Below, piece by piece: positions 1-43,282 of a DNA stretch of 43,282 nucleotides. The DNA comes from a virus: positions 1 through 43,282 of the IMG/VR virus record IMGVR_UViG_3300037847_005955; one strand, given 5' to 3'. The position numbers and the translations under genes are program-made. Position 1 is the first letter of the stretch. The number at the start of each line of letters is the position of its first letter. The notes under the pieces were generated by a model. That model did not search any database. It saw nothing but the letters and a program-made list of their open reading frames with translations, and had not been told where the DNA came from.

Positions 1-43
1 GCAACATTTCTATTCCTGCATAATTCGTTCGGAGGTTTTGACG

Positions 44-445
44 ATGGCTCGACCACGCAAACCGACGCACCTCCACGTGGTCAGCGGGTCGGCAAAGACC
101 AACCCCGGCAGGCTGGCTGATAGAGAGGCGGAGCCTGTGGCTGACGATGACATTCGCGGGATCGAGGCTCCGGATTATCTGGACGAAGGGCTTGCGGCAA
201 TTTGGCGCGAGGTGGCCGGGATGCTTCACGCGAGGGTCGCGTCCAACCCGGACATGATCGCGCTGGAGGCCCTTGTTAGGCTGGTCGCGCGGATGCGGAC
301 TGGCGAGATGTCGGCAGCGGACTACGCGCGCTTGCAAGGCTACCTTGGAGAGTTCGGCATGACGCCCGCTAGTCGGTCGAAGGTATCGCAGGGCAAGAAG
401 GCGGTCGAGAAGAAGGGCTTCGCCGCGCTTAAGGGTGCCGGGTGA
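44..445 (+). CDS. terS: Terminase small subunit (P27-like)
   Basis: Small subunit of the packaging motor. It binds phage DNA at the packaging site and hands it to the large subunit. The protein is about 133 residues, a usual length for P27-type small terminases, with a basic N-terminus (PRKPTHLHVV) and a helical middle. I chose ATG 44 because GGAGG at 31-35 lies 8 bases upstream; an in-frame TTG at 38 is too close to that site. The stop overlaps the GTG start of terL by 4 bases, so the two are translationally coupled. The assignment rests on sequence style plus position directly before terL. Confidence 0.85.
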   Translation: MARPRKPTHLHVVSGSAKTNPGRLADREAEPVADDDIRGIEAPDYLDEGLAAIWREVAGMLHARVASNPDMIALEALVRLVARMRTGEMSAADYARLQGYLGEFGMTPASRSKVSQGKKAVEKKGFAALKGAG

Positions 446-2118
446 CGTTCACCGAACGCGCTAAGGCCTACGCCTCAGCAATTGCGAAAGGCGAGATTGA
501 CGCTTGCCGACTGGTTCGGCTTTCGTGCCAGCGGTTCTTGGACGACATCGAACGTAAGGATTGGAAGTTCAAGCCCGAGCTGGTGGAGCGGGTCTGCGGC
601 TTCGCGGAATTGATGCCGCACGTTAAAGGCAAGTGGGCGCGGACGCGAGAGTTCATCAAGCTTGAAGACTGGCAAGTCTTCATCTTGGCTTGCCTGTTCG
701 GGTTTGTTGACGGCGAAGGGCGGCGGCGGTTCCGCCAAGCCTACATCATGCTGCCGAGAAAGCAGGGCAAGTCAATCCTCGCTGCGGTGATCGGCCTCTA
801 TATGCTGACCCTCGATGGCGAGGCAGGGGCGGAGGTCTATTGCGGCGCGACTAGCGAGGCGCAGGCTTGGGAAGTGTTCCGGCCCGCTAAGCAGATGGCG
901 CAGCAGGCGGGTGAAACTCCCGGCGAGTTCTTGGCGGAGTTCGACGCGGATGTTGCGGCGAAGTCGATCTACACAGCAGACGGCTCCCGCTTTCAGCCGG
1001 TGATCGGCAAGCCGGGGGACGGTAGTTCGCCGCATTGCGCTATCATTGACGAATACCACGAACACGACACGCCCGACCAGTTCGACACGATGCTGACCGG
1101 CATGGGCGCTCGCGAGCAACCGCTGGCGCTGGTGATTACTACGGCAGGCGATAACGTTGGCGGCCCCTGCCACGACATGCAGAAGTTTGCCGAGGATGTG
1201 CTGGAGGGCGTGATCGGAGACGATCAGTTCTTCGGTATCATCTACACGATAGACAAGGCGGACGACTGGCGCGACTTCGACGTTTGGAAGAAGGCCAACC
1301 CGAACCTTGGCGTCTCGATCTTCGAGGACTTTCTAAGGGCGCGGCACCAAGAGGCGATCAACCGGCCCTCAAAGCAGGGTATCAACCTGACGAAGCACCT
1401 CAACGTGTGGGTTTCGTCGCGCGATGCCTGGTTGAATATGTCTGATTGGCAGGCGTGCGCCGATGGCGGGCTGACGCTGGATGAGATGGCGGGGTGCGAG
1501 GCATGGATCGGCCTCGACCTTGCAACGAAGGTGGACGTTGCTGCGCTGGTCGCAAAGATCAGGATGGCAGACGGGCGCTTTGCCTACTGGCCGTTTTTCT
1601 ATCTGCCTGAAGCGCAGGTTCTAGAGGGCAAGTCAAAGAACTCGGCGGCGTATGGCGGTTGGGCGGCATCGGGCCATCTGAACCTGACGCCGGGGGACGC
1701 AACAGATTTTGAGTATGTGGCCGAAGACATTCGGAAGCTGGCGAAGCTTCTGGATGTGCAGGCCTTGGGCTTTGACCCGTATCAGGGTCATCATCTTTCA
1801 CAGCAGCTTATGAGTGAAGGGCTGCCGGTTATCGAATACCCGATGCAGACGCGCACGCTGTCCCCGCCCATGCGGGAGATGGAGGCGGCGATTGCGGCGA
1901 AGAGGCGTGTTCACCCCGGCAACCCGATGTTCGACTGGATGGCTTCCAACGTTACGGCGAAGGAAGACGGGCGCGGCAATATCTATCCGCGCAAACCGCA
2001 CGGGCAGGACCACCTGAAGATCGACGGAATAACGGCTGCGCTGATGGCGGAGGGACTGAGCATGGAAGAAACCGAAGGCCGCTCCGTTTATGAAGAGCGC
2101 GGGATCTTGGTGTTCTGA
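442..2118 (+). CDS. terL: Terminase large subunit
   Basis: ATPase and nuclease that cuts concatemeric DNA and pumps it into the prohead. 558 residues, typical for the HK97 (Terminase_1) family. Walker A is RKQGKS at residues 106-111 and Walker B IIDEYHE at about 201-207. The C-terminal RNase H-like nuclease shows acidic motifs GLDLATKVD near 357, GFDPYQG near 443 and KIDG near 526. The start is GTG 442, overlapping the terS stop (GTGA). The stop overlaps the portal start as TGATG. Classification is secure; cos versus pac packaging cannot be read from this gene alone. Confidence 0.95.
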   Translation: MTFTERAKAYASAIAKGEIDACRLVRLSCQRFLDDIERKDWKFKPELVERVCGFAELMPHVKGKWARTREFIKLEDWQVFILACLFGFVDGEGRRRFRQAYIMLPRKQGKSILAAVIGLYMLTLDGEAGAEVYCGATSEAQAWEVFRPAKQMAQQAGETPGEFLAEFDADVAAKSIYTADGSRFQPVIGKPGDGSSPHCAIIDEYHEHDTPDQFDTMLTGMGAREQPLALVITTAGDNVGGPCHDMQKFAEDVLEGVIGDDQFFGIIYTIDKADDWRDFDVWKKANPNLGVSIFEDFLRARHQEAINRPSKQGINLTKHLNVWVSSRDAWLNMSDWQACADGGLTLDEMAGCEAWIGLDLATKVDVAALVAKIRMADGRFAYWPFFYLPEAQVLEGKSKNSAAYGGWAASGHLNLTPGDATDFEYVAEDIRKLAKLLDVQALGFDPYQGHHLSQQLMSEGLPVIEYPMQTRTLSPPMREMEAAIAAKRRVHPGNPMFDWMASNVTAKEDGRGNIYPRKPHGQDHLKIDGITAALMAEGLSMEETEGRSVYEERGILVF

Positions 2119-3386
2119 TGGGCTTTTTGACACGCATCTCGGACTGGATTGACCCGCCTAGCGTCGAGCCTACGGCAGTTGCGCCTACGGTTCCGGTGCA
2201 GGCTTATTCGGTGATCGACCTCGCGAGCGATGCAGGCCTAGAGGACTTCCTGCGCAACGGTAGCGGCAATCTTGCCGGTGCCACGATGAACCGCAAGACC
2301 GTGATGCGGAACACCGCTGTTAAACGCAGTGTCAACCTCATCTCGAATGTCATGGGTATGCTGCCCCTGCACCTTTTGCAGAAGGCGGATGGCGGGGATG
2401 ACAAGAAGGCCCGCGACCACGCGCTGTTCGAGATTCTTGCCGACAAGACGAACACACAGCAGGACGCTTTTCAGTTTCGCCGCCTTGTGCAGCGTTGGGC
2501 GCTGGTCGATGGCAATGGCTATGCCGAAGTGCTGCGCTCGCGCGGACGTATTACCGGATTGATGCCGATACACCCTAGCAAGGTGCAAAAGCGCGAGAAC
2601 TGGGGCGACCCTTACAAGGTCAACAACTCCAACGGCGGCACGCGGGTCATCGCGCCCGAGAATATGTTTCACCTTATGGGTGATAGCGACGATGGCCTTA
2701 ACGGTATCTCGCTGCTCGATGAGGCTGCGGATGCTCTGGGCCTCGCGTTGCAGGCCGACAAAGCGGCTGCGCGGCTGTTCAAGCATGGCGCACTAATCCG
2801 CGATGTGCTGTCCAAGGAAGGCAAGCTGAGTAAGGAAGCTATAGCCAACCTGAAAGAGAGCCTTGGCGATGAATACGGCGGTTCGGACAACGCCAACCGC
2901 ACCTTGGTCCTCGAAGAGGGCCTTAAATACCAATCCGTGCAGGCGAACGCGAAGGACAGCCAGCACCTAGAAACCCGCGACCACCAGATCGAGGAAATCG
3001 CCCGCGTGTTCGGGATGCCGCGCCCGTTCCTGATGATGGACGATACAAGCTGGGGCAGCGGGATCGAGCAGCTTGGCATCTACTTCACAACCTACACGCT
3101 CGCGCCGTGGCTCAAAGCTTGGGAATCGGCAATCAGCCGCATTCTCCTAACCAACGAAGAGCGCCGAAGCGGGCTTTATCCGAAGTTCAATGAGCGTGCC
3201 TTGCTGCGCGGTTCGATGGCCGACCAGGCCGAGTTCTTCAGCAAGATGATGGGTTCCGGCGGCTCGCCGCAGATCATGGAACAAAATGAGGCTCGGGCGC
3301 TGCTCGACCTTCCCGAGCACCCGGAAGGTTCCGGGCTTAATAGCGGTGCAGTCAATGGAGGTGGCGACAATGCCCCGACCGAATAA
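2118..3386 (+). CDS. Portal protein (HK97 family)
   Basis: Forms the dodecameric ring at the head vertex through which DNA enters and leaves and to which the connector proteins attach. 422 residues, the usual HK97 gp3-like size. Family-typical stretches include TVMRNTAVKRSVNLISNVMG near the N-terminus, GNGYAEVLRSRGRI in the middle, and ARVFGMPRPFLMM followed by WGSGIEQLGIYF in the C-terminal half. It overlaps terL by one base and the head protease by 17 bases. The C-terminus is Asn/Gly-rich and probably flexible. Confidence 0.93.
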   Translation: MGFLTRISDWIDPPSVEPTAVAPTVPVQAYSVIDLASDAGLEDFLRNGSGNLAGATMNRKTVMRNTAVKRSVNLISNVMGMLPLHLLQKADGGDDKKARDHALFEILADKTNTQQDAFQFRRLVQRWALVDGNGYAEVLRSRGRITGLMPIHPSKVQKRENWGDPYKVNNSNGGTRVIAPENMFHLMGDSDDGLNGISLLDEAADALGLALQADKAAARLFKHGALIRDVLSKEGKLSKEAIANLKESLGDEYGGSDNANRTLVLEEGLKYQSVQANAKDSQHLETRDHQIEEIARVFGMPRPFLMMDDTSWGSGIEQLGIYFTTYTLAPWLKAWESAISRILLTNEERRSGLYPKFNERALLRGSMADQAEFFSKMMGSGGSPQIMEQNEARALLDLPEHPEGSGLNSGAVNGGGDNAPTE

Positions 3387-4203
3387 GATCCGTCTCAACA
3401 CCAGCCAGAAGGTTACGGCCCTCACCAGCGAGGGCGCGCTTGATCGCTGGCAGCCTGCCATTCAGGCGGCAGTCGAGGATGACAACACGATTAGCGTTTA
3501 TGACGTTATCGGTGAGGACTTCTGGACCGGCGAAGGCGTGACGGTGAAGCGGATCGACGCGGCCCTTCGCAAGATCGGCAACCGTGACGTTGTGGTCAAT
3601 ATCAACAGCCCCGGCGGCGATGTCTTCGAGGGCATCGCGATCTACAATCGCCTGCGCGAGCATCCGGCGAAGGTGCAGGTCAAGGTGATGGGCCTCGCCG
3701 CTTCCGCCGCCTCGATTATCGCGATGGCTGGCGATGAGGTGCAGATTGGCGAAGCGTCTTTCCTGATGATCCATAACGCTTGGGTCATGGCAGTGGGCAA
3801 CCAGTTTGACCTGCGCGAAGTCGCTGACTTCCTCGCACCGTTCGATGAGGCCCTGCGCGATGTTTACGTGCAGCGAACCGGCACCGACGCAAGCGAGGTT
3901 GAGGCCATGATGAAGGCTGAAACTTGGATTAGCGGCAAGAAGGCTGTTGAAACCGGCTTTGCCGACACGCTGCTGAGCGCGGATGAAACCAAGCAGGTCG
4001 AGAATGCGGCGAACCCGCAGGTCAATGCCTTGCGCCGCGCTGAAGCCAATCTTTGCAAGGAAATGCCCCGCTCGGCGGCGCGTGACCTGCTCAACCAGAT
4101 CAAGGGCAAGCAAGACGCTGCCCCTGACCCCGCCACGCAGGACGCTGGCGACCCTGAACTGTCCACCGCCCTTGCTGGGTTGCTGGATACCATTCGGGCC
4201 TAG
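3370..4203 (+). CDS. Head maturation protease, ClpP-like (S14)
   Basis: Serine protease that trims the capsid protein and itself during prohead maturation. Reading from ATG 3370 gives 277 residues. The ClpP-type fold shows in NINSPGGDVFEGIAIYN (residues 78-94), the nucleophile region GLAASAASIIAMAG with likely catalytic Ser112, and the His motif FLMIHN with His135. I chose ATG 3370 because GGAGG at 3358-3362 lies 7 bases upstream; an in-frame ATG at 3355 would add MEVAT, and the frame is open further upstream without a ribosome site. The start lies inside the portal gene. It takes the usual place between portal and capsid. The last 50 residues are Ala/Asp/Pro-rich and poorly conserved in style. 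Confidence 0.9.
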   Translation: MPRPNKIRLNTSQKVTALTSEGALDRWQPAIQAAVEDDNTISVYDVIGEDFWTGEGVTVKRIDAALRKIGNRDVVVNINSPGGDVFEGIAIYNRLREHPAKVQVKVMGLAASAASIIAMAGDEVQIGEASFLMIHNAWVMAVGNQFDLREVADFLAPFDEALRDVYVQRTGTDASEVEAMMKAETWISGKKAVETGFADTLLSADETKQVENAANPQVNALRRAEANLCKEMPRSAARDLLNQIKGKQDAAPDPATQDAGDPELSTALAGLLDTIRA

Positions 4204-4232
4204 CGCCCATTTTCACGACAGGAAGTAACACA

Positions 4233-5480
4233 ATGACTAAGATGATCGCTGGCGCGGGTCTTGCCGCCCTCGCCGCTAACGCTCCGCGTGGCCTTGTTGC
4301 CATGCCACGTGCCGAAGCCAACGACCCGAAGGCTCTGGTCGCTCAGCTCAACAACGCCTTTGAAGAGTTCAAGGCTGCTCAGGACGAGAAGCTTGCCGCC
4401 AAGGCAGACGATGTTGTCCTGAACGAGAAGGTTGACCGCCTCAACAACGCAATGTCGGACATTGAGGCTGCGCTGAACGAGAAGATCGCCGCTGCGCAGA
4501 CCGTCAGCCCGCAGGGTGACATGAAGCCGACCGACCCTGAATACCTGAACGCCTTTAAGGCGCACATGCGTAAGGGTGATGTCCAGGCTGCCATGACCGT
4601 TGGCACCGACGCAGACGGTGGCTACCTCGCTCCGGTCGAGTGGGATCGCACCGTCACTAATGCGCTGAAGCAGCGTTCGCCCATCCGCGACAATGCCCAG
4701 GTCATCACGATCAGCGGAACCGGCTTTAGCCGCGTTTACAATGATGGTGTGGTCGGCAGTGGTTGGGTCGGTGAAACCGCCGCCCGTCCCGAGACCTCTA
4801 CTCCGGGCCTGTCCACCCTCAACTTCGAGACCGGCGAACTCTACGCTAACCCCGCGATTTCGCAGAAGGCGCTGGATGACGTTGCAATCGACCTTGAAGG
4901 CTGGATTCGTGACGAGGTTTCGGGCGAGTTCGCCATTCAGGAAAACATCGCTTTCCTGAGCGGCAACGGCACGAACAAGCCGTTCGGCATCCTCACCTAC
5001 GTCACGGGCGCGACCAACGCTACGAAGCACCCGTTCGGCGCTATCGCAGCCGTGAACGGCACCGGCACCTCGCTCACTGACAGCGATGACCTGCTGAGTG
5101 TCATCTACGACCTGCCGAGTGAGCGCAACGGCAACGCCAAGTGGTACATGAACCGCAGCACGCTGGGCGTGATCCGCACCCTGAAGGACGGTAACGACAA
5201 CTACCTGTGGCAGCCTTCGTATCAGGCTGACCAGCCTTCTTCGCTCGCCGGTTATTCGGTGGTCGAGGTTCCGGGTATGCCTGACATCGGCGCAAGCGCG
5301 GTTCCGGCTCTCTTCGGTGATATGGCGATGACCTATCTGGTTGTCGATCGCGTGGGCCTTCGCGTCCTGCGTGACCCGTTCACCAACAAGCCGTTCGTCC
5401 ACTTCTACACGACTAAAAGGGTCGGGGGTGGAGTCCAAAATCCTGAGTACATGCGCGCGCTTAAGATGGCAGCGGCTTGA
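4233..5480 (+). CDS. Major capsid protein (HK97 fold) with delta domain
   Basis: Main shell protein. 415 residues. Residues about 28-90 are a charged helical segment (repeated Leu/Glu/Lys, e.g. VDRLNNAMSDIEAALNEKIA) that fits the HK97 delta/scaffolding domain. The shell domain starts around DGGYLAPVEWDRTV and carries family-typical SPIRDNAQV, WIRDEVSGEFAIQENIAFLS and WYMNRSTLGVIR. AGGAAG at 4220-4225 lies 7 bases upstream of ATG 4233. The protease upstream probably removes the delta domain; the exact cut site is not visible. A strong hairpin follows the gene, as expected for a very highly expressed message. Confidence 0.95.
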   Translation: MTKMIAGAGLAALAANAPRGLVAMPRAEANDPKALVAQLNNAFEEFKAAQDEKLAAKADDVVLNEKVDRLNNAMSDIEAALNEKIAAAQTVSPQGDMKPTDPEYLNAFKAHMRKGDVQAAMTVGTDADGGYLAPVEWDRTVTNALKQRSPIRDNAQVITISGTGFSRVYNDGVVGSGWVGETAARPETSTPGLSTLNFETGELYANPAISQKALDDVAIDLEGWIRDEVSGEFAIQENIAFLSGNGTNKPFGILTYVTGATNATKHPFGAIAAVNGTGTSLTDSDDLLSVIYDLPSERNGNAKWYMNRSTLGVIRTLKDGNDNYLWQPSYQADQPSSLAGYSVVEVPGMPDIGASAVPALFGDMAMTYLVVDRVGLRVLRDPFTNKPFVHFYTTKRVGGGVQNPEYMRALKMAAA

Positions 5481-5507
5481 TTAATACTCCGATTTTGCTA
5501 TGACGAA

Positions 5508-5541
5508 GGGGCGGAACTGCTGGTAACAGTCCGCCCCTTCT
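5508..5541 (+). terminator. Hairpin after the capsid gene
   Basis: GGGGCGGAACTG at 5508-5519 pairs with CAGTCCGCCCC at 5527-5537 (one bulged A), loop CTGGTAA, then TTCT. The stem is very stable but the T-tract is short, so it could be a partial terminator or a 3' mRNA stabiliser for capsid message. Confidence 0.55.
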
Positions 5542-5567
5542 AACCAACCGAACGTACGAGGTTCGAT

Positions 5568-6119
5568 ATGGCTGCATTCTCTTTATGCAAGATTCCGGAT
5601 TGTGGAAACCCCAAGCGGGCGCGGGGATGGTGCGCAAAGCACTACATGCGCTGGAAAACGCATGGAGACCCTAAGATTAATCTATTGCCGCAAAGGCGCG
5701 TGCGGCAAAAAGTTATCCGTACTTGCAAAATTGATGGCTGCGAACGTGATGTGGTTAGCCGGGGGTGGTGTAACGCACATTATCATAGGTGGTCTCGAAG
5801 CGGGGAAGTAAACGAAGCAACGCCCATCAAAGAGATTGGTAAACAATCTCGCTGCGTCGAGAAAAGCGGATACGTGACTTACACGGATAGTTCTCATCCT
5901 ATGGCGAATAAGAATGGCCGCGTTCTAGAGCACCGCGCCGTGATGGCCGAGGTGCTCGGACGCCCGCTCCGTAAGGACGAAAACGTACACCACAAGAATG
6001 GCAACCGATCCGATAATCGACCCGAGAACTTGGAACTTTGGGTTAAGCAGCAACCTGCCGGGCAGCGAGTCGAAGACTTACTGGCGTGGGCAAACGAGAT
6101 CATCGACCGCTACGGCTAG
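5568..6119 (+). CDS. HNH homing-type endonuclease with double Cys/His module
   Basis: Probable DNA-nicking selfish gene placed between capsid and connector genes. 183 residues. The N-terminus holds two copies of one module: CKIPDCGNPKRARGWCAKHY at residues 6-25 and CKIDGCERDVVSRGWCNAHY at about 52-71, each followed by (M/H)RW plus a Gly, likely zinc-binding. The C-terminal half is an HNH_3-like core: EHRAVMAEVLGRPL, then VHHKNGNRSDNRPENLEL. The start ATG 5568 has only a weak ribosome site. The target site cannot be inferred. The gene is flanked by two similar GC hairpins (5508-5537 and 6190-6212), which may mark the insertion boundaries. Confidence 0.85.
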   Translation: MAAFSLCKIPDCGNPKRARGWCAKHYMRWKTHGDPKINLLPQRRVRQKVIRTCKIDGCERDVVSRGWCNAHYHRWSRSGEVNEATPIKEIGKQSRCVEKSGYVTYTDSSHPMANKNGRVLEHRAVMAEVLGRPLRKDENVHHKNGNRSDNRPENLELWVKQQPAGQRVEDLLAWANEIIDRYG

Positions 6120-6189
6120 CCGTACTGGACCGACTGATAGGGGTAAGCGAGGCGCTGCCCCGACCATATGGAAAGTAAGCGCAAAGAAT

Positions 6190-6212
6190 GGGCGGAGCGA
6201 GAGTTCCGCCCC
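6190..6212 (+). terminator. GC hairpin upstream of 6234 gene
   Basis: GGGCGGA at 6190-6196 pairs with TCCGCCC at 6205-6211 around an 8-base loop, followed by CAACCCCTTT. The arms match the hairpin after the capsid gene (GGGCGGA/TCCGCCCC), so the two may share an origin. The T-tract is poor. Confidence 0.4.
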
Positions 6213-6233
6213 AACCCCTTTGGGAGAATACCA

Positions 6234-6446
6234 ATGACCAAGAAGAAAGACGGCGAGATGGAAGCTTCGGGCGCTATCATCGCGAAAGAAGACAAGGCAA
6301 TCGACACCAGCCATCCGGCGGTCGATGCCAACCCGCGCCAGGGCGATGACCTTCCGCCCGAGGCCAATCAGATCGACTTCAACGTTCCTTCGGCGCAGAA
6401 GCCTGCCAAGGAAGCCGTTGCAGACAACCTGAAGGCGCAGGACTAA
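6234..6446 (+). CDS. Small hydrophilic protein between capsid and connector
   Basis: 70 residues from ATG 6234, which has GGGAGA at 6222-6227 upstream; an ATG at 6168 would run back through the GC hairpin and has no ribosome site. The protein is Ala/Asp/Lys-rich and looks disordered. I do not recognise a family. Position suggests a head-associated or assembly accessory role, but this is inference only. The connector gene follows 25 bases downstream with GGAGGG before its start. Confidence 0.65.
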   Translation: MTKKKDGEMEASGAIIAKEDKAIDTSHPAVDANPRQGDDLPPEANQIDFNVPSAQKPAKEAVADNLKAQD

Positions 6447-6471
6447 GCGTGCGGCGGCGGAGGGCGCAACG

Positions 6472-7014
6472 ATGACTTACAACCTTCGCCGCCTCACCCC
6501 TATTGATGGTGAGGATGTGCTACCGCTTGCTGATGCGAAGCTGTCCGCGCATATCACCAGCGACGACGAGGACACTGTGCTTGCGGGCTTCCGTGATGCC
6601 GCGCTGTCTGAAGTCGAGAAGCTATCCGGCTATGCTGTGGACGGCGGCCAGTTCGTTTGGGAGCAACCCCGTTTCGGGCGGCACAATATCCTGCCGGTTC
6701 GCGGTGCAACCTCGATTGATAGCGTGGCATATATGGGCAGCGATGGCGTTAGCGCGAGCTATGCGGACGCGCGCCTAGTCAACGGCGCGGCCTACCCCGC
6801 TGTCGGTGGATCTTGGCCCACGGCCTACGGCTCGGCGGCAATAACCTTCACGGTGGACGCTGCCTCGGCTGACAAGCTGGCGCTGCTGATTATCGCGGCG
6901 CAGCTGAAGTTTCAGGTCTTCGAGAACCGAGGGCGCGACGACGCCAAGTATATCGAAGGCATCGAGATGGCGATTGCCTCCACTCTCAATTCGATCCGTG
7001 GCGATACGCTGTGA
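6472..7014 (+). CDS. Head-tail connector protein (gp6-like)
   Basis: Probable adaptor ring protein bound below the portal. 180 residues. The N-terminus (LAD...LSAHITSDDEDTVLAGFRDAALSEVEKLSGYAV) and the C-terminal IIAAQLKFQVFENRG match the style of the HK97 gp6/phage_QLRG connector family, which has a helical bundle of this layout. GGAGGG at 6455-6460 precedes ATG 6472. The stop overlaps the next gene start (GTGA, 4 bases), indicating coupled translation with the head-closure protein. Confidence 0.8.
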   Translation: MTYNLRRLTPIDGEDVLPLADAKLSAHITSDDEDTVLAGFRDAALSEVEKLSGYAVDGGQFVWEQPRFGRHNILPVRGATSIDSVAYMGSDGVSASYADARLVNGAAYPAVGGSWPTAYGSAAITFTVDAASADKLALLIIAAQLKFQVFENRGRDDAKYIEGIEMAIASTLNSIRGDTL

Positions 7015-7337
7015 CCGCAGGACGTAGGGACCAGCTTGTCACGCTGGAGCGATATTCAGCCACTATGAACGAATACAACGAAGAGGTCGATTTCGTTTGG
7101 ACGCCTCTCGGACAAGAATGGGCAGCGGTTTACTACGGCAAAGGCAGCGAGCGTCGGCAGGCCGCTATGGAGCAGGGAAGCCAGCCCGCTAACTTCCAAT
7201 TCCTGTCGAACGCGCAGACGCGGGGGCTGACGCTGAAGGATCGCATCGAGCATAACGGCGTCTGGGATGTGGTCGGCATTAGCCCCGATACGCCCGAGCG
7301 CGGATTGCTGGAGGTTACGGCAGTTCGCGCAGCCTAA
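7011..7337 (+). CDS. Head closure / head-tail joining protein
   Basis: 108 residues, matching the SPP1 gp16 / PF05521-type stopper proteins that seal the connector after packaging. Visible family style: N-terminal RRDQLVTLERYSATMNEYNE and C-terminal GLTLKDRIEHNGVWDVVGIS, then LLEVTAVRA. The GTG start overlaps the connector stop. The 3' end overlaps by 4 bases the end of a lipoprotein gene on the opposite strand, which breaks the otherwise continuous morphogenesis operon. Confidence 0.8.
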   Translation: MTAGRRDQLVTLERYSATMNEYNEEVDFVWTPLGQEWAAVYYGKGSERRQAAMEQGSQPANFQFLSNAQTRGLTLKDRIEHNGVWDVVGISPDTPERGLLEVTAVRAA

Positions 7338-7654
7338 GCGCAACGCTGAAGGGCCGAACGATAAGGGATAAGCCCGTTAACTCGCCAGACCTTGCCCTCG
7401 CCATCGTTTGAGATGGTGATGAACAGCGTCGTGGCGTTCTCCTGAACAAAGGTAATTGTCGTTTCGCTCTCACCTTGAAGGACTGAGGGCGAGCCGATCT
7501 TCGAGACGCTTTCGGAGATGCACTGGGCAACGCGCATCGGGGGCTTGGCGGTGTTGAATGTGTGAACTGGCGGGCGGTTGCGCAGGTCGGATGCGGTTGT
7601 CGTGCAAGCCATGACACTGGCGGCGGCGACTAGCGCGAGAGCGGTTCTTTTCAT
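7334..7654 (-). CDS. Small lipoprotein (moron)
   Basis: 106 residues. The N-terminus MKRTALALVAAASVMAC is a lipoprotein signal peptide: basic n-region, hydrophobic core, lipobox VMAC with Cys17. The mature part is hydrophilic with two further Cys (Cys45 and Cys105) that could form a disulfide. Sequence such as ESETTITFVQENATTLFITISNDGEG suggests a beta-rich domain. It is transcribed against the flanking head-tail genes and has its own promoter-like sequence, the definition of a moron. Phage lipoproteins of this kind often act in superinfection exclusion from the lysogen; that role here is inference. The start codon may be at or very near the transcript start, since no good ribosome site is seen. 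Confidence 0.75.
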   Translation of the reverse strand: MKRTALALVAAASVMACTTTASDLRNRPPVHTFNTAKPPMRVAQCISESVSKIGSPSVLQGESETTITFVQENATTLFITISNDGEGKVWRVNGLIPYRSALQRCA

Positions 7655-7660
7655 GGCCGA

Positions 7661-7691
7661 GCAATAGCGACCAAGTTTAGCGAAAAGTCAA
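7661..7691 (-). promoter_or_regulatory. Putative promoter of the lipoprotein gene
   Basis: On the minus strand, TTGACT (7691-7686) and TATTGC (7666-7661) are separated by 19 bases. Transcription would begin near 7654, the A of the lipoprotein start codon, giving a leaderless message. The long spacer lowers confidence. Confidence 0.35.
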
Positions 7692-7702
7692 GGGGTGCGG
7701 CA

Positions 7703-8164
7703 ATGAAGTTCAGCACCAAGACAACCGGCTTCGAGGGTCTGGAGGACATGCTCATTGAACTTGAGCAGTTCAGCGGGCGTACGACCACCGGCAAGAACGC
7801 GGTCCAGCGCGGGCTTAAAAAGGCGATGAAGCACATTGAGGACAAAGCGAAGTCGCTTGTTCCGGTGGATGACGGCGACCTGCGCGACAGCATCACGACG
7901 AAGAAGGAACGGGCGAAGCGGCAGCGCGGCTCGGCCAAGTTCCAGCGGCAGACGGGGATCTCAATGCTGACCGGCCCGACCGGCAAGCAAGAGGGCGGCA
8001 ACGCGGCTTGGCAGGAGTTCGGGACCGTGAAGATGACGCCCGCGCCATACATGCGGCCCGCCGCAGATTCGGAAAGCGACAAGGTGATCGCGGACGTAGC
8101 GAAAGAGCTTCAGGACGCCATCGGCAAGTCTGTTGCACGCGCACGAAAGAAGGCGGGGAAGTAA
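7703..8164 (+). CDS. Tail completion protein, HK97 gp10-like
   Basis: 153 residues with the HK97 gp10 (PF04883) pattern: TGFEGLEDMLIELEQF at the N-terminus, KKAMKHIEDKAKSLVPVDDGDLRDSI in the middle, and WQEFGTVKMTPAPYMRPAAD near the C-terminus, the usual 'G(T)..m.a.Pf.rPA' ending. It probably joins head closure to the tail terminator. AGGGG at 7691-7695 precedes ATG 7703. The next gene starts directly after its stop. Confidence 0.85.
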   Translation: MKFSTKTTGFEGLEDMLIELEQFSGRTTTGKNAVQRGLKKAMKHIEDKAKSLVPVDDGDLRDSITTKKERAKRQRGSAKFQRQTGISMLTGPTGKQEGGNAAWQEFGTVKMTPAPYMRPAADSESDKVIADVAKELQDAIGKSVARARKKAGK

Positions 8165-8560
8165 ATGGCAGACCTGCAAAGCGCGCTGTTCTCGCGCCTC
8201 ACCACCGCGCTGTCGGGCAGCATCGGCACCCGCGCTTACTGGTCGAAAGTTCCGCAGGGGGCGGCAATGCCGTATCTTCGGATGCAGACGGTTAGCGACC
8301 CGCGCCCCGAGCATCTTGGCGGGTATGACGAGAGCCGCATCACGCGGGTTCAGGTGGATGTGTTCTCGCGCTCCTACGCGGAAGCGCGGGCGATCTCGGA
8401 AAGCATCATTAGCGCAGTAGCGCAGCCCGCCACGGTCGCGGGCGTCAAGTTCGGTCGCACGAAGGCGGAAGGCCCGCGCGACCTTGGGGAAGACGTTGAA
8501 GGCGTCGGATATGTGCATCGGCTCAGTCTTGACCTGCTGGCCGAGCATTCACTGGCATAA
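8165..8560 (+). CDS. Tail terminator (DUF3168-like)
   Basis: 131 residues in the DUF3168 style: helical N-terminus DLQSALFSRLTTALSG, then ...KVPQGAAMPYLRMQTVSD, ITRVQVDVFSRSYAEARAISESI, and a C-terminal strand VGYVHRLSLDLL. Members cap the end of the tail tube and dock it to the connector. ATG 8165 follows the upstream TAA immediately, so translation is probably coupled. The major tail protein follows 18 bases downstream. Confidence 0.82.
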   Translation: MADLQSALFSRLTTALSGSIGTRAYWSKVPQGAAMPYLRMQTVSDPRPEHLGGYDESRITRVQVDVFSRSYAEARAISESIISAVAQPATVAGVKFGRTKAEGPRDLGEDVEGVGYVHRLSLDLLAEHSLA

Positions 8561-8578
8561 GGTCCACGGAGTAACACA

Positions 8579-9037
8579 ATGGCTGAAACGACTGAAGCCT
8601 CGACCGGCTATGCTGGTGAGGTCTGGCTGAGCACTGACGACACCACCGGCAACCTCGCGGAACTGGTCCAGGTTGTCAGCTTTTCACTGCCGAGCGACAC
8701 CGCAGAGCGCGTGGAAACCACGCACCTGAAGTCGGCAAACCGCCGCCGCGAATATACCACCGGCATGATCGACGGCGGCGAACTGGAGGTGACGCTGAAC
8801 TTCCGTCCCGGAACGGATACGGACCAGCTCATTGAGGGCGCGCTGACTGGCGGCGATCCTCGAGCGGCCCGCTTCAACATTCCCGAACTGGGCACACTGG
8901 CGTGGACCTACGACACCACCGTTCAGGTTATCGGCTACAATAAGGGCGAAGTGACCGCAGACGGCAAGATGGAAGCCACTGTCACGATGGCCGTTAGCGG
9001 CGCTGTGACTGGCGGCGCATACGTCGAGCCTGTTTAA
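8579..9037 (+). CDS. Major tail tube protein
   Basis: 152 residues. Shows tail tube style: GYAGEVWLSTDDTTGN, VVSFSLPSDTAERVETTHLKS, EYTTGMIDGGELEVTLNF, and a C-terminal strand VTADGKMEATVTMAVSGAV. The motif around ETTHLKS/EYxxGMxDGG is common in lambda-gpV-like and TP901-1-like tube proteins. GGAG at 8567-8570 lies upstream. The stop overlaps the chaperone start (TAATG). Position between terminator and frameshifted chaperone supports the call. Confidence 0.85.
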   Translation: MAETTEASTGYAGEVWLSTDDTTGNLAELVQVVSFSLPSDTAERVETTHLKSANRRREYTTGMIDGGELEVTLNFRPGTDTDQLIEGALTGGDPRAARFNIPELGTLAWTYDTTVQVIGYNKGEVTADGKMEATVTMAVSGAVTGGAYVEPV

Positions 9038-9423
9038 TGGCTAACGCGATCAAAGGCGAAACCCCGCTCGTCCTTAGCGACGGGCGGGAGTTCACCCTCG
9101 TTCTCGACATGGAAGCCCTTGTCGAAGCGGAAACGATCTACGGAAAGCCGCTTTCCAAGTTGATGGAAGACGCCATGTCAGGCTTCATGGGGGCAGCTGC
9201 CGCCATGTTGCAGGGGGCCGCTGCCCGCCATCACGGGTTGAAGCGCGGCGATGCGCTCGAAATCATTCGCACCGACATGGGCGAGGTGGTTGAGGCCCTC
9301 ACACGCGCAAGCGAAAGCGCCTTTCCTGATGAGGTGGAGGCGGGAAACGCGCCCGCGCCCAAGCCCAAGGCAAAAAAGCCTCGTGGGAAGACCTCTGGGC
9401 GCAATGGTGCGAAGCAGGGCTAG
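9037..9423 (+). CDS. Tail assembly chaperone, short form
   Basis: 128 residues. The first 90 residues (ETPLVLSDGREFTLVLDMEALVEAE and so on, then KRGDALEIIRTDMGEVVEAL) resemble the phage/GTA tail assembly chaperone family (TAC_11-like). The last 30 are Lys/Pro/Ala-rich. It binds the tape measure during tail assembly. Near its end lies the slippery heptamer A AAA AAG (9372-9378), so a share of ribosomes shift to -1 and make a longer product ending at 9662. The GT-type arrangement is normal for siphophages. Confidence 0.85.
   Translation: MANAIKGETPLVLSDGREFTLVLDMEALVEAETIYGKPLSKLMEDAMSGFMGAAAAMLQGAAARHHGLKRGDALEIIRTDMGEVVEALTRASESAFPDEVEAGNAPAPKPKAKKPRGKTSGRNGAKQG
9372..9378 (+). promoter_or_regulatory. 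-1 ribosomal frameshift site
   Basis: Heptamer A AAA AAG read in the zero frame as GCA AAA AAG. Slippage by -1 puts ribosomes on GCC TCG TGG, opening a 94-codon frame to the TAA at 9660-9662. The same heptamer is the classic dnaX-type slip site. Confidence 0.8.
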
Positions 9424-9662
9424 AGCCTGACGCATTCTGGCGGGCGACCCCCCGCACCTTTGCGCTGATCGTCAGCGCACGAATGAAGGCGACGGGCGAC
9501 CTCGCCACGATGATCGGTTGGAGTTCCGAGCGGTTTGCGCGGCTCCAGAAGGTCAAGTCGCTGGATGAATACCTGAAACCGGCAAAGCCAACGTCAGCAG
9601 ACGAAGGCGCAAGGGCTGTGCAGCGCATGTTCGCGCGCATGGCAGCGAAGCAAGGGGAATAA
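9378..9662 (+). CDS. Tail assembly chaperone, frameshift extension
   Basis: This is the -1 frame part of the long chaperone, about 208 residues when fused to codons 1-114 of the short form. It begins ASWEDLWAQWCEAGLEPDAF and continues WRATPRTFALIVSARMKATG, the W..LW...G..P..FW..TPR pattern typical of downstream tail chaperone domains. It has no start codon of its own near its beginning, which argues that it is made only by frameshift. It ends one base before the tape measure start at 9664. Confidence 0.78.
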   Translation, partial: ASWEDLWAQWCEAGLEPDAFWRATPRTFALIVSARMKATGDLATMIGWSSERFARLQKVKSLDEYLKPAKPTSADEGARAVQRMFARMAAKQGE

Positions 9663-9663
9663 C

Positions 9664-11679
9664 ATGGCGCTAGGTGACGTTATTGCCCGCTTGGCGGTGA
9701 ACCTCTCGCTTGAGACAGCAGCCTTCGAGAAGGGCGCAACCAAGTCCGAAAAGCGCATGAACCAGATGCGCCGCAAGTTCTCGGACTTCAGCAAGTCGAT
9801 TGCCATTGGCGCGGCGGGCATCGGGACGGCCATTGCGGGCATCAATAAGGTCTTTGGCGACCTCGCCCAGAAGTCGAAGGAGATGGGCAACGCGGCGCAG
9901 GTCGCGGGCGAAAGCTTCGAGGACTTCCAACGCCAAGCCTACGGCGCGCGGATGGTCGGCGTCGAGTTCGACAAGCTGGGCGATATTTTCAAGGACGTTC
10001 GGGATCGCATCGGTGACTTCGCCCAGACGGGCGGTGGGCCGATGGCCGACTTCTTCGAGAACATCGCCCCCAAGGTTGGCGTAACGGCCAAGGCTTTCGA
10101 GGGCTTGGGCGGTAGGGACTCGCTTCAGCTTTACTACGATAGCTTGAAGAAGGCGAACGTCAGCCAAGAGGATATGGTCTTCTACCTGGAGGCTATGGCT
10201 TCGGACGCCACCAACCTGATCCCGCTGCTTGAGAATGGCGGCGCGGCTTGGGAGCGTTACGGCGATAAGGCTGCGGTTATCACCGAGGACCAGCGCGCCC
10301 AGCTTCAGCGTTACGAAGAGTCGATGGCGAAGCTGGACAACTCGCTCCAGCAGCTTGCGCTAACGCTGGTCGATAGCGGTCTGATCGACAAGTTCGCCAA
10401 CTTCGCGGAGCAGCTTGCGGCTGTCACCGAAGGCTTTAGCGGCGTCTCTGTTGCGGCTAATGCTGCCGATGAGGAAATGAAGAAAACGGAGGGTGCGCGC
10501 AAGTTCGGTAGCGACCTCCGCGCCCTTAGCGACAGCATCAACGAATGGTATCTGGCGACCGATAAGGCGTTTGCCGATGCTGGCGCGGGCATTCGTAACT
10601 TCTTCGTCAGCGTGTGGGATGGCTTCAACCGATGGTGGACCGACCTGAAGGCCACGGCTGCGCAACTGGCGCAGGTGGGCAAGGATATGGTCGCGGGTCT
10701 TGTCAGCGGCATCAAGTCTGCCCCCGGCGCGGTGGGTGACGCACTTGTCGGCATCGCCTCCAGCGGGCTTGCGAAGGTCAAGAACTTCCTTGGCATCAAG
10801 TCGCCTTCGCGCGTCTTTATGGAGATCGGCGGGTATATCTCCGAGGGTCTGGCCATCGGGATCGAGGGCGGCATCGGGCGCGTCAATGCTGCGGTCGGCA
10901 AGATGACGGAAGCGGCAAAGCAGGCGGCGCGTGAAACCCAGGCCTTGCTCGACCGCCTGTTTCCTGAAGTGCGCAAGATGCTCGACTATGAGCGCGAACT
11001 GCAACTGATCGGCAAGGCTGACCTGTCCGACGATGCGAAGACCGAAGCGCGTCTGCGTCTGGGGCGGGAGCGCGATGGGCGTCCAGTCGAAGGCGGTGGC
11101 TTCACGGTATCGGATAGCGTCTTGAACGCGCCCAGCCTGATTAAAGGCATGGAAGAAGTGGGCGATAGTCTGAAAGGGCTTGGCGACAAGGCTAAGGTTC
11201 AGACCGTCCGCATTGCCGAGACGTTCAAGGACATGGCCGAAAGCACGCTTGCTGCGGTTGACCGGATGGCGAACGCTATCAAGGGCGGCGGCTTCCTTGA
11301 TATCCTTTCCGGCGTGGTGGGTCTGGGTATTCAGCTCGGCAGCATCGGCGCATTCGGCAAGAGCATTCAGGCGAACATCAACAAGGGCATTCCCGGCTAT
11401 GCGACGGGCACCCGCAACCATCCCGGCGGTCTGGCAATCGTCGGTGAGCGCGGGCCGGAGCTAGTGAGTATGCCGCGCGGATCGTCGGTGTTCACCAATA
11501 GCGAGAGCCGCGCGATGATGGGCGGTCGTGGCGGCAACACCTACAACTTCAGCGGCAACCTTCTGACGCCGGAGTTCTGGGACCGGATTAACGCTGGCGA
11601 TATGGCTGCTGCGCAAGGCGGCGCGCAAGCTGCGGCCCAGAACTCTCGCTTTGCTGCTTCACGGAGTTTGCGCCGATGA
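9664..11679 (+). CDS. Tape measure protein
   Basis: 671 residues; the longest tail gene, directly after the chaperone. It sets tail length and helps DNA ejection. N-terminal coiled coil (residues about 15-80), a hydrophobic segment IAIGAAGIGTAIAG near 46-59, and tape-measure hallmarks GIKSPSRVFMEIGGYISEGL in the centre and PGGLAIVGERGPELVSMPRG near the C-terminus. By the common rule of about 1.5 angstrom per residue the tail would be near 100 nm, an estimate only. The stop overlaps the next start (ATGA). Confidence 0.93.
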   Translation: MALGDVIARLAVNLSLETAAFEKGATKSEKRMNQMRRKFSDFSKSIAIGAAGIGTAIAGINKVFGDLAQKSKEMGNAAQVAGESFEDFQRQAYGARMVGVEFDKLGDIFKDVRDRIGDFAQTGGGPMADFFENIAPKVGVTAKAFEGLGGRDSLQLYYDSLKKANVSQEDMVFYLEAMASDATNLIPLLENGGAAWERYGDKAAVITEDQRAQLQRYEESMAKLDNSLQQLALTLVDSGLIDKFANFAEQLAAVTEGFSGVSVAANAADEEMKKTEGARKFGSDLRALSDSINEWYLATDKAFADAGAGIRNFFVSVWDGFNRWWTDLKATAAQLAQVGKDMVAGLVSGIKSAPGAVGDALVGIASSGLAKVKNFLGIKSPSRVFMEIGGYISEGLAIGIEGGIGRVNAAVGKMTEAAKQAARETQALLDRLFPEVRKMLDYERELQLIGKADLSDDAKTEARLRLGRERDGRPVEGGGFTVSDSVLNAPSLIKGMEEVGDSLKGLGDKAKVQTVRIAETFKDMAESTLAAVDRMANAIKGGGFLDILSGVVGLGIQLGSIGAFGKSIQANINKGIPGYATGTRNHPGGLAIVGERGPELVSMPRGSSVFTNSESRAMMGGRGGNTYNFSGNLLTPEFWDRINAGDMAAAQGGAQAAAQNSRFAASRSLRR

Positions 11680-12245
11680 TTGAGCTTCCTACCGGCGTAG
11701 TGCCGAGCGAAATGGAAGTGCTGGCGCTCGACCAAGGGAGCGTTGTGCGTGGGGCTTCCTCGCTTCGTATCGACCGCCCCGGCAACCGCTACGCAATCGG
11801 CTTCACGTTCCCGCCTAGCGCCAAGCCCAAGCTTGCAAGGATCGTTCGGGCAAAGCGGCAGGGCATCCGTGTTTATCTGCCGCTGAAAGTGCCGCAGGGG
11901 TCGCCGGGAACGCCTGTGGTCGATGGCGCGGGCCAGTCGGGCACCTCGCTTGACGTTCGCGGCTTCACGCCGGGGTATTTCGCTAAGGAAGACTACTGGC
12001 TGACGATCATAGACGCCAGCGGCAACGGCTATCTGCATCAAGTTGTCGAGACGGTGGGCGCGGACGGGACCGGAGCGGCAACCCTTAGCATCGAGCCGCC
12101 TCTGCGTGCCCCGTTCGCTGATGGTGCGACTATCGAGTTCGCCAAGCCCTACATCGAGGGTTTCATCGACGGTGAGAACTGGGGCTGGAACACGCCGACT
12201 AACTGGCTGGTGTCGATTGGCTTGGTGGTGGAGGAATACGAGTGA
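11676..12245 (+). CDS. Distal tail-type minor tail protein
   Basis: 189 residues right after the tape measure, the usual slot of the distal tail protein. N-terminus has IELPTGVVPSEMEVLALDQG and then a beta-rich body (GNGYLHQVVETVGADGTGAA, FIDGENWGWNTPTNWLVSIG). I recognise the style from alphaproteobacterial phages but not a named family. The gene overlaps both neighbours by 4 bases (ATGA before, GTGA after), so it belongs to the same coupled tail-tip cluster. Confidence 0.6.
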   Translation: MIELPTGVVPSEMEVLALDQGSVVRGASSLRIDRPGNRYAIGFTFPPSAKPKLARIVRAKRQGIRVYLPLKVPQGSPGTPVVDGAGQSGTSLDVRGFTPGYFAKEDYWLTIIDASGNGYLHQVVETVGADGTGAATLSIEPPLRAPFADGATIEFAKPYIEGFIDGENWGWNTPTNWLVSIGLVVEEYE

Positions 12246-12856
12246 GCCGCGTTGCCCTAACCGGCCTCCTGACAATCGAGCTGCCCGAAGCAACCCTGCG
12301 CTTCACCGATGGCGGCTTCATCGAATACAACGGCGAAACCTACCGCGCCAAGGATGACACCTTCGGCACGATCCAGTCGGTGCAGCCGCTATCCGAAGGC
12401 GTGGGCGATAGCGTCCCTGCCCTGTCGATCACGATGCTACCGCCCGATACAAGCGCAGTCGCAGACCTGACCAAGCCGGGACACCAAACCTCGCAAGTGC
12501 AATTTGTGCTGGCGGAATACGATGTTGACGCGGGCACGATCAATTCGGCGGATGTATTGTTTACCGGACAGATCGACCAAAGCGTTCTGACGGTCGGCAA
12601 GGGCAAGCGCGAACTGGCGATGTCGGTTGTGAGCCTCGCTGAGCGGCTTTTCGAGGGCAACACCGGCAACTCGCTCAATCCTACGTTCCACAAGTCGGTG
12701 TGGCCTGGAGAAACGGGCCACGACAACGCAACGGGCCTTGCTGTTCCGGTTGCATGGGGCGTCGAGCGTCCCGGCGCGGGCACTCGCACATCGGGAAGCG
12801 GAAGCGGACCTGCGGGGCGCGAAGGCTTCGGCACCTACAGATACGATTACCGCTGA
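12242..12856 (+). CDS. Minor tail / tail tip protein
   Basis: 204 residues, GTG start overlapping the previous stop. Sequence is beta-rich: RFTDGGFIEYNGETYRAKDD, then ...LSITMLPPDTSAVADL, which resembles the N-terminal part of tail-tip proteins that contact the hub. The last 30 residues are Gly/Ser/Arg-rich and probably flexible. The order tape measure, distal protein, this protein, peptidase-like protein, hub resembles the gpM-gpL-gpK-gpI-gpJ order of lambda, so it probably takes the gpL-like place; that is inference from order. Confidence 0.55.
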   Translation: MSRVALTGLLTIELPEATLRFTDGGFIEYNGETYRAKDDTFGTIQSVQPLSEGVGDSVPALSITMLPPDTSAVADLTKPGHQTSQVQFVLAEYDVDAGTINSADVLFTGQIDQSVLTVGKGKRELAMSVVSLAERLFEGNTGNSLNPTFHKSVWPGETGHDNATGLAVPVAWGVERPGAGTRTSGSGSGPAGREGFGTYRYDYR

Positions 12857-12857
12857 T

Positions 12858-13283
12858 ATGAAAAAGCTACCGGAACTTGAGCGCCGCAGGATTGCAACGG
12901 AAAAGACCCTTGCCCGCTATCGGCACAAGGAGTTCGATTGGTCGAAGGGTATCACCTGCGTTCACCTCGCGCGTTTTCACCTGCGCAACATGGGGCACAA
13001 GGTCGAGACGTTGCCGCGCTTCCGTAGCGCACTGGGGGCCAAGCGGGCGCTTAGTGGGAAAGGCTATGGCAGTCTCGGGCGGCTGATGGACCGGATGCTC
13101 CCGCCGATTGCGCCTGCGCAGATGATGCTTGGGGATCTCGCGATGGTCCCCGGCGAGCAAGGGCTGGATGCACTGTTCGTCTGCGCTGGCCCGCTGAAGC
13201 TGTTTGGCTGGCGGGAGGACGAACCGAAGCTGGTCATCCTCGACGTGTCTTTGGACGAACTCACCGCGAGCTGGAGGGTGTAA
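12858..13283 (+). CDS. DUF6950-like protein in the tail-tip peptidase slot
   Basis: 141 residues from ATG 12858; the frame extends upstream to 12738 but that part overlaps the previous gene and has no ribosome site. The core (DWSKGITCVHLARFHLRNMG, later MMLGDLAMVPGEQGLDALFV) resembles DUF6950-type phage proteins, which share the Cys-helix and GD(L/V)A..p strand layout of NlpC/P60 peptidases. Cys at ITC could be the nucleophile remnant; no clear catalytic His is visible at the usual place. It lies where siphophages keep the tail-tip peptidase. An enzyme activity is not supported by sequence alone. Confidence 0.55.
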   Translation: MKKLPELERRRIATEKTLARYRHKEFDWSKGITCVHLARFHLRNMGHKVETLPRFRSALGAKRALSGKGYGSLGRLMDRMLPPIAPAQMMLGDLAMVPGEQGLDALFVCAGPLKLFGWREDEPKLVILDVSLDELTASWRV

Positions 13284-13284
13284 T

Positions 13285-15240
13285 TTGGCCAAAGCAGTCA
13301 AGACCATAGGGACGGTGGTCGGAACGATCGCGACCATCGCGTCATTCATTCCCGGTCCGCACCAGCCTTTCGCGATTGCAGCGTCTCGCATCGCTGCTGT
13401 TGCGGTCACGGCGGCAACGGTTGCGGAGGGCCTTACGGCCAAGCCGCCTCCCGCGCGGGGAAGTGTAACCCAAGTCCTGATCGCGCCGGATGCGCCGCAA
13501 CCTTACGTCATGGGTGAGGGTTATTTTGCGGGCGTTCTGCGCCATGATGTCGGGTATGGCGCGACGCTCAAAAAAGTGCCCAATCCCTATCGGTTCATGC
13601 CGGTGGTGTATTCGGGCGGCGGGCCGGTTCAAAGCATCTCGCCCCGGTTCGATTTCGAGACAATTCCAAGCTGGTATAACGGCTTCCTCTACACCGACAC
13701 CCAGTTAGGCGCTTGCCCCGAAGCTGATGCGCTGTCGCCTCAATGGGCGGGGGCTACGGGGTGGAGTTCGTCCTCCAAGCTATCCGGCCAAGCCGCGATT
13801 GGATGGAGCGCGCTTTTCGATAAGGACGGCAAGCGTTTCGCGGGCGTCGATCTACGCAGCTCTATCGGTGCGTATGGCCAGTGGGTGAAGGTCTATGACC
13901 CGCGCAAGGACAGCACGTTCCCCGGCGGTTCTGGCTCGCACCGACTGGGTGACGAAACCACCTACGAATACAGCGCCAACCCTGCCCTGCACGCGGGCAC
14001 GTATGCTTATGGCCGCTATCAAAACGGCAAGCGCACGATGGGCATGGGGCTGGCGGCGGATGCTGTCGATTGGGCCGTTATCGCCGCTTGGGCGAATGTC
14101 TGCGAAGCGAACGGTTGGGAAAACTTCTTCGGCGTAGTTTACGAGCCGGGCGACCGCTGGGCGAACCTGAAGGATATTTGCTTCGCTGGCGGGGCTGAGC
14201 CGGTTGCATTGGGGCAGCTAACCTTCCGCTATCGCGCGCCCACTGTCGCGCTCGATACGATCACCGAAGCGGACCTTACGGATGACGATCAAAGCGTGAT
14301 GGCGATGCAGTCCTTCCGCGACCGCATCAACACCGGCATTCCGAAGTATCGCAGCCCTGCCCACAATTGGGAAATGGTCGATGCGGAGCCGGTGGTCAAC
14401 TCCACCTTCCTGACCGAAGACGGCGAGGAAAAGCGCGAAACGTGGCCCTGCAACTTCGTCACCGACGAGGACCAGGCATCGCAGCTTGTGGCCTACCATA
14501 TCTGGGACAGCCGCGAACTGGCCCCCATCTCGCTGGTCTGTATGCCGCGACTGCGCGCCTACCGCCCCGGCGAATGTCTGCACCTCGACCTGCCGGAACT
14601 GGGGCTGGACACGACAGCAATCATCTTGCGGCGCGAACTCGATCCGGCGACCATGAAGGTGAAGCTGGAACTGATGGGGGAAACGAGCGCAAAGCACGCT
14701 TACTGCTTGGGCCTTACCGGCACGGCACCGCCTACGCCTGCAATCGGGCAGACAGCGCAAGAGCGGGACGAACTCGCTTCCGCTGCCGCCGATCCGGCAG
14801 GTCTTGGGACGCTTAAGCTATCGAGCAGCTACACGCGCGGCCTCGCTGGTAACATCACGCAGATCCACGATGGCACCGGGACGGGCACGGTAACGGTCAC
14901 GATACCCGACCACACCCGCGTATATGCGGACGGCACCGAGGCGTCCGTGACTGGCGGCGACTTCACGCTGAACGAAACAACCAGCTATCTCCTGTCCTAT
15001 GATGACCCCGACTTCGCAGGTGGCGAGTTGGGTGTGGACTTTTCGCTGGTTGAGATCACTCCCGGCACGGGCGGGCAGACTGGCGGCGATGCGTATTTCA
15101 GCGCAGCCAATCCGAACCGCCATTACCTCGCTAGCATCAGTACGGTGAACGAGGCTGGCGAAGGCGGCGGCGCAGGCGGCTCGTCGCCTCCCGGCGGCGG
15201 GGGCTGGGACAATGACGATCCCGGCGGCGACATACCCTAA
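13285..15240 (+). CDS. Tail tip hub protein (gpJ-like)
   Basis: 651 residues from TTG 13285, chosen because GGAGGG at 13273-13278 lies 6 bases upstream. The N-terminus is hydrophobic (VKTIGTVVGTIATIASFIPG, then AIAASRIAAVAVTAATVAEG), as in other tip proteins of this class. The middle has SQLVAYHIWDSRELAPISL and PGECLHLDLPELGL, typical of central hub proteins that end the tail tube. The C-terminus is Gly/Asp-rich (residues about 630-651) and probably links to the next proteins. It likely holds the tail spikes and contacts the cell surface. Confidence 0.75.
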   Translation: MAKAVKTIGTVVGTIATIASFIPGPHQPFAIAASRIAAVAVTAATVAEGLTAKPPPARGSVTQVLIAPDAPQPYVMGEGYFAGVLRHDVGYGATLKKVPNPYRFMPVVYSGGGPVQSISPRFDFETIPSWYNGFLYTDTQLGACPEADALSPQWAGATGWSSSSKLSGQAAIGWSALFDKDGKRFAGVDLRSSIGAYGQWVKVYDPRKDSTFPGGSGSHRLGDETTYEYSANPALHAGTYAYGRYQNGKRTMGMGLAADAVDWAVIAAWANVCEANGWENFFGVVYEPGDRWANLKDICFAGGAEPVALGQLTFRYRAPTVALDTITEADLTDDDQSVMAMQSFRDRINTGIPKYRSPAHNWEMVDAEPVVNSTFLTEDGEEKRETWPCNFVTDEDQASQLVAYHIWDSRELAPISLVCMPRLRAYRPGECLHLDLPELGLDTTAIILRRELDPATMKVKLELMGETSAKHAYCLGLTGTAPPTPAIGQTAQERDELASAAADPAGLGTLKLSSSYTRGLAGNITQIHDGTGTGTVTVTIPDHTRVYADGTEASVTGGDFTLNETTSYLLSYDDPDFAGGELGVDFSLVEITPGTGGQTGGDAYFSAANPNRHYLASISTVNEAGEGGGAGGSSPPGGGGWDNDDPGGDIP

Positions 15241-15254
15241 GAAGGAAAACACAA

Positions 15255-15653
15255 ATGACCCAGCATGGTGACTGGCTGCGCTCGCTTGCGTCAGCCGGAA
15301 AGGGCGGCGTTGAACTTCCGCCGATTGACCGGGGCTTGCCCTACGAGCTTGTCCTGAACGTCCCGATTGATGTCAGTTCGGACGCATTCAGCGCATCGCT
15401 GCGCGTTTCGCCTGACGCTTCCGGCAGTACCCTTGCAGACTTCTCGGTTTCGGTTGGTTCGTGGGACGGGACTTACACGCCAGTCACGCTCAGCCTCACC
15501 GACACGCAGGTCAATGCGCTCCCTTCGGATGGCGACGCAGACGGGCAGGTCGAGCTTGTGATGGACGTTCTGCGCGATCCCAGCGGCAGCGCCATCGAAT
15601 ACCGCTTTCTGGGCGGAAATATCTACGTGAACGGGAAGGTGACCAATGCCTAG
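15255..15653 (+). CDS. Small beta-rich baseplate/tail accessory protein
   Basis: 132 residues. GAAGGA at 15241-15246 precedes ATG 15255. The body alternates strands (PYELVLNVPIDVSSDAFSAS, VTLSLTDTQVNALP, GQVELVMDVLRD, FLGGNIYVNGKVT), similar in style to the N-terminal domains of baseplate/receptor proteins of the BppU type that end with 'G.iyVn..vT'. It overlaps the tail spike gene by 8 bases, so it may bridge hub and spike. Function is inferred from position and fold style. Confidence 0.55.
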   Translation: MTQHGDWLRSLASAGKGGVELPPIDRGLPYELVLNVPIDVSSDAFSASLRVSPDASGSTLADFSVSVGSWDGTYTPVTLSLTDTQVNALPSDGDADGQVELVMDVLRDPSGSAIEYRFLGGNIYVNGKVTNA

Positions 15654-17775
15654 CATTCAACTGGTTATGGACGCCAACGAGCGAGTCATCGGGCTTGGCG
15701 ACGATACGGCTGAGGCTGCCCGCCAAGCAGTGAGGGCAGAAGCGGAAGCCGACCGCGCAGAAGCGCAGGCAGACCTTGCTGCAACGCACGCGAACACGGC
15801 GGGGAATTATGCCGAGACGGCACGCTCCCTTGTCGGTGGTGCTGTTTATGAGGACACGACTGCGGGCCTCGCCGCCACTGTAGACGGCGAGTTTTTCGTA
15901 GTCGCGAACGACACCGAACACGCCCTGTATCGCAACGATAGCAGCTCGGCGGTTTTCGTGCGCGACCTCGCACCCGACAATTACGTCACGCCGGAAATGT
16001 TTGGCGAGGTCGGCGCGGGCGCAGACGACAACGCGCTTTTCACCGCAGCGGTTGCAAGCGGGAAGCCCGTACGCGCGATGGGTAGCACCTACCAGCTAAA
16101 CCCGATGGAGTTCACCAGCGCGGTGGACATTGAGTTTGGTTCGCAGACCGAAATCCAGAACCTACAGGCTTCCGGTCCGAAGAAAGCGACGATTACCGTC
16201 AAGGGCGGGGTCACAGGGCCGCTGGTCACGGTTTCGTCCTTCGATCTCATCAATGCGGGCGGCACCGTAACCGCACTAACCATTGGCCAGCTTTCGCGCA
16301 TCATCAATGTTGCCGATGCAAGCAGCTTTGCGGCGGGCGATGTTGTGCGTATTTCGGAGAACGACCCGGCCACCACTTCGACCAGGAAGGGGACTGCTGG
16401 CGCGGAAACGCAGGACCGCAACTATCGCGAGTTCGCAACGATTGACTCCATCGCCGGTAACAAGATCACGCTGCGCGAGTTTGTCCGGTGGCCCTACACT
16501 GCGGCAAAGTCGCTCAAGGTGCAGAAGGTCAACTTTGTCGAGAACCCGCGCATTGTCGGCGGCAAGTGGACCGGTGGCATTGGGGGCGGCGGCGCGCTGG
16601 CTTTCGAGTTCTGCCGCCACGGCAAGCTGTGTGATGACATTCACGTCGAAGGCAATTCCGAGGCTGACCGCTTCGGCGGCGCATCCGTCACTGTCCGCGA
16701 CTGCTGGGAAGTCGAGCGCGGTTCGATCTACGCCAAGTGGTGCCTTTTCACCGCCCTGACCGAGCGCAATCAGGCGAGCATATTTGGTCGCATTCGCGGC
16801 AAGCGGACGCAGAACGGCGGCTCGATCCAGAGTGGTGATATTCTCTCCAATTTCGCAGAGATCGTGCAGGACGCCCCCGGCGACGACAATGGCGACGGTA
16901 TCGGCGTTTCCAACGGGTTCCGGGGGAACACGGTCGGCTCGTTCATTATGTCGGGTGCGAATTGCTACGGAATGTGGCTGCGCCAAGGCTGCGACGACAA
17001 CACTTTCGTTTCGTTCACCAGCATCAACGGCATCACGCTCGGCATTCAGGTCTACGGCAACCGTAACACCTTCAGCAACGTCCACATTCGCGGCCATGCT
17101 TCGGGCGGCCTTCTGCTCGCTGGCGACGACAACCAAGCGCACGTTGACATCGAGGTGCAGGGACAGGCGGTCGGGCTTGGGCCGAGCAGCAGAGGCAATC
17201 GCGTCACAGGGCGCGCGATTTCTACCGGTGTGGGGGTAACGTCTTTCGACCTCACAGTCTCGACTGGCGTTACCGACAGCTACGTGGACATCCAATCCGG
17301 GCCGCGCGGCATCAGTTATGCGGCGGGAGTGCTTCCGCACGCCAGCAACACCTTCTTCCTTCGCGGCCCGAATCCGCATGTCGTCAACACGCTCCGAACC
17401 GACCGAGGGTATCAATGGTCTGGATATGTGACTGTTACCGGCGGGGCCAAGATACTTGAGGTGCCCGAGCGCAAACCGGATGGCACATGGGGCACCAACG
17501 GGCTTTACGAAATCCAGCCTACGGCGGGCGATGCCGCCAATGTTTATCGCATCCGCCTGCAATTGTCGTCCACGCTGGCCGATGTGCGAAGCGAGTACGA
17601 GGTTATCTCTCGGCAGGGTGCGTTCACCATCCGCACAATCCATGAAGGTGCCGGGACTTACGCGGCCTTCGCGCCGAAACTGCGGGCAGCGACCGGCACC
17701 AGCGGGCCGACGCTTGAGATTTACCGAACCGAGACGGGGGCTGCTCCCACCATCGTTTACGTCGAGAAGTATTAA
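15646..17775 (+). CDS. Tail spike with right-handed beta-helix
   Basis: 709 residues. Probable receptor-binding spike, possibly a polysaccharide depolymerase. Residues 1-60 are an Ala-rich helical particle-binding segment. YVTPEMFGEVGAGADDNALF near 109-128 is the standard entry motif of phage pectate-lyase-like beta-helices ('V...mFGA.gdG.tDD...i'). The body repeats short strands and Asn/Gly turns (GISNGF..GNTVGSFIMSGAN, VYGNRNTFSNVHIRG), consistent with a beta-helix to about residue 560. The C-terminal 100 residues form a different domain, probably for trimer folding or binding. Catalytic residues cannot be assigned by eye. Confidence 0.8.
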   Translation: MPSIQLVMDANERVIGLGDDTAEAARQAVRAEAEADRAEAQADLAATHANTAGNYAETARSLVGGAVYEDTTAGLAATVDGEFFVVANDTEHALYRNDSSSAVFVRDLAPDNYVTPEMFGEVGAGADDNALFTAAVASGKPVRAMGSTYQLNPMEFTSAVDIEFGSQTEIQNLQASGPKKATITVKGGVTGPLVTVSSFDLINAGGTVTALTIGQLSRIINVADASSFAAGDVVRISENDPATTSTRKGTAGAETQDRNYREFATIDSIAGNKITLREFVRWPYTAAKSLKVQKVNFVENPRIVGGKWTGGIGGGGALAFEFCRHGKLCDDIHVEGNSEADRFGGASVTVRDCWEVERGSIYAKWCLFTALTERNQASIFGRIRGKRTQNGGSIQSGDILSNFAEIVQDAPGDDNGDGIGVSNGFRGNTVGSFIMSGANCYGMWLRQGCDDNTFVSFTSINGITLGIQVYGNRNTFSNVHIRGHASGGLLLAGDDNQAHVDIEVQGQAVGLGPSSRGNRVTGRAISTGVGVTSFDLTVSTGVTDSYVDIQSGPRGISYAAGVLPHASNTFFLRGPNPHVVNTLRTDRGYQWSGYVTVTGGAKILEVPERKPDGTWGTNGLYEIQPTAGDAANVYRIRLQLSSTLADVRSEYEVISRQGAFTIRTIHEGAGTYAAFAPKLRAATGTSGPTLEIYRTETGAAPTIVYVEKY

Positions 17776-17777
17776 GC

Positions 17778-17873
17778 GTGTCCTCTTCGCTCAAAGCCAT
17801 ACTGGTGATGCTTCTGGCATGGCCGTTAAGCGAGTGCGCGTTTGACCTTGTGCAAAGCAGGAGGCGGCGGTGA
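17778..17873 (+). CDS. Tiny membrane or secreted peptide
   Basis: 31 residues: GTG start two bases after the spike stop, hydrophobic stretch AILVMLLAWPLSECAF, then an Arg-rich tail. Its stop overlaps the next GTG start by 4 bases, so it fits a coupled reading chain. LSEC resembles a poor lipobox. No family recognised; real coding is plausible but unproven. Confidence 0.4.
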   Translation: MSSSLKAILVMLLAWPLSECAFDLVQSRRRR

Positions 17874-18169
17874 CACTCCTGACGATACTGCACGGATGGG
17901 CGGCGGTGTGTGCTTTTGGCATCGCCGCTGTTCTTCAAGGTGCAGCCGCTTCCCCTGACTTCCGCATACGGATCGGTGCAAGCGAGCGCGAGCGTAGCTA
18001 TAACTTCCAACTGGTCGCGGTGTTCCTACTGGCGCTTGGCTTAGACCTCGCCAGCATTGGCATTGGGGTGGACGACCTCGCCCACCATGCAGCCATTCTT
18101 CTCGCGTGCCTCACTGGCACAATTGCCATGCTGATGTTCGCCTGGAGGCTTTTCAAATGGAGGCGATAG
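17870..18169 (+). CDS. Small membrane protein, holin candidate
   Basis: 99 residues with three likely membrane helices: LTILHGWAAVCAFGIAAVLQ, FQLVAVFLLALGLDLASIGI and AAILLACLTGTIAMLMFAWR, and a basic C-terminus (KWRR). Class I holins have this size and topology. It is directly before a membrane-anchored coiled-coil protein and lies between spike and lysozyme. A second holin candidate lies at 22174, so which one triggers lysis is open. GTG start with AGGAGG at 17858-17863. Confidence 0.55.
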   Translation: MTLLTILHGWAAVCAFGIAAVLQGAAASPDFRIRIGASERERSYNFQLVAVFLLALGLDLASIGIGVDDLAHHAAILLACLTGTIAMLMFAWRLFKWRR

Positions 18170-18474
18170 CAGACAGCGGCATTGAATGGCTATTCCGCAT
18201 CGGGACCGGGGGCGGCTTTCTGGCGCTGGTCTATGTCACGCTCAAGTTCTTTGGGTCGAGCCAGACCGAGGCGGTGAACGCCTACGCGGATCTCTACAAG
18301 CTGGTGAAGGAGGAGCGCGACCAGTTCGCTGCCGACCTTGGCGCGCTTCGGGTGCAGATAGCGGCCCTGCGGTTGGAGCTTGAAGAAGAGCGCAACGCGC
18401 GGATCGGTCTTGAGCGGCAGTTGGCAGCGTCGGGTCAAGCGGCGGCTAGCGTTTTCCAGCGCAAGCAAGACTGA
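18157..18474 (+). CDS. Membrane-anchored coiled-coil protein
   Basis: 105 residues from ATG 18157; GGAGG at 18143-18147 lies upstream. One membrane helix (GTGGGFLALVYVTLKFF, about residues 17-33) is followed by a long charged helix (VKEERDQFAADLGALRVQIA, then ALRLELEEERNARIGLERQL). This is the shape of i-spanins and of XhlA-type holin partners. Because a convincing Rz/Rz1 pair exists at 22612-23044, a partner of the 17870 membrane protein is the more likely reading. It overlaps that gene by 13 bases. Confidence 0.6.
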   Translation: MEAIADSGIEWLFRIGTGGGFLALVYVTLKFFGSSQTEAVNAYADLYKLVKEERDQFAADLGALRVQIAALRLELEEERNARIGLERQLAASGQAAASVFQRKQD

Positions 18475-18572
18475 GTTATCCCCGAACAAATTGAGAACAG
18501 CGTAGTCCGCGAAGGTGGGTCGCGCTAGCATGTATTTCGAGGCCTAGCAATAGGCGTTGTGGGAGGGATCGC
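18475..18572 (+). promoter_or_regulatory. Leader with GNRA-loop hairpin
   Basis: 98 bases before the metallophosphoesterase. GCCTA (18542-18546), loop GCAA, TAGGC (18551-18555) form a small perfect hairpin six bases before the ribosome site GGGAGG. No good -35/-10 pair was seen. Possible translational control only. Confidence 0.25.
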
Positions 18573-19739
18573 TTGAAGATCGACCCTGAACTTTATTCGT
18601 ATTGCACCGACCGCCAACGCGAGGTGCTTGAAGCTTACGAAGAACACGGCACCGGCCCTGCGGCTGCGGAGGCCCTTGGCGGCACCGACCGAACCTATCC
18701 TGACAAGGTGTTGCGTGACGTTCGGAAGAGGGCGGCGCGCGAGGGATATGCCCCGGGTCACTTTCAGGACGGCGTGGCCCCGGGCTACCTTATGGGCAAG
18801 GTCACGGTGCAGCGCGGCCCCGGGGGCGTCGAGCGCGTATGGGAGCGTCAGTCACCCGACCAAACCCGCGCACTTGAGGCGCTTAGGGAGGTCGTTGAAG
18901 GCATCCAGTCGGACATCGAGCCAGCGCCCCGGGTCAAGGCCCCGGCGGTTGCTAACTCGGACCTCTGCAACCTTTTCACTTTCACGGATTATCATTTAGG
19001 AATGCTCGCTTGGCATCGCGAAGGCGGGCAGGACTGGGACCTTCAGATTGCCGAAAGCACTCTGCGCAAAGCGATGGCCGCGATGGTTTCGCAAAGCCCC
19101 GTCGCCCATACGGCAGTGGTCAACATTCAGGGTGACTTCCTGCACACGGATGGCCTGACTCCGATTACTCCAGGGCACGGCCATGTCTTGGACGCTGACA
19201 GCCGTTTCCCGAAGATCCGCAAGGCGGCTATCCGCCTGATCCGCGAACTTTGCCGGATGGCGCTGGAAACGCACATGGAAGTGCATCTGATCCTAGCGGA
19301 AGGCAACCACGATCAGGACAGCATGGGCTGGCTGGCTGACAGCTTCGCGGTCCTTTACGAAGACGAGCCGCGCCTGACGGTCAACGACAGCAACCTCCCC
19401 TTCTACGTGGTGGAGTGGGGCGAGACGATGATCGGTGTCCATCATGGGCACAAGGTGAAGAACGAGCAGCTTCCGCTCCTGTTTGCCGCTCAATACGCGC
19501 AAGCATGGGGGCGCACCCGTCGCCGCGAAATCCATTGCGGGCATCGGCATCACCGCGACGAGAAGGAATACAACGGCGTCACAGTCGTCCAGCATCCGAC
19601 GCTGGCGGCCCGGGATGCCTATGCAGCGCGCGGGGGCTGGATTGCCGACCGCGCGGCACAAGCGATCACCTACCACAAGCGATACGGGCAAGTGGGCCGC
19701 GTCATGGTCTGCCCTGAAATGCTGGAAGAGGCGGCATGA
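18573..19739 (+). CDS. Metallophosphoesterase with N-terminal helix-turn-helix-like region
   Basis: 388 residues. TTG start with GGAGG at 18562-18566. Residues about 10-60 (DRQREVLEAYEEHGTGPAAA, then ...YPDKVLRDVRKRAA) look like a DNA-binding helix-turn-helix. The phosphoesterase core has all usual motifs: FTDYHLG (DxH) near 136-142, NIQGDFLHTDG (GD) near 185, AEGNHDQDS (GNHD) near 247, GVHHGH near 288 and GHRHHRD (GHxH) near 323. Related proteins in phages are annotated as DNA nucleases or phosphoesterases. Its place among late genes, not replication genes, is odd. It starts a run of small overlapping genes. Confidence 0.8.
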   Translation: MKIDPELYSYCTDRQREVLEAYEEHGTGPAAAEALGGTDRTYPDKVLRDVRKRAAREGYAPGHFQDGVAPGYLMGKVTVQRGPGGVERVWERQSPDQTRALEALREVVEGIQSDIEPAPRVKAPAVANSDLCNLFTFTDYHLGMLAWHREGGQDWDLQIAESTLRKAMAAMVSQSPVAHTAVVNIQGDFLHTDGLTPITPGHGHVLDADSRFPKIRKAAIRLIRELCRMALETHMEVHLILAEGNHDQDSMGWLADSFAVLYEDEPRLTVNDSNLPFYVVEWGETMIGVHHGHKVKNEQLPLLFAAQYAQAWGRTRRREIHCGHRHHRDEKEYNGVTVVQHPTLAARDAYAARGGWIADRAAQAITYHKRYGQVGRVMVCPEMLEEAA

Positions 19740-19867
19740 TCGTCCCCACTCCCCTACCCGCCGCCCCTACGGCTGAAGAGGTGGCCCGCAAGATCGAACG
19801 CCAGCAAGCGCGGGCAGTAGAAAAGGCACTGGTCGAACGTGACCGCCAGTTGAGAGGTGCAGCATGA
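19736..19867 (+). CDS. Small helical protein
   Basis: 43 residues, overlapping both neighbours by ATGA. Pro-rich start then a single charged helix (EEVARKIERQQARAVEKALV). The double stop-start overlap supports real translation. Function unknown. Confidence 0.5.
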   Translation: MIVPTPLPAAPTAEEVARKIERQQARAVEKALVERDRQLRGAA

Positions 19868-20070
19868 TACCCTCTATCTTCGACACCGGCGTAGATGCAG
19901 CGGACTACGTTGCCCCCTACCCTGTCACCTATAGCAATTGGGATCTGTGCGAGGGGCTTCCTGACGAAGAGCTAACGGAGGTCTGCTTTACACCGGACTT
20001 CTCGGCAAAGCTGCCGGAGGAATGCCCCGATATGGTTGTCATCGACGAGGAAGATTTCGGTGGCGAATGA
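19864..20070 (+). CDS. Small acidic protein
   Basis: 68 residues, ATG overlapping the previous stop. Strongly acidic C-terminal half (EELTEVCFTPDF, VVIDEEDFGGE). Such acidic phage proteins sometimes mimic DNA, but no specific similarity is seen. Next start (GTG 20060) lies inside its 3' end, with GAGGAAG at 20047-20053 as ribosome site. Confidence 0.55.
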   Translation: MIPSIFDTGVDAADYVAPYPVTYSNWDLCEGLPDEELTEVCFTPDFSAKLPEECPDMVVIDEEDFGGE

Positions 20071-20245
20071 AGCCGCCCAAGCCCTCCGCGATGCTGCCGA
20101 TTGCGTGGAAGCCTGCGCCCTATCGGATGCCCAGCTAGACCTAATCGAGATGATCGCCCTTCATGTGAAGGACAAGGCAACCGGAGGGATAACCGACCGA
20201 TGCCGCACAACCAAGCTGCTGCTTAGGATGCTGGATCGTGGATAG
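20060..20245 (+). CDS. Small hypothetical protein
   Basis: 61 residues from GTG 20060. Mostly helical (ANEAAQALRDAADCVEACAL, then LDLIEMIALHVKDKA) with four Cys. I chose the GTG because of GAGGAAG 7 bases upstream and overlap with the previous stop. Its 3' end overlaps by 23 bases the end of a converging minus-strand gene. Unknown function. Confidence 0.5.
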   Translation: MANEAAQALRDAADCVEACALSDAQLDLIEMIALHVKDKATGGITDRCRTTKLLLRMLDRG

Positions 20246-20615
20246 CCGCTTCAATAGCGCGACAGCGAATGTTCCAAAGCTCTGTCGCCTGACAGCAATG
20301 CCCGGGTTGCCCAAATATGTCCGACACCCCGCTGGACGCGATCAAAACAGCCAGCAAGCGGGGGTTCTCTGCGATGTATTCGCGCCAAAGCCGACCATAA
20401 AGCTCGGCGCACTCCTGCTGATTGACCGCCTTCCGCCCCTTGGCTTGCCGCCAAGTCAGTCCGGTGCTGCCGTCCGCGAACCTTTTGGCCGCTTGATAAA
20501 TCTCTTCAATCGACTTGCCGCCGCGTGCCTGAATGCGGGCGCAGAACGCGCTAAACCGCTTATCCCCGCGAGAACTGCATTCCCTAAAGGGCGCGTTGCC
20601 ATGTCTAACAGCCAT
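20223..20615 (-). CDS. Conserved phage protein of unknown function
   Basis: 130 residues against the direction of the lysis genes. The stretch GDKRFSAFCARIQARGGKSI, EEIYQAAKRFADGSTGLTW, KGRKAVNQQECAELYGRLW and SDIFGQPGHCCQATELW matches a protein type I have seen in many phages and plasmids, so I prefer it over the 138-codon plus-strand frame in the same place. The RGG..SIEEIYQAAK..DG and N..EC..LY..LW..Y elements look conserved. Function is not known to me. It has no obvious promoter; the ribosome site is poor. Confidence 0.65.
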   Translation of the reverse strand: MAVRHGNAPFRECSSRGDKRFSAFCARIQARGGKSIEEIYQAAKRFADGSTGLTWRQAKGRKAVNQQECAELYGRLWREYIAENPRLLAVLIASSGVSDIFGQPGHCCQATELWNIRCRAIEAAIHDPAS

Positions 20616-20650
20616 GCCCCACGGCTACCACAAAAGCGAGGACATAGCAA

Positions 20651-21235
20651 GTGAACCGCAAGATTTTGTTTGACTGGCTTGATGCGCGATTTCCCGGCCT
20701 GTGGAACCGCCCCGGTTTTGTGGCTGGCTTCGACGCGGCCATTGACGCTGCGATTGCCGATCCTATCGACCTTGGCCCATCCAAGGTGCTGACCGTAAGC
20801 AAGGCGGGCGTGGATCTCATCAAAGAGTTTGAGGGGTGCCGCCTGACCGCGTATCCCGACCCCGGCACTGGCGGGAAGCCTTGGACGATTGGTTACGGGG
20901 CCACCCTCATCAACGGCAAGCCTGTGACGCCTGGACTGCGGATCACGCGGGACATTGCCGACAAGCTGCTGCTGGAGGACATCGAGCGCCACGCGGACCC
21001 TGTGCGCGATATGGTGAACGGATACGCCACGCAGGGCCAATTCGACGCGCTGGTGAGCTTTGCCTTTAACGTGGGCGTCAACGCGCTGAAACGGTCCACC
21101 CTGCTGCGCAAGCACATGGAGGGCGATCACGAGGGCGCGGCTAACGAGTTCGCCCGCTGGAACAAAGCTGCTGGCCGTGTGCTGGCTGGCCTGACCCGCC
21201 GCCGCGCAGCCGAAGTCAAGCTATACCGGAGCTAA
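20651..21235 (+). CDS. Endolysin, GH24 lysozyme
   Basis: 194 residues. Cleaves the glycan chains of peptidoglycan at lysis. GTG 20651 with GCGAGGA at 20635-20641 upstream. The GH24 triad is Glu61 (IKEFEGCRL), Asp70 (TAYPD) and Thr79 (WTIGYG), with spacing as in P22-type enzymes; QFDALVSFAFNVGVNALKRS and GLTRRRAAEVKLY are the usual later motifs. Residues 1-48 are an extra helical N-terminal part with no signal peptide, so export depends on a holin. The extra domain may aid binding or dimerisation, which is inference. Confidence 0.93.
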   Translation: MNRKILFDWLDARFPGLWNRPGFVAGFDAAIDAAIADPIDLGPSKVLTVSKAGVDLIKEFEGCRLTAYPDPGTGGKPWTIGYGATLINGKPVTPGLRITRDIADKLLLEDIERHADPVRDMVNGYATQGQFDALVSFAFNVGVNALKRSTLLRKHMEGDHEGAANEFARWNKAAGRVLAGLTRRRAAEVKLYRS

Positions 21236-21252
21236 CCTAACAGGAGGGGCAC

Positions 21253-21369
21253 ATGAAGGGCGCTGCTTTTACGAGCGGAATGTTTTTAACCGCAACGGGA
21301 AGCATGACAGCCTTTTATGTTGCCGCTGTAGCGGTGGGATTGGTTATTGCTTGGCGGGTGGCGAGTTAG
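21253..21369 (+). CDS. Single-span membrane peptide
   Basis: 38 residues with one hydrophobic helix (TAFYVAAVAVGLVIAWRV). AGGAGG at 21242-21247 lies 5 bases before ATG 21253, a near-ideal ribosome site, which supports real expression directly after the lysozyme. Could be a small holin-like or antiholin-like peptide. Its stop overlaps the end of a converging minus-strand gene. Confidence 0.5.
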   Translation: MKGAAFTSGMFLTATGSMTAFYVAAVAVGLVIAWRVAS

Positions 21370-21542
21370 CGTTTGAGGTGTTCTCCGCGCGATATGGCGT
21401 CCGCTAGGTCGGCGCATAAGCGGACATTTACAGGATAGCTCTGCGACCGGAGAAAGCGCACAATCTCGCGCCGCTCATCCGAGCCGCTTGTGCGCGGGCA
21501 ACCGCAATTGCGGGGCTCATCCATAAACTGCCAGTCACTCAT
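21366..21542 (-). CDS. Small Cys-containing protein
   Basis: 58 residues (starts MSDWQFMDEPRNCGCPRTSG). NCGCP plus a later Cys might bind a metal. Its start overlaps the 3' end of the next upstream minus-strand gene (ATGA type), as part of a four-gene minus-strand cluster ending here. Function unknown. Confidence 0.5.
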   Translation of the reverse strand: MSDWQFMDEPRNCGCPRTSGSDERREIVRFLRSQSYPVNVRLCADLADAISRGEHLKR

Positions 21543-21688
21543 CCTTCACTCGCTTTCTGCCGCTTATACAGCCGGTCCATGATCTTGCGCCTCTCTTTGT
21601 AGAGGGGGGCTAGTGCGGTTAGTGCCGCGTCTATCTCTGTAAGCCTTCGCTTCTCTGCTTCTGTGGCGTAGTCGCGGGGGTTAGGCAT
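21539..21688 (-). CDS. Small helical protein
   Basis: 49 residues from ATG 21688 (MPNPRDYATEAEKRRLTEID and so on), all helical and highly charged, likely a coiled coil. A longer in-frame start at 21739 lies inside the upstream gene. The chosen start overlaps the upstream stop. Unknown function. Confidence 0.5.
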   Translation of the reverse strand: MPNPRDYATEAEKRRLTEIDAALTALAPLYKERRKIMDRLYKRQKASEG

Positions 21689-21851
21689 TCGCGAGTTTCG
21701 CCTTCTTGTGCGCTTCCCAATCGGCATTGCGGCGCGCATCTTTCCAAGCCTTATGCGCGGCTTCTAACTCGGTCGTGTCCTCAGGGGAGTTCAGCGCGAG
21801 GTCGAGCCACCGCTTGTGAGCTTCCGCTTCGGCTTTGGCTGCTTCCGACAT
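21681..21851 (-). CDS. Small helical protein
   Basis: 56 residues (MSEAAKAEAEAHKRWLDLAL, later AHKAWKDARRNADWEAHKKA). AGGAG lies about 8 bases upstream of the start. Charged, Trp-containing helices; no family recognised. Part of the minus-strand cluster. Confidence 0.55.
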   Translation of the reverse strand: MSEAAKAEAEAHKRWLDLALNSPEDTTELEAAHKAWKDARRNADWEAHKKAKLANA

Positions 21852-21881
21852 ACTCAATCTCCTTTGTCGGTGGCGTAGGGG

Positions 21882-22088
21882 TTAGGTGTTGCGGGCGGCT
21901 TCAAGCGCCTCGACGCGCTGGCGCGACACGGCGGCAGGAATTGGACTGCCGAGCTTCTCCGCGCGCCCGACCTCAAAAGAATGCCGATACTCTGCCGACC
22001 GATTGGTGGACGGCCACGGCGCGTCAAGATCGCGCCCGTCGCGGTAGCCTTCTGCGTGTTCGTCGTCGGCCCAATGCTCACTTTGCAT
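21882..22088 (-). CDS. RMF-like small protein
   Basis: 68 residues from ATG 22088, with GGAAG 6 bases upstream. The centre (AEGYRDGRDLDAPWPSTNRS, then AEYRHSFEVGRAEK) follows the pattern seen in ribosome modulation factor: a helix with spaced Gly, a Pro-containing turn, then an aromatic/Gly helix. Similarity is by pattern only. It is first in the minus-strand cluster and has a promoter-like sequence directly upstream (22110-22137). A second RMF-like gene lies at 26299-26472. Confidence 0.5.
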   Translation of the reverse strand: MQSEHWADDEHAEGYRDGRDLDAPWPSTNRSAEYRHSFEVGRAEKLGSPIPAAVSRQRVEALEAARNT

Positions 22089-22109
22089 AACAACTTCCTT
22101 TCTCCACAC

Positions 22110-22137
22110 ATAATACAGAGCCACGCCCGCAAAGCAA
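22110..22137 (-). promoter_or_regulatory. Promoter of the 21366-22088 cluster
   Basis: On the minus strand, TTGCTT (22137-22132), 16-base spacer, TATTAT (22115-22110). Transcription would start near 22103, about 15 bases before the first start codon. The -10 matches the consensus at five of six positions. Confidence 0.45.
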
Positions 22138-22173
22138 GCGGAAAAGGCTTGATTTTTCCAGTGAGAACGTATA

Positions 22174-22413
22174 ATGAACATCAAGAAGATTTTGAAGGAC
22201 TGGTTTACCGCGCCAGACAATGAGAACTTCGAGCTTGCCCGCGCGATGTGGGCGGTCGGGTTCGTCTGCGCGATGGGGTATCAGGCCGCCGATATTTGGC
22301 AGGGGCAGCCGTTCGATCTGCGGACCTTTGCTGAGAGCCTTGGCATCATCCTTGTGGGCGGTGGCGCGGCAACGGCGGTCAAAGACTTGGGCAGCGGAAG
22401 GAGCAAGCCATGA
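22174..22413 (+). CDS. Holin-like two-span membrane protein
   Basis: 79 residues. Two membrane helices (RAMWAVGFVCAMGYQAADIW and FAESLGIILVGGGAATAVKD) joined by a short polar loop WQGQPFDL, with charged ends (N-terminal MNIKKILKDWF, C-terminal SGRSKP). The FD...F...LG..L.GGGAA...KD pattern is common in putative class II holins of alphaproteobacterial phages. It lies directly before the spanin genes. The ribosome site is weak (GTGAGAAC). Stop overlaps the next start. Confidence 0.6.
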   Translation: MNIKKILKDWFTAPDNENFELARAMWAVGFVCAMGYQAADIWQGQPFDLRTFAESLGIILVGGGAATAVKDLGSGRSKP

Positions 22414-22529
22414 CTGAAGGATACGTTGACATTCGCGGCGAAGGCTGGGGCGGCGACATTACCGGCGACAGCGGGACCGCGTTCATGGACAAATGGGGCG
22501 GCCTCTCCATCGAAGGGACGCGCACCTGA
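22410..22529 (+). CDS. Tiny Gly-rich peptide
   Basis: 39 residues (begins MTEGYVDIRGEGWGGDITGD). ATG overlaps the holin-like gene stop, and its own stop overlaps the next ATG (TGATG). GGAAGGAG at 22396-22403 upstream is a good ribosome site. Function unknown. Confidence 0.45.
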   Translation: MTEGYVDIRGEGWGGDITGDSGTAFMDKWGGLSIEGTRT

Positions 22530-22615
22530 TGCCCATCGGTGGCATTGATGACGCATTCATCCTCCGCGCACTCTGGCGGCGCTTCAAGGCGTGGCTGCGG
22601 GAGGTGTTCGCATGA
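22529..22615 (+). CDS. Tiny basic amphipathic peptide
   Basis: 28 residues (MPIGGIDDAFILRALWRRFK, then AWLREVFA). Coupled by TGATG to the previous gene and by ATGA to the i-spanin. Could be an amphipathic membrane-surface helix. Real coding is suggested only by the perfect overlaps. Confidence 0.4.
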   Translation: MPIGGIDDAFILRALWRRFKAWLREVFA

Positions 22616-22899
22616 TCGCAGCATGGCTTGGAACGAAGGCGCTAGGCCTTCAACGGTGGATATGGCTGCTTGCCCTCCTGGCGGCAATCGCTGGCGGCAT
22701 TCTGTGGCTACAGGCCCGCGAAGAAGCAGATGACAAGGCAAACCAAGAGATCGGCGCAAAGGTCCAGCGCGAAGGCGACCTGCGCAAGACTATCGAACGG
22801 GCGGAGACAGCCAATGAAGCTGCTGAAAATATCAAGCGTGATCCTGATGCTCGGCGTGACGGGTGCCTGCGCCACTCGCGAACCCCCGAGAATTGTTGA
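22612..22899 (+). CDS. Inner membrane spanin (Rz-like)
   Basis: 95 residues from ATG 22612, with GGGAGG at 22599-22604. Signal-anchor helix WIWLLALLAAIAGGILWLQ (about residues 16-34) then a charged coiled coil (EEADDKANQEIGAKVQREGD, then ...ETANEAAENI) in the periplasm. Together with the lipoprotein coded in another frame inside its 3' end, this is the standard embedded Rz/Rz1 layout. The complex fuses inner and outer membranes as the last lysis step. Confidence 0.8.
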   Translation: MIAAWLGTKALGLQRWIWLLALLAAIAGGILWLQAREEADDKANQEIGAKVQREGDLRKTIERAETANEAAENIKRDPDARRDGCLRHSRTPENC

Positions 22900-23044
22900 C
22901 ACCTCCTGCCTTACGTTCCGCGCGATAAGCTATGCGGAACTGGCTGCTGGCGAGATGGACGATCCCGGCAACGTGGCTGACAGCAAGCCGACCGTGAAGG
23001 AGATCGAAGCGCATAACGCCAAGTGGGATGCTATCTGCGGTTGA
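22814..23044 (+). CDS. Outer membrane spanin lipoprotein (Rz1-like)
   Basis: 76 residues from ATG 22814. Signal peptide MKLLKISSVILMLGVTGAC with lipobox TGAC and Cys19. It starts inside the i-spanin gene in another frame (86-base overlap) and runs past its end. The mature part (REPPRIVDTSCLTFRAISY and so on) is short and Pro-containing at first, as in other o-spanins. It would sit in the outer membrane and bind the i-spanin coiled coil. Confidence 0.8.
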   Translation: MKLLKISSVILMLGVTGACATREPPRIVDTSCLTFRAISYAELAAGEMDDPGNVADSKPTVKEIEAHNAKWDAICG

Positions 23045-23189
23045 GGTAGAGGCCCCAACCAAGGAATAGCGGCCAAGCAACTATGAAGGCGGCAGCGATC
23101 AGATAGCGGCAGCGCCCGTCCGGCATTCCGGTGGACATAACCATGCCGACACCAGCAACAATATAGGCAGCTAGAAGATCATCAAACAT
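23031..23189 (-). CDS. Small membrane protein
   Basis: 52 residues with two hydrophobic stretches (LLAAYIVAGVGMVMSTG and YLIAAAFIVAWPLFLGWGLY). Its 3' end overlaps the end of the o-spanin on the other strand by 14 bases. A weak TTGCGT...TTATCA pair lies upstream. Unknown function; a membrane-acting lysogeny gene is possible. Confidence 0.45.
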   Translation of the reverse strand: MFDDLLAAYIVAGVGMVMSTGMPDGRCRYLIAAAFIVAWPLFLGWGLYLNRR

Positions 23190-23425
23190 TCGGCTTGATA
23201 ACACGAAAAAGTGCTTGACGCAAGGGCCGAATGCTGTAGGGTGGTTGGGCTAGAATGAAAGTTGACTGGTTTGGCCAGCGACGGTCACGAGATAGCTGCG
23301 CGGCGCGTCATGGAATTGGCGCGGGAAAGAAGGGTTGAGGATTCCGCCCGAACCGCCCGCAGCTACCTCACCAACGCCCCAATCACCCCGCTAGCAACCC
23401 CAGCCCGATAAGCACCTGGACTGGC
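23190..23425. other. Gap between lysis and integration blocks
   Basis: 236 bases. The only open frame of note is 23271-23411 (+), 46 codons from a TTG, with no ribosome site and several rare-looking codons, so I do not call it. TTGACG at 23215-23220 and TAGAAT at 23251-23256 are too far apart to be one promoter. No clear terminator was seen for the leftward operon that ends at 23426. Confidence 0.3.
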
Positions 23426-23776
23426 TTAGGTAGGCGCATTGGATGCCTCGATCATGGCGCGGTAGCCATCTGCAATGCTGTTGTGAAAATCGAAGCCGGT
23501 TGCATTGCCGAACGCCTCCACCATCGCCTCCGTAGGCTCAGCAGGCACCACAACGAACCCTGCTTGCTTGATTGCTGCTAGGGCGGCATCGGTGATGGTC
23601 CCGCAGACCTCTTTCGCGGCCAGCTCGTATGACTTGCTGGTCGAGTTGCCCTGCTGATGCTCCTTGCTTGGGAACAGCAAATCCGACGCGCAGATAAGCG
23701 CGCCGATAGGATCGCCGGAAAGCGGGTCCACCTTATCCCAGATCGCGTTCTCGATCACTTCTCTAAGATCATCCAT
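23426..23776 (-). CDS. Small phage protein with 'VVVPaEPTEAM' motif
   Basis: 116 residues, AGGAGG 8 bases before the start. The C-terminal AGFVVVPAEPTEAMVEAFGN and ADGYRAMIEAS follow a short module found in many small phage early proteins ('vvvP.ePT..M..A......Y.aMi'). N-terminal half is helical (MDDLREVIENAIWDKVDPLS). Last gene of the long leftward operon. Function unknown. Confidence 0.65.
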   Translation of the reverse strand: MDDLREVIENAIWDKVDPLSGDPIGALICASDLLFPSKEHQQGNSTSKSYELAAKEVCGTITDAALAAIKQAGFVVVPAEPTEAMVEAFGNATGFDFHNSIADGYRAMIEASNAPT

Positions 23777-23921
23777 GTTTGCTGTCCTCCTTGTGGTGGT
23801 CGAGGCGGCCTAGGGCGATAACAATATCCCACCCGATTGCCTTTGCAGCGTTCCCGCGCGCGTTCACAACCTCCTGAACGGCCCGTTTGGCATCCGCCAG
23901 CGCAATCAATTTATCTGACAT
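23769..23921 (-). CDS. Small hypothetical protein
   Basis: 50 residues (MSDKLIALADAKRAVQEVVN, later AIGWDIVIALGRLDHHK). AGGAGA lies about 6 bases upstream. The 3' end overlaps the next gene by 8 bases. Helical; no family recognised. Confidence 0.55.
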   Translation of the reverse strand: MSDKLIALADAKRAVQEVVNARGNAAKAIGWDIVIALGRLDHHKEDSKHG

Positions 23922-23936
23922 TGGTGTCTCCTGTGG

Positions 23937-24083
23937 CTAGGCGGTGCGTCCTGCGATCCGACCGCCAATATACGCAGCGGCGATCACAAGCCCGATGGGT
24001 AGCCCGTTAGGCAGTCCAGTGGCTTCGATCAGCAGAAGGCAAACTATGCCGGTGAAAAAGGCAACCGTGAGACCGGCCATCAT
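23937..24083 (-). CDS. Small two-span membrane protein
   Basis: 48 residues, starts MMAGLTVAFFTGIVCLLLIE, then GLPIGLVIAAAYIGGRIAG. GGGAGAA lies upstream of the double ATG. Follows the HNH gene by 10 bases in the same operon. Unknown function. Confidence 0.5.
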   Translation of the reverse strand: MMAGLTVAFFTGIVCLLLIEATGLPNGLPIGLVIAAAYIGGRIAGRTA

Positions 24084-24093
24084 CTATTCTCCC

Positions 24094-24672
24094 TCACTTA
24101 AGCCACCCCCAGCGCCTTCCACACCGGATGGAGCGCACAGTGTCATAGGAAACGCCATAGGCATCCGCCGCGTCCCGGTGCCCGCGTGTGTCGGCGCGGA
24201 TAGCGCGAACGTCATCCTCTGACAGCTTGGCCGAGTGCGACTTGGTGCCGCGCGGGCTTGTGCCGTCTATGAGGGTGTCTGCCATATTGTTTGGGCGCGT
24301 ATCTTCGCGAATGTGCTGCGGGTTAATGCACGACCGATTGTGGCACACCTCAGGAGCGTGGCAGGCGTCCATTTCAGGTGCCATTTTCCGCCCATTGTAT
24401 AACTCCCACGCCGCACGGTGAGCGGGCATCTGCGCGCCGCCCCAAACGAGCCGTCCGTACCCTAACCTGTCGAGCGCGAACGGCCACAGGATACAATTAT
24501 CCGTTGGCGCCCCCACTGCGTGCCTAAGGAACGCTTGCGGCTCCCCCGGCAGAGCATTTCCGCCAAGTGGGTGGCCATGGCGTTTCAGCCTCCCGTGGTG
24601 AGCAAGGCAAAGGACACCGATGCGCCGGGGGTTGTCGCACCAATCAATTGAACATAACTGCTGCTGCATCAT
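24094..24672 (-). CDS. HNH endonuclease with Cys/His module and C-terminal HTH
   Basis: 192 residues. N-terminal module CSIDWCDNPRRIGVLCLAHH then LKRHGHP closely matches the paired modules of the HNH protein at 5568. The core has AHRAAWELYNG, CHAPEVCHNRSCINPQHIRE, an HNH with Cys-rich support. The C-terminus (SEDDVRAIRADTRGHRDAAD, then AYGVSYDTVRSIRCG) is a helix-turn-helix as in homing enzymes. It sits directly beside the probable attP, downstream of the integrase, a possible late insertion into the operon. Confidence 0.8.
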   Translation of the reverse strand: MMQQQLCSIDWCDNPRRIGVLCLAHHGRLKRHGHPLGGNALPGEPQAFLRHAVGAPTDNCILWPFALDRLGYGRLVWGGAQMPAHRAAWELYNGRKMAPEMDACHAPEVCHNRSCINPQHIREDTRPNNMADTLIDGTSPRGTKSHSAKLSEDDVRAIRADTRGHRDAADAYGVSYDTVRSIRCGRRWGWLK

Positions 24673-24947
24673 CTAGCGGCTCCATCGCTGGGTGACGGGC
24701 GGCTCGATGTACCAGATCGGGTCGCCCTTTTTAGAGGTACGAGTGTACACCACCCCTAGAACAGACGCAAAACAAAAAGGGCCTATATTGCGCAAATCCT
24801 TGTGGGTTTGTCCGTAGAAACCGCAGATTTGCGCGGGCACCTCCTGTTTACACCGAGAAGGTCGGGGGATCGTGGCCCTCAGCGCCCACCACGTTTTCTG
24901 CGAGTTTCGGCCTGTGTACGCCCTACCCCCAAAGGTACAACGGTACA
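24673..24947. other. Probable attP region
   Basis: 275 non-coding bases next to the integrase 3' end, the usual place of attP. Two 15-base direct repeats, GGTACGAGTGTACAC (24736-24750) and GGTACAACGGTACAC (24934-24948), agree at 12 positions and flank the region; TGTGTAC recurs at 24913-24919. Between them is an inverted repeat GCGCAAATC (24790-24798) / GATTTGCGC (24826-24834). These fit integrase arm and core sites, but the hairpin could instead be a terminator for int. No tRNA 3' end is recognisable, so the core sequence is not identified. Confidence 0.4.
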
Positions 24948-25919
24948 CTAAAAGTCCGTCGCGCTGCTCGCATCCCTCATAAATGACGGGGAGTACCGGG
25001 CATAAACCTGCTCGGTCATCCGCAGCGAAGTGTGCCCCAGATACTGGCTGATTAGCTGCATGGGCACATTGTCCTGCGCCATCCATACCGCGCAGGTGTG
25101 GCGCAGCGTGTGCGGCGAGAACGGTATCCCCGCGCGCACAGATAGCCGCTGAATCGCCTTTTTGACCGAACCTACCGGCTTGCCGCCATACTCCACCACA
25201 TGATCGGTTAGGCGTGCCGCCTGCGCCAGTTCCAGCGCGGTCCGAACGCGGCTGTTCATCGGTACGACCGTGCGGCGCTTGTTCGTCTGCACACGCCCCG
25301 GCGGGCGAAAGTCGATTGTGCCGTGATCGAAGTCCACGCGATCCCAAGTGAGATCCAGTATCGCGCCAGCTCGCGCTCCTGTCGCCAGCCCCAGCGTCAC
25401 GAAAAGCTTTATGTGTGGCGTGTCGGCAAGGTCCACGATCTTGCGCGCCTGCTCCTTGGTCAGCCAATTGTCGCGCGGCTTCGATGCTGGCGGAATCCAT
25501 ATCGAGGGTGCGGCAGTGCCGTACCTGTGGCGCAGGCAGGCCCGCAGCAACTCCAGGTCGGTTTTGATCGTGCTGTCGCTGTAGCCGAATTCCTTGCGTC
25601 GCTTGTGGTAGCTTCGGCAGTCCTCGCGCGTGATCGTGCTGCCTATCCGGTCGGCAAACTGCCCCGCCAGTGCATCCCAATGGGCCTTGAAGCGATCCGC
25701 CCGCGCCCCGTCCGCTATCCTGTCCGCGACATAGACCGGCCATAGGTCGCCTACCTTGTCGCTCTTTGCGGCTGTGAGGCGCTGCCAAATCTCTCTGGCG
25801 ATGCTTTCGGCCTTTGACTCGTCAGCCGTGCCAGTCGTGATGCGTCGGCGCGTTCCTCCCTCGTCTCGGTAGGTAACGGCGAGTTTGCCTCTGTGCATTG
25901 TGAGGGTGTATTCTGACAC
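24948..25919 (-). CDS. int: Tyrosine-type integrase
   Basis: Site-specific recombinase for integration and excision. About 323 residues from GTG 25919; ATG 25898 is an alternative, and the frame stays open upstream to 26024. N-terminal part (MHRGKLAVTYRDEGGTRRRI) is arm-binding-like, then a SAM-like core-binding domain (EFGYSDSTIKTDLELLRACL). Catalytic domain shows Arg in TGARAGAILDLTW, HTLRHTCAVWMA, YLGHTSLRMTEQVY with the final Tyr nucleophile. The start lies about 170 bases inside the excisionase-like gene, so the pair is tightly linked. The stop lies within one of the 15-base repeats that mark the probable attP. Confidence 0.92.
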   Translation of the reverse strand: MSEYTLTMHRGKLAVTYRDEGGTRRRITTGTADESKAESIAREIWQRLTAAKSDKVGDLWPVYVADRIADGARADRFKAHWDALAGQFADRIGSTITREDCRSYHKRRKEFGYSDSTIKTDLELLRACLRHRYGTAAPSIWIPPASKPRDNWLTKEQARKIVDLADTPHIKLFVTLGLATGARAGAILDLTWDRVDFDHGTIDFRPPGRVQTNKRRTVVPMNSRVRTALELAQAARLTDHVVEYGGKPVGSVKKAIQRLSVRAGIPFSPHTLRHTCAVWMAQDNVPMQLISQYLGHTSLRMTEQVYARYSPSFMRDASSATDF

Positions 25920-26074
25920 TCGTACCGCTCGACCTCGCTGGCAGGTATGCGGATAAGCTTGCCGAGCGCGAAGCCCGCAAGATCTCCGTTGCGGTACATA
26001 AGCCGGACCTTCTCTGCCGAGCAACCCCAGCGTTCAGCGAGCGTCTTGGGCGAGTAGGGCTTGGGAGCGGTCAC
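25751..26074 (-). CDS. xis: Excisionase-like HTH protein
   Basis: 107 residues, GTG start. Residues 7-53 (YSPKTLAERWGCSAEKVRLM, then YRNGDLAGFALGKLIRIPAS) are a winged-helix MerR/AlpA-type domain as in excisionases (HTH_17). The C-terminal half, after about residue 53, reads through the integrase start region and is Ser/Pro/Arg-rich, so it may be a non-functional tail. It would bend attachment-site DNA and set the direction of recombination. GGAGAG lies upstream; the upstream stop overlaps this start region. Confidence 0.75.
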   Translation of the reverse strand: MTAPKPYSPKTLAERWGCSAEKVRLMYRNGDLAGFALGKLIRIPASEVERYECQNTPSQCTEANSPLPTETREERADASRLARLTSQRPKASPERFGSASQPQRATR

Positions 26075-26075
26075 A

Positions 26076-26306
26076 TTACTCTCCGTTGAGGTGCTTGCGG
26101 ACGGCTAGGCCGAGAGGGGATGCCTCACCGAAAACGCCAGTCAACCCTTTGTGCGAAAGCGCGCGGAGCGTTTGCAATGCTCGTGGATATTTTCGGTATT
26201 CGCCATTCCAAAATACGGTGGCATCTCGCCCGTGATCGGGGAGTGACCTTAAGAGACGTTTCTGCGCCTCGCTCAGCTTCCCGGCTATCTCAGCGATCTT
26301 ATTCAT
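26076..26306 (-). CDS. Small hypothetical protein
   Basis: 76 residues from ATG 26306, which has GGAGG 6 bases upstream (shared context GGAGGCACACAATG with the next gene). Sequence MNKIAEIAGKLSEAQKRLLR, then ...KYPRALQTLRALSHKGLTGV suggests a winged-helix-like fold. The layout matches small proteins that phages carry beside xis. No firm family. Confidence 0.5.
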   Translation of the reverse strand: MNKIAEIAGKLSEAQKRLLRSLPDHGRDATVFWNGEYRKYPRALQTLRALSHKGLTGVFGEASPLGLAVRKHLNGE

Positions 26307-26472
26307 TGTGTGCCTCCATCTGCTGTTCGTGGGCGTATCCTGCGCGCCAGTGTTTCCAGCGTTCGCTCCCCCACGGATAGCGGCAGTCGGATAGGTAGCG
26401 GCCATTCTTGGCGCTGGTCATTCCGCCGTGGAACGCCTCTGCAATCTGATCGTCGGTGAGTGGCTCAGCCAT
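26299..26472 (-). CDS. RMF-like small protein
   Basis: 57 residues from ATG 26472 with GGAGG 6 bases upstream. The sequence AEAFHGGMTSAKNGRYLSDC followed by RYPWGSERWKHWRAGYAHEQ matches the ribosome modulation factor pattern: Gly-spaced helix, Cys-x-Tyr-Pro turn, then W..GY..A helix. RMF pairs 70S ribosomes into inactive dimers in E. coli. A role in ribosome binding here is inference. The frame is open upstream to 26580 but without a ribosome site. Confidence 0.6.
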   Translation of the reverse strand: MAEPLTDDQIAEAFHGGMTSAKNGRYLSDCRYPWGSERWKHWRAGYAHEQQMEAHNE

Positions 26473-26650
26473 TGTGTGCCTCCTGTGCGCGGAGGGCGGT
26501 AAGGATGGCCGCCCATGTCGCAGCGGCGCTAAGGCTGCGCTCGGCAGACTGCGCAGACCCCACCTCTTCGGCGCGCTCATAATTCAACATGTGGTATTCG
26601 AACCACTCTTCGGCACGCTCGATACGCTCGGCCAGCTTTGTGTCGGTCAT
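26465..26650 (-). CDS. Small helical protein
   Basis: 61 residues from ATG 26650 (MTDTKLAERIERAEEWFEYH, later SAERSLSAAATWAAILTALR). AGGAG lies 9 bases upstream. Its start overlaps the stop of the HNH gene. Charged helices, no family recognised. Confidence 0.55.
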   Translation of the reverse strand: MTDTKLAERIERAEEWFEYHMLNYERAEEVGSAQSAERSLSAAATWAAILTALRAQEAHNG

Positions 26651-27363
26651 TGTGATTGCTCCTGATTGGGGGTGGGCGATGGCCGCGCTTTCATCCGCTT
26701 CTGCCATTTCGAGGCTGTCGAGATTGAGATATTGAAGCGCCGCGCCAGCCTCCTGCCGCCAAGCCCCTCTTCCATTGCCTCTAGGAAAAGCGCCTCATCG
26801 ACCTTGGTTTTTTGCTTGCCCCCAGGCGTTCTCTCCGGAGGTGTAAGTGAGGCCGTGACCCGCGCCCAATTCTTCCCCGCGCGAATATCGTCCACTGCGG
26901 ACACCGTGACCCCAAACTTCTCCGCGAAAACGGAAGCGGGTTCATCGCTCAGATAGATTTCCTTGACAGCCTTCTCGTTGAGTTTGGCCCTCGGGTGATT
27001 TTCGCCATGGGGCTTCGTACCATGGATTTGCATGTGCCGGTGGTTCTCAGCTTTGGTCACCCAAGCTAAATTCTCCGCTCGCGGGTCTGTCCGATCACCG
27101 TTCAGATGAGCGGCCTCAAGGCCTGGTAGGCTAGGCTCGCCGTGGAATGCTCGACAGACGAGGCGGTGAACAGTCTTGGCATACCGCTTCCCGTCCTTGC
27201 TCATGCCGACAATCAGGTACCCATGGCTGTCATTGCCGTGGGCCAATATCTTGACGCCCCGAGCAGACGAGCGGACCCGCCCATAATTCGACACCTCATA
27301 CCAGTGTTCGAAGTCAGGGCACGGTCGCCACACTTCGCCCTCCTCGGTCTGTCGGCTATTCAT
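26647..27363 (-). CDS. NUMOD4-HNH homing endonuclease
   Basis: 238 residues from ATG 27363; AGGAGG lies 6 bases upstream, and the 55 codons upstream overlap the next gene. NUMOD4 motif EVWRPCPDFEHWYEVSNYGR (about residues 9-28), HNH core HRLVCRAFHG and AAHLNGDRTDPRAENLAWVT, then a helix-turn-helix (RAKLNEKAVKEIYLSDEPAS) and a second C-terminal helix-turn-helix (GGRRLARRFNISISTASKWQ). This is the shape of homing endonucleases without an intron. Probably mobile and neutral for the phage. Confidence 0.88.
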   Translation of the reverse strand: MNSRQTEEGEVWRPCPDFEHWYEVSNYGRVRSSARGVKILAHGNDSHGYLIVGMSKDGKRYAKTVHRLVCRAFHGEPSLPGLEAAHLNGDRTDPRAENLAWVTKAENHRHMQIHGTKPHGENHPRAKLNEKAVKEIYLSDEPASVFAEKFGVTVSAVDDIRAGKNWARVTASLTPPERTPGGKQKTKVDEALFLEAMEEGLGGRRLARRFNISISTASKWQKRMKARPSPTPNQEQSQ

Positions 27364-27604
27364 CAACGCCTCCTTTGAGTGCGGCAAACTCTCTGCAAAT
27401 ATCCTCGAAGCGCGGGAGCATCTTGCGTCCGTCCGCTTCTGCTGCCTTGCGTCCTCGCGCGGTAATCGCTGCTCGCAATTGCGCCTGTTCGCGCTCGATG
27501 CGCTTGAAGGCGGCGATCTGCTCGGCAAGCGAGGGTTCTGCGCCTGCTTTGACCAGGCGGGGCGCGCTGCGATGGGTGCGCTCGTAGGTGCTGGCGCGGG
27601 TCAT
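27356..27604 (-). CDS. Small helical protein
   Basis: 82 residues, GAGGTGAAG ahead of ATG 27604. Helical, charged (SLAEQIAAFKRIEREQAQLR, then ...RFEDICREFAALKGG). I prefer this frame to the similar-length frame 27363-27611 because of its ribosome site and overlaps with both neighbours. Unknown function. Confidence 0.6.
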   Translation of the reverse strand: MTRASTYERTHRSAPRLVKAGAEPSLAEQIAAFKRIEREQAQLRAAITARGRKAAEADGRKMLPRFEDICREFAALKGGVDE

Positions 27605-27885
27605 GCTTCACCTCGGGCCTTGGCGATGGCGGCGCGAAGGCCGGTGATCACCGCGTCCAGTTCGGGGGTCAGCCCGTCCGCCTCTGCAATTTCCTCCAGC
27701 AAGCCGAGGGCTGCAACGTTGGCGGCGTAGCCGTCCGGTGCGGCTGCGATCAGGCGGGCGTTGGCCTTGCTAACCTCCATCCCGTTTGGGGCGGCGATAT
27801 AGTAGCAAGCGTCCCCGCTATCACAGGCATCATCGAACCCTGCGGATGTCACCTTCCACGGTCCTTCGGTGTGCTTCCCCATCAT
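27601..27885 (-). CDS. Phage protein with 'NARLIAAAPD' motif
   Basis: 94 residues from ATG 27885 (ATG 27882 possible), coupled by TGATG to the upstream gene, with GGGAGA upstream. HTEGPWKV at the start and SKANARLIAAAPDGYAANVA in the middle are hallmarks of a very common small phage early protein. The C-terminus is a helix (AVITGLRAAIAKARGEA). Function unknown despite wide occurrence. Confidence 0.7.
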   Translation of the reverse strand: MMGKHTEGPWKVTSAGFDDACDSGDACYYIAAPNGMEVSKANARLIAAAPDGYAANVAALGLLEEIAEADGLTPELDAVITGLRAAIAKARGEA

Positions 27886-28121
27886 CAATTCTCCCAAAGT
27901 GCGTTAAGCCGCGCCCGTTCGCTGGGCGTCATTGCGGCAATATCGTCGCGGACCTTCTGCGAGGTGGTGCGCCCGTCGAGCGCGTCCCATTCGGCATCGA
28001 GTTCCGCCTTGTGTTCGCGCGCCCATGCTCGGGCGTCGGCCTTGGTTTCTGCTCGCCACATGCTTTCGCGCAGTTCGGCTGCAACCAGCTCGTCCTGGCG
28101 GTGTTGCTGGCGGATGCTCAT
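27885..28121 (-). CDS. Small hypothetical protein
   Basis: 78 residues (MSIRQQHRQDELVAAELRES, later TTSQKVRDDIAAMTPSERAR). Mostly charged helices. Start and stop overlap neighbours by 3-4 bases. No family recognised. Confidence 0.6.
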   Translation of the reverse strand: MSIRQQHRQDELVAAELRESMWRAETKADARAWAREHKAELDAEWDALDGRTTSQKVRDDIAAMTPSERARLNALWEN

Positions 28122-28462
28122 GGCTGGCTCTCGCGGTGGGCTGCGAGGGCTTGGCGGGCGAGGTCACCCAGGTGGGCATATTCCTTGAACTGCTTTCCGG
28201 GCTGGTCGAACCATCCACCGTGATTGGTAGAGAGGAACTCGATCCGCTCCAACGCCTCCACCAGCGTTTGCACTGCTTCGGTCTGTGCTGTGATGCGTTC
28301 GGCACAAAACTCGAATGCGCGTCGCGCGGCGCTTTCCGTATCATAGGGGCGAAAGCCCGCCTCCTTGGCGAGTTCGGCCCATGCTTCCCCGTCATACAGG
28401 GCGTCCTGCTTCGCCTGCGTCACATTATCCTGCATGGCTGCGGGCACCTTCTCATTCTGCAT
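28118..28462 (-). CDS. Small hypothetical protein with helical core
   Basis: 114 residues. Helices AGFRPYDTESAARRAFEFCA and AVQTLVEALERIEFL resemble the 'LveaLe.i' helix common in small phage early proteins. Overlaps the next gene upstream by 11 bases. Function unknown. Confidence 0.6.
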   Translation of the reverse strand: MQNEKVPAAMQDNVTQAKQDALYDGEAWAELAKEAGFRPYDTESAARRAFEFCAERITAQTEAVQTLVEALERIEFLSTNHGGWFDQPGKQFKEYAHLGDLARQALAAHRESQP

Positions 28463-28823
28463 GATCTGTCTCCTGACTGGTGGTGCGGGGGTGTGTCTCG
28501 CCGGTCAGGTTCTGGAACCGAGGCTTGTCCACCGCCCCAATGACGATGACAAAAGACTGACCTGACCACGGCATCCGGTAGGAAAATCCACGCAACCACG
28601 CGAAGGGGTAGTCATCCACCTGCCACGGCTTCGGTTCGCCATTGAAGATCGCGCGAGTGGGGTGCCAAGACGCTATCGAAAGCTGGCGCTTGCCTTTGCC
28701 GCCGAGGGTGTTGAACCTTCCATGGAACCAGCGGAAGTAGGCAAACAGCAGCGCGAAGATCACGGCACAGGCCGCAGCCGACCAAACGATTGCGAAGCCA
28801 ATCCATTCGTAAAACGTGCCCAT
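28452..28823 (-). CDS. Single-span membrane protein
   Basis: 123 residues from ATG 28823 (GTG 28826 possible), GGAGGG upstream. One membrane helix (FAIVWSAAACAVIFALLFAY) near the N-terminus; the rest (YPFAWLRGFSYRMPWSGQSF and so on) is probably cytoplasmic given the basic residues after the helix (RWFHGRF). Unknown role in a leftward early operon. Confidence 0.6.
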   Translation of the reverse strand: MGTFYEWIGFAIVWSAAACAVIFALLFAYFRWFHGRFNTLGGKGKRQLSIASWHPTRAIFNGEPKPWQVDDYPFAWLRGFSYRMPWSGQSFVIVIGAVDKPRFQNLTGETHPRTTSQETDHAE

Positions 28824-29230
28824 CACGCCATCCCTCCCGCCACACGCGGCGTCACGAACCTGTCAGGCTCCCCAAACGCAGACCGAAGCACAGCCGACAC
28901 GCTCGGGATCGTGCCCGTAAGCTCGACCATCTGCATGAAGTAGCTGTTGTCGCCCTGGATCTCGGCTTCGATAGCCGCCTTCTCGGTCATGCCGACTTGG
29001 CGCTCGATCCATGCCTTGCGGTATTGCTCCAGCATCTCCCGCTGTTCGCAAGCACGGTCGGTCGTGCCGTAAATCTCGACAACATCGCCAGCCAGGCTGC
29101 GCGGGGTAATCGCAACGGTCTTGCGTTCGATGAATTGCTCGGGATTAACCGATGCGAGGATTGCAGCGGGGGCAGGCTCCATATGCCAGTCAGCTACGGA
29201 TGCCTTGGTGAAGGTGGCGGGGGCGGTCAT
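28823..29230 (-). CDS. Hypothetical protein
   Basis: 135 residues. Middle part helical (ACEQREMLEQYRKAWIERQV, then MTEKAAIEAEIQGDNSYFMQ). Overlaps both neighbours by one to three bases. I do not recognise a family. Confidence 0.6.
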   Translation of the reverse strand: MTAPATFTKASVADWHMEPAPAAILASVNPEQFIERKTVAITPRSLAGDVVEIYGTTDRACEQREMLEQYRKAWIERQVGMTEKAAIEAEIQGDNSYFMQMVELTGTIPSVSAVLRSAFGEPDRFVTPRVAGGMA

Positions 29231-29676
29231 CAGTAAGTCCCCCGCATGTAGGAAATTCGGTCGTTCAAACCTGCGACTTCGCGCTCAAGGTCCGCGATCC
29301 GGCGCCTTGCAATCTCATCGCCAGAATGCTCAGCAATGCGCTTCCGTATCTTCTCCCCGTCGCGGTAGTCGCAGTAGGGGTAGCGGTTCATCGCCCACTG
29401 CTCGCCGGTTAGAAGTGCGCGGACGGTGCCCTCGACCATAGAGCGCACCGCACCCTGCACATTCATTTCGGTGTCAGTCACCAAGTAGTCGGCAATGTCA
29501 CTCCAGAGCCTATCGCGAAAATCGTCGGTGAATTTGTCGATCATGCCCTTGAAGGCATCGACGCCAATCCGGTCGGCGACACCCTCGGCGATCCGCCGCG
29601 CGGCGAAATACTCGGGGCCGAGTTCCGGATGCGCCTCGCCCTGCTTGATGTCTTCGCTGGTGAAGGCTTCCGCCAT
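29230..29676 (-). CDS. Hypothetical protein, first gene of a leftward operon
   Basis: 148 residues with AGGAGA about 9 bases before ATG 29676. Helical N-terminus (FAARRIAEGVADRIGVDAFK, then FTDDFRDRLWSDIADYL) and a C-terminal coiled coil (IARRRIADLEREVAGLNDRI). It directly follows an operator-controlled promoter at 29710-29752, so it is an early, repressor-controlled gene. Function unknown. Confidence 0.65.
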   Translation of the reverse strand: MAEAFTSEDIKQGEAHPELGPEYFAARRIAEGVADRIGVDAFKGMIDKFTDDFRDRLWSDIADYLVTDTEMNVQGAVRSMVEGTVRALLTGEQWAMNRYPYCDYRDGEKIRKRIAEHSGDEIARRRIADLEREVAGLNDRISYMRGTY

Positions 29677-29709
29677 CTCTAGTCTCCTTTGCCAAGTGGC
29701 TATAGAGAC

Positions 29710-29752
29710 TGTATGCCTTATGCATTTTGCATTGTCAAACGCATTTTGCGTT
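29710..29752 (-). promoter_or_regulatory. Repressor-controlled leftward promoter (second)
   Basis: Minus strand: TTGACA (29738-29733), 17-base spacer, CATACA (29715-29710). A perfect inverted repeat AACGCATTTTGCGTT (29738-29752, plus-strand reading) abuts the -35; a second palindrome TATGCATTTTGCATT (29719-29733) fills the spacer. GCATA-AG-GCATA overlaps the -10. Same layout as at 33193-33235 and 33584-33632. Confidence 0.7.
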
Positions 29753-29767
29753 ATGCCGCAAATTAAT

Positions 29768-30202
29768 TTACGCTTCTTGCGCCTCGCGTTTCAGCGTGTC
29801 CATCGGGACGCCCAGCGCCTTGCTTAGAGCATCCGCCACGAAGTCGATAAACTCGGCCCGTTCGTTCTCCGGCATCGAATTAAAGCTAATGCTGTCGAAG
29901 TCGTAATCGTAAATCTCGCCGGTTGCCTTGGAGACAATCGGCGTTGCCAGCCCCGCCCGCTTCTTCATTTCGCGGTGCAGGAAGTTCGGGCTAACCGGCC
30001 CGTCGAAGAAGTCGCTGTTCTCCAGGAACAGGCGCAGCATCACCCAATACCATGCGAGGCGGCGGATGTTGCCGGTGGTGCGCTTGATCTCGATCCGTAA
30101 CAGCTCGTCGCCAGCGGCCTTTAGGGCCTCCTCTGCGGCTGCATTGGCAGGTCGCAGCGCGCCCAGCTTGACGCGGAACAGCAGCGGCTCAGCGTCACTC
30201 AA
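29768..30202 (-). CDS. DUF1367-like phage protein
   Basis: 144 residues from TTG 30202, chosen because GGGAG lies 7 bases upstream; another TTG at 30229 is possible. Pattern KRTTGNIRRLAWYWVMLRLF, FLHREMKKRAG, and SISFNSMPENERAEFIDFVA fits the DUF1367 family of phage early proteins, which sit among recombination genes (nin-like regions). A role in recombination is likely by company only. The start overlaps the stop of the HNH gene. Confidence 0.55.
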   Translation of the reverse strand: MSDAEPLLFRVKLGALRPANAAAEEALKAAGDELLRIEIKRTTGNIRRLAWYWVMLRLFLENSDFFDGPVSPNFLHREMKKRAGLATPIVSKATGEIYDYDFDSISFNSMPENERAEFIDFVADALSKALGVPMDTLKREAQEA

Positions 30203-30566
30203 GGCCGCGCTCCCGCTTTGCCTCGGCAATCTCGCGCCGGAACTTCGGATCTGCGTCGTTCAACTCTTGCATGAGGTCGAACACGGTCTGCCCTTCACGC
30301 TTGGCGTAGCGGGTCCAGAACTCAGGCTCGCCTAGCTTGGTGTGCTGCTCGCCGTGGTGACAATCTCTGCATAGCGGCACGGTTAGCCAATCGTGCGGCT
30401 TCTGCCCCATGCCAGCGCCGCTTTGCCAACGGACGTGCGCGCACTCGACACCGGCCATGGAGCCGCAGTTGCAGCAAGCGAACCCACTCACAAAAGAGCG
30501 GTAGGAGGGCTTGCGCCACATGCCCGACCGCTTCGACTTTTTTGGGATGCGCTTAGGCAGGGTCAT
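30195..30566 (-). CDS. HNH nuclease, DUF968/Ref-like
   Basis: 123 residues from ATG 30566. CCNCG near residue 31, then VECAHVRWQSGAGMGQKPHD, VPLCRDCHHGEQHTKLGEPE and FW. The 'AH.r....G.G.Kp.D...vPLC..CH.g.H..G...Fw' pattern matches DUF968 and the RecA-dependent nuclease Ref group of phage proteins. Phages keep these beside SSB and annealing proteins, as here, so a recombination role is more likely than homing. ATG overlaps the upstream stop. Confidence 0.75.
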   Translation of the reverse strand: MTLPKRIPKKSKRSGMWRKPSYRSFVSGFACCNCGSMAGVECAHVRWQSGAGMGQKPHDWLTVPLCRDCHHGEQHTKLGEPEFWTRYAKREGQTVFDLMQELNDADPKFRREIAEAKRERGLE

Positions 30567-30865
30567 GCCGCAGCGATCTCGTAAAGAAACTCGGCAGCGT
30601 CCTTGTCGCCGCGAGTGTTGTTGCAGCGGTAGCAAGCCACTACGCTATTCGCGACCAGCGTGTTGTGCTTCGCTTTCGGAACGATGTGGTCGAGGGTGGC
30701 GAAGTTATCCGGCAGATCGACCGCCTCGATCCCGCTCTCGTAAACCACCTTGCGCCCGCAGTAGTAGCACTTGCCATTCTGATCGCGGAGCAAGTCCTCC
30801 CGAAGCTTCTGCTTTGCCTCGCGGATTTTGACCCACTTGGGTTTGTTGTGGCTGTTCTTCGCCAT
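30563..30865 (-). CDS. HNH endonuclease, McrA-like
   Basis: 100 residues from ATG 30865 with AGGAG 8 bases upstream. CYYCGRKV, then TLDHIVPKAKHNTLVANSVV, and CYRCNNTRGDKDAAEFL form a compact HNH with two CxxC zinc ligands. N-terminal basic region (NSHNKPKWVKIREAKQKL) probably binds DNA. It follows a 196-base gap after SSB. Could be a homing enzyme or a recombination nuclease. Confidence 0.8.
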   Translation of the reverse strand: MAKNSHNKPKWVKIREAKQKLREDLLRDQNGKCYYCGRKVVYESGIEAVDLPDNFATLDHIVPKAKHNTLVANSVVACYRCNNTRGDKDAAEFLYEIAAA

Positions 30866-31061
30866 CACTCGCTCCTGTGAAACTGTTTGGCGGGTATTAG
30901 GAGCGCCCGCCATCACTAGCCGTTCTCACGATTCCCCCTCTATGTTTAAGGTGCCGGGTTTCAGGTCATCCGTGTCGTGAATGCGTCTGGGTCAACACGG
31001 TCCTGCATCGTGAGCATTAACCACGCGGCCAACGTGGCAAAGGAGGTAGGCACCCCCGATA
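30866..31061. other. Gap with hairpins between SSB and HNH genes
   Basis: 196 bases without a convincing gene. GGCGGG (30889-30894) pairs with CCCGCC (30906-30911), and CCACG (31021-31025) with CGTGG (31033-31037). Neither has a T-tract. AAAGGAGG at 31038-31045 (+) has no start codon after it. Perhaps an mRNA processing or partial termination region. Confidence 0.3.
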
Positions 31062-31553
31062 TTACGTTGCGCCCGCGTTCGTGATGAACGGGATGTCGTC
31101 GTCGAGATCGTCGTAGTTCGATCCGCCGCCGCGATTGTTGCTAGGGCCGGTGCTGCCGAAACCGCCGCCGCTCGGGCTGCTGCCCTGCCCGCCATCGCTC
31201 GACTTGCCATCCAGCATGGTCAGAGTGCCGTTCAGTCCGCGAAGGACAACCTCGGTCGAATAGCGGTCATTGCCCGACTGGTCCTGCCATTTGCGCGTCT
31301 GCAACTGGCCTTCGATGTAGACCTTGCTGCCTTTGCGCAGGAACCGCTCGACCACGCCAATAAGGCCCTCGCTAAAGATAGCTACCGTGTGCCATTCGGT
31401 GCGCTCTTGACGCTCGCCAGTCTCGCGATCCTTCCAAGTTTCGGCAGTCGCGACCCGAAGGTTTGCGACCTTGCCGCCATTCTGGAAGCTGCGGATTTCA
31501 GGGTCTGCGCCGAGATTCCCGATCAGCATGGTTTTGTTGAGGTATCCGGCCAT
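31062..31553 (-). CDS. ssb: Single-stranded DNA-binding protein
   Basis: 163 residues from ATG 31553. OB-fold [63 protein letters not shown] are classic. The linker is Gly/Ser-rich, and the acidic tip DDLDDDIPF is present but followed by seven more residues (ITNAGAT), unlike host SSBs that end at PF. It coats ssDNA for replication and annealing and overlaps the Rad52-like gene by one base (TAATG). Confidence 0.93.
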
Positions 31554-32173
31554 TATGCGTTCTCCAGTTTCTTTGCTTCGTCCGCGATCCACTTCATCGC
31601 CCCGTCAAACTTGGCGGCGGGTAGGTCGCGTAGGTCTTTGATCTTCGACACGCTCAACAGGCGGTCGGCAGGGAAGTTGAGGCTGTCCATTTGCAGCGCC
31701 AGCTTGCTCCGCTGTTCCTCGCTAATGGTCGGCGGTGGCGGTGCCTGGACATTGGCGCGGCTCTTGTCATAGAGGGCCAGCCCAAACGGATTGCCGAAGG
31801 TCATAAGAGCGCGCTTCATGGCGTCCGTCTCGGCTTCCTTGAGGGCGCTTTCGTGCGCTTGGCCAACATCCTTGTCGATGCCCTGACCGAAGCCGCAACC
31901 ATCGCGGGAAACCAGTGTGCCGAAGTCACCCGGCACAAGGACGCGGATGCAGACCTTGGCGCTGTAGTTCACCCGCCATTTACCATTAACTTCGTAAGGC
32001 TCGCCAAGCTGGCGAAGGTCCATTGTCTCGCGGGTCCAGCCATCGAAACCAAAGATGCGGTTGGCCTCTGCGATAGCGTGCCAGCCTTCGATGTAGGAAA
32101 CCTGCCCGCCGCCCTGCGAACGGGACGCAACGTGGCGCGGGTCCAGTGGCTTCTTGAGTTCTTCGATGTTCAT
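31553..32173 (-). CDS. Rad52-family ssDNA annealing protein
   Basis: 206 residues from ATG 32173. The Rad52/Rad22 signature is clear: [20 protein letters not shown] at about residues 26-45 then WTRETMDL. The following strands carry [14 protein letters not shown] and GCGFGQGI, and the family helix [20 protein letters not shown]. It pairs complementary ssDNA and so is the phage's Redbeta counterpart, acting with SSB (downstream) and probably the exonuclease upstream. The C-terminal 60 residues are a linker and small helical domain. Confidence 0.88.
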
Positions 32174-32175
32174 GC

Positions 32176-32838
32176 TCAATACCCCACGGCTTCGAAGCGT
32201 TTGTGGATCTCGCGGACGGTTTCGACATCACGCTTGCAGTAATCTGCTATCGTCTGATGCTCACCGTCCGCCCAAGCCTTCGCGACCATTGAGCCGTCGA
32301 AGGCTCCCTTGCATTGCAACCCAAGGGCTTTGCAGAGATTGTCCTGACTGATGCGGTCGCGCGGACCTGCCCACGCCACCATCGTGTCGAACACGCAATC
32401 ATCCCACGGCTTAGGCTGGCGGGGGAATGCCACGCTCGGCGGCAGTTTTACCCCAAGGATGATTGCCCGCCGGAGGATGAAGGGGATGTCGAAGCCGGTA
32501 ATGTAGTGGCCGACAATCTGGTTCATGCCCAGCTCGGGCAGAGCCGCGAAGAAGCTTTCGATGATAAGCTGCTCGCACTCTTCGGCCTCCGCATGAACGG
32601 CTTGCGCCTCGCCATCGCCAATCGCAAAGCCAATCGTGCAGATATGGCCGTGCGCAGGATCGAAGCTGGTCTTGGCGACGATCTCGTCAGCCGCCGCGTC
32701 GCCATTCTCCGCAATCCATTTGTCGATGCTCTCCTGCTTCTTGTAGCTGGCAGGGGCCTTGATGTTCTTGCGAACCTCGGCGCGGTATTCCGGCGACTGG
32801 TTCGGGATCGTCTCAATGTCGAGATATATCGTGTTCAT
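32176..32838 (-). CDS. DEDD 3'-5' exonuclease
   Basis: 220 residues from ATG 32838; the frame is open upstream but overlaps the next gene. RNase H-like fold of the PolB-exonuclease type: Exo I YLDIETIP (Asp/Glu near residues 6-8), Exo II IVGHYITGFDIPFI, and Exo III near the C-terminus ADYCKRDVETV. It probably trims DNA ends to give ssDNA for the Rad52-like protein. Directly coupled to that gene. Confidence 0.85.
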   Translation of the reverse strand: MNTIYLDIETIPNQSPEYRAEVRKNIKAPASYKKQESIDKWIAENGDAAADEIVAKTSFDPAHGHICTIGFAIGDGEAQAVHAEAEECEQLIIESFFAALPELGMNQIVGHYITGFDIPFILRRAIILGVKLPPSVAFPRQPKPWDDCVFDTMVAWAGPRDRISQDNLCKALGLQCKGAFDGSMVAKAWADGEHQTIADYCKRDVETVREIHKRFEAVGY

Positions 32839-32984
32839 GCCGCCACCTCGTGCAAGATGAAGGCGATGAACCATGCAAGCGAAGTAAGGCCCCAGACCAC
32901 CTTGGTGGGGCGGTGCTGACTTGAGCAAGCGAGCAAAATGCAGAGAAGGCACACTGCGTAGCGAAGAATGGCGCCGTCGCTCAT
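32835..32984 (-). CDS. Small two-span membrane protein
   Basis: 49 residues: AILRYAVCLLCILLACSSQH and VVWGLTSLAWFIAFILHEVA are hydrophobic. LLAC at residues 16-19 could act as a lipobox, though the second span argues for a plain membrane protein. Overlaps both neighbours by ATGA. Unknown function. Confidence 0.5.
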   Translation of the reverse strand: MSDGAILRYAVCLLCILLACSSQHRPTKVVWGLTSLAWFIAFILHEVAA

Positions 32985-33169
32985 GCCGCCACCTTCTCGG
33001 TAGCGTTGCTAATCGCGCCTCGCGGGGTGAAGCCGGTGGCCTCGCGCCCGTCCTTCATGACGACGCGAAAGCCAATGGTGAGGCGTTCGATCAGGCGCAC
33101 GCCTTCCGCGTCCATCGCTTCTGCGATGCGGCATGGCTCGCCAGCCTCGATCCGTGCAAATGCGTTCAT
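32981..33169 (-). CDS. Small hypothetical protein, first gene of leftward early operon
   Basis: 62 residues; AGGAG 7 bases before ATG 33169. Compact beta-rich sequence (RIEAGEPCRIAEAMDAEGVR, then ERLTIGFRVVMKDGREATGF). It is the first gene after the repressor-controlled leftward promoter, the place of lambda N or similar early regulators. No similarity to N is visible. Confidence 0.6.
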   Translation of the reverse strand: MNAFARIEAGEPCRIAEAMDAEGVRLIERLTIGFRVVMKDGREATGFTPRGAISNATEKVAA

Positions 33170-33192
33170 AAACCAACTCCTTTGTGGAGCCG

Positions 33193-33235
33193 GTTATGCT
33201 TTATGCGTTACCCCTTGTCAAACGCAAATTGCATT
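33193..33235 (-). promoter_or_regulatory. Repressor-controlled leftward promoter (first)
   Basis: Minus strand: TTGACA (33221-33216), 17-base spacer, CATAAC (33198-33193). Operator AACGCAAATTGCATT (33221-33235, plus reading) abuts the -35 and overlaps the repressor stop codon. GCATA-AA-GCATA overlaps the -10. Transcription would start near 33186, leaving a short leader before the 33169 gene. Confidence 0.72.
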
Positions 33236-33560
33236 ATTTTTGCACTTCTGCCAATCCGCGCAGGTATCCGATGGCTTCTGCCTTCTTAATCGGCGGTAGC
33301 TGGCGGAAGAGTCGCACCACCTCGGCTTTGGGATCGTCCGTCTCTCCGGGAGCATCGCCCTTGCCATATAAGAGCCATTCCTCCGTCACCTTATAGCGCC
33401 GGGCGTAAATAGCTGCTTTCTTGGCGGGAAAGCCTCGACTGCCGTTTTCGTGGCCTAGATATGTGGAGACGGGAAAGCCTAGCGCCTCGGCTGCTTCCTT
33501 GCCCGTATTATACCCTGCCCGCACTCGGGCGTGGCGCAATCTGTCTGCTGGCGTGTCCAT
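33234..33560 (-). CDS. CI-like repressor, short form
   Basis: 108 residues from ATG 33560. XRE-type helix-turn-helix in the first 65 residues: DTPADRLRHARVRAGYNTGK, EAAEALGFPVSTYLGHENGS, then AAIYARRYKVTEEWLLYGKG, the usual 'W.l.G.g' end. No LexA/S24 peptidase domain follows, only a 35-residue helical tail, so RecA-driven self-cleavage is unlikely. It would bind the operators at 33584-33632, 33193-33235 and 29710-29752. A longer frame to 33707 runs through the cro gene and is not used. The stop lies in its own leftward operator. Confidence 0.8.
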   Translation of the reverse strand: MDTPADRLRHARVRAGYNTGKEAAEALGFPVSTYLGHENGSRGFPAKKAAIYARRYKVTEEWLLYGKGDAPGETDDPKAEVVRLFRQLPPIKKAEAIGYLRGLAEVQK

Positions 33561-33583
33561 GCCTTGAGAATAATTGAAAGAAT

Positions 33584-33632
33584 TACGCAAAAGGCGCTTG
33601 CATTCCGGTAACGCATATTGCATAACACCGTT
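33584..33632 (+). promoter_or_regulatory. Rightward promoter and operators
   Basis: TTGCAT (33598-33603), 17-base spacer, CATAAC (33621-33626). Operator-like TACGCAAAAGGCGCT (33584-33598) abuts the -35, and AACGCATATTGCATA (33610-33624) overlaps the -10, containing GCATA-TT-GCATA. Predicted start near 33633, the first base of cro. Confidence 0.7.
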
Positions 33633-33830
33633 ATGCGTAGCCACACCGAAATCATCGAAGCCGTAGGGGTCGAGCCTTTGGCCGAGCTGACCGGCAAGTC
33701 CATTCATACCATCCGCTCCTGGAAGCAGCGCAAGCGCATTCCGGTGGACTGCTGGCTGCTTCTCGTAAGCGAAGGCGCGGCGGGTGCTGACGAACTCATG
33801 TCAGGCGTGGCGCAGGGACGCGCAGCGTGA
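33633..33830 (+). CDS. Cro-like regulator
   Basis: 65 residues from ATG 33633. Helix-turn-helix typical of Cro/YdaS proteins: IIEAVGVEPLAELTGKSIHT then IRSWKQRKRIPVDCWLLLVS. The start codon lies at the predicted transcription start, so translation is probably leaderless; no ribosome site is seen. An in-frame TTG at 33618 lies inside the operator and is not likely. It faces the repressor gene across the shared operator and would favour lytic growth. Confidence 0.8.
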   Translation: MRSHTEIIEAVGVEPLAELTGKSIHTIRSWKQRKRIPVDCWLLLVSEGAAGADELMSGVAQGRAA

Positions 33831-33832
33831 TG

Positions 33833-34045
33833 CTAGCCGGTTCGCCTGAATGGGATCGCCCCGCGCTTCTCGAAAAAGCCCTCAGCGACAGCTTGGCTTT
33901 CCTCGACGGCTTGCAAGAAGTCGTGCGGCAGGAAACCGAAGCGCAGGTCGCGCCCGCCGCATGGGATGGACAGGATAAACAGGCCGCGCTCCTCACAAAA
34001 GGTCGGCGGCCCCTCAGACATAACGAGCATTCCTTTTCGGTGCAT
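33833..34045 (-). CDS. Small protein antisense to the early rightward operon
   Basis: 70 residues; GGGAGGG 3 to 4 bases before ATG 34045 is a strong ribosome site. Sequence MLVMSEGPPTFCEERGLFIL, then IPCGGRDLRFGFLPHDFLQA looks like a folded small protein and uses GC-ending codons. A 116-codon plus-strand frame (33827-34177) covers the same DNA but degrades in codon quality. I favour the minus-strand gene, without certainty. Function unknown. Confidence 0.5.
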   Translation of the reverse strand: MHRKGMLVMSEGPPTFCEERGLFILSIPCGGRDLRFGFLPHDFLQAVEESQAVAEGFFEKRGAIPFRRTG

Positions 34046-34173
34046 GTTCCCTCCCTGTTCTCTTTTGGAACGGTAGTCAACATGCCGGATCGAGTCCGGT
34101 CAATCTGCGCAAAAACACCTGTCCCGCATCGGGATAAGCCTTTGGCGAGAATATACAATTTTGGAGGTGCGGC

Positions 34174-34323
34174 ATGATCCTCGCGCTTGTCTGCATCGTC
34201 ATGTGGGCCGTGTTCTTCGGCCTTCTTCGCCTCAACGAGCATGTGCGGAGCCGCCACCATAGCGGCTCTACTCGCACCGATGTTTTGTCCTTTCCTCATG
34301 ATTGGAGTGATACCAATGCTTAG
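34174..34323 (+). CDS. Small membrane protein
   Basis: 49 residues. GGAGG at 34162-34166 lies 7 bases before ATG 34174. One hydrophobic helix at the N-terminus (MILALVCIVMWAVFFGLLRL), then a polar tail rich in His/Ser. The stop overlaps the next gene by 8 bases. Function unknown. Confidence 0.5.
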   Translation: MILALVCIVMWAVFFGLLRLNEHVRSRHHSGSTRTDVLSFPHDWSDTNA

Positions 34324-34774
34324 CAACGCGGTCGTTCGGAAAGCGGCCTTTCTTACGAACGCTCGCGCGAAGGCGTTGGCAGCGGAAGGCATCCAGTCGG
34401 CAGTCAAGGAACACGGCAAAGATCGTGTTGCCGAAGCTGCGGACGTTCAGGTTCGCACGGTCGAGAAGTGGATGTCGGAAGCATCCTGCCCGTCCCTGCC
34501 CGACCTATTCAACGTGGCAAGTCTTCACTCGCCGGTCGCAACCGCGATCCTTGAAGAGATGGGCTGGGCCAGCCTGACCCGTTCGGTTTCCAATCCGGCC
34601 AACGACATGGAGGTTGCTGCGAACCTTGGCCACGCGGTTGCGGAGATGATCGACCGTCTGCGCGATGGCACCCGCTGCCACGTGGACACTGCTGTTCTCG
34701 CCGCCCTGTTCCGCCAGCTTATCCCGCAGATGCAAGCCATCGTGGACGAGGACAACGCGCGGAGGGCTGCATAA
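34316..34774 (+). CDS. CII-like HTH regulator
   Basis: 152 residues from ATG 34316 with GGAGTG 6 bases upstream. N-terminal helix-turn-helix: AVKEHGKDRVAEAADVQVRT then VEKWMSEASCPSLPDLFNVA, close in style to CII and related phage activators. The C-terminal half (AANLGHAVAEMIDRLRDGTR, then ALFRQLIPQMQAIVDEDNAR) is helical and probably oligomerises. Place after cro fits CII, but activator function is inference; a replication-linked DNA-binding protein is the alternative. Confidence 0.6.
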   Translation: MLSNAVVRKAAFLTNARAKALAAEGIQSAVKEHGKDRVAEAADVQVRTVEKWMSEASCPSLPDLFNVASLHSPVATAILEEMGWASLTRSVSNPANDMEVAANLGHAVAEMIDRLRDGTRCHVDTAVLAALFRQLIPQMQAIVDEDNARRAA

Positions 34775-35223
34775 TGGGCAACTACACCTCCCCCGCACAG
34801 ATGCGCGCCTCGCTGGCTAACGTCATCACCGACGAGCAGATGCTTGAGAAGGTGGTCGGTGACTACTTCAAGCGCAACGCCCCTGCTCCCGTATCGAAGC
34901 AGGCCCCCGTTACCGGCTATCGCCCGAAGGCGCATTACGCTGCCCCTGCCAAGTCGAGCATCGTCCAGCAGGACGAAGACTATCACACGCACATGGAGCG
35001 CGGCTCTGAGGCGCTGGCGCAGGCAATCGAGACGATGCTTGCCGGTGGAGTCCCCAAGACACCGAGCCGCCTTATCTGGAGCACCGTAAGCGGCGCTGAT
35101 GCTGGTCAAGGGGTCACTGAACGCGATGCGATCCCCCGCCCCACTTACAAGGTTGTCACATACAGCACGCCCTGCATGAAGTGCGGCGCTGCCCGTTCGT
35201 GCGCTCACAGGGGCGGCGAATAA
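34774..35223 (+). CDS. Hypothetical protein with C-terminal zinc-like motif
   Basis: 149 residues, coupled to the previous stop by one base (TAATG). N-terminal helix (SLANVITDEQMLEKVVGDYF), disordered Pro/Lys middle, C-terminal CMKCGAARSCAH that could bind zinc. Not recognised. Followed by an HNH gene starting at its stop. Confidence 0.6.
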   Translation: MGNYTSPAQMRASLANVITDEQMLEKVVGDYFKRNAPAPVSKQAPVTGYRPKAHYAAPAKSSIVQQDEDYHTHMERGSEALAQAIETMLAGGVPKTPSRLIWSTVSGADAGQGVTERDAIPRPTYKVVTYSTPCMKCGAARSCAHRGGE

Positions 35224-35729
35224 TGGGCAAGGAATGGCGAACCCTTGAATGGCTCCCCGACTACGCGATCAGCGAAGACGGAGATATTGAGCGCGTTGTT
35301 GATGGTGTGACCCGCAAGGCTGGTTTCCGCCCGCGTGGCAACACGCACAACGGCTATCTTCGGTATAAGCTCAGTATCGACGGGAAAAAGCGAATGCTCC
35401 TTGCGCACAGATTGGTGTGTGAGGCGTGGCACGGCACACCGCCTACGTCCAAGCATCATGCCGCTCATGGCGATGGAAACCCGCTCAACAATCACTTCTC
35501 GAACCTTCGCTGGGCAACGTGCTTGGAGAACCAGCGCGACCGCCGCAAGCACGGCACCGCCCCCATAGGCGAGAACAACCCGCGCGCAAAAATCACCGCT
35601 GCGCAAGCGCGTGAAATCAAGCGCCGCTATTGTGGCCGCTACGGTCAAGTCGCTCAACTCTCTCGCGAGTTCGGACTTAGCCATTCGGCCACCTTGTCGA
35701 TCTGCAAGGGGGAGCATTGGAATGGCTGA
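35223..35729 (+). CDS. NUMOD4-like HNH homing endonuclease
   Basis: 168 residues from ATG 35223. N-terminal EWRTLEWLPDYAISEDGDIE is a NUMOD4-type motif; HNH core HRLVCEAWHGTPPTSKHHAA then GDGNPLNNHFSNLRWAT; C-terminal helix-turn-helix (AKITAAQAREIKRRYCGRYG, then QLSREFGLSHSATLSICKGE). Same layout as the protein at 26647-27363 but clearly diverged. It interrupts the regulatory-to-replication part of the rightward operon. Overlaps the resolvase gene by 8 bases. Confidence 0.85.
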   Translation: MGKEWRTLEWLPDYAISEDGDIERVVDGVTRKAGFRPRGNTHNGYLRYKLSIDGKKRMLLAHRLVCEAWHGTPPTSKHHAAHGDGNPLNNHFSNLRWATCLENQRDRRKHGTAPIGENNPRAKITAAQAREIKRRYCGRYGQVAQLSREFGLSHSATLSICKGEHWNG

Positions 35730-36054
35730 CCCGGCTAACGTCCGTCGCGGCAAGAACAACAAACGCCGTGGTGCGAACTACGAAAGAGAGCTGGTGCAGG
35801 ACTTCGCCGCCTTCGGGCTGCGTTCGCGCCGTGTGCCCCTCTCTGGTGCCACTGAATACGCCAAGAACGATGTCGAGGTGACGGCAGGGTTCGACGGCAA
35901 GACCGTATTCAGCGGGGAAGCCAAGCGCCGCAAGGCCCTGCCCAAGTTCTTCACCGAAGCACTCGACGGCGCGGACTTTGCAGCTTTCCGCCAGGACCAC
36001 GGCGAAACGCTCATTGTCATGCGCCTCCAGACATTCGCGGAGCTACTGCAATGA
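35722..36054 (+). CDS. Hjc-like Holliday junction resolvase
   Basis: 110 residues from ATG 35722, GGGGGAG 7 bases upstream. PD-(D/E)XK fold: Glu in ANYERELVQDFAAFGLRSRR (residues 19-38), Asp in YAKNDVEVTAG, and the E-x-K motif in FSGEAKRRK. RGANYERELV..F...G....R.P.SG is typical of archaeal Hjc and phage relatives. It would resolve branched DNA from replication and annealing before packaging. Stop overlaps the next start (ATGA). Confidence 0.8.
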   Translation: MADPANVRRGKNNKRRGANYERELVQDFAAFGLRSRRVPLSGATEYAKNDVEVTAGFDGKTVFSGEAKRRKALPKFFTEALDGADFAAFRQDHGETLIVMRLQTFAELLQ

Positions 36055-36518
36055 GCAAGCCGAGCCATATTCCGGTATTCCCGGACGCATATTTGCGCGA
36101 CAATTTTCGCCTCACTCTTGAGCAACACGGCTTGTTCTTGATGCTGATGATGGAGGCTTGGAACAGCCCCGATTGCTCGCTTCCCGACAACGAGAAAGAC
36201 CTTGCGAAGATCGCGGGCATCACGCCTGCCCGCTTCCGCAAGATTTCGCCGGAAGTCCTTGAAAAATGGACCCGAGACGGTGGCCGCATCTACCAAAAGC
36301 GCCTGCTGAAAGAGTGGCGTTATGTGCGCGAAAAGAGCGCCAAAAGGAAGGCCGCAGCGAACAGCCGGTGGCAGCAGCAAGACGCATCCAAATGCAATGC
36401 AAATGCAATGCACCTAGGTGGAGGTGAAGGTGAAGGTGGAGGTGGCCTTAGCCAAGGTAGCAGTTTTAGGGATGAGGTAGGCGACAAGCCGTTTCGCGTT
36501 GTGGGAGGCGGCAAGTGA
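36051..36518 (+). CDS. DUF1376 replication protein
   Basis: 155 residues. The N-terminal 90 residues fit DUF1376 (YdaU-like): IPVFPDAYLRDNFRLTLEQH, GLFLMLMMEAWNSPDCSLPD, NEKDLAKIAGITPARFRKIS and RIYQKRLLKEW. These proteins sit where phages keep replication initiators. The C-terminal third is low complexity and is coded by tandem repeats (36390-36446), which may be origin iterons as in lambda O. Next gene is the helicase, overlapping by 4 bases. Confidence 0.8.
   Translation: MSKPSHIPVFPDAYLRDNFRLTLEQHGLFLMLMMEAWNSPDCSLPDNEKDLAKIAGITPARFRKISPEVLEKWTRDGGRIYQKRLLKEWRYVREKSAKRKAAANSRWQQQDASKCNANAMHLGGGEGEGGGGLSQGSSFRDEVGDKPFRVVGGGK
36390..36446 (+). repeat. Tandem repeats inside the DUF1376 gene
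   Basis: Two perfect tandem copies of AAATGCAATGC (36390-36411), a CCTAGG palindrome (36413-36418), then five 6-base units GGTGGA, GGTGAA, GGTGAA, GGTGGA, GGTGGC (36417-36446). Candidate replication origin or a slippage-prone linker. Confidence 0.7.
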
Positions 36519-37999
36519 GCGCGCTCCCACTGTTCAAGGCTGAGCCGTTCCAGCCCCGTCCGCTTCGCCCGCACCAGAGCAAGGCTATGGCGATGCTTGG
36601 CCGGTCGTTCATGGCCGGTAACAACCGCATCGTCCTCCAGATGCCTACTGGCGCAGGCAAGACCCGCACCGCAGCCGAGATCGTGACTGGCGCCCTCCGC
36701 AAGGGCAACCGTGTCTGCTTCACCGTTCCGGCAATCAGCCTGATCGACCAGACCGTCGAAGCTTTCGAGCGCGAAGGCATCGACCACATCGGCGTTCTGC
36801 AAGCGAGCCACCCTCGCACTGACTACGCGGCCCCCGTCCAGGTGGCTTCGGTCCAAACAATCTCCCGCCGCTTCCTGCCCGAGTGCGAGGTTGTGGTGGT
36901 CGATGAATGCCACTTGCGGTTCAAGGCGATCAGCGAATGGATGCAACAGGATGGCAAGCGCACGTTTATCGGGCTGTCGGCTACGCCTTGGGCGCGCGGC
37001 ATGGCCGAGGACTGGCAAGACCTAGTTAGCCCCGTCTCGATGCAGGAGCTTATCGACGCGGGCTGGCTCTCTCCGTTCCGTGTGTTCGCCCCGTCTCACC
37101 CTGATCTTAGCGGCGTCAAAACCGTGGCGGGGGACTATCACGAAGGCCAGCTTGGCGACGTGATGGGCGAAAGCCGGTTGGTGGCCGATGTGGTCGAGAC
37201 CTGGCTAAAGCGGGCCGAGGGACGCCCGACGCTGGTGTTCGCTGTCAACCGCGCCCACGCCCGCAAAATCCAAGAGCAGTTCGCCGCTTCCGGCGTGTCG
37301 ATGGGCTACTGCGATGCGCATGTGGATCTGGTCGAGCGCCAATTGCTGTTCGACCGCATGGCGCGGGGTGAGATTGCCGGGATCGTCAATGTCGGGACGC
37401 TGACAACGGGCGTCGATGCCGATGTGCGCTGCGTCGTGATGGCGCGTCCTACCAAGTCCGAAATGCTGTTCGTGCAGTGCATCGGTCGCGGCCTGCGCAC
37501 CGCAGCGGGCAAGGATGATTGCCTGATCCTCGACCACGCGGACAACCATGCACGGCTCGGCTTTGTGACCGACATCCACCATGACCGCCTGCTGACTGGC
37601 AAGGAAAAGCTGGAGAGCAAGCGGGCCGAGAAGCCGGAGAACCTGCCCCGCGAATGCCCGTCCTGCGGAACGCTGAAAACGCGCGGCCCCTGCCCTTCGT
37701 GCGGCTTCAAGCCCGAGCGGCAGAGTGAAATCGAGTTCGAGGAAGGCGAGCTGGTCGAGGTCGCACCGAAGCAGGCGAAACCGACAATGGCCGACAAGCA
37801 ACGCTGGTATTCGGAGCTTCTTTCGATCCGCAACCAGCGCGGACGGTCTGCCGGTTGGCTGGCACACGCATACCGCGACAAGTTCGGAGTTTGGCCGCGT
37901 GGGCTGGAGGAGCGTTCGGCAACGCCCTCGCCCGAGGTGCTGGGCTTCGTGAAGGCCAAAGACATCCGATTTGCAAAGCGCAGGGAGGCGAAACGATGA
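36515..37999 (+). CDS. SF2 DEAD/DEAH-type helicase
   Basis: 494 residues. Walker A MPTGAGKTRTA near 44-54, DECH box VVVDECHLRF near 128-137, motif III LSATPWARG near 152-160, and C-terminal motif VI region QCIGRGLRTAAGKDD near 324-338. After the RecA-like pair follows a zinc ribbon CPSCGTLKTRGPCPSCG near 386-402 and a helical C-terminal domain. This is the replicative helicase type used by many alphaproteobacterial phages, beside a primase. GTG start overlapping the DUF1376 stop. Confidence 0.9.
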   Translation: MSALPLFKAEPFQPRPLRPHQSKAMAMLGRSFMAGNNRIVLQMPTGAGKTRTAAEIVTGALRKGNRVCFTVPAISLIDQTVEAFEREGIDHIGVLQASHPRTDYAAPVQVASVQTISRRFLPECEVVVVDECHLRFKAISEWMQQDGKRTFIGLSATPWARGMAEDWQDLVSPVSMQELIDAGWLSPFRVFAPSHPDLSGVKTVAGDYHEGQLGDVMGESRLVADVVETWLKRAEGRPTLVFAVNRAHARKIQEQFAASGVSMGYCDAHVDLVERQLLFDRMARGEIAGIVNVGTLTTGVDADVRCVVMARPTKSEMLFVQCIGRGLRTAAGKDDCLILDHADNHARLGFVTDIHHDRLLTGKEKLESKRAEKPENLPRECPSCGTLKTRGPCPSCGFKPERQSEIEFEEGELVEVAPKQAKPTMADKQRWYSELLSIRNQRGRSAGWLAHAYRDKFGVWPRGLEERSATPSPEVLGFVKAKDIRFAKRREAKR

Positions 38000-38907
38000 A
38001 ACCGAGGACTGCGGACATGGCGCGCGGCAAGTGGCGGGGCATCCTGCTATCGCTGGGCATCGACCAACGGCACCTGACCGGTAAGCACGGCTCCTGCCCG
38101 ATGTGCGAGGGCACCGACCGTTTCCGTTGGGACAACCAGCACGGCAACGGTGGCTATATCTGCAACCAGTGTGGCGCTGGCAACGGCTTTGACTTGCTGA
38201 TGCAGGTTAAGGGCTGGGACTTCGCCACGGCGGCGCAAAAGGTCGATGAGATCGTGGGCAACGTCCAGCGCGAGCCTATGCCGAAGCAGATCGATCAGCG
38301 CACCCGCGCCGATATGCTGAACCGGCTCTGGACTTCGGGCCAGCGCATTACAGCGGGCGATCCGGCATTCGCCTACCTGTCGAGCCGCGCCACGCTGCCC
38401 AAGTCGCTGCCTAGCTGTCTGCGGTTCGTGGCAGAGTGCCCCGCGCCTGATGGTGTGAAGCGCCCCGCCCTCCTGGCACTTGTGCAGGGAGCCGATGGGG
38501 ATGCGGCTAACATACACCGCACGTTCCTTGGCCCAGACGGCAAGGCCGATATGGATAACCCCCGCGCCATGATGCCCGGTTCGCTGCCGGAGGGATCGGC
38601 GGTGCGCCTGTTCCCGGTGCATGGCGAACGGTTGGGCATTGCCGAGGGTATCGAGACGGCTTTCGCCGCCGCCGCAAGGTTCGGCATTCCGGTCTGGAGC
38701 GCGATTAATTCAACGATGCTGTCGAAGTGGACCCCGCCTGCTGGCGTGAAGGAGGTTGCCGTATTCGGTGACTGCGACGCCAAGTTCGGCGGGCAGGCTG
38801 CGGCCTATACCCTTGCGCATCGGTTGGCCGGTCGGATGCGGCTCGATGTGTCGGTTCACATACCGGGGAAGGTCGGTCGCGATTGGGCCGATAGCGATGT
38901 CGCATGA
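37996..38907 (+). CDS. Primase-like protein with zinc finger and Toprim domain
   Basis: 303 residues from ATG 37996 (ATGA overlap with helicase stop). N-terminal P4-alpha-type zinc ribbon: GKHGSCPMCEGTDRFRWDNQ then YICNQCGAGNG. Toprim domain in the second half: RLGIAEGIETAFAAAARFGI (Glu in AEG) and AVFGDCDAKFGGQAAAYTLA (the D-x-D motif). It lays down primers for replication. The C-terminus ends at WADSDVA. Lacks a helicase domain, supplied by the upstream gene. Confidence 0.85.
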   Translation: MKPRTADMARGKWRGILLSLGIDQRHLTGKHGSCPMCEGTDRFRWDNQHGNGGYICNQCGAGNGFDLLMQVKGWDFATAAQKVDEIVGNVQREPMPKQIDQRTRADMLNRLWTSGQRITAGDPAFAYLSSRATLPKSLPSCLRFVAECPAPDGVKRPALLALVQGADGDAANIHRTFLGPDGKADMDNPRAMMPGSLPEGSAVRLFPVHGERLGIAEGIETAFAAAARFGIPVWSAINSTMLSKWTPPAGVKEVAVFGDCDAKFGGQAAAYTLAHRLAGRMRLDVSVHIPGKVGRDWADSDVA

Positions 38908-39068
38908 AGGTTGGCGAAGGTGCGGGGAAGTTCATCGCGGACTGCTTCGGCAACGAGCCGACCGAAGTCATCCGCCAACGCTGGAAAGACGGCGAATACG
39001 GAACCGGCAATTTGGCCCCAAGGGCGGATTACGTGAAGGCATGGATGAAACAGGCGGGGAGGAAGTGA
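38904..39068 (+). CDS. Small hypothetical protein
   Basis: 54 residues, ATGA overlap with the primase stop. MKVGEGAGKFIADCFGNEPT then ...YGTGNLAPRADYVKAWMKQA. Basic and helical. TGATG links it to the next gene, so it belongs to the replication chain. Function unknown. Confidence 0.55.
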   Translation: MKVGEGAGKFIADCFGNEPTEVIRQRWKDGEYGTGNLAPRADYVKAWMKQAGRK

Positions 39069-39916
39069 TGGAAGCAGTATGGAAGAACCACAACCCGCTA
39101 CTTTCGCGGCCCATTCTTAACCCGACGATGCGGGTGGTTTCGCATGGCGGCGGGGTGCAGACGTCTACGTTGCTCGTCATGGCCGCGCGTGGCGACATCG
39201 GGCCGATGCCAGATGCCGCAATTGTCGCTGATACGGGCGACGAGCCGAAGGAGGTGTGGGAGTATCTTGATTACATCGAGCCGATGATCCCGTTCCCCAT
39301 CTACAAGGTGCAGCGCGGGGACATAATCCAACACATCAAGCGGGGCAAGAACCCGAATGACATAGGCCAGCGCGCCACCCTCCCTCTCTACTTGCAGGAT
39401 GGGGGGCAGATGATGCGGACATGCACAGCCTCGCTCAAGATTGACGCTGTGACCGCTAAAATCCGCGAGATGATGGGGCTGACTAAGGGGCAGAAGCCGC
39501 CGAAGGATACGCTTGTTGAGGTGTGGATCGGCATCAGTATGGACGAGAAGCGCCGCGCTGGAGGATTTCCGGCAAAGCCCTGGCAGTCCGTGCGTTACCC
39601 CCTGCTTGAAGCCGATATGACGCGAGGCGATTGCGAACGGTATCTTGCGGAGCGACAAATCAAAATCCCGCCGCGTTCTCGCTGTCGGATATGCCCTTAT
39701 CGCAGTGACGAGAGCTGGCGCGAACTTTCGCCGGAAGATTTTGAACACGCCTGTCGCGTGGATGACATGATGCGTGAGGGCGGCACCCCTCTAAAGGGCA
39801 TGGACAGCCTTGCCTACCTCCATCGGGATAGGAAGCCGCTGCGCGATGTCGATCTTACCGCCCCCAGCATGGGGCTGCCCCTTGAAGACGATTGCTTTGG
39901 AGTATGCGGAACATGA
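39068..39916 (+). CDS. PAPS-reductase-like PP-loop protein
   Basis: 282 residues from ATG 39068. PP-loop variant VVSHGGGVQTSTLLVMAARG near residue 23-42 (SGG.DS-like), AAIVADTGDEPKEVWEYLDY following, as in the phosphoadenosine phosphosulfate reductase / DndC-like family. Cys pairs RCRICPYRSDESWREL and DDCFGVCG near the C-terminus could hold zinc or iron-sulfur. In phages the true reaction of this group is not known; DNA or tRNA modification is possible. It stands two genes before a DNA methyltransferase. Frame is open upstream but that part overlaps the primase. Confidence 0.72.
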   Translation: MEAVWKNHNPLLSRPILNPTMRVVSHGGGVQTSTLLVMAARGDIGPMPDAAIVADTGDEPKEVWEYLDYIEPMIPFPIYKVQRGDIIQHIKRGKNPNDIGQRATLPLYLQDGGQMMRTCTASLKIDAVTAKIREMMGLTKGQKPPKDTLVEVWIGISMDEKRRAGGFPAKPWQSVRYPLLEADMTRGDCERYLAERQIKIPPRSRCRICPYRSDESWRELSPEDFEHACRVDDMMREGGTPLKGMDSLAYLHRDRKPLRDVDLTAPSMGLPLEDDCFGVCGT

Positions 39917-40239
39917 CACGTGCGGAAACGATAAGCTATCCGGTGCAGATTTGGATTGCAGGCGATCACGCAAAGGCGATCGAGACATGCCGCTCCTATT
40001 GTGATGAAATGGGGTTCTGCGTCACGGTTACGCCGACCACCTACGTCTACACTGGCGGGCAAGAGGCGGGAGTCTGCATCGGGCTAATCAACTATGGGCG
40101 TTTTCCCTCCGAACCACGCTCGATCTTCAACCGCGCTCGCGAGATTGGCGATGTGCTTTTGAAGGCGCTGGGCAGAAATCATACACCATCCAAGCGCCAG
40201 ACAGGACGCTTTGGATTAGCCATCGAGAGCGCCGCCTAA
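39913..40239 (+). CDS. Small hypothetical protein
   Basis: 108 residues from ATG 39913 (ATGA overlap). YPVQIWIAGDHAKAIETCRS, then VTVTPTTYVYTGGQEAGVCI and RAREIGDVLLKALGR suggest an alpha/beta fold. I recognise the style from alphaproteobacterial phages, without function. Coupled by TAATG to the methyltransferase. Confidence 0.6.
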   Translation: MTRAETISYPVQIWIAGDHAKAIETCRSYCDEMGFCVTVTPTTYVYTGGQEAGVCIGLINYGRFPSEPRSIFNRAREIGDVLLKALGRNHTPSKRQTGRFGLAIESAA

Positions 40240-41141
40240 TGGCTGAGGACATCATCAAGTATCAGGAGGGCCGAGAGGCAGCGATACGCGGGCGCAAGCT
40301 TCGGGTGCTGGATCTCTTCAGCGGCATAGGCGGCTTCTCCCTCGGCCTTGAACGCGCAACAATGGAAGGTGCTGAGTATGTCGGCTTCGAAACAACGGCG
40401 TTCTGCGAAATCGAAGAGTTCCCCCGCAAAGTCCTCGCCAAGCACTGGCCCGATGTGTCCTGCTACCGAGACGTGCGAGAGCTTACCGCAGAGCGACTTG
40501 CTGCCGATGGAATTGCCGTCGATGTCATCTGCGGAGGGTTCCCCTGCCAGGACCTATCGACGAGCGGAACGGGACTTGGCCTTGCTGGTGAGCGAAGCGG
40601 GTTATGGTCTGAGTTCAAGAGGCTCATTCGCGACATTCGACCAAGCTACGTTGTCTTGGAAAACAGCCCAGAGCTGCTTGATGGGTGGTTGGGAGACGTT
40701 GTCGGGCCGCTGGCCTCGTTCGGGTATGACGCGGAGTGGGACTGCATACCAGCGAGCGCCGTTGGTGCCCCTCACCGCCGCGACCGCATCTGGCTTATTG
40801 CCTACCCCTCTGGCGGGGGACAATCGCAGTCGTGGGGATGTCTCAACACCGTGCATCCAGCGTCGGATGCGTATCGGGAAGCAGATCATGTTGTCGATGC
40901 TGTTCAAAGGCGCGCCCTGCCCTTCGTGTGTGGAAGGCATGATGGGCTTCCCGGAGGGGTGGACCGCCTTAAAGCCCTCGGAAACGCAGTAGTGCCCCAA
41001 ATTCCCGAGCTAATCGGACGGGCAATTCTAGCTGCGCAAAACACCACGATACGCGGGGATAAACGCGACGCACGCAAGCATTCTGACTGGCTGGAAGGCT
41101 ATGATGCAGTCCGGCCCACCAGCACAGCGGGAAGGGAATAG
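40239..41141 (+). CDS. C5 cytosine DNA methyltransferase
   Basis: 300 residues. All main motifs visible: I LDLFSGIGGFSLGL (24-37), IV GGFPCQDLS with catalytic Cys103, VI LENSPELL (Glu141), VIII SAVGAPHRRDRIWLI, X VDRLKALGNAVVPQ. The part between motif VIII and the GRHDGLPGG element before motif X is only about 50 residues, so the target recognition domain is very short. It probably protects phage DNA from host restriction. A second open frame of 214 codons runs inside it (40348-40992). No matching restriction gene is present. Confidence 0.92.
   Translation: MAEDIIKYQEGREAAIRGRKLRVLDLFSGIGGFSLGLERATMEGAEYVGFETTAFCEIEEFPRKVLAKHWPDVSCYRDVRELTAERLAADGIAVDVICGGFPCQDLSTSGTGLGLAGERSGLWSEFKRLIRDIRPSYVVLENSPELLDGWLGDVVGPLASFGYDAEWDCIPASAVGAPHRRDRIWLIAYPSGGGQSQSWGCLNTVHPASDAYREADHVVDAVQRRALPFVCGRHDGLPGGVDRLKALGNAVVPQIPELIGRAILAAQNTTIRGDKRDARKHSDWLEGYDAVRPTSTAGRE
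40348..40992 (+). other. Long +1 open frame inside the methyltransferase gene
   Basis: 214 codons in the +1 frame of the methyltransferase gene. It reads, for example, SPARTYRRAERDLALL, WKTAQSCLMGGWETLS, WPRSGMTRSGTAYQRA and MGFPEGWTALKPSETQ. I have seen very similar proteins listed as separate phage methyltransferase-related proteins; each such motif is the shifted reading of a C5 motif (SPART against FPCQD, WKTAQ against LENSP). It may be true overprinting or a database artefact. No good ribosome site is visible. Confidence 0.3.
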
Positions 41142-41144
41142 AAC

Positions 41145-41732
41145 ATGGCACGACGCGGACGGCCTCGCAAAGCGGGCAAGCGCACAGCAAGCGGACGCCT
41201 CAAGGCTCAGCCTGTGACCTTCGACAAGGGCACCGAGCGCACACAGGACAAGTTCAGCGTTTATGGCGCAGACGGGTCCGACGCCATCGGCAGGGCCTAC
41301 GTCATGGGCCTCCTGGGGGCAGACAGCAACGGGCATCCGACGAGCGAGGCGCTTGACCTGCGCAACCTCGCCCGCAAGATACACCGCGCCTACTGGCCTA
41401 TGCTGGCGGTAGGGCGCGAGAAGTCATGCCTTGGCCTCGACATCAACGGGCAGGCGGTAAACGACAACCTGCTCGACCCAGAGGAACGCGAATACAAGAT
41501 CAAGCGCGAAAAGCGCCTGACGGACACCCTGCGGACGGTGGAGCGGATGTCCCGCCAGCACCGCAAGGCATTCGATGACTTGTGCATCGAGCTGCACCCT
41601 GACTGCGGTCCCGTATGGCTGGACGCATTGATCTGGGCAAAGCGCCACGGCAAGGCTGCGGATCGTGCTGACGAACAGGCGATCAAGCGCGCAATCGAGG
41701 CATTGGAACAAATCGGGCCGAAATGGGGATAG
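41145..41732 (+). CDS. Hypothetical protein at the end of the rightward operon
   Basis: 195 residues. Very basic start (MARRGRPRKAGKRTASGRLK) that could bind nucleic acid, then DAIGRAYVMGLLG and a helical body (YKIKREKRLTDTLRTVERMS, KAFDDLCIELHPDCGPVWLD). I know the style from alphaproteobacterial phages but no function. Last gene before the hairpin-rich gap, in the slot where lambda keeps the late regulator Q; a regulator role is only a thought. GGGAAGG at 41130-41136 is the ribosome site. Confidence 0.6.
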   Translation: MARRGRPRKAGKRTASGRLKAQPVTFDKGTERTQDKFSVYGADGSDAIGRAYVMGLLGADSNGHPTSEALDLRNLARKIHRAYWPMLAVGREKSCLGLDINGQAVNDNLLDPEEREYKIKREKRLTDTLRTVERMSRQHRKAFDDLCIELHPDCGPVWLDALIWAKRHGKAADRADEQAIKRAIEALEQIGPKWG

Positions 41733-41758
41733 AAACGCAAACGGATGCAGAACAGGGG

Positions 41759-41787
41759 TTGACCACTGCCTGAAAAGCTGCTATGCG
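41759..41787 (+). promoter_or_regulatory. Promoter candidate before the hairpin-rich region
   Basis: TTGACC (41759-41764), 17-base spacer, TATGCG (41782-41787). Good -35, moderate -10. Transcription would start near 41794 and meet no clear ribosome site before the terminator at 42064-42104. Confidence 0.4.
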
Positions 41788-41789
41788 CG

Positions 41790-42105
41790 TAAATGATATT
41801 CGGAATTGTGCCTATTGCCCGTTAGGTGTGAGGCGCAACCGAAGCGAGATTGCAGGACGGTCCCCGCTCTATAGCGGGCGGTGTGGCTTCCTGCTTCAAG
41901 ATTGCTGCGGAGTATGCAGGTCGGTTGGGGAACCTGCGCCGGGTATCGCTTAGCGAGTGGAACCCAACCCCGCCCGGCCCGCAGCATACCATGTTCCCGC
42001 TCTGCTTCGGCATCGGGCTTTAAGTCCTAGTTCGCTAGGCCGCAGGGATGGCCTCCTGCGTAGGCCCTCCCCTCTGTTGCCACGGCACAAGGGAGGGCAT
42101 TTTTG
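41790..42105 (+). ncRNA. Candidate structured non-coding RNA
   Basis: About 310 bases between promoter candidate and strong terminator, with a series of perfect stems: CCCGCT/AGCGGG (41863-41878); CCTGC/GCAGG (41890-41920); GGTTGGG/CCCAACC (41923-41969) enclosing TCGC/GCGA (41946-41956); CCTAG-TTCG-CTAGG (42026-42039); CGCAGG/CCTGCG (42041-42060); then the terminator stem. No gene with a ribosome site fits. It is not a tRNA, and I see no tmRNA or RNase P landmarks. A coding reading of 56 Cys-rich codons from ATG 41783 exists and is the main alternative. Confidence 0.4.
42064..42104 (+). terminator. Rho-independent terminator
   Basis: GCCCTCCC (42064-42071) pairs with GGGAGGGC (42091-42098), followed by ATTTTTG. 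An 8-bp GC-rich stem with a T-tract: the clearest terminator in the window. It ends the rightward operon or the candidate ncRNA. Confidence 0.85.
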
Positions 42106-42213
42106 CATTGGCCAGCGTCCTTATTGCGACAAGGCCAGCCCGCACCTCGAAAAGCACCGATCACGGACCCTAGTGGGATAGCGTTGGTAGCGGGCAAACA
42201 TACGGAGGGCCTG

Positions 42214-42474
42214 ATGGACCTCAAGCACTTCGAGAAAGCGATAGAGGATCTGCGCAAGGCCAATGAGTGCTGCGCGGCTGCTGCTATGGACGTTGCCGAC
42301 GTAGAGGGCTGCATCGAGGTGTATCAGCGGAAACTGGAGGCGTCGAAGGAACGGCTTGCTGAGCAGGCCAAGCTGGCGTCGGATGCTCGCAAGCGCGTTG
42401 ACGCAATGGTCGAGGTGGCAGTCGAGCCTGCGATACTGATGCTGTGTGATGGCGCACCAAGTGGCAAAGCGTAA
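42214..42474 (+). CDS. Small coiled-coil protein
   Basis: 86 residues from ATG 42214; GGAGGG at 42203-42208 lies 5 bases upstream. Nearly all helical (DLKHFEKAIEDLRKANECCA, then IEVYQRKLEASKERLAEQAK), so probably a coiled coil. First gene after the terminator, so it must have its own start of transcription or depend on read-through. Lies in the block leading to terS. Unknown function. Confidence 0.6.
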   Translation: MDLKHFEKAIEDLRKANECCAAAAMDVADVEGCIEVYQRKLEASKERLAEQAKLASDARKRVDAMVEVAVEPAILMLCDGAPSGKA

Positions 42475-42515
42475 CCGGTCACAACGGCGACGGGATGCCG
42501 AGAGGGAGCGGCGCG

Positions 42516-42668
42516 ATGACTGAACTGGTCCACCGAGTTAACACCAAGGCCATTGTGATCCGCATCAAGGTGCCCCGCTCGTTCGGGGTCCGCATGTGGA
42601 TTGGCACCAAGCTGCTTCACATAGCTGCGATGGTGCTGCCCGTTACGGTAGAGGTTAGTGATGACTGA
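42516..42668 (+). CDS. Small hypothetical protein
   Basis: 50 residues, GGGAGCGG upstream of ATG 42516. MTELVHRVNTKAIVIRIKVP then RSFGVRMWIGTKLLHIAAMV and LPVTVEV: beta strands with one hydrophobic stretch. Overlaps the next gene by 8 bases. No family recognised. Confidence 0.5.
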   Translation: MTELVHRVNTKAIVIRIKVPRSFGVRMWIGTKLLHIAAMVLPVTVEVSDD

Positions 42669-42906
42669 GGCCCCTGCCGCATACTCTGTTGACGATCTGC
42701 GCTTTGACCCTGCAATCGGCGCGCGTCTCGACATCATGCTAGACGGTAAACCGGTCACCAAGGTGGTCGCATACGACACGATCAAGGGCCAAGTTCTACG
42801 CCTCAAGACTGGCGAGGACGGCAACCTTGTCCTGAATGCGGCCCGCGACGATGTTGTGCGCGAACTGCTAGAGGGCAAGGTAGAGGCTAGACTGCGCAGT
42901 GAGTAA
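42661..42906 (+). CDS. Small hypothetical protein
   Basis: 81 residues from ATG 42661 with GAGG 6 bases upstream. Beta-rich middle (RLDIMLDGKPVTKVVAYDTI, then GQVLRLKTGEDGNLVLNAAR) and a C-terminal helix. Reads like a small folded domain of unknown role. Precedes the HNH gene by 35 bases. Confidence 0.55.
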   Translation: MTEAPAAYSVDDLRFDPAIGARLDIMLDGKPVTKVVAYDTIKGQVLRLKTGEDGNLVLNAARDDVVRELLEGKVEARLRSE

Positions 42907-42941
42907 GCAGCGGATGCCCTACAACACGGCACGCTGGAAGC

Positions 42942-43262
42942 ATGGCTAAGGCTCCGCCGGTCTTCATGAAGCGCCCAGAGCGCAAGGCGTGGAGGCCAGA
43001 GAGTAAGCGCGACACAAACCGCATTAGGGGCAGCATGGGGCAAAAGCTGCGCAAGAGGCGCATGGAGCGCACTAACTGGCTTTGTGAGGATTGCTCGGCA
43101 AAGGGCCTAGTCCGTGCCGCTGACGTAGTGGACCACATCAAGCCATTGGCTCTTGGCGGCGAGGATGTTGACAGCAACACACGTAATTTATGCAATGACT
43201 GCCATAAGGTCCGCACCAAGGAGCAGTTTGGGCGTAATACCCCGCCCCCCACCAAAAGTTGA
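42942..43262 (+). CDS. HNH endonuclease beside terS (packaging-linked)
   Basis: 106 residues. Zinc and active-site pattern: CEDC near residue 48, VVDHIKPLALGGEDVDSNTR near 62-81, LCNDCHKVRTKEQFG near 83-97. Small HNH proteins of this type directly before terS are needed for cos cleavage and packaging in HK97-like phages (gp74 group). That makes it different in purpose from the homing enzymes elsewhere in this genome. The N-terminus is basic (FMKRPERKAWRPESKRDTNR). The terS gene follows if the ends are joined, 20 plus 43 bases away. Confidence 0.85.
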   Translation: MAKAPPVFMKRPERKAWRPESKRDTNRIRGSMGQKLRKRRMERTNWLCEDCSAKGLVRAADVVDHIKPLALGGEDVDSNTRNLCNDCHKVRTKEQFGRNTPPPTKS

Positions 43263-43282
43263 CAGACTGCGACCCTAGACAC

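Follow-up and report, generated by a model that had tools for sequence, protein, structure and literature searches.

The DNA analyzed here as the window (43,282 nucleotides, viral record G000) contains near its 3' end a gap without obvious genes, described below as a leader; the parts of the leader, ORF195 and the first gene after the leader lie on the plus strand. Upstream of the gap are found a phage-borne gene for a phosphoadenosine phosphosulfate reductase-like protein (38900-39913, PHROG 424), a DNA methyltransferase gene downstream of it (40239-41141) and ORF195 (41145-41732), the last early gene and a candidate late regulator or antiterminator. Between the ORF195 stop at 41732 and the next ATG at 42214 no plausibly started gene could be read in the sequence, which bears out the claim of the earlier note that 41733-42213 holds no convincing gene. 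The first gene 3' of the leader in the ORF list (42214-42474) encodes 86 aa with a weak match to PHROG 10546, and different genes occupy this place in the relatives L004, L005, L027, L035 and L037. Small ORFs and an HNH gene lie between the leader and TerS. Since TerS (38-445) and TerL (442-2118) are located at the opposite end of the window and the HNH gene is joined to TerS in a sister prophage that shares the contig, the gap is placed after the last early gene and ahead of the packaging region.

Homologues of ORF195 with 43-91% identity were present in seven loci, and searches with this protein supplied the relatives L003-L007 and later L011, L017 and L018, L003 being the window's own locus within an 83-kb contig. 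ORF195 had no match in Pfam, PHROG or PDB, its predicted helical fold (AlphaFold, pLDDT 75) had no Foldseek match at E<=0.001, and isolated phage genomes contained no relative of it; for the leader, these genomes likewise yielded chance-level matches only. A remote look-alike of ORF195 precedes the leader of the G017 prophage. L027, a second related prophage on the contig of L003, and L037, which lies on another contig, encode an unrelated protein of 207/222 aa in place of ORF195 and keep a similar leader; an AlphaFold model of this other regulator, built from two sequences, reached a pLDDT of 45 and was unusable. DNA patterns of the 5' and 3' elements retrieved no further leaders from IMG/VR except the partial L035. 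Several side observations were made at these loci. The 83-kb contig (IMGVR_UViG_2811995091_000080; L003/L027) carries two related prophages in tandem, which share about 95% identity over the first packaging genes and differ in late regulators and leaders. At L006:3620-4285 an ORF that begins at the expected transcription start (leaderless) and appears GIY-YIG-like by eye takes the place of the leader RNA immediately after the promoter, and at L017:4580-5130 a small HTH repressor-like gene, perhaps an autoregulated repressor, lies 3' of the ORF195 homologue between two GGACATAATGTCC-palindrome promoters.

The conserved frame of the leader

Among the Sphingomonas-type phages the parts follow a common order: last early gene, TTGAC-17-TATG promoter, 5' hairpin A/B, a slot, usually a hairpin-T terminator, element C and the first late-side gene. 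The promoter-like pair pointed out by the earlier note, TTGACC (41759-41764) and TATGCG (41782-41787) separated by 17 nt, was read in the sequence and belongs to a pattern, TTGAC(A/C/T)-17 nt-TATGSS, that occurs shortly past the regulator stop in the window, L004, L005, L006, L027 and L037; L007 has TTGACA-17-GATTGT after its regulator gene. Pairwise identity over eight loci was 77% for the hexamers vs 32% for the spacer, a contrast that is partly built in because the hexamers were picked for their match. Taken alone, the promoter of the window was not above chance when compared with shuffles (p=0.32), and a strict promoter scan of the window missed the TTGACC-17-TATGCG pair. It is the comparable hexamers and spacing in relatives that support this promoter (41759-41787), and transcription probably starts here. 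The spacer, where Q-type switches have a binding element for the regulator, is alike in the window and L004 and different in L005, where it contains an inverted repeat (GCAGG/CCTGC). GATATT at 41795-41800, which is not kept in L027, could serve as a -10-like pause element.

The 5' hairpin A/B (41801-41853) reads CGG-AA-UUGUGCCU ... AGGCGCAA-CCG followed by AAGCGAGAUUGC, with the UUGUGCCU/AGGCGCAA stem spanning 41806-41838. Its shared form is UUGYGCC...GGCGCAA, in which pairing is kept through a U-G to C-G change. The 3' half of A/B and the bases next to it are nearly identical in five leaders (window, L004, L005, L027 and L037), while the loop, short in the first three, is enlarged in L027 and L037 by about 40 nt that are themselves folded. 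In these two leaders with the unrelated regulator the promoter-near half of A/B differs, and the remaining A/B and C are retained. As the unit is comparable across phages with two unrelated regulators, its regulator-responsive parts should be separable from the rest. A/B and C are kept at the nucleotide level, while the preceding gene, the slot and the following gene are exchanged. No reading frame through B was common to the relatives, and the element-B pattern with up to two mismatches was absent from 398 Sphingomonadaceae genomes.

The predicted intrinsic terminator T1 (42064-42104; fold z -2.56) consists of a GCCCUCCCCU/AAGGGAGGGC stem at 42064-42098 followed by A and T5, and was missed by the strict scan because of the loop limit of 8. 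A near-identical T1 precedes C in L035, and other terminators were observed at its place in L004 (two), L027 and L037, with four unrelated hairpin-T kinds across the leaders. The terminator lies directly 3' of the promoter in L007 and the G017 prophage, the leader of an Endozoicomonas phage-plasmid also has one, and none was recognisable in the leaders of L005 and G153. From the positions of promoter and terminator, the terminated leader RNA would span 41794-42104, an estimated length of about 311 nt that agrees with the transcript of about 310 nt proposed earlier.

Element C (42110-42201), with a small hairpin (GGCC/GGCC) and a long stem (GCCCGC/GCGGGC), adjoins the Shine-Dalgarno sequence of the next gene. 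The seven copies in six leaders contain one fully compensatory pair and are mostly invariant, so that the stem is plausible, though variation has put it to little test. Terminator and C were combined as T1+C1 (window and L035), T2+C1 (L037), T3+C1 and T2+C2 (L004), T4+C2b (L027) and C2 alone (L005). Matches to the C pattern in L033 and L034 and to the C 3' end in L038-L060 except L046 lacked the rest of C and were set aside as chance-like.

The whole stretch folded no better than its shuffles (z -0.88), no Rfam 15 family reached its gathering score in the window, and a tRNA/tmRNA search of the window returned none. With promoter and whole fold alone at chance level, the stretch stands above chance because it is conserved in relatives; this comparison establishes, at the level of sequence, the promoter, hairpins, terminator and C as well as the exchange of modules. 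Stems in series, of which the earlier note counted at least six perfect ones, were read between 41806 and 42098, the A/B stem with one G-U.

The variable slot and module E

The slot of the window contains a 93-nt stem and then module E. A 52-nt insert (41854-41905), which ends in a GATTGC repeat and includes the hairpin CCCGCU/AGCGGG (41864-41879), is present in L005 and not in L004. The cargo stem UGCUGCGG/CCGCAGCA with an inner hairpin (41903-41986; fold z -1.70) encloses a candidate pseudoknot, seen by eye, of GGUUGGG (41923-41929) with CCCAACC (41963-41969). A further hairpin predicted by folding, CGCAGG/CCUGCG (42041-42060), lies between E and the terminator, and a stem GCAGGU/ACCUGC was also read in the stem series of the window. 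Homologue searches with the cargo stem found none, and no stable RNA in 80 genomes matched the cargo as a possible host source; two other weak matches from this search, L065 and L066, fall within apparent genes and were dropped.

Host-RNA-like cargo was observed in the slots of relatives. L037 carries a complete tRNA-Met gene, the sole Rfam match above cut-off among the window and the leaders; its better matches to host tRNA genes had 82-88% identity with the alignment limited to the tRNA, and its first two acceptor pairs are mismatched. L004 has a T-arm piece and, 74 nt further on, a D-arm piece in permuted order, the latter with 24 nt identical to host sequences, and L005 has 35 nt of 16S rRNA with 94% identity to the best host copy. 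To judge from these sequences, related phages most likely swap interchangeable folded RNA pieces in the leader, and such a modular make-up is new. The earlier note had proposed a possible new non-coding RNA. A structured non-coding transcript in the late-control position is upheld by the relatives, in which the promoter and both the 5' hairpin and the 3' element are kept, as is a terminator in most cases. One self-contained RNA gene fits less well than a late-operon leader of exchangeable modules, because the nearest relatives do not conserve the middle (41854-42060) save for the insert shared with L005.

Module E (41994-42043), recognized by recurrence and covariation, consists of a hairpin (CCCG-CUCU-GC-UUCG-GC-AU-CGGG), a linker (CUUNNAG) and a second hairpin, which is CCUAG/CUAGG at 42026-42039 in the window. 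A 25-mer of E is exact in G017, G153, the Endozoicomonas phage-plasmid and a Sphingomonas plasmid. The first hairpin is invariant; the second varies in sequence in most copies and always pairs. Both-sided compensatory changes in helix 2 were counted in five of five pairs after loops and one linker base had been trimmed by hand, and a separate test against shuffles gave p=0.002. Compensatory changes of the kind the earlier note had looked to for support were thus found in module E and in one pair of C, A/B showing only a G-U/G-C change.

In a prophage of genome G017 E is preceded by the remote ORF195-like gene, a promoter (TTGACA) and a terminator with T6, and terminase genes follow; in an apparent prophage of genome G153 E comes after a TTGACG-17-TATATC promoter, in the Endozoicomonas phage-plasmid it lies upstream of terminase, and in the Sphingomonas plasmid it has a promoter and a terminator of its own and lies upstream of recF. 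On this last element (Sphingomonas parapaucimobilis plasmid NZ_CP155755.1, L068:2960-3150), where a PemK/MazF-type gene is located on the other side, E has the look of a small RNA, about 115 nt long. E is rare, with exact copies in two places among 398 Sphingomonadaceae genomes and none with up to one mismatch in 240 genomes of the same class outside the Sphingomonadaceae; E. coli genomes contained none, phage records gave chance-level matches only and Rfam gave no match. E is an RNA motif with covariation that is not in Rfam and is common to alpha- and gammaproteobacterial elements; together with the slot holding tRNA-/rRNA-like pieces it is what is new here.

A probable late-gene switch and its alternatives

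In our view the gap is, with moderate probability, a pR'-tR'-type untranslated leader that serves the late (packaging/morphogenesis) operon and is read through via ORF195 or a partner. The arrangement is as in lambdoid pR'-tR' and near that of the Caulobacter GTA, for which reason the leader is taken as a late antitermination switch with ORF195 as the likeliest regulator. A housekeeping-type promoter after the last early gene would start a structured RNA of about 310 nt that would normally stop at the intrinsic terminator. After induction, the ORF195 product or a partner would load at or near the promoter and modify RNA polymerase, which would then pass the terminator and allow expression of the downstream late genes, by antitermination rather than plain activation. 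The modules between promoter and terminator would act as exchangeable cargo keeping the untranslated leader folded, with the 5' hairpin and element C as its conserved parts. As in pR'-tR', a regulator gene adjoins the promoter ahead of the late genes, a likeness of position, and an intrinsic terminator lies within the untranslated leader of the window and most relatives. ORF195 falls into no known Q family by Pfam, PHROG, PDB or fold, and since it lies outside known families we claim no Q family membership. Against this reading count the leaders of L005 and G153 with no recognisable terminator, the missing family match of ORF195, the chance-level score of the promoter by itself and the strong conservation of element C 3' of the terminator, which the reading leaves unaccounted for.

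Alternatively, this might be a new kind of late leader RNA in which the fixed 5' hairpin and 3' element frame a slot for the portable E or for structured RNA that comes from host stable RNA (tRNA, rRNA) or imitates it, with cargo functional in its own right, e.g. in sustaining elongation by RNA polymerase or in engaging host RNases and defences; we regard this as unlikely. A somewhat smaller chance is given to a trans-acting RNA or decoy, in which the terminated 310-nt RNA would accumulate late and its tRNA/rRNA-like cargo would occupy host nucleases, RNA-binding proteins or tRNA-damage defence sensors. The tRNA-Met, the permuted Y-RNA-like T-/D-arm pieces and the 16S rRNA piece in one and the same slot fit this, but the cargo of the window matches no stable host RNA, the cargos have no common sequence or size and no known target, and the L004 match to YrlA (RF02553) is far under the gathering score (26 bits vs 69) and was dropped on that score.

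A cis-acting RNA antiterminator, in which the 5' hairpin or E would lift the terminator block by binding to RNA polymerase or to a host factor and without a phage protein, is improbable. HK022 put, an RNA that acts in this way (PMC9378689), provides a precedent. Directly 3' of the promoter lies A/B, which phages with different regulators have in common. E is kept, with compensatory change, in phages whose hosts belong to different classes, and an intrinsic terminator comes after it in three cases (window, Sphingomonas plasmid and Endozoicomonas leader). Rfam offers no match, however, and the terminator immediately after the promoter in L007 and G017 leaves A/B no space. Just as improbable is a neutral slot, in which illegitimate recombination leaves arbitrary DNA and only the promoter, the terminator and perhaps C matter. 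While the varied combinations of four terminator and three C types, the GATTGC repeats flanking the 52-nt insert and the mismatched acceptor ends of the L037 tRNA would be consistent with it, three cargos that are structured stable RNA pieces and 25 nt of module E shared without mismatch by distant phages are not expected of random capture.

A short protein, encoded by the frame ATGCGCGTAAATGAT... at 41783 or a GTG frame at 41957-42181, is largely refuted and very improbable: the former is open in the window, L004 and L005, but its ATG overlaps the -10 hexamer, stops just ahead of B in L027 and L037 contradict coding, as does the sole substitution seen in B, which is non-synonymous in the window's open frame, and the GTG frame is not present in relatives. 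Judged by conservation among relatives, the gap is a genuine, non-coding, structured late-control region.

Comparison with known systems

Outside gene transfer agents, little is known of how alphaproteobacterial phages switch on their late genes, and the tRNA-/rRNA-like slot raises the testable question of what the leader gains from such pieces. The L004 leader, and it alone, shares with YrlA/bacterial Y RNA the permuted order of T-arm and then D-arm, but has a long insert, and the likeness is absent from the window. Like HK022 put, the leader would be a structured RNA directly after a phage promoter and upstream of terminators; put, however, belongs to the early operon, no family match was found here, and action of the RNA alone is improbable at this locus. 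The late antitermination switch that we favour comes closer to two other systems. In the Caulobacter GTA cluster GafZ, which has no similarity to Q, antiterminates and may also help polymerase to traverse an untranslated leader of 229 nt (PMC11150451). This GafYZ system has in common with the window an alphaproteobacterial phage-like late cluster, a long untranslated leader and a terminator passed with a non-Q antiterminator, but its terminator comes after the first gene, and the likeness is one of arrangement. Phage 21 and lambda use a pR'-tR' late switch with Q (PMC6606751), in which, as here, an upstream regulator gene is followed by a promoter, an untranslated leader with an intrinsic terminator and the late genes, whereas ORF195 is no recognisable Q, and the leader of the window differs further by its long structured modules, which are exchangeable, and by an element that is conserved past the terminator. 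By analogy of arrangement, the proposed switch as a whole resembles these known phage late-gene switches.
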